Below, piece by piece: positions 1 through 53,839 of a DNA stretch of 53,839 nt. Each line of letters starts with the position of its first letter. Position 1 is the stretch's first letter. Origin of the DNA: Oscillospiraceae bacterium (GTDB lineage Bacteria > Bacillota > Clostridia > Oscillospirales > Ruminococcaceae). The stretch lies in NCBI GenBank assembly GCA_009777835.1, contig WRKZ01000005.1, positions 1 through 53,839 on the forward strand. Direction: 5' to 3'. The position numbers were made by a program, and so were the translations under genes. Under the pieces are notes generated by a model, which had not been told where the DNA came from, did not search any database, and saw only the letters and a list, made by a program, of their open reading frames with translations.

Positions 1-1
1 A

Positions 2-55
2 ATCCTGACCCTAATCACCGAAATGCAGGTGAAATACAAAGATGTCATGCTTTAA
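2..55 (+). CDS. C-terminal tail of an upstream protein (partial)
   Basis: A reading frame open from the window edge runs for 17 codons, ends ..KYKDVML and stops at TAA. It lies 24 bp before cdaA and in the same direction, so it is probably the last codons of the preceding gene in the cda operon. The piece is too short to identify. Confidence 0.5.
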   Translation: MLTLITEMQVKYKDVML

Positions 56-79
56 GAGAAAAATAAGGAGAGAATCATT

Positions 80-1021
80 TTGTTTACGAATTTGAGGATG
101 TATTTACAAGATATACTTGTTCATGCTTTTAGCGTCATTAGAACAATGGGGCTTGTGGATTTTATTGAGATTCTCATCTTGACGTGGCTTGTGTATATCG
201 TAATCAGGTTCGTTCGGGAAACCCGAGCGGCGCAACTCCTGAAAGGGATTTTCATAATACTGATTGTCTCTTTGCTTTTACAACAACTCGAATTCAAAGT
301 GCTGGGTGTTTTCGGTGAACTCATCATAAATGTCGGTGCGACTGCGGCGATTGTCATGTTCCAGCCGGAACTGCGGCGGGTTCTCGAAAAAATGGGCAGA
401 ACCCAAATTGTGAAATCAATTACCACAAATTCCGAACCGTATAAGTTGAGTGGCTGGATTGAACAGGTCTCACGTGCGTGTGAAGACCTTTCGCGGAAAG
501 CGACCGGCGCACTTATTGTAATCGAACGTGAAACAAAACTCGGCGAACAAATCAATACCGGGACATTGCTTAACGCAATGCCGTCGGGCGAACTGTTCGG
601 CAACATATTCCACCCTCATACCCCGCTACATGACGGGGCGGTCATAATCCGCGACGGGTTGATTCTGGCGGCGGGGTGTTTTCTCCCGAAACCGCAGCGG
701 GAAGAACTAATCTCGAAAGACTTAGGGAGTCGTCATCGTGCGGCAATCGGCTTGAGCGAAGTGTCAGATGCCGTAATCATCATCGTATCCGAAGAAACCG
801 GAACGATTTCCATTGCAAGGGACGGAATCATCGACCGCGGATACGATTATATGAAACTTCATGATTATCTGGTGGACGCGCTTATTCCCACACCGAAGCG
901 TAAACCAAAATACAAGAAACCAACAAAAAATGCGGAAAAAGAATCCGCCGTAAATTCAATAAACCCGGAAGACGAGTTAATCGAGCCCGAAATGCCTAAA
1001 TTCAATTCCGAGGGGGAATAA
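80..1021 (+). CDS. cdaA: Diadenylate cyclase CdaA (membrane-bound, DisA_N domain)
   Basis: Makes the second messenger c-di-AMP from two ATP; in Firmicutes this controls potassium and osmolyte uptake and wall homeostasis. Three N-terminal hydrophobic segments (about residues 28-45, 54-70 and 76-94) are followed by a DisA_N catalytic domain carrying the hallmark DGA (185-187) and RHR (218-220) motifs within LHDGAVIIRDG and GSRHRAAIGL. The 313-residue length is slightly above the usual 270-280 because of a charged Lys/Glu-rich tail after about residue 275. The TTG start is supported by AAGGAG 9-10 bases upstream. The regulator gene cdaR follows 3 bp later, the standard arrangement. Family and function are secure; the role of the tail is unknown. 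Confidence 0.95.
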   Translation: MFTNLRMYLQDILVHAFSVIRTMGLVDFIEILILTWLVYIVIRFVRETRAAQLLKGIFIILIVSLLLQQLEFKVLGVFGELIINVGATAAIVMFQPELRRVLEKMGRTQIVKSITTNSEPYKLSGWIEQVSRACEDLSRKATGALIVIERETKLGEQINTGTLLNAMPSGELFGNIFHPHTPLHDGAVIIRDGLILAAGCFLPKPQREELISKDLGSRHRAAIGLSEVSDAVIIIVSEETGTISIARDGIIDRGYDYMKLHDYLVDALIPTPKRKPKYKKPTKNAEKESAVNSINPEDELIEPEMPKFNSEGE

Positions 1022-1024
1022 CTT

Positions 1025-2320
1025 ATGAAGACTGCGTTGCTGCGATTTGCCAAATCTTTTTTGAATAACTTAAAGACTATAATATTCGCACTTATACTAT
1101 CGGTAATAATCTGGTTAGCGATTTCCTTCCAGTTATTCCCGAATGTTTTGCGGACAATTAACGTACCGATTTCGGCGGAACTTCCCACAAGTATGCTTGA
1201 CCGCAATCTCGAATTAGCCGAAGATTTTAACGAGTCTATCGAAATCACGATTGAAGGTAAGCGATACGAAATCGGGCGGCTCGGCCCTGAAAGTTTCGCT
1301 GTTTTTCTCGACCTTTCAGAGATAACCGAATCCGGCGAATACGAGGTTGATGTGATGGTCGTACCGCTCGTCAACGAGAATGTGCAGGTTGTCACGAGAG
1401 ACACGACACGTCAACTGAAAATCATTCAGACGAACGTGCGGGATAACCTGGCGATTTCGGTTGACCAGAGCGATATAGAAGTCGTGGACGGATTCTCCAT
1501 TGGCAGCGTTACCGTCAACCCGTCTTCAATCCGAATATGGGGTGAGAAATCGCTTGTGGATTCAGTGGCGGAGGTGCAGTTCGCCGGGTTCAACAGCGAA
1601 ACGCTTTCAGCTACGACCAAGTTCACGCTGGAAACCGCCGACATTATTCTCTTCGATGACAACGGCGAACCTATCGACAGCAGTGGGCTTAATATCGAAG
1701 ACAGGGTTTTCACGGTGACGATTTCACTTTTCAAGGTGAAATCTCTGCCGGTTTCGGTGAATATCGTGAACGAGCCGGGTAATTTCGATTTAAACTCACT
1801 TAAACGGAGAATGAGAATCGTCCCGGATGAATTGACAATCGGAATCCCGGATGAAGCCTCCGACAATCGGGAAAGTTGGGATTTAGACTCAATCTCACTC
1901 AGCAGTATTACCATCTGGGGATTGCAAAACGGGATTTCACTCCCGATTACCCTGCCCGAAGGTTACAAGAATATGTCCAACGACACGGAAGCGCGAATCA
2001 TCTTTGATGACGTCGAAGAATACGGCATGATTCCGCTGACCGTCCCCACACGGGACTTCGTCACAATCGGCACGCCGTCGGGGTACTCGGTTTCGTACAT
2101 AACGAACTCGATTACCGTGAAAGTTGCCGGCCCGTCGGACTCTATCCACCCCATGACCATTGCCGACATCAACGGAACAATCAACCTCACAGGAAGAGAC
2201 GACCTAACCGCGGGGACTATGCCGATTCGTGTGAAGTTCACGATTGCAGGCTCAAATGTAGACTCATGGGTGGTAGAAGACGAATACGAAATCTATATCG
2301 AAATCAAAGAAGTGGATTAA
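1025..2320 (+). CDS. cdaR: YbbR-domain protein CdaR, regulator of CdaA
   Basis: A single N-terminal membrane anchor (about residues 15-33) is followed by a long extracellular part made of repeated YbbR beta-domains, seen as recurring stretches such as VPISAELP, LPVSVNIV and IPLTVPTR roughly 85-90 residues apart. CdaR binds CdaA on the outer face of the membrane and adjusts c-di-AMP synthesis. It begins 3 bp after cdaA, so co-transcription and probably translational coupling are expected. The length of 431 aa fits the family. glmM, which often follows in Firmicutes, is absent here. Confidence 0.92.
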   Translation: MKTALLRFAKSFLNNLKTIIFALILSVIIWLAISFQLFPNVLRTINVPISAELPTSMLDRNLELAEDFNESIEITIEGKRYEIGRLGPESFAVFLDLSEITESGEYEVDVMVVPLVNENVQVVTRDTTRQLKIIQTNVRDNLAISVDQSDIEVVDGFSIGSVTVNPSSIRIWGEKSLVDSVAEVQFAGFNSETLSATTKFTLETADIILFDDNGEPIDSSGLNIEDRVFTVTISLFKVKSLPVSVNIVNEPGNFDLNSLKRRMRIVPDELTIGIPDEASDNRESWDLDSISLSSITIWGLQNGISLPITLPEGYKNMSNDTEARIIFDDVEEYGMIPLTVPTRDFVTIGTPSGYSVSYITNSITVKVAGPSDSIHPMTIADINGTINLTGRDDLTAGTMPIRVKFTIAGSNVDSWVVEDEYEIYIEIKEVD

Positions 2321-2344
2321 GAAATTTCATAGAAGGAGGCGCGC

Positions 2345-3304
2345 ATGAACAAAATACAAATCACAATCGGGGGAAGGACTTACGCCCTCAAAACCGATGA
2401 AAGTCCCGAACGTATGTCAAAAATGGCAGAATCGCTTACCGTCAAAATCAACGAGTTTTCGCAGAATATGAAAGGCAGAGCCGAGACCGAGATTCTCACA
2501 ATCGTTGGTTTCGACTTAATGCAGGAACTTGAAAACGTCATCGAAGAGCGAAATCAACTGAAAGATACCCTGGAAGAGCATGAAATCAAGAACATGCAGT
2601 TGTTAATTGAGAACATGAACTCAGCAGGAAGCGAGATGTACCAAATCGCCGCAGTGAAAGAGCAGGAGAACAACATACTTCGTGCTAAAATTCAGGAGTA
2701 TGAACAGGCGATGGATTCTCAGATTTCCAAAGCGTATTACGGGGCGAACGATGAATTCATGCGGATTTCTGTTATAAAAGAGCAGGAAAATGCCTCTTTG
2801 AGAGAGCGGATTCAAGAGTTCGAACATATGTGGGAAGAATATACATCAAAAACCTACGGCGGTGCGGCAGAAGAGTTCATGCAGATTGCCGTAATCAAGG
2901 AGCGTGAAATCTCCGAGTTGCGCAAGAGCCTTCTCGATTATGAACAGGCATGGGATGACTGTGTCAAAAAAATCCGAGATGAAGCGGGAGACGAGTTCGC
3001 CGAAATCGCCGCAGAAAAGGAAAAAGAGAAGAGTGAGCTTATTGCAAAACTCCTCGAATACGAGAAGAATTGGAATCAACACACCCTCGACGTGTTTGAG
3101 AGTGCGCTGACGGAGTTTCGTGAAGCCGCCGATGGTAAAGAGCTGAAGAATCAAGAGCTGAACGAAAAACTCGAAAACTTTGAACGTGCATTCGACGATT
3201 ATTCGAAAACGAAAGAGACTGAAATCCTTCGTATGCAGGAGGAAATTGAAGCATTGAAACTGAAACTCGCCGATTCCGAAGACGGTCAAATGACTCTCGT
3301 ATAA
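2345..3304 (+). CDS. zapA: ZapA-like cell-division protein with long repeat coiled coil
   Basis: The first about 90 residues look like ZapA, which binds FtsZ and bundles its filaments: a beta-hairpin (KIQITIGGRTYALKT) followed by an amphipathic helix with ILTIVGFDLMQELENV. Ordinary ZapA ends near 90-110 residues; this protein continues to 319 through five back-to-back 40-residue repeats (97-296), each of the form E-[FM]-x2-I-x3-K-E and ending with an aromatic/acidic stretch such as EYEQA or EFEHM. The whole extension is predicted to be charged coiled coil. AAGGAGG lies 5-7 bases before the ATG. It sits between cdaR and a secreted CAP protein. The ZapA call rests on the N-terminus; the extension could be a spacer or a scaffold. 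Confidence 0.75.
   Translation: MNKIQITIGGRTYALKTDESPERMSKMAESLTVKINEFSQNMKGRAETEILTIVGFDLMQELENVIEERNQLKDTLEEHEIKNMQLLIENMNSAGSEMYQIAAVKEQENNILRAKIQEYEQAMDSQISKAYYGANDEFMRISVIKEQENASLRERIQEFEHMWEEYTSKTYGGAAEEFMQIAVIKEREISELRKSLLDYEQAWDDCVKKIRDEAGDEFAEIAAEKEKEKSELIAKLLEYEKNWNQHTLDVFESALTEFREAADGKELKNQELNEKLENFERAFDDYSKTKETEILRMQEEIEALKLKLADSEDGQMTLV
2633..3232 (+). repeat. Five tandem 120-bp coding repeats (40 aa each) in zapA-like gene
   Basis: The units begin at 2633, 2753, 2873, 2993 and 3113 with no insertions or deletions. Conserved positions include E1, K9, E10 and the aromatic/acidic stretch near positions 23-25. The units have diverged at nucleotide level, so this is an old duplication rather than a recent slippage. 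Confidence 0.85.
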
Positions 3305-3334
3305 ATAAATAAAAAAACAAAGCGAGGAATTAAT

Positions 3335-4042
3335 TTGAAGAAAATTACATCGATTCTGCTTGCGGTTTGTATTTCAGTCACGATAGCCGTCACCACAACC
3401 ACCGAATCCATGAGTGCGCAATCCACGCTTAAGGGCGATATAGACGGAAACGACAAAGTCACAATATCAGACGCACTGGAAATCCTCAAATATTTAGCGG
3501 GAATGGAAAGCATGATTTCGCCGCAAAATCCGAGTGTGTGGGCTGCCGCAAGGGTAACGGGCGGGAATCATCCGGTAATTGCAGACGTACTCGAAATCCT
3601 TAAGTACTTAGCGGGAATGGAAAATATAATCGGCACGAAACCGCTAACGCATGAACAACAGTTAGCGGCAGAAGTAGTCAAGTTGGTCAATATCGAACGT
3701 CAAAAAGCAGGGTTAGACCCTTTCGTGTCTTCGAACAGAGCCTTGAACAACGCTACCCAACGGCGCGCGCGAGAGCTGACTATAGACTATAACCACAACC
3801 GCCCCGACGGAAAGAGTGCATTCACTGTCCTTGCTGAGTTCGGTCTAAGACATGCCCACGCCGCAGAGAATATTGCAATGGGTCGGGTCAAACCTGCAGA
3901 TATTGTAAATGCCTGGATGAATTCACCCGGACATCGCGAAAATATCCTCAACAATGAATACACCCAAATAGGTGTAGGGGTCGCACAAGATTCAGAAGGG
4001 ATGTATTATTGGGCACAGTTGTTCTTCACCCCACTTGGTTAA
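3335..4042 (+). CDS. Secreted dockerin-CAP (SCP/PR-1) domain protein
   Basis: A signal peptide (about residues 1-28) is followed by a dockerin-like module and a C-terminal CAP domain. The first dockerin segment, GDIDGNDKVTISDALEILK, has the EF-hand-like calcium loop; a second segment (about 70-95) keeps the helix (VLEILKYLAGM) but lacks the Asp ligands. The CAP domain (about 108-235) shows the expected AENIAMG and SPGHRENILN motifs and the His/Glu set. CAP proteins in clostridia are exported and of mostly unknown activity; the dockerin suggests docking to a cohesin-bearing scaffold or surface protein. The TTG start is preceded by GCGAGG. It is the last gene before a strong terminator. Confidence 0.88.
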   Translation: MKKITSILLAVCISVTIAVTTTTESMSAQSTLKGDIDGNDKVTISDALEILKYLAGMESMISPQNPSVWAAARVTGGNHPVIADVLEILKYLAGMENIIGTKPLTHEQQLAAEVVKLVNIERQKAGLDPFVSSNRALNNATQRRARELTIDYNHNRPDGKSAFTVLAEFGLRHAHAAENIAMGRVKPADIVNAWMNSPGHRENILNNEYTQIGVGVAQDSEGMYYWAQLFFTPLG

Positions 4043-4045
4043 ATC

Positions 4046-4082
4046 AAAAATTCCGTTGGATTGACTCCAACGGAATTTTTAT
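4046..4082. terminator. Bidirectional rho-independent terminator
   Basis: Arms AATTCCGTTGGA / TCCAACGGAATT around a 5-base loop, flanked by A-rich and T-rich tracts on both sides. It lies between the convergent CAP gene (+) and glyQS (-) and can serve both. Confidence 0.9.
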
Positions 4083-4108
4083 ATCTTAATCTTACATATC
4101 TTAACATA

Positions 4109-5485
4109 TCAGAAGCTGATTTTGGATTCGATATACTGCTTGACTTCGCTTATTTTAATACGCTCTTGGCTCATCGAATCACGTTCCCGAACGGTGACAC
4201 AACCGTCTTCCACACTGTCGAAATCGTAGGTCACACAAAACGGCGTTCCGATTTCATCCTGCCGCCTGTATCGCTTCCCGATTGCGCCGGTATCATCGTA
4301 TTCTACAGCGAAAGCCTTGCAGAGTTCGTCGGCAATTTGCATTGCCCCCTCCGCCAGTTTTTTCGATAACGGCAGAACCGCCGCCTTAACGGGTGCCAAA
4401 TAAGGATGAAGCCGTAACACGTTCCTAACAGTCCCGTCGTCGAGGGATTCTTCATCGTAAGCATCGACAATCAGGGCGAGGAACAGGCGTTCCACACCGA
4501 GACTCGGCTCTATCACGTAGGGAATATACTTCTCATTGGTTTCCGGGTCGAAATATTCAAGGGACTTACCCGACGTTTCGATGTGTTGCTTCAGGTCATA
4601 GTCGGTTCTGTCGGCTATTCCCCACAGTTCCCCCCAACCAAACGGATAAAGAAACTCAAAATCGGTTGTAGCTTTGGAATAGAAAGCCAATTCATCCGGG
4701 TCATGGTCACGGAGTTTGAGACTTTCTTCCTTCAACCCGATTGACAATAGCCAATTCTTACAGAAATCTTTCCAATACGCAAACCATTCTAAGTCAGTCC
4801 CGGGCTTACAGAAGAACTCAAGTTCCATCTGCTCAAACTCCCGAACGCGGAAGATAAATTTCCCCGGCGTGACTTCATTTCGGAAGGATTTGCCCACCTG
4901 CGCCACCCCGAAAGGTACTTTCTTGCGGCTGGTTCGTTGAACATTCGCGAAGTTCACGAAAATCCCCTGCGCCGTTTCCGGTCGAAGGTAAATTTCATCT
5001 GCAGTATCCTCGGTAATCCCTTGGAAAGTCTTAAACATCAGATTAAACTTCTTTATATCGGTAAAATCGCGCTTACCGCAATTCGGGCAACCGATTCTCT
5101 TGTTGCGCATATACTCAACGAGTTTACGGTCTTCCCAACCGGAAGTATTCGTCCCGTCAAATTCCTCGATAAGATTATCCGCTCTGTGACGGGTCTTACA
5201 GGCTTTACAGGAAATCAGCGGGTCAGAAAACCCCGCCAAATGACCCGATGCTACCCAGGTCTGCGGATTCATCAGAATCGCCGAATCCAACCCGACGTTA
5301 TAACGGCTTTCCTGTACAAACTTCTTTAACCATGCCTTTTTGAGGTTGTTCTTGAGTTCCGCGCCGAGTGGCCCGTAATCCCATGTATTAGCGAGTCCGC
5401 CGTAGATTTCACTATTTTGATAGATGAACCCCCTACCCTTGCAAAGCGCGGTGATTTTCTCCATCGTTTTTTCGGTATTGAGCAT
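4109..5485 (-). CDS. glyQS: Glycyl-tRNA synthetase, homodimeric type
   Basis: Charges tRNA-Gly. This is the single-chain alpha2 class II enzyme, not the two-subunit glyQ/glyS form. Visible class II signatures are motif 1 around [13 protein letters not shown], motif 2 around [20 protein letters not shown] and motif 3 near [11 protein letters not shown] zinc-like Cys cluster is present: CKACKTRH (near 90) and CPNCGK (near 135). The C-terminal anticodon-binding domain follows after about 350. The length of 458 aa is typical. AAGGAATGGGAA precedes the ATG. Only 46 bp separate it from the DUF1576 gene upstream, too little for a T-box leader, so it is probably co-transcribed. Confidence 0.96.
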
Positions 5486-5531
5486 TTCCCATTCCTTCTT
5501 TCTTAATATTTATACACGACTTTCGTCGCTG

Positions 5532-6833
5532 TCAGTCATCACTTCGCCGCCTGAACCCAAAGTCGGATGCGTCTTCCTTCTTAAGGACAATCTTATTGAA
5601 CAACAGAATCAGCGGGACGAGTGTAATCGCCACGAATCCCCCGGCGAATCCATTGTTATAAAGGTTCAACCCGCCGTTCAAGTTTCCGATGAAAATCGCC
5701 ACCGAAACGTGCATGAATCCTGCGATTATCCCCCAAATAGGGCCGAACTTGCAGGCAATCGGTGCAAGCCCCGTCGAAAACAAAATCGAAAGTGCGTTAG
5801 AGGCGGAAGCAACCTCATACAAATTAAGGTGAGCCGCCGCAATACTCCCGATTAAAACGGGGATGGTGTTCCGTATATGCTTTCCCGCCGCCGCAAATCC
5901 CGCTATAGTTATTATTCCCCCTAAAACCGGACCGTTAATCGGGATTTTCAACAGCAACATAGTCGTTGTGGCTATAATGCACATAACTCCTATGTTTATG
6001 TAACAGGTATCCCCATAATAGATGTAATAGTCGTTATTACTCCTGTCTTTCTCCTTGGTGATTCGTACGAATTTAGCCAACGCCTCTTTCGGGCCGCTGA
6101 TTACCAATCCGAAGATAATCGCCGCCACCGAGAATGCGAACGCCCCCGCCGCCAGATATACCGTATGGGAAGTGTCCCAATACGACTCCGGAACGACTTC
6201 AAGCCCCATACTGCGCAGTAGTCCCACCGCAAAAGTCGCGATGAATCCCCCGGCAATCCCGGAATTATAAAGGCAGTAGTCGTTGTGCATTCGCTTAACC
6301 GAATCCGAAATCGCAGGGAAAATAAACCCGATGAACATTCCTACAATGTACGCAACCACAAGCTGCAGAAAGCTGAACCGGTCATTCAAGAAAGCAATCT
6401 CACTCACGATTGGGGAAACCGTCGCACTCGCCATTGCATGAATAAGATAATCGCCGAACCGCGCCCCTTTAACTTTAGCATAAGCGAACACACCTATACA
6501 AAGCGGAATCGTATTAAGCAGATTCTTCCCGAACATAGCGAACCCCAAAGTCAAGAACAGTACCGCTATGATTTTCCCGGTAGGTTTAGTTTTCGTGATA
6601 ATCAGCAGAACAAGAAATGTTGAACACGACACCGCCGAATTTAGCAAGGTCGCACTTAATCCCGCCATATCTACATAATCTGAGACAAGGACACTCCTCG
6701 ACGTATTGATTACCCCGAAATTATACATAACGTCCATAAACGGGACTGTCGTGAACGCAAAAATCACAAACAGCCCGCATATGAACATCAACGCATAATA
6801 ATCGAAAGGAATTTTGAATTTTTCCTGTTTCAC
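5532..6833 (-). CDS. DUF1576 polytopic membrane protein
   Basis: About ten hydrophobic helices with short loops match the DUF1576 family, whose function is unknown to me. The protein is an internal duplication: LLNTIPLCIGVFAYAK in the first half matches IRNTIPVLIGSIAAAH in the second, and YNSGIAGGFIATF matches YNNGFAGGFVAIT. Such pseudo-symmetric repeats with Asn/Gly-rich pore-like segments are common in transporters and channels, so transport is a reasonable inference, with no substrate evident. AGAAGGAATAT precedes the ATG. It may form an operon with glyQS. Confidence 0.8.
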   Translation of the reverse strand: MKQEKFKIPFDYYALMFICGLFVIFAFTTVPFMDVMYNFGVINTSRSVLVSDYVDMAGLSATLLNSAVSCSTFLVLLIITKTKPTGKIIAVLFLTLGFAMFGKNLLNTIPLCIGVFAYAKVKGARFGDYLIHAMASATVSPIVSEIAFLNDRFSFLQLVVAYIVGMFIGFIFPAISDSVKRMHNDYCLYNSGIAGGFIATFAVGLLRSMGLEVVPESYWDTSHTVYLAAGAFAFSVAAIIFGLVISGPKEALAKFVRITKEKDRSNNDYYIYYGDTCYINIGVMCIIATTTMLLLKIPINGPVLGGIITIAGFAAAGKHIRNTIPVLIGSIAAAHLNLYEVASASNALSILFSTGLAPIACKFGPIWGIIAGFMHVSVAIFIGNLNGGLNLYNNGFAGGFVAITLVPLILLFNKIVLKKEDASDFGFRRRSDD

Positions 6834-6863
6834 GCTATATTCCTTCTAATTATTAATTAATCC

Positions 6864-6989
6864 GCTCTTGTTTTGCTTGTACCGTCAAGCTGCCTGCCGA
6901 CCGGCAAAGCCGGTCGCACTGCAGCTCTTGTTTTGCTTGTACCGTCAAGCCGCCCTGCTCGTGGCAAAGCCACGACCCGGCGGCTCTTG
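6864..6989 (-). repeat. Tandem nested-hairpin element, two units, 60-bp period
   Basis: A linker starting GCTCTTGTTTTGCTTG (27 bp exact) occurs at 6864-6890 and 6924-6950, and partly at 6983. Between the linkers sit two nested hairpins. Unit 1 has outer arms AGCTGC/GCAGCT and inner arms GACCGGC/GCCGGTC; unit 2 has outer arms AGCCGCC/GGCGGCT and inner arms CGTGGC/GCCACG. Both use a 3-base loop (AAA here, TTT on the sense strand). Paired positions differ between units while pairing is kept. On the minus strand the element starts 3 bases after the stop of the 6996-8306 gene, in sense orientation. The same family recurs at 15201. Confidence 0.85.
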
Positions 6990-6995
6990 TTTTAC

Positions 6996-8306
6996 TTAAT
7001 TATTCGGTTCGGGGTCTTCATCGCTGCTTGAAGATTTACGTGCATCGATTTCGAAACGTCCGCCGTTGATGATTTGCTTGTTCTGCGCACGAATTCCGTC
7101 ACCGACTGCCGTAATATCGAATTTACCGCCGTTAATCGTTACACTGCCGCTGGACCAGTCTCTGCAAGCATCAACGTGAGTATGATTCGGGTCTTCATTT
7201 CCGCATATGTTGAGGATATTGTTGGAACGAATTCCGTTGTTTCCGGCAGTGATTTTGATGTCGCCGTTATCGATTCTCACGCCGTCGCGTCCGTGAAGTG
7301 CGTTACCTTCGCCCTGGTTCGGTGAAGATGGTGCAGGAACAGCATTCACAGTGATTTTACCACCAAAGATTTCAAGTTCGTCACGGGTGTGGATTCCGTC
7401 TCTGAAGTTACCGTTAATGTTGAGTGTTCCGCGCCCCGAAATTTCAATGTTGCGGCGGCTGTAAATTACGCCCCTCGGTTCGGTCGTTCTTTCCTCGATT
7501 GGTTCGTGCGAATACAACTCGACGTAGTTCGCGGCATCGGTAAGGGTGTTGGTAGTTCCGTCTTGGATTACAATCTCGGTCGTTTCAGAACGGTAAATGT
7601 GAATTGCCGGCCCGGTAGTGCTGGTAATGTTCACGTTGTTGAGAATCAAGCGAACTCTCTCTTCGCCCCGTTCGCCGAACGCATTTTGAGGAGTACGCGC
7701 ATTGATGTAGATGTGTCCGTTGAAGTTTCCGGTAAGAATGTACGTACCGCCTCTTCTGATTTCCAGTCTGCTCTGTTGAACAGATTGCGGAATTCCGGCT
7801 TCAACAGGTGCGCGACGGACAATAGTCCCATCTGTTCCCGTAATATTGGTTCCGTCGAAGGTGATGGTTCTGGCACCCTGGGTTTCATCCGGCAAAGTGC
7901 CCGAAGACTGACCCAACGGGTCATTTGCGGGAATGTTTACCGGCGGGCAGGTATGATTCGCCCATACCGTACATGACGGGCAGATTCCCGGCCATTCGGG
8001 ACATTCGTGTGTTTCATCATGCACAGAAGGGTCGGGGCAGGTTCCCTGCGATTTAAGGTAAGCATTTTCAATCTGCAAATCGTTGAGTGCTTGCCCGTAT
8101 TTCGAAGGCTTATCGATTTCGTTACTCATTTTCGCCAATTTCTTGAGGATTTCAAGAGCATCGGCTATGGTGACATTGCCGTCCTCATTGACATCTCCGC
8201 GCACGAAGGTGATGTTGGTGTCGGTATTGGCAAACGAAGTCATTGCGAGGGTGATTGCAATCGTAAGTACGAGTGCGATGGTTTTAAGGTTGAACGTTTT
8301 TTTCAT
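6996..8306 (-). CDS. Secreted dockerin protein with DUF4353-type carbohydrate-binding repeats
   Basis: The ORF track starts 24 codons too early; the real ATG at 8306 has AAGGAG 9 bases before it and opens a clean signal peptide (MKKTFNLKTIALVL..). A dockerin segment follows (RGDVNEDGNVTIADALEIL), then a Cys/His-rich linker (about 88-125, motifs CPEWPGICPSC and HTCPP), then a right-handed beta-helix-like domain of repeated Asn/Gly/Ile rungs (GRGTLNINGNFRDGIHTR, GSVTINGGKFDITAVGDGI) typical of DUF4353 'carbohydrate-binding domain-containing' proteins. The C-terminus is Ser/Asp/Glu-rich with no anchor seen. It shares dockerin type with the CAP protein at 3335. Dockerin and export are well supported; ligand unknown. 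Confidence 0.85.
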   Translation of the reverse strand: MKKTFNLKTIALVLTIAITLAMTSFANTDTNITFVRGDVNEDGNVTIADALEILKKLAKMSNEIDKPSKYGQALNDLQIENAYLKSQGTCPDPSVHDETHECPEWPGICPSCTVWANHTCPPVNIPANDPLGQSSGTLPDETQGARTITFDGTNITGTDGTIVRRAPVEAGIPQSVQQSRLEIRRGGTYILTGNFNGHIYINARTPQNAFGERGEERVRLILNNVNITSTTGPAIHIYRSETTEIVIQDGTTNTLTDAANYVELYSHEPIEERTTEPRGVIYSRRNIEISGRGTLNINGNFRDGIHTRDELEIFGGKITVNAVPAPSSPNQGEGNALHGRDGVRIDNGDIKITAGNNGIRSNNILNICGNEDPNHTHVDACRDWSSGSVTINGGKFDITAVGDGIRAQNKQIINGGRFEIDARKSSSSDEDPEPNN

Positions 8307-8370
8307 TTTAGAATTTCTCCTTAATCTTAATTTTAAAAATTTTATTCTATAAAATCTCACGAGTGAGAAA

Positions 8371-9435
8371 TTATACATGTTTTACCCAACCGAATTCGTC
8401 GGCGATTCTGCCGTACTGAATTCCCGTAAGGGTATCGTAGAGTTTCTGCGAAATCTCCCCGATTTCGCCATTATTAATTCGGATGACTTTTTCACCCTTC
8501 TTCAACACACCGACCGGCGAAATAACCGCCGCAGTTCCCGTCCCGAAAACTTCGCTGAGTTTCCCGTTTTCATAAGCGTCAAACACTTCATCAATGGAAA
8601 TCTTACGCTCGGTGACTCGTTTTCCCCATTTGCGACAGAGTTCAAGCACCGACATTCGGGTAATCCCCGGGAGAATAGAACCCGACAGTTCCGGTGTGAT
8701 GATTTCATCATCAATTACAAAGAACACGTTCATCGCACCGACTTCTTCGATATATTTCCGCTCCACCCCATCAAGCCAGAGTACCTGTTCATACTTTTGC
8801 GCTTGTGCTTCCTTCTGACCCAACAATGAAGCAGCATAGTTTCCGCCCGCTTTAGCGAAGCCCATTCCGCCCTTGGTGGCACGGACATAGTTTTCCTCAA
8901 CGAAGATGCTGACCGGATTCAACCCTGTGGAATAATACGCGCCGGACGGTGACGTTATTATAATAAAATAATACTTATCCGACGGACGAACCCCTAAAAA
9001 CTCGTCGGCGGCGAATATAAACGGACGAATATACAAAGACGCGCCGTTACTCCGCGGAATCCAGTCACTGTCGAGCTTGATGAGTTCTTTGAGTGCGTTC
9101 AGACAATCCTCAACATCAATCTGCGGAATCACCGAACGCTCTGCCGAGACATTCAGACGTTTAAAGTTTTCTTCCGGTCGAAACAAGGCAATTTCACCGT
9201 TGCAGGTTCGATATGCCTTCAACCCCTCGAAAATCTCCTGACCGTAATGCAGAACCATGGATGCCGGCGAAATCGAGATGTTTTGAAACTCCTTGATTTC
9301 GGGGTTGTGCCAACCTTTTTCGCCACTGTGCTCCATTATGAACATATGGTCAGCGAAAACCCGCCCGAATCCTAACTGAGATTCATCGGTAGGCTTTGGT
9401 TTAGGTGAACCGGTTTTTGTGATTTTGATATTCAT
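8371..9435 (-). CDS. ilvE: Branched-chain amino acid aminotransferase
   Basis: Last step of leucine, isoleucine and valine synthesis, using PLP and glutamate. It matches class IV (type II BCAT) enzymes of about 350 aa: N-terminal substrate loop LHYGQEIFEGLKAYR, catalytic lysine K195 in FAKAGGNYAAS, and C-terminal PLP-phosphate loop FGTGTAAVISPV. AGGAAGGA sits 11 bases before the ATG. It lies 53 bp after lysA on the same strand, suggesting a small amino-acid operon. Confidence 0.95.
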   Translation of the reverse strand: MNIKITKTGSPKPKPTDESQLGFGRVFADHMFIMEHSGEKGWHNPEIKEFQNISISPASMVLHYGQEIFEGLKAYRTCNGEIALFRPEENFKRLNVSAERSVIPQIDVEDCLNALKELIKLDSDWIPRSNGASLYIRPFIFAADEFLGVRPSDKYYFIIITSPSGAYYSTGLNPVSIFVEENYVRATKGGMGFAKAGGNYAASLLGQKEAQAQKYEQVLWLDGVERKYIEEVGAMNVFFVIDDEIITPELSGSILPGITRMSVLELCRKWGKRVTERKISIDEVFDAYENGKLSEVFGTGTAAVISPVGVLKKGEKVIRINNGEIGEISQKLYDTLTGIQYGRIADEFGWVKHV

Positions 9436-9488
9436 GTATTTGTGAATCCTTCCTATACTTTTACTTTATTACAGCAAATCTTGCGACT

Positions 9489-10772
9489 TCAAACCTCAAG
9501 CGTAGCGAAATAATCCGCAGGGGTCTCGGCACGACGAATCAGCTTGACTTCGCCATCTTGTTTTAACAGCAACTCTGCCGAACGCAGTTTTCCGTTATAA
9601 TTATACCCCATTGAAAATCCATGCGCCCCGGTGTCATGAATGACCAGCAAGTCACCAACATCAATTTTCGGGAGTTTCCTGTCAATCGCGAACTTGTCGT
9701 TGTTTTCGCAGAGTCCGCCCACTACATCGTATTTATGAGTATTCGGCAAATCCTCTTTCCCTGCCACCGTAATGTGGTGATACGACCCGTAAATCGCAGG
9801 TCGCATGAGGTTGGCGGCACACGCATCCACCCCGATGTATTCCTTATAGATGTGCTTCTCGCGAATCGCGCGGGTGACTAAACAACCATGTTCGGCAAGC
9901 ATGAATCTGCCTAACTCGGTCAAAATGGCAATTTCACCCAATCCGGCGGGAACAAGGATTTCTTCGAAGGCTTTTCTTACCCCCTCCCCGATTGCAAAAA
10001 TATCATTAGGGGTCTCGGTCTCGGGATTATACGCAACCCCTATTCCCCCCGACAGATTGATGTATTTCAGACAAATACCGGTCTGCTCTTTAAGTTCCGC
10101 CACCATCTCGAAAAGAATCCGCGCCAACACGGGATAGTACTCATTCGTTTTGGTGTTACTCGCCAAAAACGCATGAACCCCGAAGGTAGTCGCCCCTTTT
10201 TCGGCGAGCAACTTATATCCCGCAAACAACTGTTCTTTCGTGAATCCGTACTTGGCATCCTGCGGAACGTCCATTACATTTCCTTCTTGAGTCAGCTTGA
10301 ATTCCCCACCGGGATTATAACGACAGAAAATCGTTTCGGGGATACCGCCTTTAGATTCCAACAGCTTTTCAAGGATTTCGATATGCGTAAAATCATCGAG
10401 ATTAATCACCGCACCCAACTTATGCGCCAGGAGGAAATCTTCATCCGGCGTTTGGTTAGAGCTGAACATGATGTCATGCCCTTTCGCACCGATTCCGTCA
10501 GACAACAACAACTCGGTATAAGACGAACAGTCAAACCCGCAACCCTCTTCCATAAGAATTCGCATAATATGCGGATTCGGTGTGGCTTTGACGGCGAAAT
10601 ACTCCCGAAACCCCTTATTCCATGAAAACGCTTTGTACAATGCACGGGCAGACTCACGAATTCCGTTTTCGTCATAAAGATGAAACGGAGTGGGGTGCTC
10701 GGCGGCTATGTTTTCGAGCTTTTCGCGGGTGGCAAATGTAGTTTTTTCCATAAATTCATGAACGCTCCCCAT
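9489..10772 (-). CDS. lysA: Diaminopimelate decarboxylase
   Basis: Converts meso-diaminopimelate to lysine. Fold-III PLP decarboxylase: PLP lysine K62 in EYFAVKATPN, the barrel glycine loop LSGGIGVAYNPE, and the active-site Cys from the second subunit in GGLCENNDKF. This Cys motif differs from the more usual CESxD, so a related decarboxylase (for example carboxynorspermidine decarboxylase) is an outside possibility. The start is ambiguous: the ATG at 10772 has little ribosome site, whereas the in-frame ATG at 10751 (MEKTTF) follows GGGGAG. A good sigma-A promoter lies just upstream. Confidence 0.85.
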   Translation of the reverse strand: MGSVHEFMEKTTFATREKLENIAAEHPTPFHLYDENGIRESARALYKAFSWNKGFREYFAVKATPNPHIMRILMEEGCGFDCSSYTELLLSDGIGAKGHDIMFSSNQTPDEDFLLAHKLGAVINLDDFTHIEILEKLLESKGGIPETIFCRYNPGGEFKLTQEGNVMDVPQDAKYGFTKEQLFAGYKLLAEKGATTFGVHAFLASNTKTNEYYPVLARILFEMVAELKEQTGICLKYINLSGGIGVAYNPETETPNDIFAIGEGVRKAFEEILVPAGLGEIAILTELGRFMLAEHGCLVTRAIREKHIYKEYIGVDACAANLMRPAIYGSYHHITVAGKEDLPNTHKYDVVGGLCENNDKFAIDRKLPKIDVGDLLVIHDTGAHGFSMGYNYNGKLRSAELLLKQDGEVKLIRRAETPADYFATLEV

Positions 10773-10789
10773 TTTAAGTATAATTGTAT

Positions 10790-10818
10790 ATTATATCAGA
10801 TTTGTAATTCAAATGCAA
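10790..10818 (-). promoter_or_regulatory. Sigma-A promoter for lysA
   Basis: On the minus strand: TTGCAT, 17-bp spacer, TATAAT, about 18 bp before the annotated lysA start. A near-leaderless transcript from the first ATG, or use of the second ATG with its GGGGAG site, is expected. Confidence 0.65.
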
Positions 10819-10847
10819 GCAAAAAACAAAAAAATTTTTTTAAATTC

Positions 10848-10878
10848 AAAACGCCCCGCGATTTTTGCGAAGCGTTTT
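10848..10878 (-). terminator. Terminator after the TraB/GumN gene
   Basis: Minus strand: AAAACGC..GCGTTTT outer arms with inner CGC/GCG pairing, followed by an A/T-rich run. It separates the TraB gene from lysA. Confidence 0.6.
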
Positions 10879-10903
10879 CTGTTAAGGAAATTCGTGGCAA
10901 TTT

Positions 10904-11944
10904 TTACGGTGAAACCAACTCAATCGTATACCCATCACGTCTGAGAAGGTCGATTACGCTGTTCTCACCGACCAAATGTGCCGCACCGACCACGTAAAAG
11001 ACATTCAATCCGTCTGCCATGTACGACTTAGCGACTTCAGCCATACCAATATCGCGATTCGTCAGCATAGCCGTGATATACTCATCGTGGAGTTTTTGGT
11101 AATACTCAAACTCTTCCGGTGCGACTTCGCTGAAATCCGCTTCACGATGTTCCGCCAATGCTTTTTCATCACCGTTCTTCCAGGCCTCGTAAAGCTCCAA
11201 CAAGCCTTCCACACCTTTTTCCATGTCCAGCGACTCTTCTATGACAACCTGCCACAATTCGTCCGAGAAACTCAACATCATTTCCAACTGGAACTCCACC
11301 GATTCAACTTCGAGGATTTCTATACCGCTCCCTTGCTTCTTCGCCGCTTCCAGGAAGAATCTGTCCAGTCCGTCATCGTAAGATAACCCCGCTTTTTCTG
11401 CCGTAACCCCCGAAATCGCGTCACTCCACATCGCCGGCTTGAACATCTTGTACTGGCTGTACATTCGTGCCATAACCGAATAATCCCCGTCGGAATCGCC
11501 GAGTATATCCAACATTTCATCTATGACATCAAGGTCGAGAACGTCTTCGATTGTCCTACCGTCATCGTACATGAATTTATAAACCACATCTATCTGCGCT
11601 TGGGAATTTTTCTCAAAAGCGACTATATCGGCTTCAACCGCGAGATACTCACTATTGTAGAAACACTCGGTAATGTAATTGGGTAGCGGATAAATATCCA
11701 TAGTCGCCGCATGAATCGAACCAAACATATATATGCTGTTACCTTCGGGGGAAGTCACCCTCCACAGAAGCGGTGTAATTTCGGATTTAGGCTGGCTCGG
11801 TGTGGTAGTTACCGCCGACGTGGCGGAAGTCTCTGCCGTTGTTTCGGTTGATTTGCCGTTCCAATCTTCGGGAATCGAACTCACGCACGAAACACTCAGA
11901 ATCATAACCAGCGACAGTAAAATCGCCGACAATTTTCTTTTCAT
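10904..11944 (-). CDS. TraB/GumN-family lipoprotein
   Basis: A lipoprotein signal peptide ends in the lipobox LSVSC (Cys20), followed by a Thr/Ser-rich linker and a TraB/GumN domain. Family marks are the N-terminal GxxH (FGSIHAA), the acidic LAVEADI and the C-terminal second GxxH (VGAAHLVG). This family is distantly related to metal-dependent Tiki/EreA-type hydrolases; bacterial members are often annotated as putative proteases, but the activity here is not known. The 346 aa length fits. It lies between the yab/divIC cluster and lysA, with its own terminator. Confidence 0.85.
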   Translation of the reverse strand: MKRKLSAILLSLVMILSVSCVSSIPEDWNGKSTETTAETSATSAVTTTPSQPKSEITPLLWRVTSPEGNSIYMFGSIHAATMDIYPLPNYITECFYNSEYLAVEADIVAFEKNSQAQIDVVYKFMYDDGRTIEDVLDLDVIDEMLDILGDSDGDYSVMARMYSQYKMFKPAMWSDAISGVTAEKAGLSYDDGLDRFFLEAAKKQGSGIEILEVESVEFQLEMMLSFSDELWQVVIEESLDMEKGVEGLLELYEAWKNGDEKALAEHREADFSEVAPEEFEYYQKLHDEYITAMLTNRDIGMAEVAKSYMADGLNVFYVVGAAHLVGENSVIDLLRRDGYTIELVSP

Positions 11945-11975
11945 AATTTCTTACTATTCCTTTATATTTAATATT

Positions 11976-12320
11976 TCAATTCGCCCTGTAGATTCGTTCA
12001 TGCGGGTCGGCGTAACCCCACTCATCCCTGGCATGACGTTCCAGGTACTCATCGAAATTTTCTCCGTCGAGATAACGGCGATACTGCTCATTCTCTAAAT
12101 CAAGCCGATTCAACTCTTCCATCATCGCGATGAGATTCGCGCGCTTACGATTAGCCTCGGTCTTATCCTGCGTGACTTCGTATATCACCGGCACCAGAAC
12201 AAACGCCGCCAACAACACAAACAACAGAATCACGAAATAATTCCTATGCCTTGTTTGTTCGCCGGATGACCCGTGCTCTAATTGCGGAGCTCTCTGCTCC
12301 CTCTCTTGATTGTTCTCCAT
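11976..12320 (-). CDS. divIC: FtsB/DivIC-type septum formation initiator
   Basis: The track ORF starts at 12368, but the better start is the ATG at 12320 (MENNQ), preceded by AGAGGAGAG. The protein then has a charged cytoplasmic N-terminus, one membrane helix (about 29-49), a short coiled coil and the family's C-terminal signature RDEWGYADPHERIYR. DivIC/FtsB works with FtsL and DivIB/FtsQ to activate septal wall synthesis. Its start overlaps the 3' end of yabQ by 77 bp, so the two are likely coupled. Gene order yabP-yabQ-divIC is the conserved Firmicute arrangement. Confidence 0.9.
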   Translation of the reverse strand: MENNQEREQRAPQLEHGSSGEQTRHRNYFVILLFVLLAAFVLVPVIYEVTQDKTEANRKRANLIAMMEELNRLDLENEQYRRYLDGENFDEYLERHARDEWGYADPHERIYRAN

Positions 12321-12858
12321 TTCGGCTCTCCTCTTTTTTAGATTTCCTTTTAGAAATTTTTTCTGCACGTCTTAACAGTCTTTGCGTATTCATACTATTA
12401 TACTTGATTTCGATGTTAGTTTTCAAGCCCTTACCGCATTTTTTTGAAAATTTGTACAATTTGACCAAAATCTGCCTGATTTTTTGTGCAATTTTCATAA
12501 AAAGTTTTTTCAAAAGCCGTTTCACGGGTCGTAAAATGCGAACCCTAATCGCATAAGCGAATCTCCCCATAATTAACGAAATCAGTTTTCCCGCTGTCAG
12601 AAAATATACGCTCGCGCCGAAAACTACCCCCGCCACATAGAAATAACGGAAGTATCCCTCACCGAATTCCAACGAATAAGCGAAGATAAGCAATCCGCTT
12701 ATGGCGAGGAAGAGAGTGTCTTGGATTGCAATCACAACCGTACCTGTTTTCACGAACAGCCTAACAATCCGCAACGGCTCATACAATCCGCCGAGGAAGA
12801 ACCCGATAACCGAAAACATCATAAGCTCATACAAACTCTGCGAAATAGGTTCAAACAT
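12244..12858 (-). CDS. yabQ: Spore cortex biosynthesis protein YabQ
   Basis: Four hydrophobic segments in the first about 100 residues, beginning with SQSLYELMMFSVIGFFLGGLY, are followed by a basic C-terminal tail (RPVKRLLKKLF..). This is the YabQ pattern: a forespore outer-membrane protein needed for cortex formation in Bacillus. The length of 204 aa is within range. The Lys/Arg-rich tail is read in a second frame by the start of divIC, a 77-bp overlap that constrains both genes. It lies 26 bp after yabP. Confidence 0.88.
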   Translation of the reverse strand: MFEPISQSLYELMMFSVIGFFLGGLYEPLRIVRLFVKTGTVVIAIQDTLFLAISGLLIFAYSLEFGEGYFRYFYVAGVVFGASVYFLTAGKLISLIMGRFAYAIRVRILRPVKRLLKKLFMKIAQKIRQILVKLYKFSKKCGKGLKTNIEIKYNSMNTQRLLRRAEKISKRKSKKEESRNGEQSREGAESSAIRARVIRRTNKA

Positions 12859-12884
12859 TTTATTATCTCTCCTTTAACGACTAT

Positions 12885-13154
12885 TTACCTGAACAACTTA
12901 GTGATTATGTTATTCGGGCTTCTGTCGTGGTCGGAATAATGCAGTGAGGTGACTTCACCGGTCATTTCCAGGTCGCCGGTTTCAACGCTGATTTTACTGA
13001 TTTCGAGGTTTTTGCCGCGAATCTTCAACCCGCCCGAATGTGTGATGATAATGATATCGTTCTCGTTAAAACTTTCCACATCTTTGACCCCCGTAATTAC
13101 CGTTTTCCTTCGATTCTCCACGATAATGCTGTGCGGTTTCGATTGCTCAAACAT
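12885..13154 (-). CDS. yabP: Sporulation protein YabP
   Basis: The ATG at 13154 (MFEQSKPHS) is preferred over the track start, because the 16 extra residues look non-native and GGGGGT precedes it. The 89-residue protein matches YabP/YqfC: HSIIVENRRKTVITGVKDVESF and a GLKIRGKNLEISKISVETGDLEMTG core of beta-strands. In Bacillus, YabP is made in the mother cell and works with YabQ. Its presence together with yabQ marks the host as a spore former. Confidence 0.88.
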   Translation of the reverse strand: MFEQSKPHSIIVENRRKTVITGVKDVESFNENDIIIITHSGGLKIRGKNLEISKISVETGDLEMTGEVTSLHYSDHDRSPNNIITKLFR

Positions 13155-13274
13155 GACATACCCCCAAAAACTCTTATAGCAAGTCCGCTTTCCGAATGTC
13201 AAGCGGAACTGCTGTATTACTCCTTATTATCGGACAAAACCCCGTTCGTTTATTGAAATTAAGGGTGTAATACC

Positions 13275-13330
13275 CCGCCCCTTGGGGCGGCTCTCTCGCC
13301 GCAGGGCGAGGGGTGCAGGGCTTGCCCTGC
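13275..13330. repeat. Three consecutive GC-rich hairpins
   Basis: In 56 bp: CCGCCCC/GGGGCGG (loop TT), CTCGCC/GGCGAG (loop GCAG or shorter) and GCAGGGC/GCCCTGC (loop TT). No T-run follows on either strand, so they are not ordinary terminators. They lie in the 339-bp gap between yabP (-) and the MCP gene (+), which otherwise holds the direct repeats and promoter listed next. Confidence 0.8.
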
Positions 13331-13370
13331 GATGTTACCTTACATTCATATTCAAGGGTAAGGATGAATA

Positions 13371-13405
13371 TTCCTTTGTAAAAACCTCAAATTTCCTTTG
13401 TAAAA
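13371..13405 (+). promoter_or_regulatory. Pair of 13-bp direct repeats upstream of the MCP promoter
   Basis: TTCCTTTGTAAAA occurs at 13371-13383 and 13393-13405, 22 bp apart (about two helical turns), ending 14 bp before the -35 box. This geometry suits a regulator bound to one face of the DNA; no protein is known to me for this motif. Confidence 0.55.
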
Positions 13406-13419
13406 TTTCAGATTAACTG

Positions 13420-13448
13420 TTGACATTCTCTTTTGATTGTGTTATAAT
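13420..13448 (+). promoter_or_regulatory. Sigma-A promoter of the MCP gene
   Basis: Perfect consensus: TTGACA, 17-bp spacer, TATAAT. The chemoreceptor gene's ATG follows 45 bp after the -10. Confidence 0.9.
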
Positions 13449-13493
13449 TGCAAGAAAAATACACTGAAACCAAAGGAAAAAGAGGATTTTACA

Positions 13494-15200
13494 ATGAAAA
13501 ACATGAAAATCTCAGCCAAGCTAACGACAGGATTCTCAATCATGATTGCACTGATGTTGGTCATCGGGATTATCGGGATTATCGGGATTTTGCAACTCAA
13601 CGGTTCCCTATCCGAAATGTATGATGACCAAACCGAACCTCTCCCCAAAATGGCAAAAATCATCGAGTTGGTTCAAAGGCAACGGGCTTGTATGCGTGAA
13701 TACATAGTCGGCGCGGCAACCGATGATACCGACCTCATCAAAGACGCACACAGCAGATTCTTGGCTTACAAAGACGAAATAGAACAGAACAAAGCTGAAT
13801 ACAGACAAACGATTCTGAACAACGCCGAAATGTTGCGGGTTTTCGATGAAGCGGTCGCGCTTTATGACGGTGCGTTCATGGATTGCGAAAAAGCAATGTA
13901 CGACGGTGCGATGGCAGGGGATGATGCAGATGCGTTATACGTAGACCTGCGTACCTACACCGCCGACACCAACAAAATGGCAGACCTCCTTGACCAGTCT
14001 ATGGCACTGAAGATTGAACTCGCATCCGAAGCTGACGAAGCTTCCGACAAATTGTTCGTTACCTTGCTGATTCTCGTAATCGTTGTTCTGGCGGGTGCAA
14101 TTGTAGTAGCAATTTTCCTGGTATTCTACGTTTCGGGATTGATTGCGAAACCCATCGGCAAAATGGTAAAAATAGCGAAACAAATCGAACTCGGCGATAC
14201 CGAAGTATCGATTACATCAGATTCCAGAGATGAAGTGGGCGACCTTGCCACGGCGTTCTCGCTCATGATAGACGGAATCCGTGAACAAGTACGGGTTATC
14301 CAGGAAATTGCGGCAGGTAACTTCACGATTAAATCGAAAGTCCGCTCCGAAAAAGATGCTATGGGTAAAGCATTAACCCAGACCCTTAAGCAGTTGAACG
14401 ATATGTTCGGCGAAATCAATACCGCTTCCGACCAGGTTAATTCGGGCGGAATGCAGGTGTCGGGTGCGGCACAGGCACTTTCGCAAGGTGCAACCGAGCA
14501 GGCAAGCGCAATCGAACAATTGTCGGCATCTATTCAAGAAATTTCCGACCAGGTACGCGACAACTCCTCCAACGCAAACAAAGCGAATGAACTCGTTAAC
14601 GAAACCGGTGACGAAGTCACCCGCGGAAACAACCATATGAACGATATGCTGAACGCCATGACCGAAATCAATACGGCATCATCGGAAATCTCGAAGATTA
14701 TCAAAGTTATTGACGATATTGCGTTCCAGACGAACATACTCGCGCTTAATGCAGCGGTTGAAGCTGCGCGTGCAGGTTCGGCAGGTAAAGGATTCGCAGT
14801 GGTTGCGGAAGAAGTCCGTAACCTGGCATCGAAATCGGCAGATGCGGCAAAACACACGACTTCTCTTATCGAAGGCAGTGTTTCTTCTGTAGAAAAAGGT
14901 GCGTCAATCGCACAAGAAACTGCACGTTCGCTTGAAGCAGTCGCTGAAAAGACACAGGAAGTTCAACGTCTGGTCAACGATATAGCAAGGGCATCGAACG
15001 AGCAAGCGGAAGGAATTCGCCAGATTAACACCGGCGTTGACCAGATTTCGCAGGTTGTTCAAACCAACTCCGCAACTGCACAAGAAAGTGCGGCGGCATC
15101 AGAAGAACTCTCCAGCCAAGCAAACCTTCTGCAGGAACAAATCGGCAAAATCAAACTGGATTCCTACAACAGCATGGGATTAGGCAATTCCGGTTGGTAA
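13494..15200 (+). CDS. Methyl-accepting chemotaxis protein (4HB-type sensor)
   Basis: Chemoreceptor that signals to CheA/CheW. The start is taken at 13494 (AAGAGGATTTT before ATG), not the 19-codon-longer track start. Order: membrane helix (about 9-32), an extracellular four-helix-bundle sensor (about 33-190), second membrane helix (about 195-220), HAMP domain (starting [19 protein letters not shown]), then the cytoplasmic signalling coiled coil with the conserved tip [20 protein letters not shown]. The sensor ligand cannot be read from sequence. No che genes are in the window. The gene ends one base before a nested-hairpin element. Confidence 0.95.
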
Positions 15201-15293
15201 GCAAAACAAGAGCTCACAGGTCGGCGGCTTCGCCGTCGAGCAGGTGAGCTTGACGAAAGCAAAAGCAAAAAGAGCTCACAGGTCGGCGGCTTA
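15201..15293 (+). repeat. Nested-hairpin element, one full and one cut unit
   Basis: Same family as 6864-6989. Starting directly after the MCP stop codon, GCAAAACAAGAGC leads into outer arms AGCTCAC/GTGAGCT and inner arms CGGCGGC/GCCGTCG (one G-T pair) with loop TTC, then GCTTGACG and an A-rich linker. A second copy of GAGCTCACAGGTCGGCGGC begins 62 bp later at 15272 and is truncated after the 5' arm. The internal loop bases AGGT and AGCAG match the copies at 6864 (read on their sense strand). Confidence 0.85.
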
Positions 15294-15303
15294 TTTATAA
15301 CAC

Positions 15304-15336
15304 AAAAAAGACTCACTCGAAAGGGTGAGTCTTTTT
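15304..15336. terminator. Bidirectional terminator
   Basis: AAAAAGACTCAC / GTGAGTCTTTTT with a short loop, between the convergent MCP (+) and ABC ATPase (-) genes. Confidence 0.9.
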
Positions 15337-15358
15337 ATGCCTTTTCTTCAAACAACTT

Positions 15359-16027
15359 TTATACAGTTCTGCCATCGGCGAGACGAATTATTTTCGTAGC
15401 TGATTTCGCCGCACGCTCATCATGCGTAATCAGCACGATTGTTCGTCCCTGCAAATTGAGCGACTTCAACGTATCCATCACTTTCTTCCCCGATTTAGAA
15501 TCAAGGTTGCCGCAGGGTTCATCCGCCAGAATCAAATCGGGCTCGGCGGCAATCGCACGTGCAATCGCGACCCGTTGTTGCTGACCGCCCGACAGCTCGG
15601 ACGGTTTATGCTCCGCCCGTGAGGAAAGCCCCACGATTTCCAACGCCGCATCGGCTAATAGGTGACGCTGTTTGACATTTATCCGCGGATTCCTGCGATA
15701 TTTCAGAGGGAGTTCGACGTTTTCGCGTGCAGTCAACATAGGAATAAGGTTAAATCCCTGGAATATAAACCCGATTTTCTCGTTACGAATAAAACTGAGT
15801 GCGCGACCGGACAATCGCGATACGTCCTTCCCGCACAGAAAATACTCGCCGGAACTCGGTCGGTCAAGACACCCCATGATGTTCATAAGGGTGGATTTTC
15901 CTGAACCCGATGTACCGAGAATCGCCGCAAATTCGCCCTTCTCAACGGTTACATCAACCCGGTCGAGTGCCTTGATTTCATTATCACCCATATGATAGAC
16001 CTTCTCAATTGAACGGAGTTTGAGCAT
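15359..16027 (-). CDS. MacB/LolD-type ABC transporter ATPase
   Basis: ATP-binding subunit of a MacB-like exporter. The ATG at 16027 is chosen (GGAGGGA 9 bases before it); 222 aa is normal for the family. Motifs: Walker A GTSGSGKST, Q-loop FIFQGFNLIP, signature LSGGQQQRVAIARA, Walker B LILADEP, H-loop ITHDE. Its natural partners, a membrane-fusion adaptor and an FtsX-like permease, are at 16343-18269 on the opposite strand, so the system is split into divergent units. It overlaps the 3' end of the small Cys-rich gene by 23 bp. Confidence 0.93.
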   Translation of the reverse strand: MLKLRSIEKVYHMGDNEIKALDRVDVTVEKGEFAAILGTSGSGKSTLMNIMGCLDRPSSGEYFLCGKDVSRLSGRALSFIRNEKIGFIFQGFNLIPMLTARENVELPLKYRRNPRINVKQRHLLADAALEIVGLSSRAEHKPSELSGGQQQRVAIARAIAAEPDLILADEPCGNLDSKSGKKVMDTLKSLNLQGRTIVLITHDERAAKSATKIIRLADGRTV

Positions 16028-16187
16028 TTGCACCGGTCCCTCCGTTCTTTTTAGATTTGCCCTTGGAATTACCTTCATAATAGCAACAGGGGGATGCCAG
16101 TGCGTTCGTGATTTGCGCGACCCCGTTAAGTCCGCAGTAACCGTCTTTCTGGTGGCGACATTTTTCGTTACAGATTATCATGTTCAT
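16005..16187 (-). CDS. Small Cys-rich protein (60 aa)
   Basis: Six cysteines appear as CNEKC, YC and PCC, with YCGLNGVAQITNA between them and a Lys/Gly-rich tail. Clostridial genomes carry many similar 45-60 aa proteins starting with a C-x3-C..DGYC motif; their role is unknown and some carry a dubious 'hydroxymyristoyl-ACP dehydratase' label. The gene has a promoter and a modest site (CGAGG), and overlaps the start of the ABC ATPase gene by 23 bp, which argues it is translated. Metal or Fe-S binding is possible but not shown. Confidence 0.65.
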   Translation of the reverse strand: MNMIICNEKCRHQKDGYCGLNGVAQITNALASPCCYYEGNSKGKSKKNGGTGANAQTPFN

Positions 16188-16214
16188 GTTGAAAGAACCT
16201 CGTTCATTCCATAG

Positions 16215-16242
16215 ATTATAGCCTCAAAAATAAGTTAGCCAA
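16215..16242 (-). promoter_or_regulatory. Promoter for the Cys-rich gene and ABC ATPase
   Basis: Minus strand: TTGGCT, 16-bp spacer, TATAAT, 28 bp before the Cys-rich start. Confidence 0.55.
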
Positions 16243-16342
16243 AAATTTTCGGAATATACCCATAATATTTTCCAAAAAAGATTCCATAATAATATAGAGC
16301 ATTGCGAAAACAAAACTTCGGCAGGAAGGGAATGATTATATA

Positions 16343-17086
16343 ATGATAACAAAAGCGAAATCAAAAATGAAAAGCCTGATTTTCAAAGGAACAGTCATAG
16401 CCGTGATTCTGATTGCGGGATTGATAACGGTGTGGGGAATCCCCGATGCGGTCGAGAGTTTTCTGCCGGTAGTCGAGACGGTCTCGATGACCCCTACCGA
16501 ATACAATCAAACCGTTTCGGGCAACGGAATAATCACCCAAACACCCCACGGCGACTGGTACGTAACCATTGCAATCGGAGAAAGCGATATTCGCCGGGTA
16601 GAAGTCGGGCAGTCTGCCGATTTAAGCGGGGCTGCATTCGATGACGGAATCTATACGGCAACCGTCGAAAGCGTTGACGAAACCGCAAGTCATCGGCAGG
16701 TAGACTACTCCCACGAGACCGTTGTGGAGGTAGTCCTTAAAATCGATAACCCCAACACCGTTGTAATCAGCGGTTCTTCCGGAACATCGGGGGAATCCGG
16801 CGGGATTCTGCGTTCGGGATATTCGGCGCGTGCCGATATAAAGGTAAGCGAAACACGCACGATTTTCGTATTGCCGTATTCGGTGATTCTTCAAGATGAC
16901 AAAGGCGAATACGTCTACGTCCTCTCAAAAAATTCAGCGTTGAGAAGAGACATCATCACCGGGATTGAACTCAGTCACGGTGCGGAGGTCATATCCGGAC
17001 TACGCACCTCCGACCGGGTGATTTTGAATCCGCAGTCACTCAGCGATAACGCACTGGTTAAGGAAGGAGACTCAAATGCTGAGTAA
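16343..17086 (+). CDS. Membrane-fusion (HlyD/MacA-like) adaptor of an ABC exporter
   Basis: One N-terminal membrane helix (about 13-31) and an extracellular part of beta-barrel type: VSGNGIITQTPHGDWYVTIAIGE, then VEVGQSADL and a C-terminal membrane-proximal stretch ending VILNPQSLSDNALVKEG. At 247 aa it is shorter than MacA (about 370) and seems to lack the long alpha-helical hairpin, as in Gram-positive systems without an outer membrane. It overlaps the permease gene by 11 bp. AGGAAGGG precedes the start, with a 3-codon ORF (ATG ATT ATA TAA) in between whose stop overlaps the true ATG. Confidence 0.85.
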   Translation: MITKAKSKMKSLIFKGTVIAVILIAGLITVWGIPDAVESFLPVVETVSMTPTEYNQTVSGNGIITQTPHGDWYVTIAIGESDIRRVEVGQSADLSGAAFDDGIYTATVESVDETASHRQVDYSHETVVEVVLKIDNPNTVVISGSSGTSGESGGILRSGYSARADIKVSETRTIFVLPYSVILQDDKGEYVYVLSKNSALRRDIITGIELSHGAEVISGLRTSDRVILNPQSLSDNALVKEGDSNAE

Positions 17087-18269
17087 CATTTTCAGGGCTA
17101 AAACCCGTTCCGCACTTACTATTTCTGCGATTGCAGTAGGCGTTTTCGCTGTAGTGTTGATTTCTGCCGCCGGGAATGCGGGGAGCAACGAAATCACACG
17201 AACCCTCGAAACCATGGGGATAAACTCGATTCTTGTTCAGCACGAAAGTGCGAGCGCGCCTCCCGCATTAGACCCCGACGATATAGCCGCAATCACGCGA
17301 ATTTCCGGGGTGGAAAAGGCTATGCCGTTAATGTCAAGCATTAACAAAACCAGGCTGTTAGATGAAAACATCAATTGTTTCACCTGGGGAATCAACGCAA
17401 ACGCTCGTGAAATCATCTCGCTTGAAGCATTGCACGGCAGACTGATTTCATCGCAGGACACGGCAGGCCGGGCGATGGTCTGCGTTATAGATGAAGATAT
17501 CGCAATCGCAGGATACGGACGTTCCAACGTCGTGGGAAAAACCGCACGAATCCTACTCGGCGGGGTGTATCATGACTTTGAAATCGTCGGTGTGGCAAAA
17601 TCAGGAATAAGTACGCTTCAATCCGCATTATCAGGGATAATTCCGAACTTCGTATACGTCCCGATTACGACCATGCAAATGCTCACCGGGAAAACCGGCT
17701 ACGATAAAATAGCAGTCCTGATTGATGAGAACCAAGCGATGGTCTCACCACAGGGGCAAAAAGGTGATTTGCAAATCATAGATGCAATCAGCAACACAAT
17801 CACCCAAACCAGAGGAGAAAACTCGGGTTTAATTGTCTCAAACCTGCTTCAGCAAAAAAAAGGCCTCGAAAACATCCTCACGACCATCACGGTAGTCCTG
17901 TCCCTGATTGCGGGAATATCGTTGCTGGTATCGGGATTAACAGTGATGACCACCATGCTGGTCAGCGTGAATGAACGCAAACGCGAAATCGGGATTAAAA
18001 AGTCAATAGGGGCGAAAGACTTCGATATAGCGCGGGAATTCTTACTCGAAAGCATGACACTCTCGGGAATCGGCAGTACACTCGGCGCAGGATTAGGTGT
18101 AGGAGTCACCGCTATAGGTTGCGCTGTTATAGGAATCGACTTTTCGCTGAACCTCACACCGATTATCATGGCGGTGTCGTTCGCAGTGGGACTCGGCGGG
18201 ATATTCGGTGCGTACCCGGCAGTCAAAGCCGCAAAACTCGAACCAATTGAAGCACTCCGCCAAACGTAA
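17076..18269 (+). CDS. MacB/FtsX-type ABC transporter permease
   Basis: Permease of the split exporter: N-terminal segment FRAKTRSALTISAIAVGVFAVVLI, a large extracellular MacB_PCD domain (about 40-270), and three C-terminal membrane helices with the FtsX core (VNERKREIGIKKSIGAKDFDI and PAVKAAKLEPIEALR). GAAGGAG lies 7 bases before the start inside the adaptor gene. Such systems export peptides or antibiotics or sense envelope stress; the substrate here is unknown. The ATPase lies divergently at 15359. Confidence 0.92.
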   Translation: MLSNIFRAKTRSALTISAIAVGVFAVVLISAAGNAGSNEITRTLETMGINSILVQHESASAPPALDPDDIAAITRISGVEKAMPLMSSINKTRLLDENINCFTWGINANAREIISLEALHGRLISSQDTAGRAMVCVIDEDIAIAGYGRSNVVGKTARILLGGVYHDFEIVGVAKSGISTLQSALSGIIPNFVYVPITTMQMLTGKTGYDKIAVLIDENQAMVSPQGQKGDLQIIDAISNTITQTRGENSGLIVSNLLQQKKGLENILTTITVVLSLIAGISLLVSGLTVMTTMLVSVNERKREIGIKKSIGAKDFDIAREFLLESMTLSGIGSTLGAGLGVGVTAIGCAVIGIDFSLNLTPIIMAVSFAVGLGGIFGAYPAVKAAKLEPIEALRQT

Positions 18270-18299
18270 CAAACAATCGCGACTAATTGTGAAATATGC

Positions 18300-18323
18300 A
18301 CAAATTTTTTCAACAAAATTTGT
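18300..18323 (+). terminator. Weak A/T hairpin after the permease gene
   Basis: ACAAATTTT/AAAATTTGT around a 6-base loop. It may terminate the exporter transcript, but it is AT-only in the stem and lacks a clear T-run, so the call is tentative. Confidence 0.35.
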
Positions 18324-18350
18324 AGGAATTGTAGAATATAGCTAAAATGC

Positions 18351-18380
18351 TTGACAACTATAGGGGGTATTTGATATAAT
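18351..18380 (+). promoter_or_regulatory. Sigma-A promoter of the hydrogenase-MCP gene
   Basis: TTGACA, 18-bp spacer containing TATAGGGGGTA, TATAAT. The start codon is 56 bp after the -10. Confidence 0.8.
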
Positions 18381-18436
18381 ATCATTGTAAGCGGATTGTA
18401 AACCGTATGTAAAATTATTCTGCGGAGGTGAGAATT

Positions 18437-20341
18437 ATGTTAAACACAAACTTTTCCAAAAACTCTAAATCTAAAAAGGATTCGTGCTGTGATTTAGTCC
18501 ATCTGAACTACGACAAGTGCGTAGGTTGTAATCGATGTATTGCCGAGTGTCCCGTAAGTCTCGCCAATCGCGAGAGTAAGAGTGAGGACGGTAAGCTCGT
18601 AGTCGATGTAAGGTCGGAATACTGTATCGACTGCGGGCAGTGCATCAAATGCTGTTTTAAAGATGCACGAAAATACGTTGACGATACGCAGGAATTCATG
18701 GAGGCGTTGACTTCCGGGAGGAAAATTTCAATTGTTTTCGCACCTGCGTTCAAAACCAACTATCCCCAATGGAAACGGTACCTGGGATTCTTCAAGAAAT
18801 TCAACATCGGAAAAATCTATGATGTGTCTTTCGGGGCAGAAATAACCTCCTGGGCGTACTTAAAATTCATCAAGGAATCCGGGCAAAGCGGATGGATTTC
18901 CCAACCCTGCCCGGTAATAGTCAATCTGATTGAGAAATACACACCGGAGCTTTTGCCAAAGCTGATTCCCATACACAGTCCTGCAAGCTGTACGGCAGTC
19001 TATATGCGGGAGTACATGAATATCAGCGACGACATCGTATTCCTGTCGCCTTGTTTCGGGAAAAAGTCGGAATTTATCCGTCACGGTTTAATCAAATATA
19101 ACGTGACCTTCAAATCTCTCGCGAAATATTTCGACAAGAACAAAATCGATTATTTAAGCGCACCGGAAGTTAATCCCGACAGTCCCCCCGGGGAATTGGG
19201 AAGTTTCTATCCGTCGCCCGGTGGTCTGCGTGAAAACGTTGAATTCCACACCGGCAGAACAGCATGGGTTCGACAGGTCGAAGGCAGCGATATGCTCTAC
19301 GATTACTTCACTAAGTACAGTGAGCGGGTAAAAAGCAGAAAACCGCTACCCCTTTTAGTCGATGCGCTGAACTGTCTCCACGGGTGTAACGGCGGGACGG
19401 GAATCGACAAACGAATCGACTCTGACGATGTAGAGTATGAAGTCCACAACATACGGAAAACGGCGGCGCAAAATCGTGCGAATAAGCCTAAGAACTACAA
19501 GCATTTCGTCGAATTCGATAAAAAGCTAAACCTGAGTGATTTCAAATGCGGTTATTCCGAACAGAAACTCGACATAAAGCCGTTACCGCGCTACCAAGTC
19601 GAAGCGTGTTACGCAAAACTGCTTAAAGAAACCAAAGCCGAGCGTGAGATTGACTGTCAATGCTGCGGGTATGACACCTGCTACGAAATGGCGGAAATGA
19701 TTGCCCGCGGTGTGAACGTCGAGCATAATTGCGTGTATTATCTCAAGAAGCTGGCAGAGAACGACAACCTCAAACTTTCCTCGTTGGAGGACATACGAGT
19801 TCAACGTGAACACGCACTCAACGATGGCGTAAAAGGGATTGCGGAGTCGATTATTCTGCTTAAGTCAAACAGCGAAAAGCAGGCACAGGCGGTGGAAGTC
19901 ACCCTGGCGGAGGTTGAGCGAATTGCGGTCGAAGCCGGGGCGTTAAGCAAGATTATTGCGGAAATCGGTAACGATATGAAGCGGTATCTGCACCTGACTA
20001 ATGACATTGTAAACGTATCGGAGCAGACGAACCTACTTAGCCTTAATGCCAGTGTCGAGGCTGCACGTGCAGGTCAACACGGAAAAGGATTCGCCGTGGT
20101 TGCGGCAGAAGTGCGAACCCTCGCACAGAAAGCCAAACGCTCGGCAACAGGTTCAACCGAAATAAATGAGTCGGTCCAACCGCTTTTGAAGCAGATGACC
20201 GACATCAGTGAATCTTTCTTGAGGGTGGTTGAAAACCTCAAACTCAACATGGATGAAATTTCGAGTGAGGTGCTAATCAACGTTCAGCAAGCCGACGAAA
20301 TTCAGAAATTATCCGAAAGAATCGTAAACGACAACGGCTGA
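18437..20341 (+). CDS. Soluble [FeFe]-hydrogenase-like sensor fused to MCP signalling domain
   Basis: The start is the ATG at 18437 because GGAGGTGAG lies just before it. Order: two [4Fe-4S] ferredoxin motifs (Cys 28/31/34/38 and 63/66/69/73); an H-cluster domain with Cys ligands C158 (SQPCP), C206 (LSPCFGKK), C313 and C317 (NCLHGCNGG); a further Fe-S domain (CQCCGYDTC, about 407-432); then an MCP signalling coiled coil (about 460-634) with the tip [18 protein letters not shown]. No membrane helix or HAMP is present, so it is cytoplasmic. All four H-cluster cysteines are present, but the preceding position, Cys in catalytic enzymes (TSCCP), is Pro157. This fits sensory (group D-like) hydrogenases that detect H2 or redox state. 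Its 3' end overlaps the convergent PPTase gene by 40 bp. Confidence 0.92.
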
Positions 20342-20856
20342 ATCGAATTCGGCGGCTCGGCATAACAAGCCACGAAGAGGTTTCCGTGCCTGTGAACAAG
20401 TTCGGGCGGGAACACGGTCGTGTCGATACCCTTGAATCCTTGTGAAAATCCCTTTCCGGTGAATTTCGCAAACGCCTCCTTCAAAACCCAGATACGTGTG
20501 AAGTCGGCTTCGGTTTTGATTAGGCTTATTTCATCAGCACAACAGACCCGCTCTATCAGGGCGGGTCTTGTTTTTCGTGTTTGTTGAATGTTTTGAATAT
20601 CAACGCCGATTTCCCGACGTGCGACCGCACACGCTATTCCGTACTTACAGTGGGAATAACTGAAGCATATACCCGGATTAATCGGCTCTTGTTTAGCGAA
20701 ATACGGCTTACCGTGTTCCCCGTAAACAAATTCACCGAAATCGCTGCGCTTAACCCCGAAATCCCGCATGAGTGCGTAGTCGAGTAAGCCGAGCACGGCT
20801 TCCCGCTGTTTTGACTTATCACCGGGAATTTCCGAAGCAGTGAAATAGACGTTCAT
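20302..20856 (-). CDS. 4'-phosphopantetheinyl transferase, Sfp type
   Basis: Transfers phosphopantetheine from CoA to carrier proteins. Motifs of the superfamily are present: GVDIQNI (magnesium-binding region) and [14 protein letters not shown]. At 184 aa it is a little shorter than Sfp (about 220). No NRPS or PKS genes are in the window, so its carrier partner is not visible. The start overlaps the stop of the upstream unknown gene as ATGA, and the 3' end overlaps the hydrogenase gene tail-to-tail. Confidence 0.87.
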
Positions 20857-21746
20857 TCGTTTTCTTCCCCCGAACCGTCCTTGACAAATTCGATTCTTGC
20901 GGTGTCGGCAGGTACATAAATGTAATCACTCACCCTGAATCGTTCACCTTCCGATACACTGCCGGATAAGGTTCCCGTTGTCATGATAAATCCGTCACTG
21001 TCGTAACACTTGACCTCAACCCGCAGAGAATCGCTACCCTCCACCACACCGATTATTTCAAAGGTGAGCCTTGTATTGGTTGTGCGTTCTTCGACTTCTG
21101 TAATTCTAATCGATTCGATTGCAGTAAACCTACGTATCTCGCCGCTGTAATTATACAATTCGGTGATTGTAAAAGGCTCATTTATATACCCGATTTTCGG
21201 GCGGTTTTCTTGCGTTCGCTCTTCCCGATTATTCGGCTCTTCCCAATATCTTTCATTATGTGGATTTGAATTTAAGCTTTCACGATAAGAAAAAATCAAA
21301 GCAACCGAAATTGTCAATATAACCGAAGCAATTGAAATCGCAATCAAGGCGGTAACAGCTTTATTCCCTTTACCGAATACAGTAGTGATTCTCACCGACT
21401 TCTTGTTCTCGACCCTTATGCCGTTAGAATTAATCCTGTAATCGCCGCCGGAGCAGAAAGTACGGAACGTGAGCTTGCCTGCCGCCATCATAGCTGACCA
21501 TGCGTACGTAACCTCATACTGTGTATTTCGCTTGACCGTGAGTTTCGCAGACACCACACCGATTTCGTTACCGGCATAAGGAATCGATGCACGTATATTA
21601 TAGACTCCCTCTTCAAATTGCATGGCGACCGATTCACCCCCGACAAGCATGAACGGTTCTCTGCCGTCCACCGCCACCTGAACCGAACCCGGCATTGTCG
21701 TTCCCACTCCGTTAAAGCTGAAAGTTACGTTGTTTGTTCCGTTCAT
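20853..21746 (-). CDS. Unknown membrane protein with two beta-rich domains
   Basis: Not recognised. The start is the ATG at 21746, where GGAGG lies 7 bases upstream and ATGA overlaps the stop of the epimerase gene. An N-terminal beta-rich domain (about 1-110, FSFNGVGTTMPGSVQVAVDG) is followed by a basic stretch, one membrane helix (about 130-150, VTALIAISIASVILTISVAL), a polar linker, and a C-terminal beta domain (about 190-295) resembling FxLYD-type folds (LRVEVKCYDSDGFIMTTG). The N-terminal half probably faces the cytoplasm. It could be a sensor or envelope protein; nothing links it to PPTase chemistry except position. Confidence 0.7.
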   Translation of the reverse strand: MNGTNNVTFSFNGVGTTMPGSVQVAVDGREPFMLVGGESVAMQFEEGVYNIRASIPYAGNEIGVVSAKLTVKRNTQYEVTYAWSAMMAAGKLTFRTFCSGGDYRINSNGIRVENKKSVRITTVFGKGNKAVTALIAISIASVILTISVALIFSYRESLNSNPHNERYWEEPNNREERTQENRPKIGYINEPFTITELYNYSGEIRRFTAIESIRITEVEERTTNTRLTFEIIGVVEGSDSLRVEVKCYDSDGFIMTTGTLSGSVSEGERFRVSDYIYVPADTARIEFVKDGSGEENE

Positions 21747-22918
21747 TCCAAGACCTCCATTGCCATCAGGCACATTCTTCCGTTGTGATACGGGCATTTC
21801 CAATCGCCGACGATTGGCAGTTCAACCATTTTGCCTTTTTTCTCATCGAAAGTCTCTGTAACGGGATTCTCATTCTCGTCAAGTTCATTGAACCACTCCC
21901 CGCCCTCACGCTTGTCGATTACATGGGATTTAATATACCCCCACAGACCTTCCGCCCTCTCGAAATACTTCTGCTCTCCCGTTCGTCGAAAAGCATCGAG
22001 AAAACCTACCACACCTTCGGCTTGCGGCCACCATGCCCTCCTTTTATTCACAACCCCGCCGACTTCTTCATAATACAGCGCACCACCGGTCGAAAAGGCA
22101 ACTTCATCCGCTTTTTTATACAACGACTCGTTCATGACGCGAATTTTCGCCGTCAAATCAAGGTCGAACAAATCACCAAATGTGTCCAACGTTCGCCCGA
22201 TTAGCCATGCCGCCTCAACATAATGCCCATACATCCGCTTATCTCCGACCACATTCATGTTTTCGTCAAAGACTTCATAAAGGCAACCCTCATCTTTGTT
22301 ATAAATCTTATCGTAGATAATCCGCAGGATTTCCTCGGTGCATTTTGCAATGTGTGCCTTCAACGATAACGATTCTGTCACACGATAAAACTCGGTATAC
22401 GATTCCACCAAATGCAGAATGTATCCCGCAGTCTTGTTTTCGGAACGCGAACACCAATTTTGCGCATAGGTCTCGTAATAACCCTTGACTTCGACTTTGC
22501 GGAAAAGCTCCAACACCAACTCAAACGCGGCAGAATCACCCGATGCGGCGTAATAACTCGACATTGCGTATATGAAGAACGCATAACTATACCCGCTCTT
22601 CTCATAAGGGGAAAGGCTTTTTCCCGTGGCGGTGACGTTCGTGAAGACACCTCCCCACTCTTTATCCCAAAAGTGCTTCACAATGAAATCGTAACAGTGT
22701 TTCGCTGTTTTGAGGTGTTTTTCGTCCCCCAAAATAAGATAGCAGTTGGAATAAAACCACAGAATCCGCAAATGCAGGACTGCCCCTTTATCAGCGGTCT
22801 TGTCGGGCTTTAAGTCGTTTCCCACATACCCGTAGAATCCCCCGTTTTCACGGTCAACGAGGGAATCCCAGAAGGGTATAATGTGTTCGTTCAGATGATT
22901 TATTATTTCGTTTTTCAT
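21743..22918 (-). CDS. Cellobiose 2-epimerase (AGE family)
   Basis: Epimerises cellobiose and related beta-1,4 disaccharides at C2, feeding mannan/cellulose breakdown through 4-O-beta-mannosyl-glucose. An (alpha/alpha)6 barrel of the N-acylglucosamine 2-epimerase family; the Ruminococcus-type signatures are visible: ENGGFYGY, ADKGAVLHLRILWFYSN, GHYVEAAWL with the catalytic His, and PYHNGRMCL near the C-terminus with the second His. 391 aa from the ATG at 22918; the longer track start lacks a better site. The coupled downstream genes and the dockerin proteins suit a plant-fibre lifestyle. Confidence 0.88.
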   Translation of the reverse strand: MKNEIINHLNEHIIPFWDSLVDRENGGFYGYVGNDLKPDKTADKGAVLHLRILWFYSNCYLILGDEKHLKTAKHCYDFIVKHFWDKEWGGVFTNVTATGKSLSPYEKSGYSYAFFIYAMSSYYAASGDSAAFELVLELFRKVEVKGYYETYAQNWCSRSENKTAGYILHLVESYTEFYRVTESLSLKAHIAKCTEEILRIIYDKIYNKDEGCLYEVFDENMNVVGDKRMYGHYVEAAWLIGRTLDTFGDLFDLDLTAKIRVMNESLYKKADEVAFSTGGALYYEEVGGVVNKRRAWWPQAEGVVGFLDAFRRTGEQKYFERAEGLWGYIKSHVIDKREGGEWFNELDENENPVTETFDEKKGKMVELPIVGDWKCPYHNGRMCLMAMEVLE

Positions 22919-22978
22919 GTCTATAACCATTTCCTTACTGCACACAAAAGTACAATGAATATCCTATTAGATATTATT

Positions 22979-23134
22979 AAACCGCAACAAATGTCTTGAC
23001 ATTTGGCGGTTTAATTCGACGGATGCGTCGGTTGCCCCGGAGGGGCGAGACGCAGGGCAATTTGAACTGGAAAAGTCCTAATCGGGCTTTGCCCGATTAG
23101 ACAAGACTTTTCGAGCGGAGTATTATTGCTCCGC
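22979..23134. repeat. Chain of nested intergenic hairpins
   Basis: Four structures in about 150 bp: AAACCGC/GCGGTTT enclosing AAATGTC/GACATTT; GCGTC/GACGC enclosing GCCCC/GGGGC (with an alternative CGACG/CGTCG); AAAAGTC/GACTTTT enclosing CTAATCGGGC/GCCCGATTAG with loop TTT; and GCGGAG/CTCCGC overlapping the stop of the DUF1015 gene. It separates two minus-strand genes; no canonical terminator T-run is seen, though the GACTTTT arm could help. Confidence 0.8.
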
Positions 23135-24433
23135 AAAAATCCGATTCATGACCAGCCCGGTGGTCAGCTTCGGGTAAAAGTAGGTTGACTTCTGAGGCAT
23201 TTTCCCGCCCGCTAAAGCCACGTCCTTGATTTCGCCGACTTTTGTACCGTTAAGCAGGAACGCACAATTCGCCGTGCCGTTGTCAACCGCGGCGATTGCA
23301 TCCTCTTCGAGTTTGATATACGTCAGATTCGTCTGTGCCGCCATATTCGCCTTGTCAATACCGAGTAAGCGTTCTAACACAAGCGAATGAAGTACACTCA
23401 CATCAAGTTGTCGAAGGCTGATATCTTCGTTAGGCAGGAGTGAGTCCATGACAGCTATATCTTTCAAGGTCATCAACGTATATTTACCGCCCACATACAG
23501 GACGAATGCCTTCTTGCCGTTTTTACACGCCGCCGCTGATTGGGAAACGCTTTCTTCTCTGCTCAGACCTTCGGTAATGTCGAAGTATTCGCCCGATTTC
23601 GCGATGATTTCACTGTAATCGAATCCCGGTAAATCCCGAACGATTCGGTGGGTGGGCAGAACGATTAATCCGGGATTCTCCATGTTAACCAACATCATGG
23701 GTACGTAAGCCGAAGTCCCGATTTCCGACTTATCGGAAACCGAATTGCGATAGTTCAACGCCGTTTCGTAGCGGTGATGTCCGTCTGCTATGAAGACCTG
23801 CTTGTCTTTCATTAATTCGGCGATTTTCGCGATTGTCGCCTGCCCTCCGACCCCATCGATTCTCCACAGTTTGTGGGTAACTCCGTCTTTATCTGTAAAT
23901 TCCGACAACGGTGAACCGTCAGTCGCTTTGTGGAGAGTATCAAGAACGGCATTATCGTCGTCCATATACAAAGAGTAAATCTGGCTGAAATTAGCCCCGG
24001 TTGCCGTCATAAGATTGAATCGGTCGGTTTTCGCCTTTGAAAGCGTTTCTTCGTGCGGTAAGACAATCCCTTTCGAGAATTCTTCCAGTTTAACTAACCC
24101 GACGAATCCTTTTGCTGCGTAATTCGCACCCTCAAAATCGAACGAAAATTCATAAACGTAGAGACTCTCGTCTCCATCGTCAGCTAAAATGCCCGAATTC
24201 ACCCAATCACGAAGGATTTTGCCGGCTTCTTTGTACGATTCCATGTCTTCGTTCTCGGCACCATCTTTGTAGGAACGCGGAAGCTCCAACCGGATAATGT
24301 TGTATTGATTTTGTTTGAGCAAATCCTGCCGTTCACTCTCACTGATTATGTCGTATGGGGGACAGCATAATTCGTTTAATTTACCTGCGGTTTCTGCGTA
24401 GCGAAGTCCTTTGAATCCTCTGATTTCAGCCAT
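23123..24433 (-). CDS. DUF1015 family protein
   Basis: A conserved soluble protein of unknown biochemical function, about 420-440 aa in Firmicutes. The family's central motif IADGHHRYETAL is present, as are CCPPYDIISESER near the N-terminus and LPTHRIVRDLPGF. The ParB/sulfiredoxin-like HHR region suggests nucleotide or phosphate chemistry, but no activity is established to my knowledge. It is transcribed divergently from mutS2 with abutting promoters. Confidence 0.88.
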   Translation of the reverse strand: MAEIRGFKGLRYAETAGKLNELCCPPYDIISESERQDLLKQNQYNIIRLELPRSYKDGAENEDMESYKEAGKILRDWVNSGILADDGDESLYVYEFSFDFEGANYAAKGFVGLVKLEEFSKGIVLPHEETLSKAKTDRFNLMTATGANFSQIYSLYMDDDNAVLDTLHKATDGSPLSEFTDKDGVTHKLWRIDGVGGQATIAKIAELMKDKQVFIADGHHRYETALNYRNSVSDKSEIGTSAYVPMMLVNMENPGLIVLPTHRIVRDLPGFDYSEIIAKSGEYFDITEGLSREESVSQSAAACKNGKKAFVLYVGGKYTLMTLKDIAVMDSLLPNEDISLRQLDVSVLHSLVLERLLGIDKANMAAQTNLTYIKLEEDAIAAVDNGTANCAFLLNGTKVGEIKDVALAGGKMPQKSTYFYPKLTTGLVMNRIFAEQ

Positions 24434-24474
24434 GATTTTTTTCTCACTTTCGGTTGTAATAATATTTTTTGCTC

Positions 24475-24503
24475 ATTATAACATACTACTGTTGAAAAAT
24501 CAA
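24475..24503 (-). promoter_or_regulatory. Promoter of the DUF1015 gene
   Basis: Minus strand: TTGATT, 17-bp spacer, TATAAT. Its -35 (24498-24503) directly abuts the -35 of the divergent mutS2 promoter (24492-24497). Confidence 0.7.
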
Positions 24504-24520
24504 GAGCAGTATGCTATAAT
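24492..24520 (+). promoter_or_regulatory. Promoter of mutS2, likely leaderless
   Basis: TTGAAA, 17-bp spacer, TATAAT. The -10 sits inside the palindrome TATGCTA-TAA-TAGCATA (24510-24526). The mutS2 ATG is only 8 bp past the -10, so transcription would start at or within 1-2 bases of the start codon. Confidence 0.7.
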
Positions 24521-24528
24521 AGCATATT

Positions 24529-26967
24529 ATGAATAGATGTCACAAAAAATTAGAACTCGATAAAATTCTGCTGCTGTTAGCCGATGAAGCGTACAGCGAC
24601 GCTTGCCGCGAAAGAATCGGCAGGTTGAATCCGCTGGATGAACCGTCTGAGGTTGCCGATGAACTGAACAAGACGGGAGATGCGTTTCGCTTATCCGCAA
24701 AACTCGGCACCCCTCGGTTCTCCAATATAAAAGAACCCGGCGAATCGGTGAAACGAGCATCTCAAGGGGGGAGTCTGTCACTGCGCGAACTCCTGGACAT
24801 TGCAGCGGTTCTCCGCGAAATACACCTTCTCATAAGTTGGCGAAAACAATCCGAAGAGGACAACAGCCTTTCTTATCTGTTCAGTCAGCTTTTTCCGAAT
24901 AAAGAACTGCTTGAACGAATCGAAACATCAATCATAGCGGAGGATGAACTGGCAGACTCGGCAAGCCCGGAGCTCTTTCGGATTCGACGCAGTCTCGAAA
25001 AGCAAAGCTTGTTAATCCGCGAACGTCTCGACAAGCTGATTCGCAATGCCGACAACAAGAAATATCTTCAAGAGAGCCTGGTCACTCAGCGGGACGGGCG
25101 ATTTGTCATTCCCGTCAAAGTCGAACACAAGAACGAAATCCCGGGATTAGTCCACGACACATCGGGTTCGGGGGCGACGCTTTTTGTCGAACCGATGGGG
25201 GTTGTCGAAGCCAACAACGAAATCCGGGTACTGAAATCACGCGAGAAGGACGAAATCGAGCGAATAATAGCCGAACTGTCGGCGTTAGCAGGCGGATTCG
25301 CCGAAGAACTTAACGACGGATTCAACGCTTGTATCCGCCTGGAACTCTGCTTCGCTAAAGCGAACCTCGGTGCGAGAATGAAGGGGGTTATCCCCGAATT
25401 AACCGCAACCCCCGCCATCGACCTTCGAAAAGCCCGCCACCCGCTTATTTCCGCCGAAAAAGTCGTACCAATCGACATAACTGCGGGGGACTGTCAACCA
25501 TTAACCGTCAATCGCCAACTGGTCATAACCGGACCGAACACCGGCGGGAAAACAGTGGCAATCAAGACGGCGGGATTACTCACGCTGATGGCACGATGCG
25601 GGCTAATGCTCCCTGTGGCAGACGGCTCACGAATCGGGATTTTCGGTAACGTTTTCGCAGATATAGGTGACGAACAGAGCATAGAGCAGAGCCTTTCCAC
25701 GTTTTCATCTCATATGAACAATATCGTGAGAATCACCGGCGAAGTCAAGGCGGGAGACCTGGTTCTGTTGGACGAGTTGGGTTCGGGTACCGACCCTTCG
25801 GAAGGCGGCGCATTGGCGGTGGCGATTCTCGACAGTCTCAAAGAGAAGGGCTGTCTTGTTATAGCAACCACGCATTATCAGGAAGTGAAAATCTACGCCC
25901 TCGAAACAGATGGGGTGGAAAATGCCTCCTGCGAATTCGACATTGCCACGCTTCGACCGACCTATCGGCTGATTACCGGCACACCGGGTAAATCTAACGC
26001 CCTGGCGATTGCCAAACGTCTCGGCTTAAGTGACGAGATTATCGCAAAAGCATCGGGACTTGTCAGCAGTGAAAATAAGCGGTTCGATGATATAATTCGC
26101 AAGCTTGAGGATTCACGGGTTGAAGTCGAGGCACTAAAGAAGAAAGTCACTCAAAATGAGCGAGATTCACGCGAGATGGCGGCTAAACTTGAAAATGAGC
26201 GTAAGACGCTCGCCGCACTTCGCGAAAAAGAATTGACTAATGCACGGCAGCGCAGTCTTTCCATTATAGAAGGGGTCAGGCAAAGCGCGGATTCAATTCT
26301 GGAGGAATTGGAGGAGCTTAAACGAAGTAAGGACAAGTCCGACTTCTCGGAAAAAGTTAGGGGAATTCGTTCAAAGGTTAATACCTCGCTTAATCGATTG
26401 CATGATGAGGCTAATCCAATCGAAAAAAACGACAAAAACGAAAACTATAAACTCCCGCGTGCTCTGAAAAAATTCGATACCGTGCTTTTGGTCGATATGG
26501 ACAAGAAAGGAAGTCTGATTTCCCTGCCGGATTCTTCCGGGAATTGTCTGGTGCAGGTCGGGATAGTCAAAACCAAAACAAATGTAACGAACCTGCGGTT
26601 GGTAACGGTCAAAGACGAAGAACGGGTTTCACTTAACGGGAAGCCGATTTCAAAACAGAATCACGGTTTTTCATCGGTCAAAGCTCACCCTCACGAACAT
26701 CATGCCCATTCGGGAAGAAGTTCAAGCCTGCTGGAAGTGGATATTCGCGGGATGAGCAGTGATGAAGGGATTTCAACGGTAGATGTATTCTTGGACTCCT
26801 GCGTTATGAATCACATTCAAACGGTAACGGTTATTCACGGAAAAGGTACCGGGATTCTGAGACAGGCGGTTCACGCTTATCTTAAATTGAATCGGCAGGT
26901 GAAAGAATTCCGCACCGGCAAATACGGCGAAGGCGAAGACGGGGTGACAATCGTGACTTTGCGGTAA
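24529..26967 (+). CDS. mutS2: MutS2 endonuclease / ribosome-rescue ATPase
   Basis: 812 aa with the standard order: MutS-like core and clamp (1-310), ABC ATPase with Walker A GPNTGGKT (about 334-341) and Walker B LVLLDELGSGTDP (about 410), a long coiled coil (about 515-640), a KOW-like segment, and a C-terminal Smr domain (from about 735: VDIRGMSSDEG, IHGKGTGILR). MutS2 suppresses recombination in some species and, in Bacillus, splits collided ribosomes. No Shine-Dalgarno is visible before the ATG, matching the leaderless promoter. The first residues (KLELDKILLLLA) align with the family N-terminus, so the start is right. Confidence 0.94.
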   Translation: MNRCHKKLELDKILLLLADEAYSDACRERIGRLNPLDEPSEVADELNKTGDAFRLSAKLGTPRFSNIKEPGESVKRASQGGSLSLRELLDIAAVLREIHLLISWRKQSEEDNSLSYLFSQLFPNKELLERIETSIIAEDELADSASPELFRIRRSLEKQSLLIRERLDKLIRNADNKKYLQESLVTQRDGRFVIPVKVEHKNEIPGLVHDTSGSGATLFVEPMGVVEANNEIRVLKSREKDEIERIIAELSALAGGFAEELNDGFNACIRLELCFAKANLGARMKGVIPELTATPAIDLRKARHPLISAEKVVPIDITAGDCQPLTVNRQLVITGPNTGGKTVAIKTAGLLTLMARCGLMLPVADGSRIGIFGNVFADIGDEQSIEQSLSTFSSHMNNIVRITGEVKAGDLVLLDELGSGTDPSEGGALAVAILDSLKEKGCLVIATTHYQEVKIYALETDGVENASCEFDIATLRPTYRLITGTPGKSNALAIAKRLGLSDEIIAKASGLVSSENKRFDDIIRKLEDSRVEVEALKKKVTQNERDSREMAAKLENERKTLAALREKELTNARQRSLSIIEGVRQSADSILEELEELKRSKDKSDFSEKVRGIRSKVNTSLNRLHDEANPIEKNDKNENYKLPRALKKFDTVLLVDMDKKGSLISLPDSSGNCLVQVGIVKTKTNVTNLRLVTVKDEERVSLNGKPISKQNHGFSSVKAHPHEHHAHSGRSSSLLEVDIRGMSSDEGISTVDVFLDSCVMNHIQTVTVIHGKGTGILRQAVHAYLKLNRQVKEFRTGKYGEGEDGVTIVTLR

Positions 26968-26999
26968 AAAAATCTAAAATATGAAAGGAGAACAGCAAT

Positions 27000-28250
27000 T
27001 TGGATTTCAGCCACGAACTCCTTGAAAAAGCGGCTCAAGCAGAAGAAATGTGCAGGGACGCGTTCAAGAGTTTTGACGAGAACGCACGTTACAACGGCGA
27101 GAAAGTCTTGCGTGCGTTCATAAACGGGCGGGTATCGGAAAATCATCTCCAAGGGAGCAACGGATACGGATACGGCGACGAAGGTCGGGACACACTCGAC
27201 AGGATTTTCGCCGAGTCATTAGGGGCAGAAAGTGCGTTGGTACGTCACAACTTCATAAATGGGACACACGCGATTACCGTCGCACTTTTCGGAATTTTGC
27301 GTACCGGCGACCGTCTCGTCTCGGTCACGGGCAAACCGTATGACACACTCCACAGTGTAATCGAAGGAGATTCCGGCGGTTCATTAAAAGAATACGGCAT
27401 ACAGTACAGCCAAGTAGAATTACTGCCTGATTCTTCACCGGATTTTGAAGCGATTCGTCGAGAATGTAGGGTGCATAAAAACGTTAAAGCAGTATTCATT
27501 CAGCGTTCACGGGGGTATTCGTTGCGAAAACCGCTGACGGTAACTCAAATAGGTGAGATTGCGGCAACCGTACGCGAAGTCAACCCCAAAGCCGCAATCA
27601 TAGTCGATAACTGTTACGGTGAATTCTGCGAGAAAAGTGAACCTACATCGGCGGACGTTGATTTAATCGTGGGCAGTCTGATTAAGAATCCCGGAGGAGG
27701 AATCGCCGAAACCGGAGGATACATCGCCGGGAAGCGCGATTTAGTCGAGCTCTGTGCGCAACGTCTGACCGTACCGGGAATCGGTTCGGAAGCGGGGTGT
27801 TCGCTTAATCAGAATCGCGGAATGTACATGGGGTTGTTCCGCGCACCCGAAACGGTTGCGGGCGCACTAAAGACTTCTGCGTTTGCGGCGGCATTGTTTG
27901 AGCTGTTGGAGTTCGACTGTTTTCCGCGGTACAACGAATACAGAACCGACATAATCGTTGCCGTAAACCTCACCAATGAACAGCGGATTCGCGCTTTCTG
28001 CGAAGGAATTCAGGCGGCAAGTCCGGTGGATTCATTCGTTACACCGGTTCCGTGGGAAATGCCGGGGTACGGACACCAAGTCATCATGGCGGCGGGGGCG
28101 TTCACGGCGGGGGCTTCAATCGAACTCAGTGCCGACGCGCCTATTCGAGAGCCGTACACAGTGTTCCTGCAAGGAGGACTGACATTTACCGCAGGCAGAG
28201 CGGGAGTGCTTTCTGCGGCGCAAAAACTTATTCTATTAGGAGATGATTGA
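27000..28250 (+). CDS. Methionine gamma-lyase / 'aluminum resistance' family PLP enzyme
   Basis: Fold-I PLP protein of the YnbB family, named after aluminium resistance but related to Cys/Met-metabolism lyases. SNGYGYGDEGRDTLDRIFAE, VDNCYGEFCE and the PLP lysine in GSLIKNPGGGIAETGGY are family marks. The TTG start has AAAGGAG 10 bases upstream. It follows mutS2 by 32 bp and precedes a DUF5050 lipoprotein by 2 bp. The true substrate is not settled for this family. Confidence 0.9.
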   Translation: MDFSHELLEKAAQAEEMCRDAFKSFDENARYNGEKVLRAFINGRVSENHLQGSNGYGYGDEGRDTLDRIFAESLGAESALVRHNFINGTHAITVALFGILRTGDRLVSVTGKPYDTLHSVIEGDSGGSLKEYGIQYSQVELLPDSSPDFEAIRRECRVHKNVKAVFIQRSRGYSLRKPLTVTQIGEIAATVREVNPKAAIIVDNCYGEFCEKSEPTSADVDLIVGSLIKNPGGGIAETGGYIAGKRDLVELCAQRLTVPGIGSEAGCSLNQNRGMYMGLFRAPETVAGALKTSAFAAALFELLEFDCFPRYNEYRTDIIVAVNLTNEQRIRAFCEGIQAASPVDSFVTPVPWEMPGYGHQVIMAAGAFTAGASIELSADAPIREPYTVFLQGGLTFTAGRAGVLSAAQKLILLGDD

Positions 28251-28252
28251 TT

Positions 28253-29254
28253 ATGGAAAGTTTCACAAAAAAGATTTCTTTATTCCTGGTATTCACGTTG
28301 ATTTTTTCATTGACATTTTTGTCGGGATGCAAGAAGGAAGAAGGCAGCGAATTTTACGACAAACCCAACGTCTACGGGAACACAGCGGGGAACATTCAGA
28401 ACCACGGAATGGCGACTATGCAGGGGGACTGGATTTTCTTCATAGGCTCCCTCGGTTCGCTTTATCGAATGAAACAAGACGGCTCTGAATTCACGGAAAT
28501 ACACGAATATGCCGGGTTCGGTCTCAACGTAGTCGGGGAATGGATTTACTTCATAGGATGGGAAGATGATAAACTCTATCGAATGAAGCTTGACGGTTCG
28601 GATGTTTCATTGGTTATCGATGAAGAATGTGGATTCGTCACCGTTCATGAAGATTGGATTTATTACGTCAATGTCGGATTAGACGGGTGTATTTACAAAG
28701 TCAAGACCGACGGTTCGGGCAAAAAGAAGCTCAACGCCGCCTACAGTGAGTATATTTCGGTACTGGGGGACTGGATTTACTACGTCAACGTAGATAGGGA
28801 CGAGACCATATACAGAGTCTCTACCGAAGGTGTGAACAACGAGAAACTCCGTGATGACGAGGAGATTGAATCCCTGCAAATCGCTTATGACGGTTGGCTG
28901 TACTTTTCGATGGTTGTTCCGAGTTCGGCAAGCAACGTTGAAGACAGCTACGGGATATTCAAGCTTGCACCGGATAATAACGAAAGAAGCAAGGTCATCA
29001 TGAGTTTCGATAACAACGAACATCTCAACGTCACGGGGGATTGGATTTACTACGCAAACTCGAACGATGGGGGGGCGGTTTACAAAATCAAGACCGACGG
29101 TTCGGGGGTGCGGGACGAGATGAAGTATAAACTCAACCAAGTCCAAAGCGGGTATATGAACGTAGTCGGTAACTGGATTATCTATCGTGAAGAAGAATGG
29201 GGTATGATTTTCATGATGAAAACCGACGGCAGCGAGAACACGTTTATTCCGTAA
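28253..29254 (+). CDS. DUF5050-type repeat lipoprotein
   Basis: The ATG at 28253 has AGGAG before it. Signal peptide with lipobox LSGC, then six or so blades of the form GDWIYY..-YRMKxDGS (for example EDWIYYVNVGLDGCIYKVK, GEWIYFIGWEDDKLYRMK), as in DUF5050 beta-propeller proteins common in clostridia. It is surface-anchored and probably binds something; the function is unknown. It is translationally close to the upstream PLP enzyme (2 bp gap). A hairpin related to the 3' nested-hairpin family begins right after its stop. Confidence 0.85.
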   Translation: MESFTKKISLFLVFTLIFSLTFLSGCKKEEGSEFYDKPNVYGNTAGNIQNHGMATMQGDWIFFIGSLGSLYRMKQDGSEFTEIHEYAGFGLNVVGEWIYFIGWEDDKLYRMKLDGSDVSLVIDEECGFVTVHEDWIYYVNVGLDGCIYKVKTDGSGKKKLNAAYSEYISVLGDWIYYVNVDRDETIYRVSTEGVNNEKLRDDEEIESLQIAYDGWLYFSMVVPSSASNVEDSYGIFKLAPDNNERSKVIMSFDNNEHLNVTGDWIYYANSNDGGAVYKIKTDGSGVRDEMKYKLNQVQSGYMNVVGNWIIYREEEWGMIFMMKTDGSENTFIP

Positions 29255-29287
29255 AAACAAAACTAAAGGGCGGGCTTTGCCTGCCCT
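29255..29287 (+). repeat. Hairpin directly after a stop codon, possible relative of the nested-hairpin family
   Basis: After TAA comes AAACAAAACTAA, then AGGGCGGGC/GCCTGCCCT with loop TTT (one G-T pair) and CTGCAG. The AAACAAAAC lead, the GGCTTTGCC core and the position match the elements at 6864 and 15201, but only one arm set is present. Confidence 0.55.
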
Positions 29288-29373
29288 GCAGAGGAAGTTC
29301 ATACGGATTTCCAAAATTAATAAAGTATATTTATTGAATTGCGCGAAAAGCGCGGAAAGGTAAGGTCATAACA

Positions 29374-29775
29374 ATGGCAAAAACAAAATTCGGTATTTCG
29401 GTAGGATTATTCGGGGCGGGACTCTATTTCATGGGGTTAATCAACGTGGTTGCGTTGGTTATAATGGCGTTGTACGTTCTTATTTATGAGGGGGACGAGT
29501 GGCTTCGCAAAACGGCGGTGAAAGCGGTGGCGGTATACGTATTCTTCACTGTGTTGTCGGCGTTTATCTCACTTGCACGGGATTCAGAATCGTTATTGAC
29601 AAGCGTTGCCGCACTTTTCAACGGCTCGATTGACATGGGCTGGCTTAATCGGATTCTCTCGATTTGCAGAAGCGGGCTGTCACTGGTTCAGACACTGGTG
29701 TTGCTGATGCTGGGATTCGCCGCACTGAAACAAGGAACAGTGAAAATCGGGGCGATTGACAATATGCTCGAGTAA
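29374..29775 (+). CDS. Unknown small membrane protein (3 helices)
   Basis: 133 aa with hydrophobic segments about 7-37, 47-67 and 98-118. Not recognised as a named family. AAAGGTAAGG precedes the ATG. It lies between the DUF5050 lipoprotein and the sigma/anti-sigma genes; the 119-bp upstream gap holds the hairpin above and an A/T-rich stretch. The acidic loop YEGDEWLRKTAVKAV and membrane layout resemble small DUF-type transmembrane proteins of Firmicutes. No function is proposed. Confidence 0.65.
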   Translation: MAKTKFGISVGLFGAGLYFMGLINVVALVIMALYVLIYEGDEWLRKTAVKAVAVYVFFTVLSAFISLARDSESLLTSVAALFNGSIDMGWLNRILSICRSGLSLVQTLVLLMLGFAALKQGTVKIGAIDNMLE

Positions 29776-29782
29776 TATTAAA

Positions 29783-29816
29783 CCGCAACGAAACTCTTGT
29801 AAGACTTTCGTTGCGG
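29783..29816. repeat. Perfect 11-bp hairpin after the small membrane gene
   Basis: CCGCAACGAAA/TTTCGTTGCGG with an inner TCTT/AAGA pairing. It is preceded by ATTAAA, giving ATTAAACCGCAAC, also found at the hairpin at 22977. No T-run on the plus strand. The rest of this gap (to 29890) is AT-rich and may hold the sigma gene's promoter. Confidence 0.7.
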
Positions 29817-29890
29817 AGAAATAACTACAAAAAACGCAACCTTTTTCAGCTTTGGATTGTTTTATTATTATAAGGAAGGGATTCTGTGTC

Positions 29891-30418
29891 ATGGACGTGA
29901 AGAAACTGTCAATTGAAGAAATCGTGCATAGATATTCCACCATGCTGTATCGGTTGGCTTTCGCTAAAACCGGAAACAATCACGACGCAGAAGACATCGT
30001 ACAAGAGGTTTTCATTAAACTCATCACGCACGAAAAGTCGGGGAAGACTTTCAACGACGAGGAACACAGGAAAGCATGGCTAATCCGCGTGACGAGCAAT
30101 ATTTCGGTTAATGTAGCGCGTTCACCGCATAAAGTCAAGAATGCAGGGGAGTTTAATGAGGAATTTGCCGATTCCCCGCAGGAAGACAAAGCAATAAAAG
30201 ACTTCGAGACACGTTCCCTCGTTGAACCTGCCGTCATGTCCCTGCCGGAAAAAGAGCGGGTGGCGGTTCATCTGTTCTATTACGAAGGACTGTCGCTGAG
30301 TCAAATCGCAAAAGCGACCGGACAGGGGATTAACACGGTGAAGTCTAGGCTTTTTCGCGCACGGAAACTGTTAAAGGAAAAACTGAAAGGGGTTGATTTC
30401 GATGAGGATTTCGTTTAA
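29891..30418 (+). CDS. ECF-type sigma-70 factor
   Basis: The ATG at 29891 (MDVKKLSIEE) has AAGGAAGGG before it; the track start is 13 codons early. Region 2 is seen as MLYRLAFAKTGNNHDAEDIVQEVF and region 4 as LPEKERVAVHLFYYEGLSLSQIAKATG..VKSRLFRARKLL. 175 aa fits. It directs RNA polymerase to a small regulon, most often under control of the next gene. An AACCTTTTT motif 50 bp upstream could be the -35 of an auto-regulated ECF promoter, but this is weak. Confidence 0.9.
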   Translation: MDVKKLSIEEIVHRYSTMLYRLAFAKTGNNHDAEDIVQEVFIKLITHEKSGKTFNDEEHRKAWLIRVTSNISVNVARSPHKVKNAGEFNEEFADSPQEDKAIKDFETRSLVEPAVMSLPEKERVAVHLFYYEGLSLSQIAKATGQGINTVKSRLFRARKLLKEKLKGVDFDEDFV

Positions 30419-31040
30419 AGAGTTATACACTGAAAAAACGGAAATGCACACGCCTTCGCCGGCTTTTGTCGGGACGTTGATTTGCGATTTAAAGAAATTG
30501 CAAGATACAGGCGACCTGCCCGAAACGCATATTCTCCCGGTGAAGGTCAAACAGAGGAGGTTCTCTCGCCTCGCAACTGTGACGGCGGCGACTTGTCTGT
30601 TAGTATTCGGAGTCACCTACTTTGCCGCGCGTTCGCCTTCGTTTGACCATGACCGTGATTATGCAGGCGATATGGGCTTAATCGGGGGGGGGGGTACTCT
30701 TGATTCACCTCACGAAGACGGTAAAGGTCAAGCATGGGCAAATTCCTACGATTATGAATCAGACGAAAATTCGGCTGTGAACAATCATGGTGAAATTCGG
30801 GGCGAAAGCGACGAGCAAGAGATTACAAACGAATCGGGAGAAGTTCCGGCCACTTTTTTCAATGACCATTATCTCCGCGATGAAACTAAAGAAACTATGA
30901 TATCACGCTATTTCAGTGACTACTACCTCTTCCTTTTTAGAAGGGCAGAGACGACCACGACAACAACGAGTAATCCGTTTGTTCAGATATTGCATGAAAT
31001 TGCCGAGGTATTATCCGGAACGACGGAGGACAACAGATGA
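30402..31040 (+). CDS. Probable anti-sigma factor, single-pass membrane
   Basis: The ATG at 30402 overlaps the sigma gene by 17 bp, the usual coupling of sigma and anti-sigma. A cytoplasmic N-terminus (1-55), one membrane helix (about 57-76, RLATVTAATCLLVFGVTYFA) and an extracellular acidic domain of about 135 residues. No zinc-type HCC motif is visible, so the call rests on position and topology. The extracellular part contains GGGG encoded by an 11-base G run (30684-30694) and a short run of threonines (TTTTTT). It overlaps the lipid kinase gene by ATGA. Confidence 0.65.
   Translation: MRISFKELYTEKTEMHTPSPAFVGTLICDLKKLQDTGDLPETHILPVKVKQRRFSRLATVTAATCLLVFGVTYFAARSPSFDHDRDYAGDMGLIGGGGTLDSPHEDGKGQAWANSYDYESDENSAVNNHGEIRGESDEQEITNESGEVPATFFNDHYLRDETKETMISRYFSDYYLFLFRRAETTTTTTSNPFVQILHEIAEVLSGTTEDNR
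30684..30694 (+). repeat. 11-base poly-G tract inside the anti-sigma gene
   Basis: TTAATC followed by eleven G and TACTC, reading L-I-G-G-G-G-T. The next longest G runs seen in the window are 7. Loss or gain of one base would truncate the protein just outside the membrane, at about residue 95. Confidence 0.9.
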
Positions 31041-31984
31041 CTCCACGACTGCTCTTGATTATCAATCCCAACGCAGGAAAGATGAAAGCCGGCTCAATTT
31101 TGTTGGATTTAGTGAGTGAGTTTTCTGCACGCAAGTACGAAGTTACCGTCTTCCCCACGAAGAAAAAATTCGATGCTCGTGAGAAAGTTGCCAAATACGG
31201 CAAAAATTACGATTTAATCGTCTGCTATGGCGGTGACGGAACTATTTCGGAGGTCGTGAACGGGCTTTCTCGGTTGCAGCGGTTTCCGGAACAGACAGAA
31301 ATTTCAGAATTGACGGAATTGACAGAATCTCCACCGTTCAGTTTTATTCCGTCGGGGACTGCTAACGATTTCGCATCAACAGTCGGTATGCCGAACGATG
31401 TTTCCCTTGCGGTAAAGAAAATCGTTGCAGGGAAAAATCGTGCCATTGATATAGGCGGATTCAGGGGCGGGCAATCGGCCAGCGAAAAGAATTTCATGTA
31501 CGTAGCCGCATTCGGGCTGTTTACGTCGGTTTCGTACACCGTCACCCAAGACATGAAAAAGACGTTCGGTCATCTCTCCTATGTGATGGAAGGGCTGAAA
31601 CAGGCAATCGACATTCCGTCTTATCGAATGAAAGTAGAATTCGACGGTAAGGTAATCAAAGATGAATTTGTTGTAGGACTGGTCACTAACTCAACTTCGG
31701 TAGCGGGAATGTTTAAACTGGACAAGTCCGGCGTTCGATTAGACGACGGTAAGTTTGAACTCACTCTGGTGAAGAATCCTAACAATCCGCTTCTGTTAAG
31801 CCAGATTATCATGGATTTATCCAAGCAAAAATACAATCCCGATTATGTCACCTTCGAAAAGGTCTCAAACGTAAAAATCCTCTGCGACCGACCCGTCGCG
31901 TGGTGTCTCGACGGTGAAAACGGCGGACTCTACAAAAGGGCGGTAATCAACAATCTCCACAAGAAAGTGGTTTTAAGAATTTAA
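31037..31984 (+). CDS. Diacylglycerol/lipid kinase (DagK/YegS family)
   Basis: Phosphorylates a lipid such as diacylglycerol on the cytoplasmic membrane face, recycling it into phospholipid synthesis. Motifs: INPNAGK, CYGGDGTISEVVNGL and PSGTANDFAS of the DAGK catalytic fold, then the beta-sandwich C-terminal domain. 315 aa is normal. Its ATG overlaps the anti-sigma stop (ATGA), making one operon from the sigma factor onward. An insert around EFRQTEISELTELTE-like residues (about 82-95) is polar and probably a loop. Confidence 0.92.
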   Translation: MTPRLLLIINPNAGKMKAGSILLDLVSEFSARKYEVTVFPTKKKFDAREKVAKYGKNYDLIVCYGGDGTISEVVNGLSRLQRFPEQTEISELTELTESPPFSFIPSGTANDFASTVGMPNDVSLAVKKIVAGKNRAIDIGGFRGGQSASEKNFMYVAAFGLFTSVSYTVTQDMKKTFGHLSYVMEGLKQAIDIPSYRMKVEFDGKVIKDEFVVGLVTNSTSVAGMFKLDKSGVRLDDGKFELTLVKNPNNPLLLSQIIMDLSKQKYNPDYVTFEKVSNVKILCDRPVAWCLDGENGGLYKRAVINNLHKKVVLRI

Positions 31985-32011
31985 CTCACACAAAGAAAGG
32001 CTAATCCTAAA

Positions 32012-32932
32012 ATGCTCGACGTTTGCTTACCCGGAACCGGCGGAATGATTCCCCTGCCTAATCGATGGCTTACCTGCTGTTGGATTGAATACCAGGGGGC
32101 GGCTGTTTTAATTGACTGCGGCGAAGGAACACAGATAGCAATCAAAAAAGCCGGACTTAAACCGTCTCGGCTTGAATTGCTTTTAATCACTCATTTCCAC
32201 GCCGACCATGTGGCGGGTCTGACAGGAATGTTACTCACTCTTGCGAATTCTGCAAGGGGGGCAGACCAACCCCTCACCATTGCAGGGCCGCCGGGAATCG
32301 GGCGAATCGTGTCCGCGCTGACCATAATCGCGCCGAGACTGCCTTTCCCTATAGAAATCATCGAGTTAAGTTGGGAACGTGGGGGAATGCCGCAAAAAAT
32401 CGAGAAAGCAGGGCTTACGGTAACAGCACTCCCTTTACGTCACGGAATGTTGTGCCTGGGATATCGAACAGAATTGTTCCGCAAACCGATTTTCAGTCCG
32501 CAAAAAGCAGCCGCGCTTGACATTCCGGTGAAGATGTACAAGGTCTTACACGCCGGGGAAACCGTTACGTTGGAAGATGGTCTGACTATTCGGCCCGAAC
32601 AAGTGCTTGACGGTCTGCGCAAGCCGATTTCGGTGTGCTATTTCACCGATACTCGTCCGTTCGACACAATGGCGGATTTCGCGTATAACACCGACCTACT
32701 CATAAGTGAGGGAATGTATTACGATGAGCAAATGCGCGGTAAAATCGAAGAAAAAAACCATATGCTGTTCACGGATTCGGCGAGGATTGCCGCAAAAAGC
32801 GGTGCGAAACGTCTGTGGCTGACCCACTACAGTCCCGCACTGGAACGCCCGCACGACGGGATTCGTGTTGCACAAAAGATTTTCCCCGATACAGTCACCG
32901 CACATGACGGAATTGCAATTACACTTGAGTAA
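32012..32932 (+). CDS. rnz: Ribonuclease Z
   Basis: Zinc-dependent endonuclease that trims tRNA 3' ends, needed here because the tRNA-Arg gene in the window lacks an encoded CCA. Beta-lactamase fold with the HxHxDH signature THFHADHVAGL (about 60-70), the N-terminal LPGTGGMIPLPNRW and the C-terminal His in TDTRPF/LTHYSP segments. The long-form C-terminal LISEGMYYDEQM is family-typical. It is convergent with birA, with only 3 bp between stop codons and no terminator visible. Confidence 0.93.
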   Translation: MLDVCLPGTGGMIPLPNRWLTCCWIEYQGAAVLIDCGEGTQIAIKKAGLKPSRLELLLITHFHADHVAGLTGMLLTLANSARGADQPLTIAGPPGIGRIVSALTIIAPRLPFPIEIIELSWERGGMPQKIEKAGLTVTALPLRHGMLCLGYRTELFRKPIFSPQKAAALDIPVKMYKVLHAGETVTLEDGLTIRPEQVLDGLRKPISVCYFTDTRPFDTMADFAYNTDLLISEGMYYDEQMRGKIEEKNHMLFTDSARIAAKSGAKRLWLTHYSPALERPHDGIRVAQKIFPDTVTAHDGIAITLE

Positions 32933-32935
32933 TGT

Positions 32936-33946
32936 TCAAGAAATAAGCAAACTCACCTCACCGGAAGAAAGCGACAGGGTTTCTCCGTCATCTTTTCTCA
33001 CGGTTAATCTGCCGGTCTCGTCTATATCGACTGCGACCGCCTCGAAAGGTTTCTTTAATCCCGAAACCACCACTCTTTTGCCGAGCATCATAAGTCTGCG
33101 CCTGTATTCCTGCAATAGGGTTTGACTATCATCATCCGGTTCCAGCACATGATTAATGACCTCTGCGGCAAGCCTGTTTCGTGAACAGGTGGGTTCGGTT
33201 CCCTCGATTCTGTCAAACACAGCTCCGGCTGTGTTTTTTATTTCATCGGGGAATCCGTCTTCGGGGGTGATAAAATTTATGCCGATTCCCACGATAATCC
33301 ACTGCATATTACCGCTTTCGAAATCGGTGACAGCCTCGGTCAATATTCCGCAGATTTTCTTCCCGTCGAGAAAAACATCGTTTACCCATTTGATTTGAGG
33401 TGACTTCCCGGTTGTTGATTCTATAGCCCTGCACACCGAAACAGCCGCATGAGCCGTCACCAGCGTAGGAACATCAAAACTGTCGAATTCTTCCCATTGC
33501 GACGGACGGAGTATGATACTCATATAAACCCCATGTCCCGCCAACGTAAAGAATTTCCTGTTATATCTGCCTTTCGCCTTGGTAATCTTATCCGCAAGAA
33601 TCACCGTTCCGTGTTCCGCGCCGTCTATAGCCTTTTCTTTTGCGGCTTTACCGGTGGATTCTATTACCGAATGGACTTCAAGCTTGTGCGACATTTCCTT
33701 GCCGAAAAGTTCCCGCAAGTGCGACACAATTCCCGCGGCAGACAAAACGTCACTGTTTTCGCAAAGACTATACCCGCGATTACTCACACCCTCTATTTTG
33801 TACCCCGCCTTCTGCAACTGCTTGACCGCTTTCCAGACAGCATTTCGCGATATCCCCAACGTCCGTGAAATCACCCCGCCGGAAACGCTTTCGCCCCGCT
33901 TTTCCTCAAGAAATTGTAAAACCAGATTCTTTGTGTTAGCACCCAC
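32936..33946 (-). CDS. birA: BirA: biotin protein ligase and biotin-operon repressor
   Basis: Attaches biotin to carboxylase subunits and, when biotinyl-AMP is bound, represses biotin genes. An N-terminal winged helix (about 8-60, GGVISRTLGISRNAVWKAVKQLQ) marks the bifunctional type; the ligase core shows KAKGRYNRKFFTLAG (biotinyl-AMP loop) and KWVNDVFLDGKKICGILTE. The start is a GTG at 33946, 7 bases after GGAGGG; a second GTG precedes it. It is transcribed away from bioY, with an operator between them. Confidence 0.93.
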   Translation of the reverse strand: MGANTKNLVLQFLEEKRGESVSGGVISRTLGISRNAVWKAVKQLQKAGYKIEGVSNRGYSLCENSDVLSAAGIVSHLRELFGKEMSHKLEVHSVIESTGKAAKEKAIDGAEHGTVILADKITKAKGRYNRKFFTLAGHGVYMSIILRPSQWEEFDSFDVPTLVTAHAAVSVCRAIESTTGKSPQIKWVNDVFLDGKKICGILTEAVTDFESGNMQWIIVGIGINFITPEDGFPDEIKNTAGAVFDRIEGTEPTCSRNRLAAEVINHVLEPDDDSQTLLQEYRRRLMMLGKRVVVSGLKKPFEAVAVDIDETGRLTVRKDDGETLSLSSGEVSLLIS

Positions 33947-33976
33947 CACGCAACCCTCCAATCGTTTCTATACGAT

Positions 33977-34005
33977 AGTATACCACAATTATTCCAAAAA
34001 TTCAA
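33977..34005 (-). promoter_or_regulatory. Promoter of birA
   Basis: Minus strand: TTGAAT, 17-bp spacer, TATACT. It lies on the birA side of the operator. Confidence 0.6.
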
Positions 34006-34011
34006 GACGAA

Positions 34012-34044
34012 TTGTCACCCAATTCTCAGAAACTCAGTTGACAA
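34012..34044. promoter_or_regulatory. BirA-type operator
   Basis: Inverted half-sites TTGTCACCC and AGTTGACAA separated by 15 bp, matching the geometry of known BirA operators (9-bp half-sites, 14-16 bp apart, TTGTnAACC-like). The right half-site covers the -35 box of bioY, so bound BirA would block it; the left half-site ends 7 bp from the birA -35. Confidence 0.8.
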
Positions 34045-34066
34045 TTCAAAATTTTTTCTGTATAAT
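34038..34066 (+). promoter_or_regulatory. Sigma-A promoter of bioY
   Basis: Perfect TTGACA, 17-bp spacer, TATAAT; overlaps the right BirA half-site. Confidence 0.88.
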
Positions 34067-34099
34067 GGAAGAAAAAAAGAAAAACAGGAGAACCCAAAA

Positions 34100-34666
34100 A
34101 TGGATATCAACAGAAAAAACGAAAAAAAATCAACGGTTCGCGAAATCTGCTACATAGCTGTATTCGCGGCAATTATCACGGCATGCGCTCAATTGAAAAT
34201 TCCGTTACCCGGTGGGGTTCCGATTACGATGCAGACCTTCGCAATCCCGTTAGCAGGGGTGGTTCTGGGTTTGCGAAACGGCACTATAGCATCGCTTGTG
34301 TACGTCCTACTCGGAGCGATAGGGGTCCCGGTCTTTGCAGGATTCACCGGAGGAATGGGGATTGTCTTCGGACCGACCGGCGGATTTATTCTCACCTTCC
34401 CTTTGATGGCACTTACTGCGGGAATCGGCGCGAAATACAAGGGAGGAAACACGCTCTGGCTTACCATGTGGCTTATTCTGGGGGCGGTGGTGAACTTCAC
34501 GGGGGGGTTACTGATGTACGCATTCATTACCGAGCATAATCTTACGATTTCTTTCACCCGAACCGTCGCGCCGTTCATTCCGGGGGCGATAATAAAAATC
34601 CTCCTGGTCGTATCATACGGTAAGATGATTCGACAATCACTCATAAAAGCGCGTGTTTTGACTTAA
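34100..34666 (+). CDS. bioY: Biotin transporter BioY (ECF S component)
   Basis: The biotin-binding membrane subunit of an energy-coupling-factor transporter; the shared EcfA/A'/T module is not in the window. Six hydrophobic segments with the family pattern CAQLKIPLPGGVPITMQTFA near the N-terminus and GPTGGFILTFP in the middle. 188 aa is typical. AACAGGAGAA precedes the ATG. No biotin synthesis genes are nearby, so the host probably scavenges biotin. Confidence 0.95.
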   Translation: MDINRKNEKKSTVREICYIAVFAAIITACAQLKIPLPGGVPITMQTFAIPLAGVVLGLRNGTIASLVYVLLGAIGVPVFAGFTGGMGIVFGPTGGFILTFPLMALTAGIGAKYKGGNTLWLTMWLILGAVVNFTGGLLMYAFITEHNLTISFTRTVAPFIPGAIIKILLVVSYGKMIRQSLIKARVLT

Positions 34667-34685
34667 CCGCTTTTGAATTTCAGTC

Positions 34686-34715
34686 TTGACAAATCCTAAT
34701 TGTATGTGATATAAT
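34686..34715 (+). promoter_or_regulatory. Sigma-A promoter of secA
   Basis: TTGACA, 18-bp spacer, TATAAT, 58 bp before the secA ATG. Confidence 0.85.
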
Positions 34716-34773
34716 AGAAATAATTATAATCAGAATATAATATAGAAAAAATATAGAAAAGAGAAAAGCATAC

Positions 34774-37506
34774 ATGGGATTATTCAAAACTTATTCACAA
34801 AAAGAGCTTAAGAGAATCGAGCCGTTGAAGCAAAAGACCCTCGACCTCGAACAGCATTATCAATCCATGAGCGATAAACAGCTCAAAGAACAAACCGGGC
34901 TTTTGAAAGAACGTCTCTCCAAAGGGGAAACCCCGGATGATATTCTGCCGGATGCTTTCGCGGTCTGCCGTGAAGCTATGTGGCGAGTAATCGCAATTAA
35001 ACCCTACCCTGTTCAGATTATCGGCGGAATAGTCCTCCACCAAGGGCGAATCGCCGAGATGAAAACAGGTGAAGGTAAAACCTTCGTGGCGGCACTCCCC
35101 GCCTACCTCAACGCATTAAGCGGGCGGGGCGTTCACGTTGTGACCGTGAACGACTATCTCGCGCGGTACGGCTCTGAACTGATTGGAAGGGTCTTCCGTT
35201 TCCTGGGAATGACGGTGGGACTGATTGTTCACGAAAAACGCAATGATGAACGCAGAGCGTCGTATCATTCCGATGTAACCTACGGCACGAATAACGAGTT
35301 CGGGTTCGATTATCTGCGAGATAATATGTGCGTTCGTAAATCAGATAAAGTTCAGCGGGAACATCACTTTGCCATAGTGGACGAGGTTGACTCGATTCTT
35401 ATCGACGAGGCGCGGACTCCCTTGATTATCTCGGGCAAGGGGGATAAATCCACCGATTTATACGAGAAAGCCAACAAGCTCGTGAGGGGATTCAAGGCGA
35501 AAAAGGTTGTTGAACTCGATTCAAAAGAAGAACACGACCATTATGAGGGCGATTATATCGTTGACGAAAAGGCACGGACTTCTACACTACTCCCTTCCGG
35601 AGTAAAGAAAGCCGAGGCTTTTTTCGGCATTGAAAACTTGATGGAACCCGATAACGTTTCGATTCTCCATCACGTGAATCAAGCAATTAAAGCCCACGGA
35701 ATAATGAAACTCGATGTTGATTACGTTGTTAAAGAAGGGGAAATAATAATAGTAGACGAATTCACCGGACGTTTGATGTTAGGGAGAAGATTCAACGAGG
35801 GTCTTCACCAGGCAATCGAGGCGAAGGAGGCGGTGAAGGTCAAGAATGAATCTAAAACACTGGCGACCATCACTTTCCAGAATTTCTTCCGTTTATATGA
35901 CAAACTTTCGGGGATGACAGGTACGGCAATGACCGAGGAAGAAGAGTTCCGCGGAATTTATCGGCTTGACGTGGTGGAAATTCCTACTAATAAACCTTGT
36001 ATACGTTCCGACCATAACGACCACGTTTACAAAAACGAAAACGGAAAATTCACCGCTGTGGTTCGTCAGGTCGAGGATTGTCACGAGAGAGGTCAGCCGA
36101 TTCTCGTAGGTACGATTTCGATTGAGAAGTCGGAACAATTATCGAAAATGCTGAAGAAAAAAGGAATCAAGCATGAAGTCCTCAATGCGAAAAACCACGC
36201 ACGAGAAGCTGAAATAGTCGCCCAGGCAGGCAAGAAGAACGCAGTCACCATTGCGACTAACATGGCAGGACGCGGAACCGACATTATGCTGGGCGGTAAC
36301 GCTGAGTATCTGGCACGCTCGGAAATGCGCAAGCGAATGAGTCGCGACGGATTGGACGAAGAGTTGATTGAACAGGTCATATATGAAGCTACCGGTTTCG
36401 CCGAGACCGATAACGAACAGGTGCTTCAAGCGCGGGAAACGTTCAAAGAGTTGTTTGATAAGTACAAGGCGGAAATTGCGCCGCAAGCTGAAGAAGTCTG
36501 CGCAGTGGGAGGATTATTCATACTCGGTACCGAACGGCATGAATCCCGCCGAATCGATAATCAGTTGCGGGGGCGGGCGGGTCGTCAAGGAGACCCCGGA
36601 GAAAGCCGATTCTTCTTATCGTTGGACGATGACTTAATGAGGCTCTTCGGCGGGGAGCGAATCCATTCCATGATGGAAATGCTAAAGGTGGAAGAGGATA
36701 TTCCGATTGAAAACAGGATTCTGTCACGAACAATCGAAAACGCACAGAAAAAAGTCGAAGGCAGAAACTTCTCGGCACGTAAGCACGTTCTTGAATTTGA
36801 CGATGTTATGTCTCAGATGAGAAGTACGATTTATAAACAACGCGGAAAAGTCCTCGACGATGAAGATATAAGCGGGAATATTCGCGAAATGCTCGAAGAA
36901 ACAGTCAACGAAACAGTCGCGACTTTCTGTCAAGGTGAAATCGCCGACGACTGGAATCTCATGGGACTGCGGGAACATTTCAGAGGGTTCGCACTCACCG
37001 ACGAAAACGATTACAACTACACGGTCGAACAGTTGGGCGAAGTCTCGAAAGAAGATATTCAAGCGGATTTACTGGAACGTGCTTTGGCGCGTTATGCCGC
37101 ACAAGAGGCTGAGTTCACCTCCGAAATCATGCGAAATATTGAGCGTGATGCGTTACTCCGCAACGTTGACACTCATTGGATGGAACACATCGATGCGATG
37201 GCGGATTTGAAACAGGGGATTTATCTCCGTACTATGGGCGGAGGAAAAGACCCGGTTGTCGAATATCGGCACGAGGGCTTTGCTATGTATGATGCTATGA
37301 TTGCGTCTATTCGTGAAGATACGGTGAGAATGATTCTGACTGTTCGTAAAATGACCGAACGCGAACAAATCATGAAGGCTTTCGCCGAGAATGCGGGTGC
37401 GAAAATCACGGTCGTCCGTAAGTCGAGCGAGAAGGTCGGGCCTAACGACCCGTGTTCGTGCGGTTCGGGGAAGAAGTTCAAGAAGTGTTGCGGGATTGGT
37501 AGGTGA
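34774..37506 (+). CDS. secA: Preprotein translocase ATPase SecA
   Basis: Motor that drives secreted proteins through SecYEG. Visible parts: Walker A in EMKTGEGKTFVAALPAY (about 95-105), TVNDYLARYGSE, DEAD-box VDEVDSILIDEARTPLI, the preprotein crosslinking domain, the second motor domain with NMAGRGTDIMLGG and RGRAGRQGDPGES, and the C-terminal zinc tail DPCSCGSGKKFKKCC. 910 aa is somewhat longer than the Bacillus protein (841), typical for clostridia. It has its own promoter; its stop overlaps the ribosome site of the following hicB-like gene. Confidence 0.97.
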   Translation: MGLFKTYSQKELKRIEPLKQKTLDLEQHYQSMSDKQLKEQTGLLKERLSKGETPDDILPDAFAVCREAMWRVIAIKPYPVQIIGGIVLHQGRIAEMKTGEGKTFVAALPAYLNALSGRGVHVVTVNDYLARYGSELIGRVFRFLGMTVGLIVHEKRNDERRASYHSDVTYGTNNEFGFDYLRDNMCVRKSDKVQREHHFAIVDEVDSILIDEARTPLIISGKGDKSTDLYEKANKLVRGFKAKKVVELDSKEEHDHYEGDYIVDEKARTSTLLPSGVKKAEAFFGIENLMEPDNVSILHHVNQAIKAHGIMKLDVDYVVKEGEIIIVDEFTGRLMLGRRFNEGLHQAIEAKEAVKVKNESKTLATITFQNFFRLYDKLSGMTGTAMTEEEEFRGIYRLDVVEIPTNKPCIRSDHNDHVYKNENGKFTAVVRQVEDCHERGQPILVGTISIEKSEQLSKMLKKKGIKHEVLNAKNHAREAEIVAQAGKKNAVTIATNMAGRGTDIMLGGNAEYLARSEMRKRMSRDGLDEELIEQVIYEATGFAETDNEQVLQARETFKELFDKYKAEIAPQAEEVCAVGGLFILGTERHESRRIDNQLRGRAGRQGDPGESRFFLSLDDDLMRLFGGERIHSMMEMLKVEEDIPIENRILSRTIENAQKKVEGRNFSARKHVLEFDDVMSQMRSTIYKQRGKVLDDEDISGNIREMLEETVNETVATFCQGEIADDWNLMGLREHFRGFALTDENDYNYTVEQLGEVSKEDIQADLLERALARYAAQEAEFTSEIMRNIERDALLRNVDTHWMEHIDAMADLKQGIYLRTMGGGKDPVVEYRHEGFAMYDAMIASIREDTVRMILTVRKMTEREQIMKAFAENAGAKITVVRKSSEKVGPNDPCSCGSGKKFKKCCGIGR

Positions 37507-37511
37507 GTGCT

Positions 37512-37736
37512 ATGAAACGTAATCTAACGGTCGTTATCGAGAAAGACAACGAGTCCGGGGGGTATGTCGGTTTCGCCCCCGGTATACCCGGGGCGCATAC
37601 CTGTGCCGAATCAATCGAACAATTGTATGTGAATCTTAAAGAAGTAACCGAATTGTGTCTTGAGGAAATGAACAGCGAACAAAAGCGGGAAATCCCGGAC
37701 TTTTTCGCAATCTCGCATATTGAGGTCGCGGTATGA
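37512..37736 (+). CDS. HicB-family (UPF0150) antitoxin-like protein, orphan
   Basis: 74 aa with the HicB partial RNase H-like fold: LTVVIEKDNESGGYVGFAPG, PGAHTCAESIEQLYVNLKE and the ending HIEVAV that in many pairs directly precedes hicA. The SD AGGTGA covers the secA stop. HicB neutralises the HicA mRNA interferase, but no hicA follows: only a 5-codon ORF starting at the expected ATGA overlap. It may now have a separate role, or be a remnant kept by its position in the secA operon. Confidence 0.75.
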   Translation: MKRNLTVVIEKDNESGGYVGFAPGIPGAHTCAESIEQLYVNLKEVTELCLEEMNSEQKREIPDFFAISHIEVAV

Positions 37737-37750
37737 GTAAGGTTGATTAG
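37733..37750 (+). pseudogene. Five-codon stub at the expected hicA start
   Basis: ATG overlapping the hicB stop as ATGA and reading M-S-K-V-D-stop. HicA proteins following this HicB type often begin M-S-K/M-T-K with the same overlap, so the stub could be what remains of hicA after deletion. Only 11 bp separate it from the ATPase start codon. This is inference from position and five codons. Confidence 0.35.
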
Positions 37751-37761
37751 GGAGGTAGGCT

Positions 37762-38832
37762 ATGGCTATAGAACGTGTGGAAATCAAGGATTTCCAGGTT
37801 TTTAAGGGCGAATTCACGTGCGACTTCTGTCCGGGCGTGAACGTCCTTATCGGCGGTAACGGCACGGGTAAGAGTACGTTGATGAGAGTGATGTGCCGTC
37901 TTTGTGACAACAAAGATACGGAATATTACTTTTTTGAAAACAATTGGCTTGGAAGGTTTGGTGATTACCCGTTTGAATATTTAAGAATGGAAACAATAAG
38001 CGAAGGTGTAGTTAATCGCATCAGCGTTAAATCCATTCGTATTGATGGCAAGGGTGATTTAGGCGATAGAGTGATTAAAGACGGAAGATGGGTTGAAGTC
38101 CCTATGACTGACGATTATACAGAAACGGAAACGATGATTTGGGGTGATTGTATACAAGAAATTGTATATACTCAAAAGGGACATAAAAACACTCCCTCAA
38201 TGTTTATTCCCGAGAACGACCTGCTCTCCAACGCACGAGGTTTGGTAGAAACAGCAACATATGGGAATGCGCAACTTTTGTTGCCGGAAGTTGAGGTTAT
38301 TGCAAAATCCCGTGTGCTTCCCTCTGTGCCGGAACAACCATTATACCGCAAAATCTGTGACTTAATCGGTGGCGAACCGGAACACGATGGTCAAAGTTTC
38401 TTTATGAAACGTCAAGGTATTGACAAACGTATACCATTCACGATGGAAGCAAGCGGTTTCCGCAAGTTCGGACTATTGGCTCTGCTCGTTCGCAATGAAA
38501 TGATTAAACCCGGCACTGTACTCTTCTGGGACGAACCAGAGAACAGTCTCAACCCGTTGCTAATGGAAAAACTCGTGGAAATCTTAATAGAGTTATCGCG
38601 AAACAAAGTACAGATTTTCCTTGCAACGCACAGTGAATTACTTGCAAAGGAAATCGACATACAACGCAAAGAGAGCGATGAAATCAAGTTCCTTTCGCTG
38701 TATGAAGACGATGGCAAAATCAAAGCAAATTCAAACAAACGTTTCGACCTGCTCGAACCGAATCATCTAATCTCTGTTCCTGTCAAGCAGTATGACAGGG
38801 AAATTCAAAAGGAGCTTGGCGGAAATGAATGA
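37762..38832 (+). CDS. AAA/ABC-type ATPase (AAA_15/21-like, OLD/PtuA-related)
   Basis: An SMC/ABC-like ATPase of the kind used in defence and repair modules. Walker A GGNGTGKST (31-39) follows IERVEIKDFQVFKG; an ABC-like signature region EASGFRKFGLLALL (about 228) and Walker B GTVLFWDEPENSLNP (about 253) precede the H-loop ATHSE (about 290). The middle (about 60-210) has no coiled coil and is not recognised. GGGAGG lies 7-10 bases before the ATG. The last 8 bp overlap the next gene, so the two form a pair. Composition past about 37900 looks more A/T-rich than secA and the PBP gene, by eye, suggesting transfer. Confidence 0.85.
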   Translation: MAIERVEIKDFQVFKGEFTCDFCPGVNVLIGGNGTGKSTLMRVMCRLCDNKDTEYYFFENNWLGRFGDYPFEYLRMETISEGVVNRISVKSIRIDGKGDLGDRVIKDGRWVEVPMTDDYTETETMIWGDCIQEIVYTQKGHKNTPSMFIPENDLLSNARGLVETATYGNAQLLLPEVEVIAKSRVLPSVPEQPLYRKICDLIGGEPEHDGQSFFMKRQGIDKRIPFTMEASGFRKFGLLALLVRNEMIKPGTVLFWDEPENSLNPLLMEKLVEILIELSRNKVQIFLATHSELLAKEIDIQRKESDEIKFLSLYEDDGKIKANSNKRFDLLEPNHLISVPVKQYDREIQKELGGNE

Positions 38833-39319
38833 TTATATTGAAGAAAGCGATATGAATTTTATTCCCGATAATTCCTTTCGTATTGAAAAATCGAAAGTGT
38901 ACGATGACTTGAAACATTCGAAAATTAAAACGGTCGAGTTTATCCGGGTCAAAGGTGACAGATTATTATTATTCGTTGAAGCAAAACCACGTCTGCATGA
39001 CCCGGATAAATTACAGAGAAACGTCAAAATTTTCGAAGAGGAAATCATTGAAATCAAAGATAAATTCATACACGCTCTAAATCTTTTTTCGGCTATAAAA
39101 GTCGGGGTTAAAGAAGCGGATTTTCCCGATGATTTTGTCTTACCAAAAAGGCTTTCGCTTACGTTTATACTTGTTGTTAAGAAAAACAGCGAGAGGGAAT
39201 CTCTAAAAGCACGTGAAAAGCTTATGTCTCTTTTGCCAAACTACTTAAAAACAATCTGGGAACCGAAAGTTTTTGTCTTGAATTATACTCAAGCTAAAGA
39301 ACAAAAACTAACAGTCTAA
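38825..39319 (+). CDS. Unknown partner of the ATPase, possible PD-(D/E)XK nuclease fold
   Basis: 164 aa from the ATG at 38825 (AAAGGAGCTTGGCGGAA before it; the track start is 11 codons early inside the ATPase gene). Not a recognised family. A beta-hairpin VEFIRVKGDRLLLFVEAKPR offers E38-x13-E52-A-K54, the spacing of a PD-(D/E)XK active site, after a helix with E21; this is a motif-level guess. The C-terminal half alternates helices and strands (RLSLTFILVVKKN) and ends EPKVFVLNYTQ. Overlap with the ATPase gene and A/T-rich composition suggest a two-gene module. Confidence 0.6.
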   Translation: MNDYIEESDMNFIPDNSFRIEKSKVYDDLKHSKIKTVEFIRVKGDRLLLFVEAKPRLHDPDKLQRNVKIFEEEIIEIKDKFIHALNLFSAIKVGVKEADFPDDFVLPKRLSLTFILVVKKNSERESLKAREKLMSLLPNYLKTIWEPKVFVLNYTQAKEQKLTV

Positions 39320-39334
39320 CACAGGGGGTCACTC

Positions 39335-41815
39335 ATGCACAAAATATACCATAATTTACCCGAAGAACCGCCGGAAAAACTCAAAAGCGCACCAAAACCG
39401 AAATCCGACAAACGTCCCCGCAGGAAGGGCAAACTCACACCGGTTAAAGGGGTGAAACACGTCCTGTCGGTTATAGGGACGACTTTTCTGACGCTGTTTC
39501 TCATAATCGTGATTACCGGGTGCGTCGTCGCAGTTGCTTTGAGCGTGTATATCACGCAGTTCGCCGAATCCATGTACGACGTGGATTTACAGGCGGTGGA
39601 ACTCAGCTATAACAGCTTCCTTTTAGCAAAGAATCCGCATTACAATCCCGAAGACCCCGAATCGGAGGAATACATTGAACTGTTTGCGTTGAGTGCGGAC
39701 GAAAATCGAATTTGGGTGGATTTGGAAGACATTCCGCAACACGCAATAGATGCGCTCGTAGCGACGGAAGACAAACGCTTCTACGACCATGCCGGGGTAG
39801 ACTGGTATCGGACGGCGGGGGCGACACTTTCGGAATTTGCGGGAATAGGCGAGGCACGCGGCGGCGGTTCAACCATTACGCAACAGTTAGTCAGAGACAT
39901 CACAAAAGACGACCAGGTCAACATAGGCAGAAAACTGCGCGAAATCTTCCGGGCAATCAGCTTTGAACAAAAATATTCCAAACACGATATTCTGGAGAGT
40001 TATCTTAATCGTGTCGCTTTGGGGAACACAGTATACGGAATAGGCTCTGCCGCGAAACATTACTTCGATAAAGAAGCGAGTGAGCTCACCATAGCCGAAT
40101 CTTGTATACTCATAGGTCTGCTTCCGTCACCGGTTTCATATAATCCTTATTATAATCCCGAACGTTCGCGATACTGGCAGAAGAACGCAATCTGGAATAT
40201 GTACGACCAAGGGTATATTTCGTTTGCGGAGTATGAGGAGGCATTGAATGAACAGGTGCAGTTCCGTCTCCCGATTAGCAGTCAGTGCCGTTGCCCTGAA
40301 GAGCTTCCTCGCTGTGACGGTGCGTACTTCGGTTATATAGACGAGAGGTATGAGGAATTCTACGGTCTGCAGGGCAATGCCGATGATGAAGACTTGTACT
40401 TCCAAAATGTCCCTATGGAGGATTTAATCAATCCGTTTAAATTCACCGAATATGCAGTTCGGCATAACTGGTACATCGATGCCGCGCTGAAGGAAATTAC
40501 CGCCGATTTAGCCGCACTTAACGAAATTCCTTATGAGAATGCCGCCGCACTGATTCGAAAAGGCGGGTATAAAATCTACCTTTCGATGGACATCGAAATG
40601 CAGGACAAATTGGAGGCTATTTACAACGACCCGTATTTAGTGCGAAACCCATCCTACCCGTATGCTGCGGGAACCCCCGCACGGAACACTATTCAGAGTG
40701 CGTTTGTTGTGATGGATATGCACGGAAACGTAGTCGCGGTAGCAGGGGGGGTCGGTGACAAACCCGGTAATGATGCCTTCAACAGGGCGAATCAAGCCCG
40801 ACGAAACATCGGTTCTACCATTAAGCCTTTCGGCGTGTATGCCCCCGCAATTGACATGAACAAAATCACCTATTCGTCCATGTTGCTTGACCTTGCGGGG
40901 CTAATCGACGACCCGGGCGCACCCGGTCAATTTAAAGACTGGCCGGAAAACTACGGCGGCAGTCTCGGTTCGGGAAGCAATTACGCAGCATGGTACGCTT
41001 TAGCGAAGTCCACCAACACCGTTTCCGCACGGACGATGCACCTGCTCGGCCCAAATACCGCATTAAACTTCCTGCAGGAGCGTTTGGGGATTACCACACT
41101 CACCACGAAACAGCACTTGACTTATTCGTCACTTGCAACCGGTTCTATGGAAGTTAAACTGCACGAATTAGCCGGGGCGTTCCAGATTTTCGGAACGGGG
41201 GGGATTTATTACAAACCCGCCTTCTATTCGCGGATTGAAGACCATAACGGGAATATAATCATGGAGAGAGACTCTGTGGGTTCGCAGGCAATCGGTGCGG
41301 ATTCAGCGTGGGTAGTAAACCGAATGATGCGGGACGTTGTGGAAGACCCGAATGAAATGGGTCGCCGTGCGCAATTGCCTATGCCGAACGTTGAAATAAT
41401 CGGTAAGACGGGAACAGCTAACGATATGTCTGACGTTTTGTTCGCCGGATTAACCCCCGATTATGTAGCGGTAATCCGTCTCGGCTATGACGACAACCGC
41501 GCGCTGTCGAATCAACCGGGCGGCGGTGACTGGTGGAGACCGCCTACAATCGTCTGGGGGGAAATCATGTCAAAACTAATCCCTATCGACCAACCCCGCG
41601 GTTGGGCAGAGGTGAAAAACAAATCCGGGGCTGTCGAGGACTACTACTGCGCTTCGACGGGATTGATGTACGGGCCGAATTGTGCGGAGGATGGCGCAGG
41701 CCGAAGGGTGGGATACTATAAATCCTCGAACATTCCGGCAAGATGTACGCACGATGCTACGGCATGGGCAATGATAGAACAAGAACAAAAACCGCTGTAT
41801 CGGATTTTGAGTTAG
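39335..41815 (+). CDS. Class A penicillin-binding protein (transglycosylase/transpeptidase)
   Basis: Builds and crosslinks peptidoglycan. A basic cytoplasmic tail (1-45), one membrane helix (about 46-70), a GT51 domain with TEDKRFYDHAGVDW (catalytic Glu about 143), GGSTITQQLVR and a long C-terminal transpeptidase with catalytic Ser494 in GSTIKP and KTGTAND (about 690). 826 aa is typical of PBP1a. A Cys pair in the region CRCPEELPRC (about 315) is unusual for the family and may form a disulfide. AGGGGGT precedes the ATG; it follows the ATPase pair by 15 bp. Confidence 0.95.
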   Translation: MHKIYHNLPEEPPEKLKSAPKPKSDKRPRRKGKLTPVKGVKHVLSVIGTTFLTLFLIIVITGCVVAVALSVYITQFAESMYDVDLQAVELSYNSFLLAKNPHYNPEDPESEEYIELFALSADENRIWVDLEDIPQHAIDALVATEDKRFYDHAGVDWYRTAGATLSEFAGIGEARGGGSTITQQLVRDITKDDQVNIGRKLREIFRAISFEQKYSKHDILESYLNRVALGNTVYGIGSAAKHYFDKEASELTIAESCILIGLLPSPVSYNPYYNPERSRYWQKNAIWNMYDQGYISFAEYEEALNEQVQFRLPISSQCRCPEELPRCDGAYFGYIDERYEEFYGLQGNADDEDLYFQNVPMEDLINPFKFTEYAVRHNWYIDAALKEITADLAALNEIPYENAAALIRKGGYKIYLSMDIEMQDKLEAIYNDPYLVRNPSYPYAAGTPARNTIQSAFVVMDMHGNVVAVAGGVGDKPGNDAFNRANQARRNIGSTIKPFGVYAPAIDMNKITYSSMLLDLAGLIDDPGAPGQFKDWPENYGGSLGSGSNYAAWYALAKSTNTVSARTMHLLGPNTALNFLQERLGITTLTTKQHLTYSSLATGSMEVKLHELAGAFQIFGTGGIYYKPAFYSRIEDHNGNIIMERDSVGSQAIGADSAWVVNRMMRDVVEDPNEMGRRAQLPMPNVEIIGKTGTANDMSDVLFAGLTPDYVAVIRLGYDDNRALSNQPGGGDWWRPPTIVWGEIMSKLIPIDQPRGWAEVKNKSGAVEDYYCASTGLMYGPNCAEDGAGRRVGYYKSSNIPARCTHDATAWAMIEQEQKPLYRILS

Positions 41816-41828
41816 AAAGAGAGTTTTC

Positions 41829-42554
41829 ATGAAAAAAATTATCTGCAAAACCTACGAAGAAATGAGTGCGGAAGCCGCATTCATCATAGCGAACCAAGTC
41901 CGCACCAAACCCGACAGCGTACTGGGTCTGGCAACCGGTTCAACCCCGATTGGAACGTATAAGCGACTCGCGGAGGAGCATAAGAAAACCGGGTTGGACT
42001 TCTCGCAGGTCAAGACGTTTAACCTCGACGAATATTATCCCATTAAACGAGATAATCGACAGAGTTACCGATATTTCATGGACGAGAACCTCTTCTCCCA
42101 TGTGAATATCCCTCCGTCAAACGTAAACATTCCCGACGGTGAATGTTCAGCACCCGAAAAAGAATGTTCGGATTATGATTCCGGGTTGAACAAAGCCGGC
42201 GGGACTGATTTACAACTCCTCGGAATTGGCAATAACGGACACATCGCCTTTATCGAACCGGGGGAAAATCTCCCGCTTGCAACGGGTTTGGTGGAACTCA
42301 CACAGGATACAATTACCGCAAACTCACGCTTCTTCGAAAAAGAGGAAGATGTCCCGAAGAAGGCGATTTCAATGGGGTTAAGCGGGATTATGGGTTCGAA
42401 ACACATTCTGTTGCTGATTAGCGGGAAAGCAAAGGCGACGGTCGTGAAGGAGTTGTTTTCGGGGAAAGTGACCACGCAAATCCCTGCGACCCTGCTTAAT
42501 CTGCACCCGAACGTCACTGTAATCTTAGACGAAGAGGCGGCGGGACTTCTATAA
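41829..42554 (+). CDS. nagB: Glucosamine-6-phosphate deaminase
   Basis: Converts glucosamine-6-phosphate to fructose-6-phosphate and ammonia, recycling amino sugars from wall or host glycans. Motifs: GLATGSTPIGTYK (phosphate loop), TFNLDEYYP with the catalytic Asp, and GIGNNGHIAFIEPGE with the catalytic His. 241 aa is a normal short-form enzyme. It lies 13 bp after the PBP gene and ends before a strong terminator. Confidence 0.95.
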   Translation: MKKIICKTYEEMSAEAAFIIANQVRTKPDSVLGLATGSTPIGTYKRLAEEHKKTGLDFSQVKTFNLDEYYPIKRDNRQSYRYFMDENLFSHVNIPPSNVNIPDGECSAPEKECSDYDSGLNKAGGTDLQLLGIGNNGHIAFIEPGENLPLATGLVELTQDTITANSRFFEKEEDVPKKAISMGLSGIMGSKHILLLISGKAKATVVKELFSGKVTTQIPATLLNLHPNVTVILDEEAAGLL

Positions 42555-42574
42555 GAGCAAAAAAGAGAGACAAA

Positions 42575-42612
42575 AAAGCGTTCCCGTTTGAAATAAAACA
42601 GGAACGCTTTTA
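42575..42612. terminator. Bidirectional terminator between nagB and tRNA-Arg
   Basis: AAAAGCGTTCC-C-GTTT / AAAC-A-GGAACGCTTTT around a 6-base loop, with A- and T-runs on both sides. Ends nagB (+) and the tRNA transcript (-). Confidence 0.92.
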
Positions 42613-42619
42613 ATTTCTA

Positions 42620-42693
42620 CACGCCGTAAGGGACTCGAACCCCAAACCTCCTGGTCCGTAGCCAGACACTCTATCCAATTGAGCTAACGGCGC
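42620..42693 (-). tRNA. tRNA-Arg (anticodon ACG)
   Basis: Cloverleaf on the minus strand: acceptor GCGCCGT/ACGGCGT (first pair G-U), D arm TAGCTCAATTGGATAGAG, anticodon arm TCTGG-CTACGGA-CCAGG with anticodon ACG (read ICG after deamination), T loop TTCGAGT, discriminator G. The 3' CCA is not encoded, so it must be added after RNase Z cutting. The T stem has a T-T mismatch at its outer pair. Confidence 0.95.
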
Positions 42694-42787
42694 ATATCGT
42701 CTCCAACAAGACTTGATACAGTATATCAGACTTTTCAGAGAATGTCAAGAGTTTTTTAAAAGAAATTCGCCAAAATAAAAATTCTTC

Positions 42788-42816
42788 TTGACAAATTTCT
42801 TGATTTGCAGTATAAT
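42788..42816 (+). promoter_or_regulatory. Sigma-A promoter of gdhA
   Basis: Perfect TTGACA, 17-bp spacer, TATAAT. The 165 bp between the tRNA and gdhA hold only this promoter and A/T-rich sequence. Confidence 0.9.
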
Positions 42817-42858
42817 TGCTTTTAATCTCAATTAATTCGTAATAAGGAGAAAATAAAA

Positions 42859-44142
42859 ATGGCATCAACCTACAACCCTTTTGAGAACGCGCAAGCGCAG
42901 TTCGACAAAGTGGCGGATATGATTCAACTCGAACAGGACTCACGGGAGTTTCTGCGGCAGCCAATGCGGGAGTTACATTTCATGATTCCTGTGAAAATGG
43001 ATGACGGAACATCAAAAACGTTTCGTGCGTATCGGATTCAACACAGCACCGCGCGCGGCCCCGCAAAAGGCGGACTGCGATTCCACCCGCACGAAACCGC
43101 AGACACGGTTCGTGCACTTTCCATGTGGATGACCTGGAAGACAGCGGTAGTTGATATTCCGTTGGGCGGCGGTAAAGGCGGAATCGTATGCGACCCGCGT
43201 ACTATGTCCCTGTCGGAACAAGAACGGCTCTGTCGTGGATTCGTGCGGCAATCGTTTGACTTACTCGGTCCGAACGTAGACGTTCCCGCGCCGGACGTTA
43301 TGTCAAACGGTCAGCATATGCTCTGGATGCTCGACGAATATGAAACCATCGCACGGGGGCACTATCCCGGCGTGATTACCGGTAAACCGGTCGGCTCGGG
43401 TGGTTCGCTCGGCAGAACAGAAGCAACCGGATACGGCGTTGTGTACATCGTAGACGACCTTCTCAAAAACGAAGACATCGATATAAAAGAAACAACGGCG
43501 AGTATTCAAGGCTTCGGTAACGTCGGCGAATACGCGGCGAGACTGTATTCCGATTTAGGGGGGACTGTCATCAGCGTTTCGAGTTATGACCTTGCCGATA
43601 AAGCCTCCTATACTTTCAGGAAGAAAACCGGCTGTAATATCGAAGAACTCGTGAGCATAAAAGACAATTTCGGGTGCATTGACAAGGAAAAGGCGCAATC
43701 GTTGGGATATGAACTTTTACCGGGCGAAGCGTGGCTTTCGGAAGATGTTGACATATTGTTCCCGGCGGCACTCGAAAACCAAATCACACCGGAGAACTTC
43801 TCCTGCGTTTCGGGGAATGTAAAGGTCATAGCGGAAGCGGCTAACGGCCCTGTAACCCCCGATTGTGACCCGCTCATCGAAAAGCGGGGAATCCATTTAG
43901 CACCCGACTTTCTCGCTAATGCAGGCGGGGTAACGGTTAGCTATTTTGAACAGATTCAATGTAACATGAACTACTTCTGGAGTAAGGAAGAAGTGTTGGA
44001 GAAACTCCGTTACACCATGTCGAAAGCGTTCAGCGGGGTATACCAACTCTCGAAAGAGCGAGGAGTATATTTAAGAGATGCAGCGTATATGATTGCAATC
44101 GACCGGGTGAACAAAGCGGTAAAACAGCGCGGTTGGCTTTAA
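42859..44142 (+). CDS. gdhA: Glutamate dehydrogenase
   Basis: Interconverts glutamate with 2-oxoglutarate and ammonia. Glu/Leu/Phe/Val dehydrogenase family: PAKGGLRFHP and PLGGGKGGI carry the catalytic lysines, and the Rossmann loop is IQGFGNVGEYAA (about 213). 427 aa matches the hexameric NAD-linked GudB/RocG type, not the 445-450 aa NADP type, though coenzyme cannot be fixed by eye. TAAGGAG precedes the ATG; strong promoter and terminator make it a single-gene unit. Confidence 0.95.
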   Translation: MASTYNPFENAQAQFDKVADMIQLEQDSREFLRQPMRELHFMIPVKMDDGTSKTFRAYRIQHSTARGPAKGGLRFHPHETADTVRALSMWMTWKTAVVDIPLGGGKGGIVCDPRTMSLSEQERLCRGFVRQSFDLLGPNVDVPAPDVMSNGQHMLWMLDEYETIARGHYPGVITGKPVGSGGSLGRTEATGYGVVYIVDDLLKNEDIDIKETTASIQGFGNVGEYAARLYSDLGGTVISVSSYDLADKASYTFRKKTGCNIEELVSIKDNFGCIDKEKAQSLGYELLPGEAWLSEDVDILFPAALENQITPENFSCVSGNVKVIAEAANGPVTPDCDPLIEKRGIHLAPDFLANAGGVTVSYFEQIQCNMNYFWSKEEVLEKLRYTMSKAFSGVYQLSKERGVYLRDAAYMIAIDRVNKAVKQRGWL

Positions 44143-44150
44143 ATCCAATC

Positions 44151-44188
44151 AAAAAACAGAGGTGTCATTGCATGACGCCTCTGTTTAT
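44151..44188 (+). terminator. Terminator of gdhA
   Basis: AAACAGAGG-T-GTCA / TGAC-G-CCTCTGTTT with a short loop, then TATAT. Confidence 0.9.
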
Positions 44189-44206
44189 ATACTACAGTAG
44201 TATATA
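44186..44206. promoter_or_regulatory. Perfect 21-bp palindrome abutting a ribosome site
   Basis: Arms TATATACTAC and GTAGTATATA around a single A. The right arm runs directly into the GGAG of the next gene, and the left arm touches the gdhA terminator. It suits a dimeric repressor site or an mRNA hairpin that hides the ribosome site. Confidence 0.6.
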
Positions 44207-44219
44207 GGAGCTGATAAAT

Positions 44220-45929
44220 TTGAAACAAAACGCCCGGTATCAGGGGCGTAGACGGCAACGAGTTTCATTGCACGTTGGTGTCGGAAAGGCATGGTCATAT
44301 ATGAGTATAATTCGTAATGCAATGCGTGTGATTCCGATTTGCCTGGTTTTAATCGGATTGTCGAGCTGTTTCTTAAAAAAAGGTGACAATCCCGACGATG
44401 ATTTCAGTGCGGTCTATCGAATGGAGAGGGACATCATCTTCTTTGAAAGTCCCAATCGCGATAAAACGACCATTGTTTTCCATGATGGTAAAACACAGGA
44501 AATAGCGGGTGAGTTTTATAATCATGAAGTCAATATGGAAGGAACAAAGGCGACAGCGTTGTTCGATTACAGCACCGAGAGCGGAGGAACACTCTACTTT
44601 TTCGATGAATTCGCCGATGCACCGCTCAGAATCGCGGTGGGAGTATATGGGTTCAAATTGGCAGATTCCGGTAACGGACTCATTTACTGGAGTCATTTCA
44701 ACAACAACAATGAAACCGCTCAACTGCACTACTTAGCGACTTCCTCAAGCGGGGAAGAATCACGCTTAGTCAGCGAATCCACTTTTTATGACGGAAGGTC
44801 AAACGTTTGCGGAGTGATTTCCCCGGATGGTGAGTTGGTCTTCTACGTTACCGATGTTACCATGACATTCCAATCTAATCAAGAGGGTGAATCGACACCT
44901 ATATTCACGAGTAAAGCCTTCATCAGCAGAAACGGCGGCGAAAGCGAATTGTTCGGTGAAAATATGTTCCCGTATGCAATCGCCGATGAAGGGAAGTTCG
45001 TCTATTACGCAGAAGACAGCAGACTCATGGTGAAAAAGGGAACGGATTCGAGTACGACGGGGGTGTCACTTGCAAGAATCGGACCGGCTGTGCCTACGCA
45101 TTTCAACCGTGATTATTCGCAGATTGTCTTCAACGAGGGGGAATTCGCCTACATCAGCATTGACGGCGGCGTGAGGAAACGGATTTCCGACGATGTACTC
45201 TCACGATTCATCATTCCGAAGGGGGCGCAGTCCTCCCGCGAAAGCCACGAGAGCAGTGTCACGTACGGATTCGACGATTTTAGCGGGAAAGTCTTCTCAA
45301 CGTTAGGAAACGGACTGTTTTCGCTGGACTCGGCATACGATTCCCGCTCACTTGACAACGGAAATCTATACGATGTAACCCTATCGCGGGACGGTAAAAC
45401 GCTATTCTACAAAGACGGAAACTGGGAGAGTGCGAGCTTGAAATCGCGTCCGCTGAACAACAAAACTGACGAAGCCGGCAAGGTGATTGCGGTAAACATT
45501 GACAGTTATGTAACCACGAGTGATGGGAATATCTATTACACCGATGCCGAAAGCAACGCACTCTTCCGCAAAACGGCAGATGACAGCGGAAGAGGTATTC
45601 AAATTGCCGATAAAGTGGAATTCGGGACGTTGCAGGTCTATGCCGGGGAAATCGTGTATTTTATGACGGATTTTTCTTTTGAAAACGGCGCGACACTCCA
45701 TTCTTCTCGTTCGGAAGACGCGACCCTGTCAAATAAAATCGCTGAGGGTGTCACCCAACTCGACGTTTATAATAAGCAGGTCTATTATTACTCTCTGTTA
45801 ATTTCCGTGAGCGATTCAACCGATTATTATGAGGTTTTCAAGAGCGATGACGGCGGCGTTTTCACCGAATTTACTAAAGTAATCTTTTTCGGATATAATA
45901 AAAATTATTCAACAGGGGGGATATGGTAA
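44220..45929 (+). CDS. Large propeller-type lipoprotein (DUF5050/PD40-like)
   Basis: Signal peptide with lipobox IGLSSC; the start is either the TTG at 44220 (AGGAGCTGATAAAT before it), giving an Arg-rich 27-residue extension, or the ATG at 44301. The mature part has repeated blade-like strands (GELVFYVTD, GKFVYYAEDSR, DGKTLFYKDG, GNIYYTDAESN) typical of beta-propellers, comparable with the DUF5050 protein at 28253. Surface binding is likely; the ligand is unknown. Its 3' end overlaps trpC by 7 bp, an unusual pairing. Confidence 0.8.
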   Translation: MKQNARYQGRRRQRVSLHVGVGKAWSYMSIIRNAMRVIPICLVLIGLSSCFLKKGDNPDDDFSAVYRMERDIIFFESPNRDKTTIVFHDGKTQEIAGEFYNHEVNMEGTKATALFDYSTESGGTLYFFDEFADAPLRIAVGVYGFKLADSGNGLIYWSHFNNNNETAQLHYLATSSSGEESRLVSESTFYDGRSNVCGVISPDGELVFYVTDVTMTFQSNQEGESTPIFTSKAFISRNGGESELFGENMFPYAIADEGKFVYYAEDSRLMVKKGTDSSTTGVSLARIGPAVPTHFNRDYSQIVFNEGEFAYISIDGGVRKRISDDVLSRFIIPKGAQSSRESHESSVTYGFDDFSGKVFSTLGNGLFSLDSAYDSRSLDNGNLYDVTLSRDGKTLFYKDGNWESASLKSRPLNNKTDEAGKVIAVNIDSYVTTSDGNIYYTDAESNALFRKTADDSGRGIQIADKVEFGTLQVYAGEIVYFMTDFSFENGATLHSSRSEDATLSNKIAEGVTQLDVYNKQVYYYSLLISVSDSTDYYEVFKSDDGGVFTEFTKVIFFGYNKNYSTGGIW

Positions 45930-46723
45930 AATTGAACATTTTAGATGAAATAGCGGCTCGTACACGCAATCGCATTGATGAGAGGAAGAAAATCCACTCG
46001 TTCGCGCAAGTGAGAAGGCAGGCAGAATCAATAGAAGTCGGCGATTTCCCGTTTGAGAAGTCACTGGGTTCTTCTGATTTGGGGTTCATTTGTGAAATCA
46101 AGAAAGCTTCACCCTCAAAGGGAATTATAGCAGAAGACTTCCCGTACCTGCAAATCGCGCGGGATTATGAGTCGGCGGGGGCAGCAGCAATTTCAGTGCT
46201 GACCGAACCGTTTTACTTCAAAGGGAGTGATGACTACCTTTGCGAAATCGCCGACACGGTCGCAACTCCGCTGTTGCGCAAAGACTTCACCGTTGACGAA
46301 TACATGATTTACGAGGCAAAAATCCTCGGTGCCGACGCGATTCTGCTTATTTGCGCCATACTGGAAAAATCTGCCCTTGCCGAATACATCGAAATAGCTC
46401 ACGATATCGGGCTTTCGGTGTTGGTCGAAACCCATGACGAATCCGAGGTGGAGATGGCATTATCGGCGAATTCCCGCGTTATAGGTGTGAATAATCGTAA
46501 TCTTAAGACTTTTGAGGTTGATGTTTCACTCAGCGGGCGTTTAAGGCGGCTCGTTCCCTCCGACAGGCTGTTCGTTGCGGAAAGCGGCATTAATTCACCT
46601 GCCGACATAAACATTCTCCGTGAAGCAGGGGTAAATGCAGTATTAATCGGCGAGACACTCATGCGGAGTCACGACAAAAAGGCAGAAATAGAAAAATTGA
46701 GAGGAACGGGGACGAAAACTTGA
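45923..46723 (+). CDS. trpC: Indole-3-glycerol-phosphate synthase
   Basis: Fourth step of tryptophan synthesis. TIM barrel with FICEIKKASPSKG (catalytic Lys), LLRKDFTVDEYMIYEA, LVETHDESEVE and the phosphate loop VAESGI..LIGETLMR. 266 aa is normal. Its ATG follows AACAGGGGGG inside the end of the lipoprotein gene. No other trp genes except trpF are here, and no T-box or attenuator is visible upstream. Confidence 0.95.
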   Translation: MVKLNILDEIAARTRNRIDERKKIHSFAQVRRQAESIEVGDFPFEKSLGSSDLGFICEIKKASPSKGIIAEDFPYLQIARDYESAGAAAISVLTEPFYFKGSDDYLCEIADTVATPLLRKDFTVDEYMIYEAKILGADAILLICAILEKSALAEYIEIAHDIGLSVLVETHDESEVEMALSANSRVIGVNNRNLKTFEVDVSLSGRLRRLVPSDRLFVAESGINSPADINILREAGVNAVLIGETLMRSHDKKAEIEKLRGTGTKT

Positions 46724-47322
46724 CAAAAATCAAGATTTGCGGGCTTACACGGGTTGAAGATATCGACTGTGTTAACGAGTTACATCCGGATTACATCGGA
46801 TTCGTTTTCGTTGAAAAAAGCCGACGGGCAATCACCCCGGAAAAAGCACGGGAACTACGTAAGCGGCTTCGCCCCGGGATTGTTGCGGTCGGCGTTTTCG
46901 TGGACGAACCTGCCGAAAATATAATCGACATGGTCGAAAACGACATAATCGACATGATTCAACTTCATGGTTCGAGCGAATTCGAAAACGCCGAATACAT
47001 TTGCGGATTGGCGAAAACCGGTGTACCGATTATCAAGGCGATAAACCTTCAAACCGATGAATTACCGACAGGGTCGGATTTCTTGCTGTTTGATGGTGTT
47101 GAACCGGGTTCGGGCAGGACTTTTGACTGGAATTCACTCCCAAAAAGAATCAATCAGCCGTTTTTTCTGGCAGGCGGGATTTCACCTGATAATGTCAAAG
47201 ATGCAATTGAAAAGGTCAATCCTTTTGCCGTTGATGTCAGTAGCGGGGTTGAGACGAACGGCGTAAAAGACTGCCAAAAAATCAAGGCGTTAATTTCGGC
47301 GGTTCGTGAGTCGGGGGACTGA
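46720..47322 (+). CDS. trpF: Phosphoribosylanthranilate isomerase
   Basis: Third step of tryptophan synthesis, supplying TrpC's substrate. N-terminal KICGLTRVEDI carries the catalytic Cys; PDYIGFVFVEKSRR, IQLHGSSE and FDGVEPGSGRTFDW (catalytic Asp) complete the pattern. 200 aa is typical. The TTG start overlaps the trpC stop (TTGA), with GAGGAACGGG upstream, so the two are coupled. Confidence 0.94.
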   Translation: MTKIKICGLTRVEDIDCVNELHPDYIGFVFVEKSRRAITPEKARELRKRLRPGIVAVGVFVDEPAENIIDMVENDIIDMIQLHGSSEFENAEYICGLAKTGVPIIKAINLQTDELPTGSDFLLFDGVEPGSGRTFDWNSLPKRINQPFFLAGGISPDNVKDAIEKVNPFAVDVSSGVETNGVKDCQKIKALISAVRESGD

Positions 47323-47352
47323 ATTTGTCAATACGATTCCGAAAAAAATTTT

Positions 47353-47382
47353 TGAATATACTTCCCTAATTTACAGATACTA
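47353..47382 (+). promoter_or_regulatory. Sigma-G-like promoter of spoVT
   Basis: TGAATA, 17-bp spacer, GATACTA, close to the forespore sigma-G consensus (TGAATA-N17/18-CATACTA). In Bacillus spoVT is a sigma-G gene. Two palindromes follow: GATACTAGTATC (47376-47387) overlapping the -10 and GCAGAATTTCTGC (47391-47403). Confidence 0.7.
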
Positions 47383-47433
47383 GTATCAATGCAGAATTTC
47401 TGCTTAGTATAAAACGAATTAGGAGGTTTATAT

Positions 47434-47976
47434 ATGAAGGCAACCGGCATCGTCAGGCGAATTGACGATTTAGGGCGCGTAGTAATCCCTAAAGAAATCA
47501 GGCGCACAATGAGAATACGCGAGGGCGACCCGCTTGAAATATACACTAACGTTGACGGCGAAGTTATTTTCAAAAAATATTCACCTGTAGGTGAAATTTC
47601 CAATACGGCAGCGCAGTATGCGGAAGTTTTATCACGAATCGGGGGATGTCCCGCAGTAATCTGCGACCGTGACCATGTAATCGCCGCTTCGGGAATCCAA
47701 AAGAAAGAAATCCTCGAAAGAAGGGTCTCCAACTCCCTTGAAGACTTGATTGAACAGCGCAAAACTCATGTTTACAAATCCTATGAAGACAAGCGACTTA
47801 ATCCCATTGAAGGCATGGACAGATACGCTATCGCTTGTTCGCCGATTATCTCACAAGGTGACGTTAGCGGTGCGGTAATGATGCTCGCTGCGGAGGGACA
47901 CGAATACGCTAATCCCGAACAGACCGCTTTAGTCAATGCGGCGGCTATGTATTTCAGTAAACAAATGGAAGAATAA
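47434..47976 (+). CDS. spoVT: Stage V sporulation protein T
   Basis: Forespore transcription factor that adjusts sigma-G genes. An AbrB-type swapped-hairpin DNA-binding domain at the N-terminus (MKATGIVRRIDDLGRVVIPK, TMRIREGDPLEIYTN) is followed by a GAF-like domain (about 55-178). 180 aa matches the Bacillus protein. TAGGAGG lies 7-8 bases before the ATG. A sigma-G-like promoter and a strong terminator make it monocistronic. Confidence 0.95.
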   Translation: MKATGIVRRIDDLGRVVIPKEIRRTMRIREGDPLEIYTNVDGEVIFKKYSPVGEISNTAAQYAEVLSRIGGCPAVICDRDHVIAASGIQKKEILERRVSNSLEDLIEQRKTHVYKSYEDKRLNPIEGMDRYAIACSPIISQGDVSGAVMMLAAEGHEYANPEQTALVNAAAMYFSKQMEE

Positions 47977-47984
47977 CGAATATT

Positions 47985-48016
47985 AACAGTGGGGTAAAAT
48001 TACCCCACTGTTTTTG
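47985..48016. terminator. Terminator after spoVT
   Basis: Perfect 12-bp arms ACAGTGGGGTAA/TTACCCCACTGT with T5 on the plus strand; weaker on the minus strand for the convergent LRR gene. Confidence 0.92.
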
Positions 48017-48022
48017 TAATAG

Positions 48023-49201
48023 CTATTCGGGAGGGGCAATTACATCAGGCGTTTCCGGCGGTTTTTCCGTCTCGGTTTGCGTTACCGGCGGTGAATCGTT
48101 AAAAATCCATTCGGTACTAGGATGTCTCCGAAGCCAATTTTCCACATTCTCATTCCAATCTGCCTCATTCATATCGATGTAAAGCCTTTCTATGGCAAGG
48201 AAATTACTCGGTCCCAACTTCGTAATTGTAGAGGGGAGCGTGACCTCATTTAATTCGATGGGAATGATTTCCCCGCTTTTATCATAATAAGACTGAAGAA
48301 AGGCACCATGCGAAATCACCTCAACCCCATAGGGAACTGTATAAGACGAGCCTTTTCGCATAGGCGGATAGGCAAACAAGATTTTCTCGTCTTTGCTGAA
48401 CAAAATGCCGTCAATAGAAGTGAAGGTCTGATTATTCTCATCAACCTCTATGATTTCCAAAAAGGCGCAACCCGAAAAGGGGTTACCTAAATTCTGCAAA
48501 TCGTCATAGTTTTGGACCCGACCATCGCCATACGTGGTTCTTACATCCCACATAAAAAATCCCGAAAATCCTGCGGAAAGCTTTATTTTCGTGAGATTAA
48601 AATCTCCGTTCATAAACATGTTCAATCCTATTCTCGTAACACTGTCGGGAACGACGTACTCGCGCTCACTTTTCCCTGCCGGATAAAACCAAAGCTCTGT
48701 TTTATCCTTGTTGAACAGCACCCCGTCAATGGAAGAGTAATACGGATTGCCTTCACCCACATTTATGTGGGTGAAATTCTCTCCTGTAAAGCTATGGTCA
48801 ATAAACTTCAACGAATCGGGAATGTCAACCGTTGTTATAGACGATTGAAAACCGAAAGAGCCTATAATCTCTTCAAGCGAATTCGGCAGATTAATCTCTT
48901 CAAGTTCCGTCAAAAAGCTAAACGAAAATTGAATAGTCTTTATACTATCAGGAAAAACAATCCGTGAAACGGTGACATTTTCATTAGTCCCGGAAACAGA
49001 GCTTATTCCTATAACCGGCTGATTTTTATATTTGGCGGGGACAACCAACTCGGGATTATCGCCATTATACGCAACAAGGAAATACCCCTCATAATATTCA
49101 TTATATTCAAACTCGAATTCAGACGGTTGTTTAGGTTCAGAAGCGCACCCCGAAAAAGCCAACACCGATAACAACATCGCGGATATCAATAAATGCTTCA
49201 T
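48023..49201 (-). CDS. BspA-like leucine-rich-repeat lipoprotein
   Basis: Lipobox AFSGC after a short signal peptide, then LRR_5 (BspA/TpLRR) repeats of about 22-24 residues such as VSRIVFPDSIKTI, LEEINLPNSLEEI and ITTVDIPDSLKFI, interrupted by two copies of a SIDG[VI]LF-KDK/E..YP segment typical of this family. It ends in a Pro/Thr-rich tail. Such proteins sit on the surface and often mediate adhesion. AGGAAGGGAAG precedes the ATG, 16 bp after the fusion gene, so the two may be co-transcribed. Confidence 0.87.
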   Translation of the reverse strand: MKHLLISAMLLSVLAFSGCASEPKQPSEFEFEYNEYYEGYFLVAYNGDNPELVVPAKYKNQPVIGISSVSGTNENVTVSRIVFPDSIKTIQFSFSFLTELEEINLPNSLEEIIGSFGFQSSITTVDIPDSLKFIDHSFTGENFTHINVGEGNPYYSSIDGVLFNKDKTELWFYPAGKSEREYVVPDSVTRIGLNMFMNGDFNLTKIKLSAGFSGFFMWDVRTTYGDGRVQNYDDLQNLGNPFSGCAFLEIIEVDENNQTFTSIDGILFSKDEKILFAYPPMRKGSSYTVPYGVEVISHGAFLQSYYDKSGEIIPIELNEVTLPSTITKLGPSNFLAIERLYIDMNEADWNENVENWLRRHPSTEWIFNDSPPVTQTETEKPPETPDVIAPPE

Positions 49202-49217
49202 ACCAAATCTTCCCTTC

Positions 49218-51815
49218 CTATGCCGTCACAATCTTATTTGCCGCTTGCAGCCCGAGTTTTTCAACAGCTTCTTCCCTCATTTTGTACTTAAGAATTTTAC
49301 CTGCCGCATTCATCGGAAATGCCGTAACGAAATCTACATAACTGGGTACTTTGTGTTTCGCCATGCTCTTCAGCACAAATTCCTTGATTTCGGCTTCGCT
49401 TGCCGTCTCACCCTCTTTTAAAATAACACACGCCATGATTTCCTCGCCATATGCCTTCGACGGAACACCGATTACCTGAACGTCCTGCACTTTCGGGTGG
49501 GTGTAGATAAAATCCTCGATTTCTTTCGGATAAATATTCTCGCCGCCGCGAATAATCATATCACGCGCCCGCCCGGTGATTTTATAGTTCCCGTCCGACA
49601 GACGAATCGCCAGGTCGCCTGTATGAAGCCACCCATCCGAATCAATCGCCGCCGCTGTCGCTTCGGGCATTTTGTAGTACCCTTTCATGATGTTGTAACC
49701 GCGTGCGCACAACTCACCCGGAACATTATCGGGGAGGTCGTTTCCTGTTTCCGGGTCAATGATTTTGACCTCCACCCCGAACACCGGTCCGCCCACCGTA
49801 CTCACGCGGGTCTCTACGCTGTCGGTAGTACTGCTCATGGTAATTGCAGGGGAAGCTTCGGTCTGACCATAAGTGATACAGATTTCATTCATGTTCATCT
49901 TGTTCAGAACGTCTTCCATCACCTTGACCGGACAGGGCGAACCCGCCATAATCCCGGTCCGAACGTGTGAGAAATCGGTCTTCGAAAAATTTTCATGTCC
50001 CAGCATCGCAATAAACATAGTCGGCACACCGTGAAATGCCGTGATTTTCTCTTTATTAATACAATTCAGCCCTTTCGCAGGTGAAAAAGCGACAATCGGA
50101 CACATGGTTGCCCCATGGGTCATTGATGCGGTCATTGCAAGCACCATTCCGAAACAGTGGAACATCGGCACTTGAATCATCAGCTTGTCAGCGGTGGAAA
50201 AGTCCATGCAATCCCCGATTACCTTACCATTATTGACTACGTTGTAGTGGGTCAGCATAACCCCTTTAGGGAATCCCGTCGTACCGGAGGTATACTGCAT
50301 ATTACAGATATCGTGCTTGGTGATTGTCCTTCGGCGGTTTTCGATTTCTTTAGCGATTCTGCCGCTTTCATCGGCTAACGCCTTTTCTCCGAGCGACTGT
50401 GCTTCCTCCCAGGTGAAGCAGCCCGGCTGTTCTGAATCAATCGTGATTATATTGCGCAGGCAGGGCAATCTTTCGCTCTTGAGTTCGCCGGGTTTGGCAC
50501 AAGACAATTCGGGGCAGATTTCCTTAATAATCCCCACATAGTCGGAATCTTTGAACCCGTCAATCATCACGAGTGTGTGGGTGTCGGATTGACGAAGCAG
50601 GTATTCCGCCTCGTGAATCTTGTAGGCAGTGTTCACGGTGACTAAAACAGCCCCGATTTTCACCGTTGCCCAGAAGGTTATAAACCATGCCGGGACATTC
50701 GTTGCCCAAATCGAAACGTGGTCGCCTTTACCAACCCCCATCGAAACCAACGCCGCGGCAAACCTGTCAGCATCCTCCCGAAATTCAACATAGGTGCGGG
50801 AATAATCCAATTCGGTATATCTGAAGGCATATCGGTCGGGAAATTCCTCGCAGATTCGGTCTAACACATCAGGAAAAGTCTCGTCTATATGACAATTCTT
50901 CCGCCACGGATACAAACCGCCGGAATTCGCTTTATAGAGTTGTTTCTTTGCAACGAGATACGGCTTCATGTATCGCGCAAAGTGCGGGAAAACGATTCCC
51001 GCATCTTCTAAATCGCCCGCCCAACGCTTGACCCATTCAAGGGTGACATAACCGTCATAACCGATTTTCACAAGCTCTTCCAGTGCGGTTTTGACCGGCA
51101 AGTCCCCCTCACCCATGAGCTTGTATTTCACTGAACCGTCAACCATGAGCGAATCCTTCACATGGACATAGCGGATATAGTCGGCGAGGTTTGCAACCGT
51201 TTCAGTCGGCTCTTCCCCTGCATAACGATAAGGATGGTGAATATCCCACAACGCCGCCACACTGGGAGAATTTACTTCATCTAACAGCCTCCGAAGTCTT
51301 TTCGTGTCGCAATAAACGCCGTTAGTTTCGACCAACAACGTGACCTTCGCTTTTGCGGCGATTCCCTTCAGTGCATTCAGCGTTTCGATTACAACATCGT
51401 CATCCACCGGGCAATCCGGATTCGGCATTGGTTCGACTTCCCCCAACACGCGAACATAATCCGCGCCCAATTTTTCGGCAAGCTGGATATAACTCTTGAT
51501 TTCTTCTACATTCTGCTCAAAATTATCCCGGTCTTTCAAACTGCAACCGGAAGAAAAGCAGGGCGTTTCCAGAGAAAGACGTTTGAGTGTTTCGCGCGTT
51601 TTATCAAGTTGGTTTGCGGTAAACGGCTTCGCTTTCGGTGCGAAAATTTCGTCTCCTAATCCGCGGATTTCAATCCCGTTAAATCCTAAGTCCTTTGCCA
51701 TCGAATAAATGTCCGTCCACGAAAAATCCGGACACGCTATTGTTGAAAATGCAATCTTCATTTTTTTAGCCCATATTGCCCCACTTTCCACAATTCGCAA
51801 CAAGAATTGCGGCAT
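49218..51815 (-). CDS. Fusion: TIM-barrel sugar isomerase-like domain + acyl-CoA synthetase
   Basis: One unbroken 865-residue frame with two enzymes. Residues about 19-285 are an AP-endonuclease-2-type TIM barrel (IAFSTIACPDFSWTDIYSMA, LGFNGIEIRGLG, LLVETNGVYCDT, ALWDIHHPYRY, YVHVKDS, GYVTLEWVKRW) with the Glu/Asp/His metal ligands of xylose-isomerase-like epimerases. Residues about 310-860 are an AMP-forming acyl-CoA synthetase: YTSGTTGFPKG (about 505), ITYGQTEASP, GWLHTGDLA, GGENIYPKEIE (about 755) and the C-terminal lysine in GKILKYKMRE. The ATG at 51815 has AAAGGA 9 bases upstream, and MKIAFS at 51761 is the barrel's natural start. Substrates unknown. Confidence 0.9.
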   Translation of the reverse strand: MPQFLLRIVESGAIWAKKMKIAFSTIACPDFSWTDIYSMAKDLGFNGIEIRGLGDEIFAPKAKPFTANQLDKTRETLKRLSLETPCFSSGCSLKDRDNFEQNVEEIKSYIQLAEKLGADYVRVLGEVEPMPNPDCPVDDDVVIETLNALKGIAAKAKVTLLVETNGVYCDTKRLRRLLDEVNSPSVAALWDIHHPYRYAGEEPTETVANLADYIRYVHVKDSLMVDGSVKYKLMGEGDLPVKTALEELVKIGYDGYVTLEWVKRWAGDLEDAGIVFPHFARYMKPYLVAKKQLYKANSGGLYPWRKNCHIDETFPDVLDRICEEFPDRYAFRYTELDYSRTYVEFREDADRFAAALVSMGVGKGDHVSIWATNVPAWFITFWATVKIGAVLVTVNTAYKIHEAEYLLRQSDTHTLVMIDGFKDSDYVGIIKEICPELSCAKPGELKSERLPCLRNIITIDSEQPGCFTWEEAQSLGEKALADESGRIAKEIENRRRTITKHDICNMQYTSGTTGFPKGVMLTHYNVVNNGKVIGDCMDFSTADKLMIQVPMFHCFGMVLAMTASMTHGATMCPIVAFSPAKGLNCINKEKITAFHGVPTMFIAMLGHENFSKTDFSHVRTGIMAGSPCPVKVMEDVLNKMNMNEICITYGQTEASPAITMSSTTDSVETRVSTVGGPVFGVEVKIIDPETGNDLPDNVPGELCARGYNIMKGYYKMPEATAAAIDSDGWLHTGDLAIRLSDGNYKITGRARDMIIRGGENIYPKEIEDFIYTHPKVQDVQVIGVPSKAYGEEIMACVILKEGETASEAEIKEFVLKSMAKHKVPSYVDFVTAFPMNAAGKILKYKMREEAVEKLGLQAANKIVTA

Positions 51816-51831
51816 GGTGCATCATCCTTTC

Positions 51832-51881
51832 TTTTTAAAAAGTTCGGACTACCGGACTCGTCTATGACAGTTCGGTAGCCC
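51832..51881 (-). terminator. Terminator of glgP
   Basis: Minus strand: GGGCTACCGAACT / AGTCCGGTAGTCC (one mismatch inside, last pair G-C) with a 10-base loop, followed by GAACTTTTT. Confidence 0.82.
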
Positions 51882-51914
51882 TTGAATTTACTCTTACTAT
51901 TAATGTTGCATATC

Positions 51915-53839
51915 CTAAATCAAATTCCAAATCGTCTCCGCATAATCACGAACCGCACGGTCAGCCGAGAACAACCCTGCACCTGCGATATTGGCAAGTG
52001 ACATTTTGTTCCACTCTTGCGGATTACGATAAACTTGACTTGCCTTCGCCTGGGCTGCCCGATACGACTCAAAATCGGCAAGACACATATACCTATCGCT
52101 CGTACGCAGGTCATCCGCTACTTCCTGGAAGGGTACGCCGTTGACCGAATTGTACATTCTGTCGATTACGTTTTTGATTGTATCATTGTTGTTGTAATAT
52201 CCCTCCGGCGAGTATCCGTTGGCTTTCATTATAGCGGCTTCCTGCGCGTTCATTCCGAAGATGAAGATATTTTCATCTCCAACCTGCGAATGGATTTCCA
52301 CGTTTGCGCCGTCGTAAGTTCCGATTGTCAACGCACCATTCAACATGAGTTTCATGTTACCCGTACCCGACGCTTCGGTTCCCGCCAAAGAAATCTGTTC
52401 CGATAATTCACTCGCCGGCATCAGAATTTCAGAGAGAGTCACGCGATAATCTTCCAGGAAAACCACCTGTAATTTCTCACTGATTTTCGGGTTCTGACGG
52501 ATTTCTTCGCCCAGGCACCAAATCAATTTTATAATCTGCTTCGCCAGATAATAAGCAGGGGCGGCTTTCGAGGCGAAAATATAGGTCTTCGGAACGAAAT
52601 CAGCATCGGGATTCTCCATAAGGAAGTTGTATTCGCTTATAATGTTCATGGCGTTCAGGTGCTGCCGCTTATACTCATGCAGACGCTTTACCTGAACATC
52701 GAAGATACTGTCGAGGTTGAGCTTGATTCCCATAGTATCGTATACGTACTTAGCGAAAACGCCTTTATTCGCACGTTTGATTTCGCCCAACTTCTCAAGA
52801 ACCGACTTGTCATTCTGGAAGACAGTGAATTTCGAGAGTTCGCCGCCGTCTTTTTTGAATCCGCAGCCGATTTTACTTTCCAAAAGGCTCGTCAAATCCG
52901 GGTTAGACTGTAATAGCCATCTCCGATACGCAATTCCGTTCGTGACGTTCTTGAACATCACCGGCTTATCCTCGTACTGGTCTTTAAAAACACTTTCCTT
53001 GATAATACCCGAGTGGAGTTTAGAAACCCCATTCACCGAATGAGAACCATCAATACACAGATTCGCCATCTTAACACGATTCCCCGAAATAATCGACATT
53101 CTTTCGACTTTGGTGGAATCCTGCAACCGATTATATAATCCACCGCAATAACGATTATTGATTTCGCAGATAATCGTAAAGATTCGCGGAACAATCCGCT
53201 GCAACAAATCCTTGTCCCAGGTTTCCAGGGCTTCGGCTAAAACGGTATGGTTGGTATACGCAAAAGTATTCTGAATTATATGCCACGCTTTCGACCAATC
53301 GTACCCGCAATCATCGAGAAGAATCCGCATTAACTCAGGAATCGCCAATGTCGGATGGGTATCGTTGATTTGAATCGCGACTTTATCGTGAAGATTATCC
53401 AACGTCCCGTAGGTATTCATTTGACGAATAACGAGGTCGCCTATGGAAGCCGCACACATGAAATATTGCTGTCTCAAGCGGAGTGCCTTGCCTTCCATCA
53501 GCGTATCGTCGGGATAGAGTACTTTAGAAATTGACTGAGCAATCGGGTCGAACACCGCACGCTCAATATCTCCCTTATTGAAGTACGCCATGTCGAAATT
53601 AGGGCTTTCGGCTTTCCAGAGCCTCAACTTGGAAACGCCCGGACTGTCATATCCCGAAACGTACATATCATAAGGAACTGCGTTCACGCACTGATAATTA
53701 TGCTGGGTAACATGATGATGGTCGCCATCCCAGTACTCATTAAGGTCGCCGCCGAACCGTACTTCTATCGATTGGTCGGGGACAGGCTGCAACCAAACTT
53801 CGCCGCCGGGCAACCAGTCATCTTTACCTTCGGTCTGCC
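51915..53839 (-). CDS. glgP: Glycogen/alpha-glucan phosphorylase (5' end outside the window)
   Basis: Releases glucose-1-phosphate from glycogen using PLP and phosphate. The frame stays open to the window edge (..QTEGKDDW before the track's first residue), so about the first 170-190 residues of the usual 800-820 are missing. Visible: QVAIQINDTHPTLAIPELMR-type segment, HTVLAEALETWD, the ERM..HSVNGVS loop, and the PLP lysine in AGTEASGTGNMKLMLNGALT with IGTYDGANVEI. The terminator after it and no close gene downstream suggest it ends its transcript. It supports glycogen storage, common in sporulating clostridia. Confidence 0.95.
   Translation of the reverse strand, partial: QTEGKDDWLPGGEVWLQPVPDQSIEVRFGGDLNEYWDGDHHHVTQHNYQCVNAVPYDMYVSGYDSPGVSKLRLWKAESPNFDMAYFNKGDIERAVFDPIAQSISKVLYPDDTLMEGKALRLRQQYFMCAASIGDLVIRQMNTYGTLDNLHDKVAIQINDTHPTLAIPELMRILLDDCGYDWSKAWHIIQNTFAYTNHTVLAEALETWDKDLLQRIVPRIFTIICEINNRYCGGLYNRLQDSTKVERMSIISGNRVKMANLCIDGSHSVNGVSKLHSGIIKESVFKDQYEDKPVMFKNVTNGIAYRRWLLQSNPDLTSLLESKIGCGFKKDGGELSKFTVFQNDKSVLEKLGEIKRANKGVFAKYVYDTMGIKLNLDSIFDVQVKRLHEYKRQHLNAMNIISEYNFLMENPDADFVPKTYIFASKAAPAYYLAKQIIKLIWCLGEEIRQNPKISEKLQVVFLEDYRVTLSEILMPASELSEQISLAGTEASGTGNMKLMLNGALTIGTYDGANVEIHSQVGDENIFIFGMNAQEAAIMKANGYSPEGYYNNNDTIKNVIDRMYNSVNGVPFQEVADDLRTSDRYMCLADFESYRAAQAKASQVYRNPQEWNKMSLANIAGAGLFSADRAVRDYAETIWNLI

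Follow-up and report, generated by a model that had tools for sequence, protein, structure and literature searches.

What is the two-gene cassette that lies between secA and a penicillin-binding protein (PBP) gene in this Oscillospiraceae contig, and is it, as an earlier note on the same DNA had proposed, an undescribed defence module? The window analysed here is the whole stretch of 53,839 nucleotides, in which the cassette (the genes HEC-02A and HEC-02B, hereafter also A and B) and its surroundings are arranged as follows.

34774..37506, + strand: secA, a housekeeping gene, left flank
37503..37736, + strand: orphan HicB-like antitoxin gene, 77 aa (PF15919, E = 3.3e-6)
37733..37750, + strand: hicA start remnant of five codons (ATG AGT AAG GTT GAT TAG), left edge of the cassette
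37750..37755, + strand: Shine-Dalgarno-like sequence GGGAGG, for HEC-02A
37762..38832, + strand: HEC-02A gene, encoding a 356-aa ABC-type (AAA_21/AAA_15) ATPase
38810..38814, + strand: Shine-Dalgarno-like sequence AGGAG, for HEC-02B, within the 3' end of HEC-02A
38825..39319, + strand: HEC-02B gene, encoding a 164-aa putative nuclease, PD-(D/E)XK-like
39335..41815, + strand: PBP gene, encoding a penicillin-binding protein, right flank

Re-reading of the sequence confirmed the two open reading frames with the motifs, lengths and 8-bp overlap that the earlier note had given; the 77-aa HicB-like ORF between secA and HEC-02A had been omitted from that note. The longest reading of the second frame starts at 38792 and has the same end (39319; 175 aa), and the ATG at 38825 (164 aa), preceded by the AGGAG at 38810, is the better start; this choice gives the overlap of 38825..38832. 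In the homologues of HEC-02B, the conserved stretch opens just past this ATG. The GC contents of HEC-02A and HEC-02B are 0.430 and 0.341, respectively, compared with 0.482 in secA, 0.503 in PBP and 0.485 in nagB, which bears out the impression that the pair is more A/T-rich than its neighbours (0.482-0.503). In 10 of the 11 homologous loci compared, the pair likewise had a higher A/T content than its flanks of 3 kb, the exception being a locus of Spirochaetes (L006).

The module is not undescribed. Judged by profile matches, the pair is a HEC-02 system, a family already catalogued in PADLOC-DB 2.0.0 (2023): both proteins cover the HEC-02 models nearly full length, and the gene order and the overlap are the same as in the family. 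HEC-02A matched PDLC04213 (residues 1-353 on profile positions 1-335 of 337, E = 8.3e-69), with far weaker runner-up PADLOC families (AriA, 8e-24; AbiLi, 4e-16; GajA, 1e-15), and HEC-02B matched PDLC04221 (profile positions 1-169 of 171, E = 3.3e-26) and no other PADLOC family. The series of Hma-embedded candidates, HEC-02 included, is reportedly that of a 2024 preprint by Payne et al. A literature search, outside which this source preprint lay, returned no account of HEC-02 itself as a defence system. HEC stands for Hma-embedded candidate, a class identified via ‘guilt by embedding’, of which several members, including HEC-06, are antiviral (PMC12988326), and HEC-05 is BrxU (PMC11411939). The window copy differs from the reference family in that it is not Hma-embedded and sits in the gene row of secA and PBP; no match to HmaC was found in the window's genome assembly. 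Embedding in Hma gave the family its name and is not demanded of every copy. Its HEC-02A belongs to a diverged clade, the A proteins of the plasmid and Clostridia homologues being only ~18-22% identical to it. Two other PADLOC names appear to be swapped: in the matches to 37762..38832 of the window and to L009:9490-9840, PDLC04146, a model of 344 positions named HEC-02B, hits the ATPase, and PDLC04145, a model of 170 positions named HEC-02A, hits the small partner.

The sequence of HEC-02A contains the motifs IGGNGTGKST, VLFWDEPENSLNP and ATHSE, which provide a Walker A (GGNGTGKS), a signature-like EASGFRK, a Walker B (LFWDEPE) and an H-loop (ATHSE); the ATPase motifs are kept in every HEC-02A (11 homologues). 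The protein matched AAA_21 in Pfam (E = 2.4e-23), and the core of its AlphaFold2 model (pLDDT 73) resembles the heads of Rad50 and SMC, PtuA (8eea/8sux), the retron I-A ATPase, Eco8, OLD and GajA (E = 1e-10 to 1e-12). According to this model, HEC-02A is an SMC/Rad50-type head, a class common to PtuA, GajA and OLD. No Toprim match was found in it with Pfam, and its 356 aa comprise the ATPase head only.

The partner was expected not to be a member of a housekeeping family, and HEC-02B matched none. It had no Pfam or NCBIfam match, Pfam and PHROGs profiles gave scattered weak matches only against ten HEC-02B members, and sequence and profile searches of PDB found no solved relative. Structure prediction of the partner alone, which the earlier note had suggested, gave an AlphaFold2 model (ten sequences; pLDDT 88, pTM 0.86) of alpha-beta-hairpin-alpha-beta topology, which is probably PD-(D/E)XK-like. 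The predicted elements (helix 24-32, strands 39-43 and 47-54, long helix 64-93 and strand 111-118) would fit the PD-(D/E)XK core alpha-beta-beta-beta-alpha-beta, but all Foldseek matches in PDB and BFVD were at E >=0.001. E21, E38, E52-x-K54 and K80 are identical across 11 aligned homologues. The E-x13-E-x-K pattern that had been placed in a beta-hairpin is present as E38-x13-E52-A-K54, with E38 at the start and E52-x-K54 at the end of the predicted hairpin, and E21 is part of the first helical segment. HEC-02B contains the pattern of the PD-(D/E)XK superfamily, namely a helix E, a strand D/E and an E-x-K on the next strand (E21, E38, E52 and K54), and these conserved residues are, as read from the alignment, its active-site pattern with E38 replacing the classical first D. 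The top Foldseek matches in PDB, each weak, included arenavirus/hantavirus cap-snatching endonucleases, FokI, Mus81-Eme1, XPF, Card1 and SduA, and also Zip2:Spo16; many of the top entries are, by entry name, what we take to be PD-(D/E)XK folds. Since no Foldseek match fell below 0.001 and no solved relative was found, the assignment rests on topology and motif, by which HEC-02B is likely a nuclease of PD-(D/E)XK-like fold. Its substrate could be DNA or RNA.

The same structural evidence can be read differently. Rad50 and SMC heads are among the closest solved folds of HEC-02A, and the weak Foldseek scores of HEC-02B include the Zip2:Spo16 complex, as might be expected if B were a PD-(D/E)XK fold without catalytic activity, or another kind of subunit that binds nucleic acid, and the two proteins formed a Rad50/RecF-like repair or chromosome-structure factor, not a defence system. 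Such a role is quite improbable given that E...E...ExK is fully kept in every aligned HEC-02B, that the pair is absent from 70 congeners and appears to have been transferred across phyla, and that the family is associated with PADLOC and Hma.

The gene row into which the cassette has been inserted varies among relatives, and the pair is not universal behind secA, in agreement with the idea of an accessory module. Among congeners with a readable secA-PBP site, secA and PBP are ~110 bp apart in G003, a decayed lipoprotein-like fragment lies between them in G010, and the order in G021 is secA–hicB–hicA–424-aa lipoprotein–PBP; that in the window is secA–hicB, hicA remnant, A–B–PBP. The HicB of the window is 65% identical to the HicB of the G021 hicBA pair behind secA, and the hicA of G021 starts with ATGAGTAAA (ATG AGT AAA) and has the same overlap with hicB. 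Because the first codons of the window remnant match this start at the equivalent hicB overlap, we infer that the HEC-02 cassette replaced hicA and what followed it, leaving an orphan antitoxin gene, in an order of events deduced from one genome.

HEC-02B was found in 1 of the 71 genomes of the genus, in 6/197 genomes of the order sample and, with the PADLOC model, in 3/300 of the phylum sample, and HEC-02A was absent from the 39 congeners searched for it. The SecA and HEC-02B identities are 59 and 35%, respectively, for a genome of the same order (G048), and 50 and 49% for the Spirochaetes locus L006. The distribution is patchy and these identities are discordant, and the cassette is best explained as an accessory element that has been horizontally acquired and crosses phyla. 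That one genome only of the genus carries it, and that B is missing or broken in related loci (L015 and L009b), might also point to a decaying or non-functional recent insertion without selection. However, both frames are intact, the motif residues have all been kept although the proteins differ from their relatives by ~50%, and the overlap survives together with the two Shine-Dalgarno sites, which makes this explanation hardly credible.

Scanning a three-member HEC-02B alignment against genome contigs yielded ten loci, and the contig scan, further genome searches and one Comamonas plasmid gave 17 distinct loci in total, including the window. The six nearest HEC-02B loci are in MAGs of Spirochaetes, Peptococcaceae, Prevotellaceae, Synergistaceae, Clostridiales and Deltaproteobacteria, whose isolate codes resemble those of what are presumably termite-gut sets. 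No HEC-02B relatives were found in IMG/VR viral contigs or, with the window B as query, in plasmids or phages; one plasmid was found by using more distant HEC-02B members as queries. In the Comamonas thiooxydans plasmid pNR4028_IMP1 (L055:8194-10534), the HEC-02 pair adjoins a recombinase gene, with TniB, a Mu-type transposase and IS26 nearby.

As the earlier note had anticipated, the homologues co-occur as a pair: A is located directly before B in 15 of the 17 loci, usually with an overlap of 0-38 nt. L011 contains HEC-02B without an upstream A, and L015 contains only a B fragment. Because the pair has been kept in many unrelated genomes, the A-B pairing is more than chance. The identity matrices of A and B are correlated (r = 0.67; 0 of 5000 permutations as high), a value inflated by related pairs and clade structure, and this correlated divergence, partly due to the clade structure, supports co-inheritance of the two genes. 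In L009 (6992-10088), two HEC-02 pairs in tandem occupy exactly the space from HmaB to HmaC (both E = 0), and this Hma-embedded arrangement is the strongest link of HEC-02 to defence. The expectation that homologues would lie beside defence genes held for this locus; most of the other homologous loci read sit among ordinary genes.

These neighbourhoods also bear on a reading of the pair as a selfish toxin-antitoxin-like addiction module, in which a toxic B restrained by A would stabilise the cassette and phage defence would be incidental or absent. The cassette occupies the place of a lost HicA toxin beside an orphan hicB, and HEC-02 occurs on the Comamonas plasmid beside a recombinase gene, both of which would suit such a module. 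We nevertheless consider it unlikely, since the B of L011, with no upstream A, argues against strong B toxicity there, homologues lie inside a Hma defence locus, and HEC-02A resembles defence ATPases, not antitoxins.

The reading we prefer is that the pair is probably a horizontally acquired HEC-02 defence system, in which an ABC ATPase with an SMC/Rad50-type head gates a nuclease of the PD-(D/E)XK type. Of the ATPase plus effector nuclease design proposed earlier, the ABC/OLD-type ATPase, the PD-(D/E)XK-like partner and the link of the family to defence were upheld; the nuclease activity, the A-B complex, the cue, the target and the defence phenotype are what we infer. A and B would be translated together from the overlapping operon, and HEC-02A, with or without ATP turnover, would keep HEC-02B inactive in a complex. 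Acting as an ATP-dependent sensor and scaffold, HEC-02A would sense an infection cue and then license or release HEC-02B, which would cut nucleic acid, be it tRNA or the DNA of phage or cell, and thereby stop phage growth, with gating as in Septu (PtuA+PtuB) and PARIS (AriA+AriB).

The OLD, GajA and retron Eco8 effector ATPases, whose heads are related to that of HEC-02A, carry a fused Toprim nuclease. HEC-02A differs from them in being a head only, with the putative nuclease on a separate chain, and membership in Gabija or OLD was rejected because Pfam revealed no fused Toprim in it. In Septu, PtuA belongs to the same ABC ATPase head class as HEC-02A and is likewise co-encoded with a small nuclease, and the system cleaves tRNA-Tyr upon infection (PMC13096335). 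PtuB is, however, an HNH protein, whereas HEC-02B looks PD-(D/E)XK-like; HEC-02B has no HNH or PtuB match in PADLOC or Pfam and PtuA models score far below HEC-02A, so that the pair was not assigned to Septu. PARIS also consists of two genes, for an ATPase and a small nuclease, its AriA models match HEC-02A (E = 8e-24), and it, too, cleaves tRNA (PMC12409363). Membership in PARIS was rejected as well, since HEC-02B lacks a Toprim or AriB match and the HEC-02A model scores 8e-69 versus 8e-24 for AriA.

At L061 (161-2016), the gene after an A of the window's clade encodes a different type of B (LKIVDFIADDGEKILFIEVK; VDF...FIEVK), and the same applies to the second pair of L009. The A clade of the window is paired with at least two B types, E-F...EAK and D-F...IEVK (L061 and L009b). 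Because window-clade A genes occur with a different B in these two places, effector swapping within HEC-02 is suggested, and the existence of many HEC-02B models in PADLOC would fit it. It is conceivable, and put forward here only tentatively, that HEC-02 represents a third ATPase-nuclease defence design beside those with HNH (Septu) and Toprim (PARIS) effectors, in which one ATPase lineage swaps PD-(D/E)XK effectors and a minimal cassette spreads into housekeeping operons, here replacing a HicA toxin gene. With the present analysis, a catalogued family gains candidate catalytic residues, a predicted partner fold, an insertion scar and cross-phylum evidence. If the proposed mechanism is true, the ATPase-gated nuclease systems, among them several that act on tRNA, would acquire a PD-(D/E)XK arm.

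Several individual loci have features of their own. At L012 (5958-10267), cysD- and cysN-like genes (named by eye) flank the HEC-02 pair, which runs in the same direction and starts 4 nt past the cysD end. At L013 (2422-4287), the HEC-02 pair is preceded, ~2.7 kb upstream, by a second candidate defence pair, PDC-M07A/B. The two tandem A genes of L009 are 91% identical over their 5' 98 bp and diverged in the remainder, and the second B (L009b) is split over two frames. A role of the HEC-02A 5' end as a DNA-level recombination handle was considered and rejected: the share of identical codons, counted at positions with identical residues, was 0.45 in codons 1-28 versus 0.41 in codons 140-356, with no general excess. 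Raised codon identity at the 5' end was found only in the L009 tandem copies (20/25), where it would represent local conversion or duplication.
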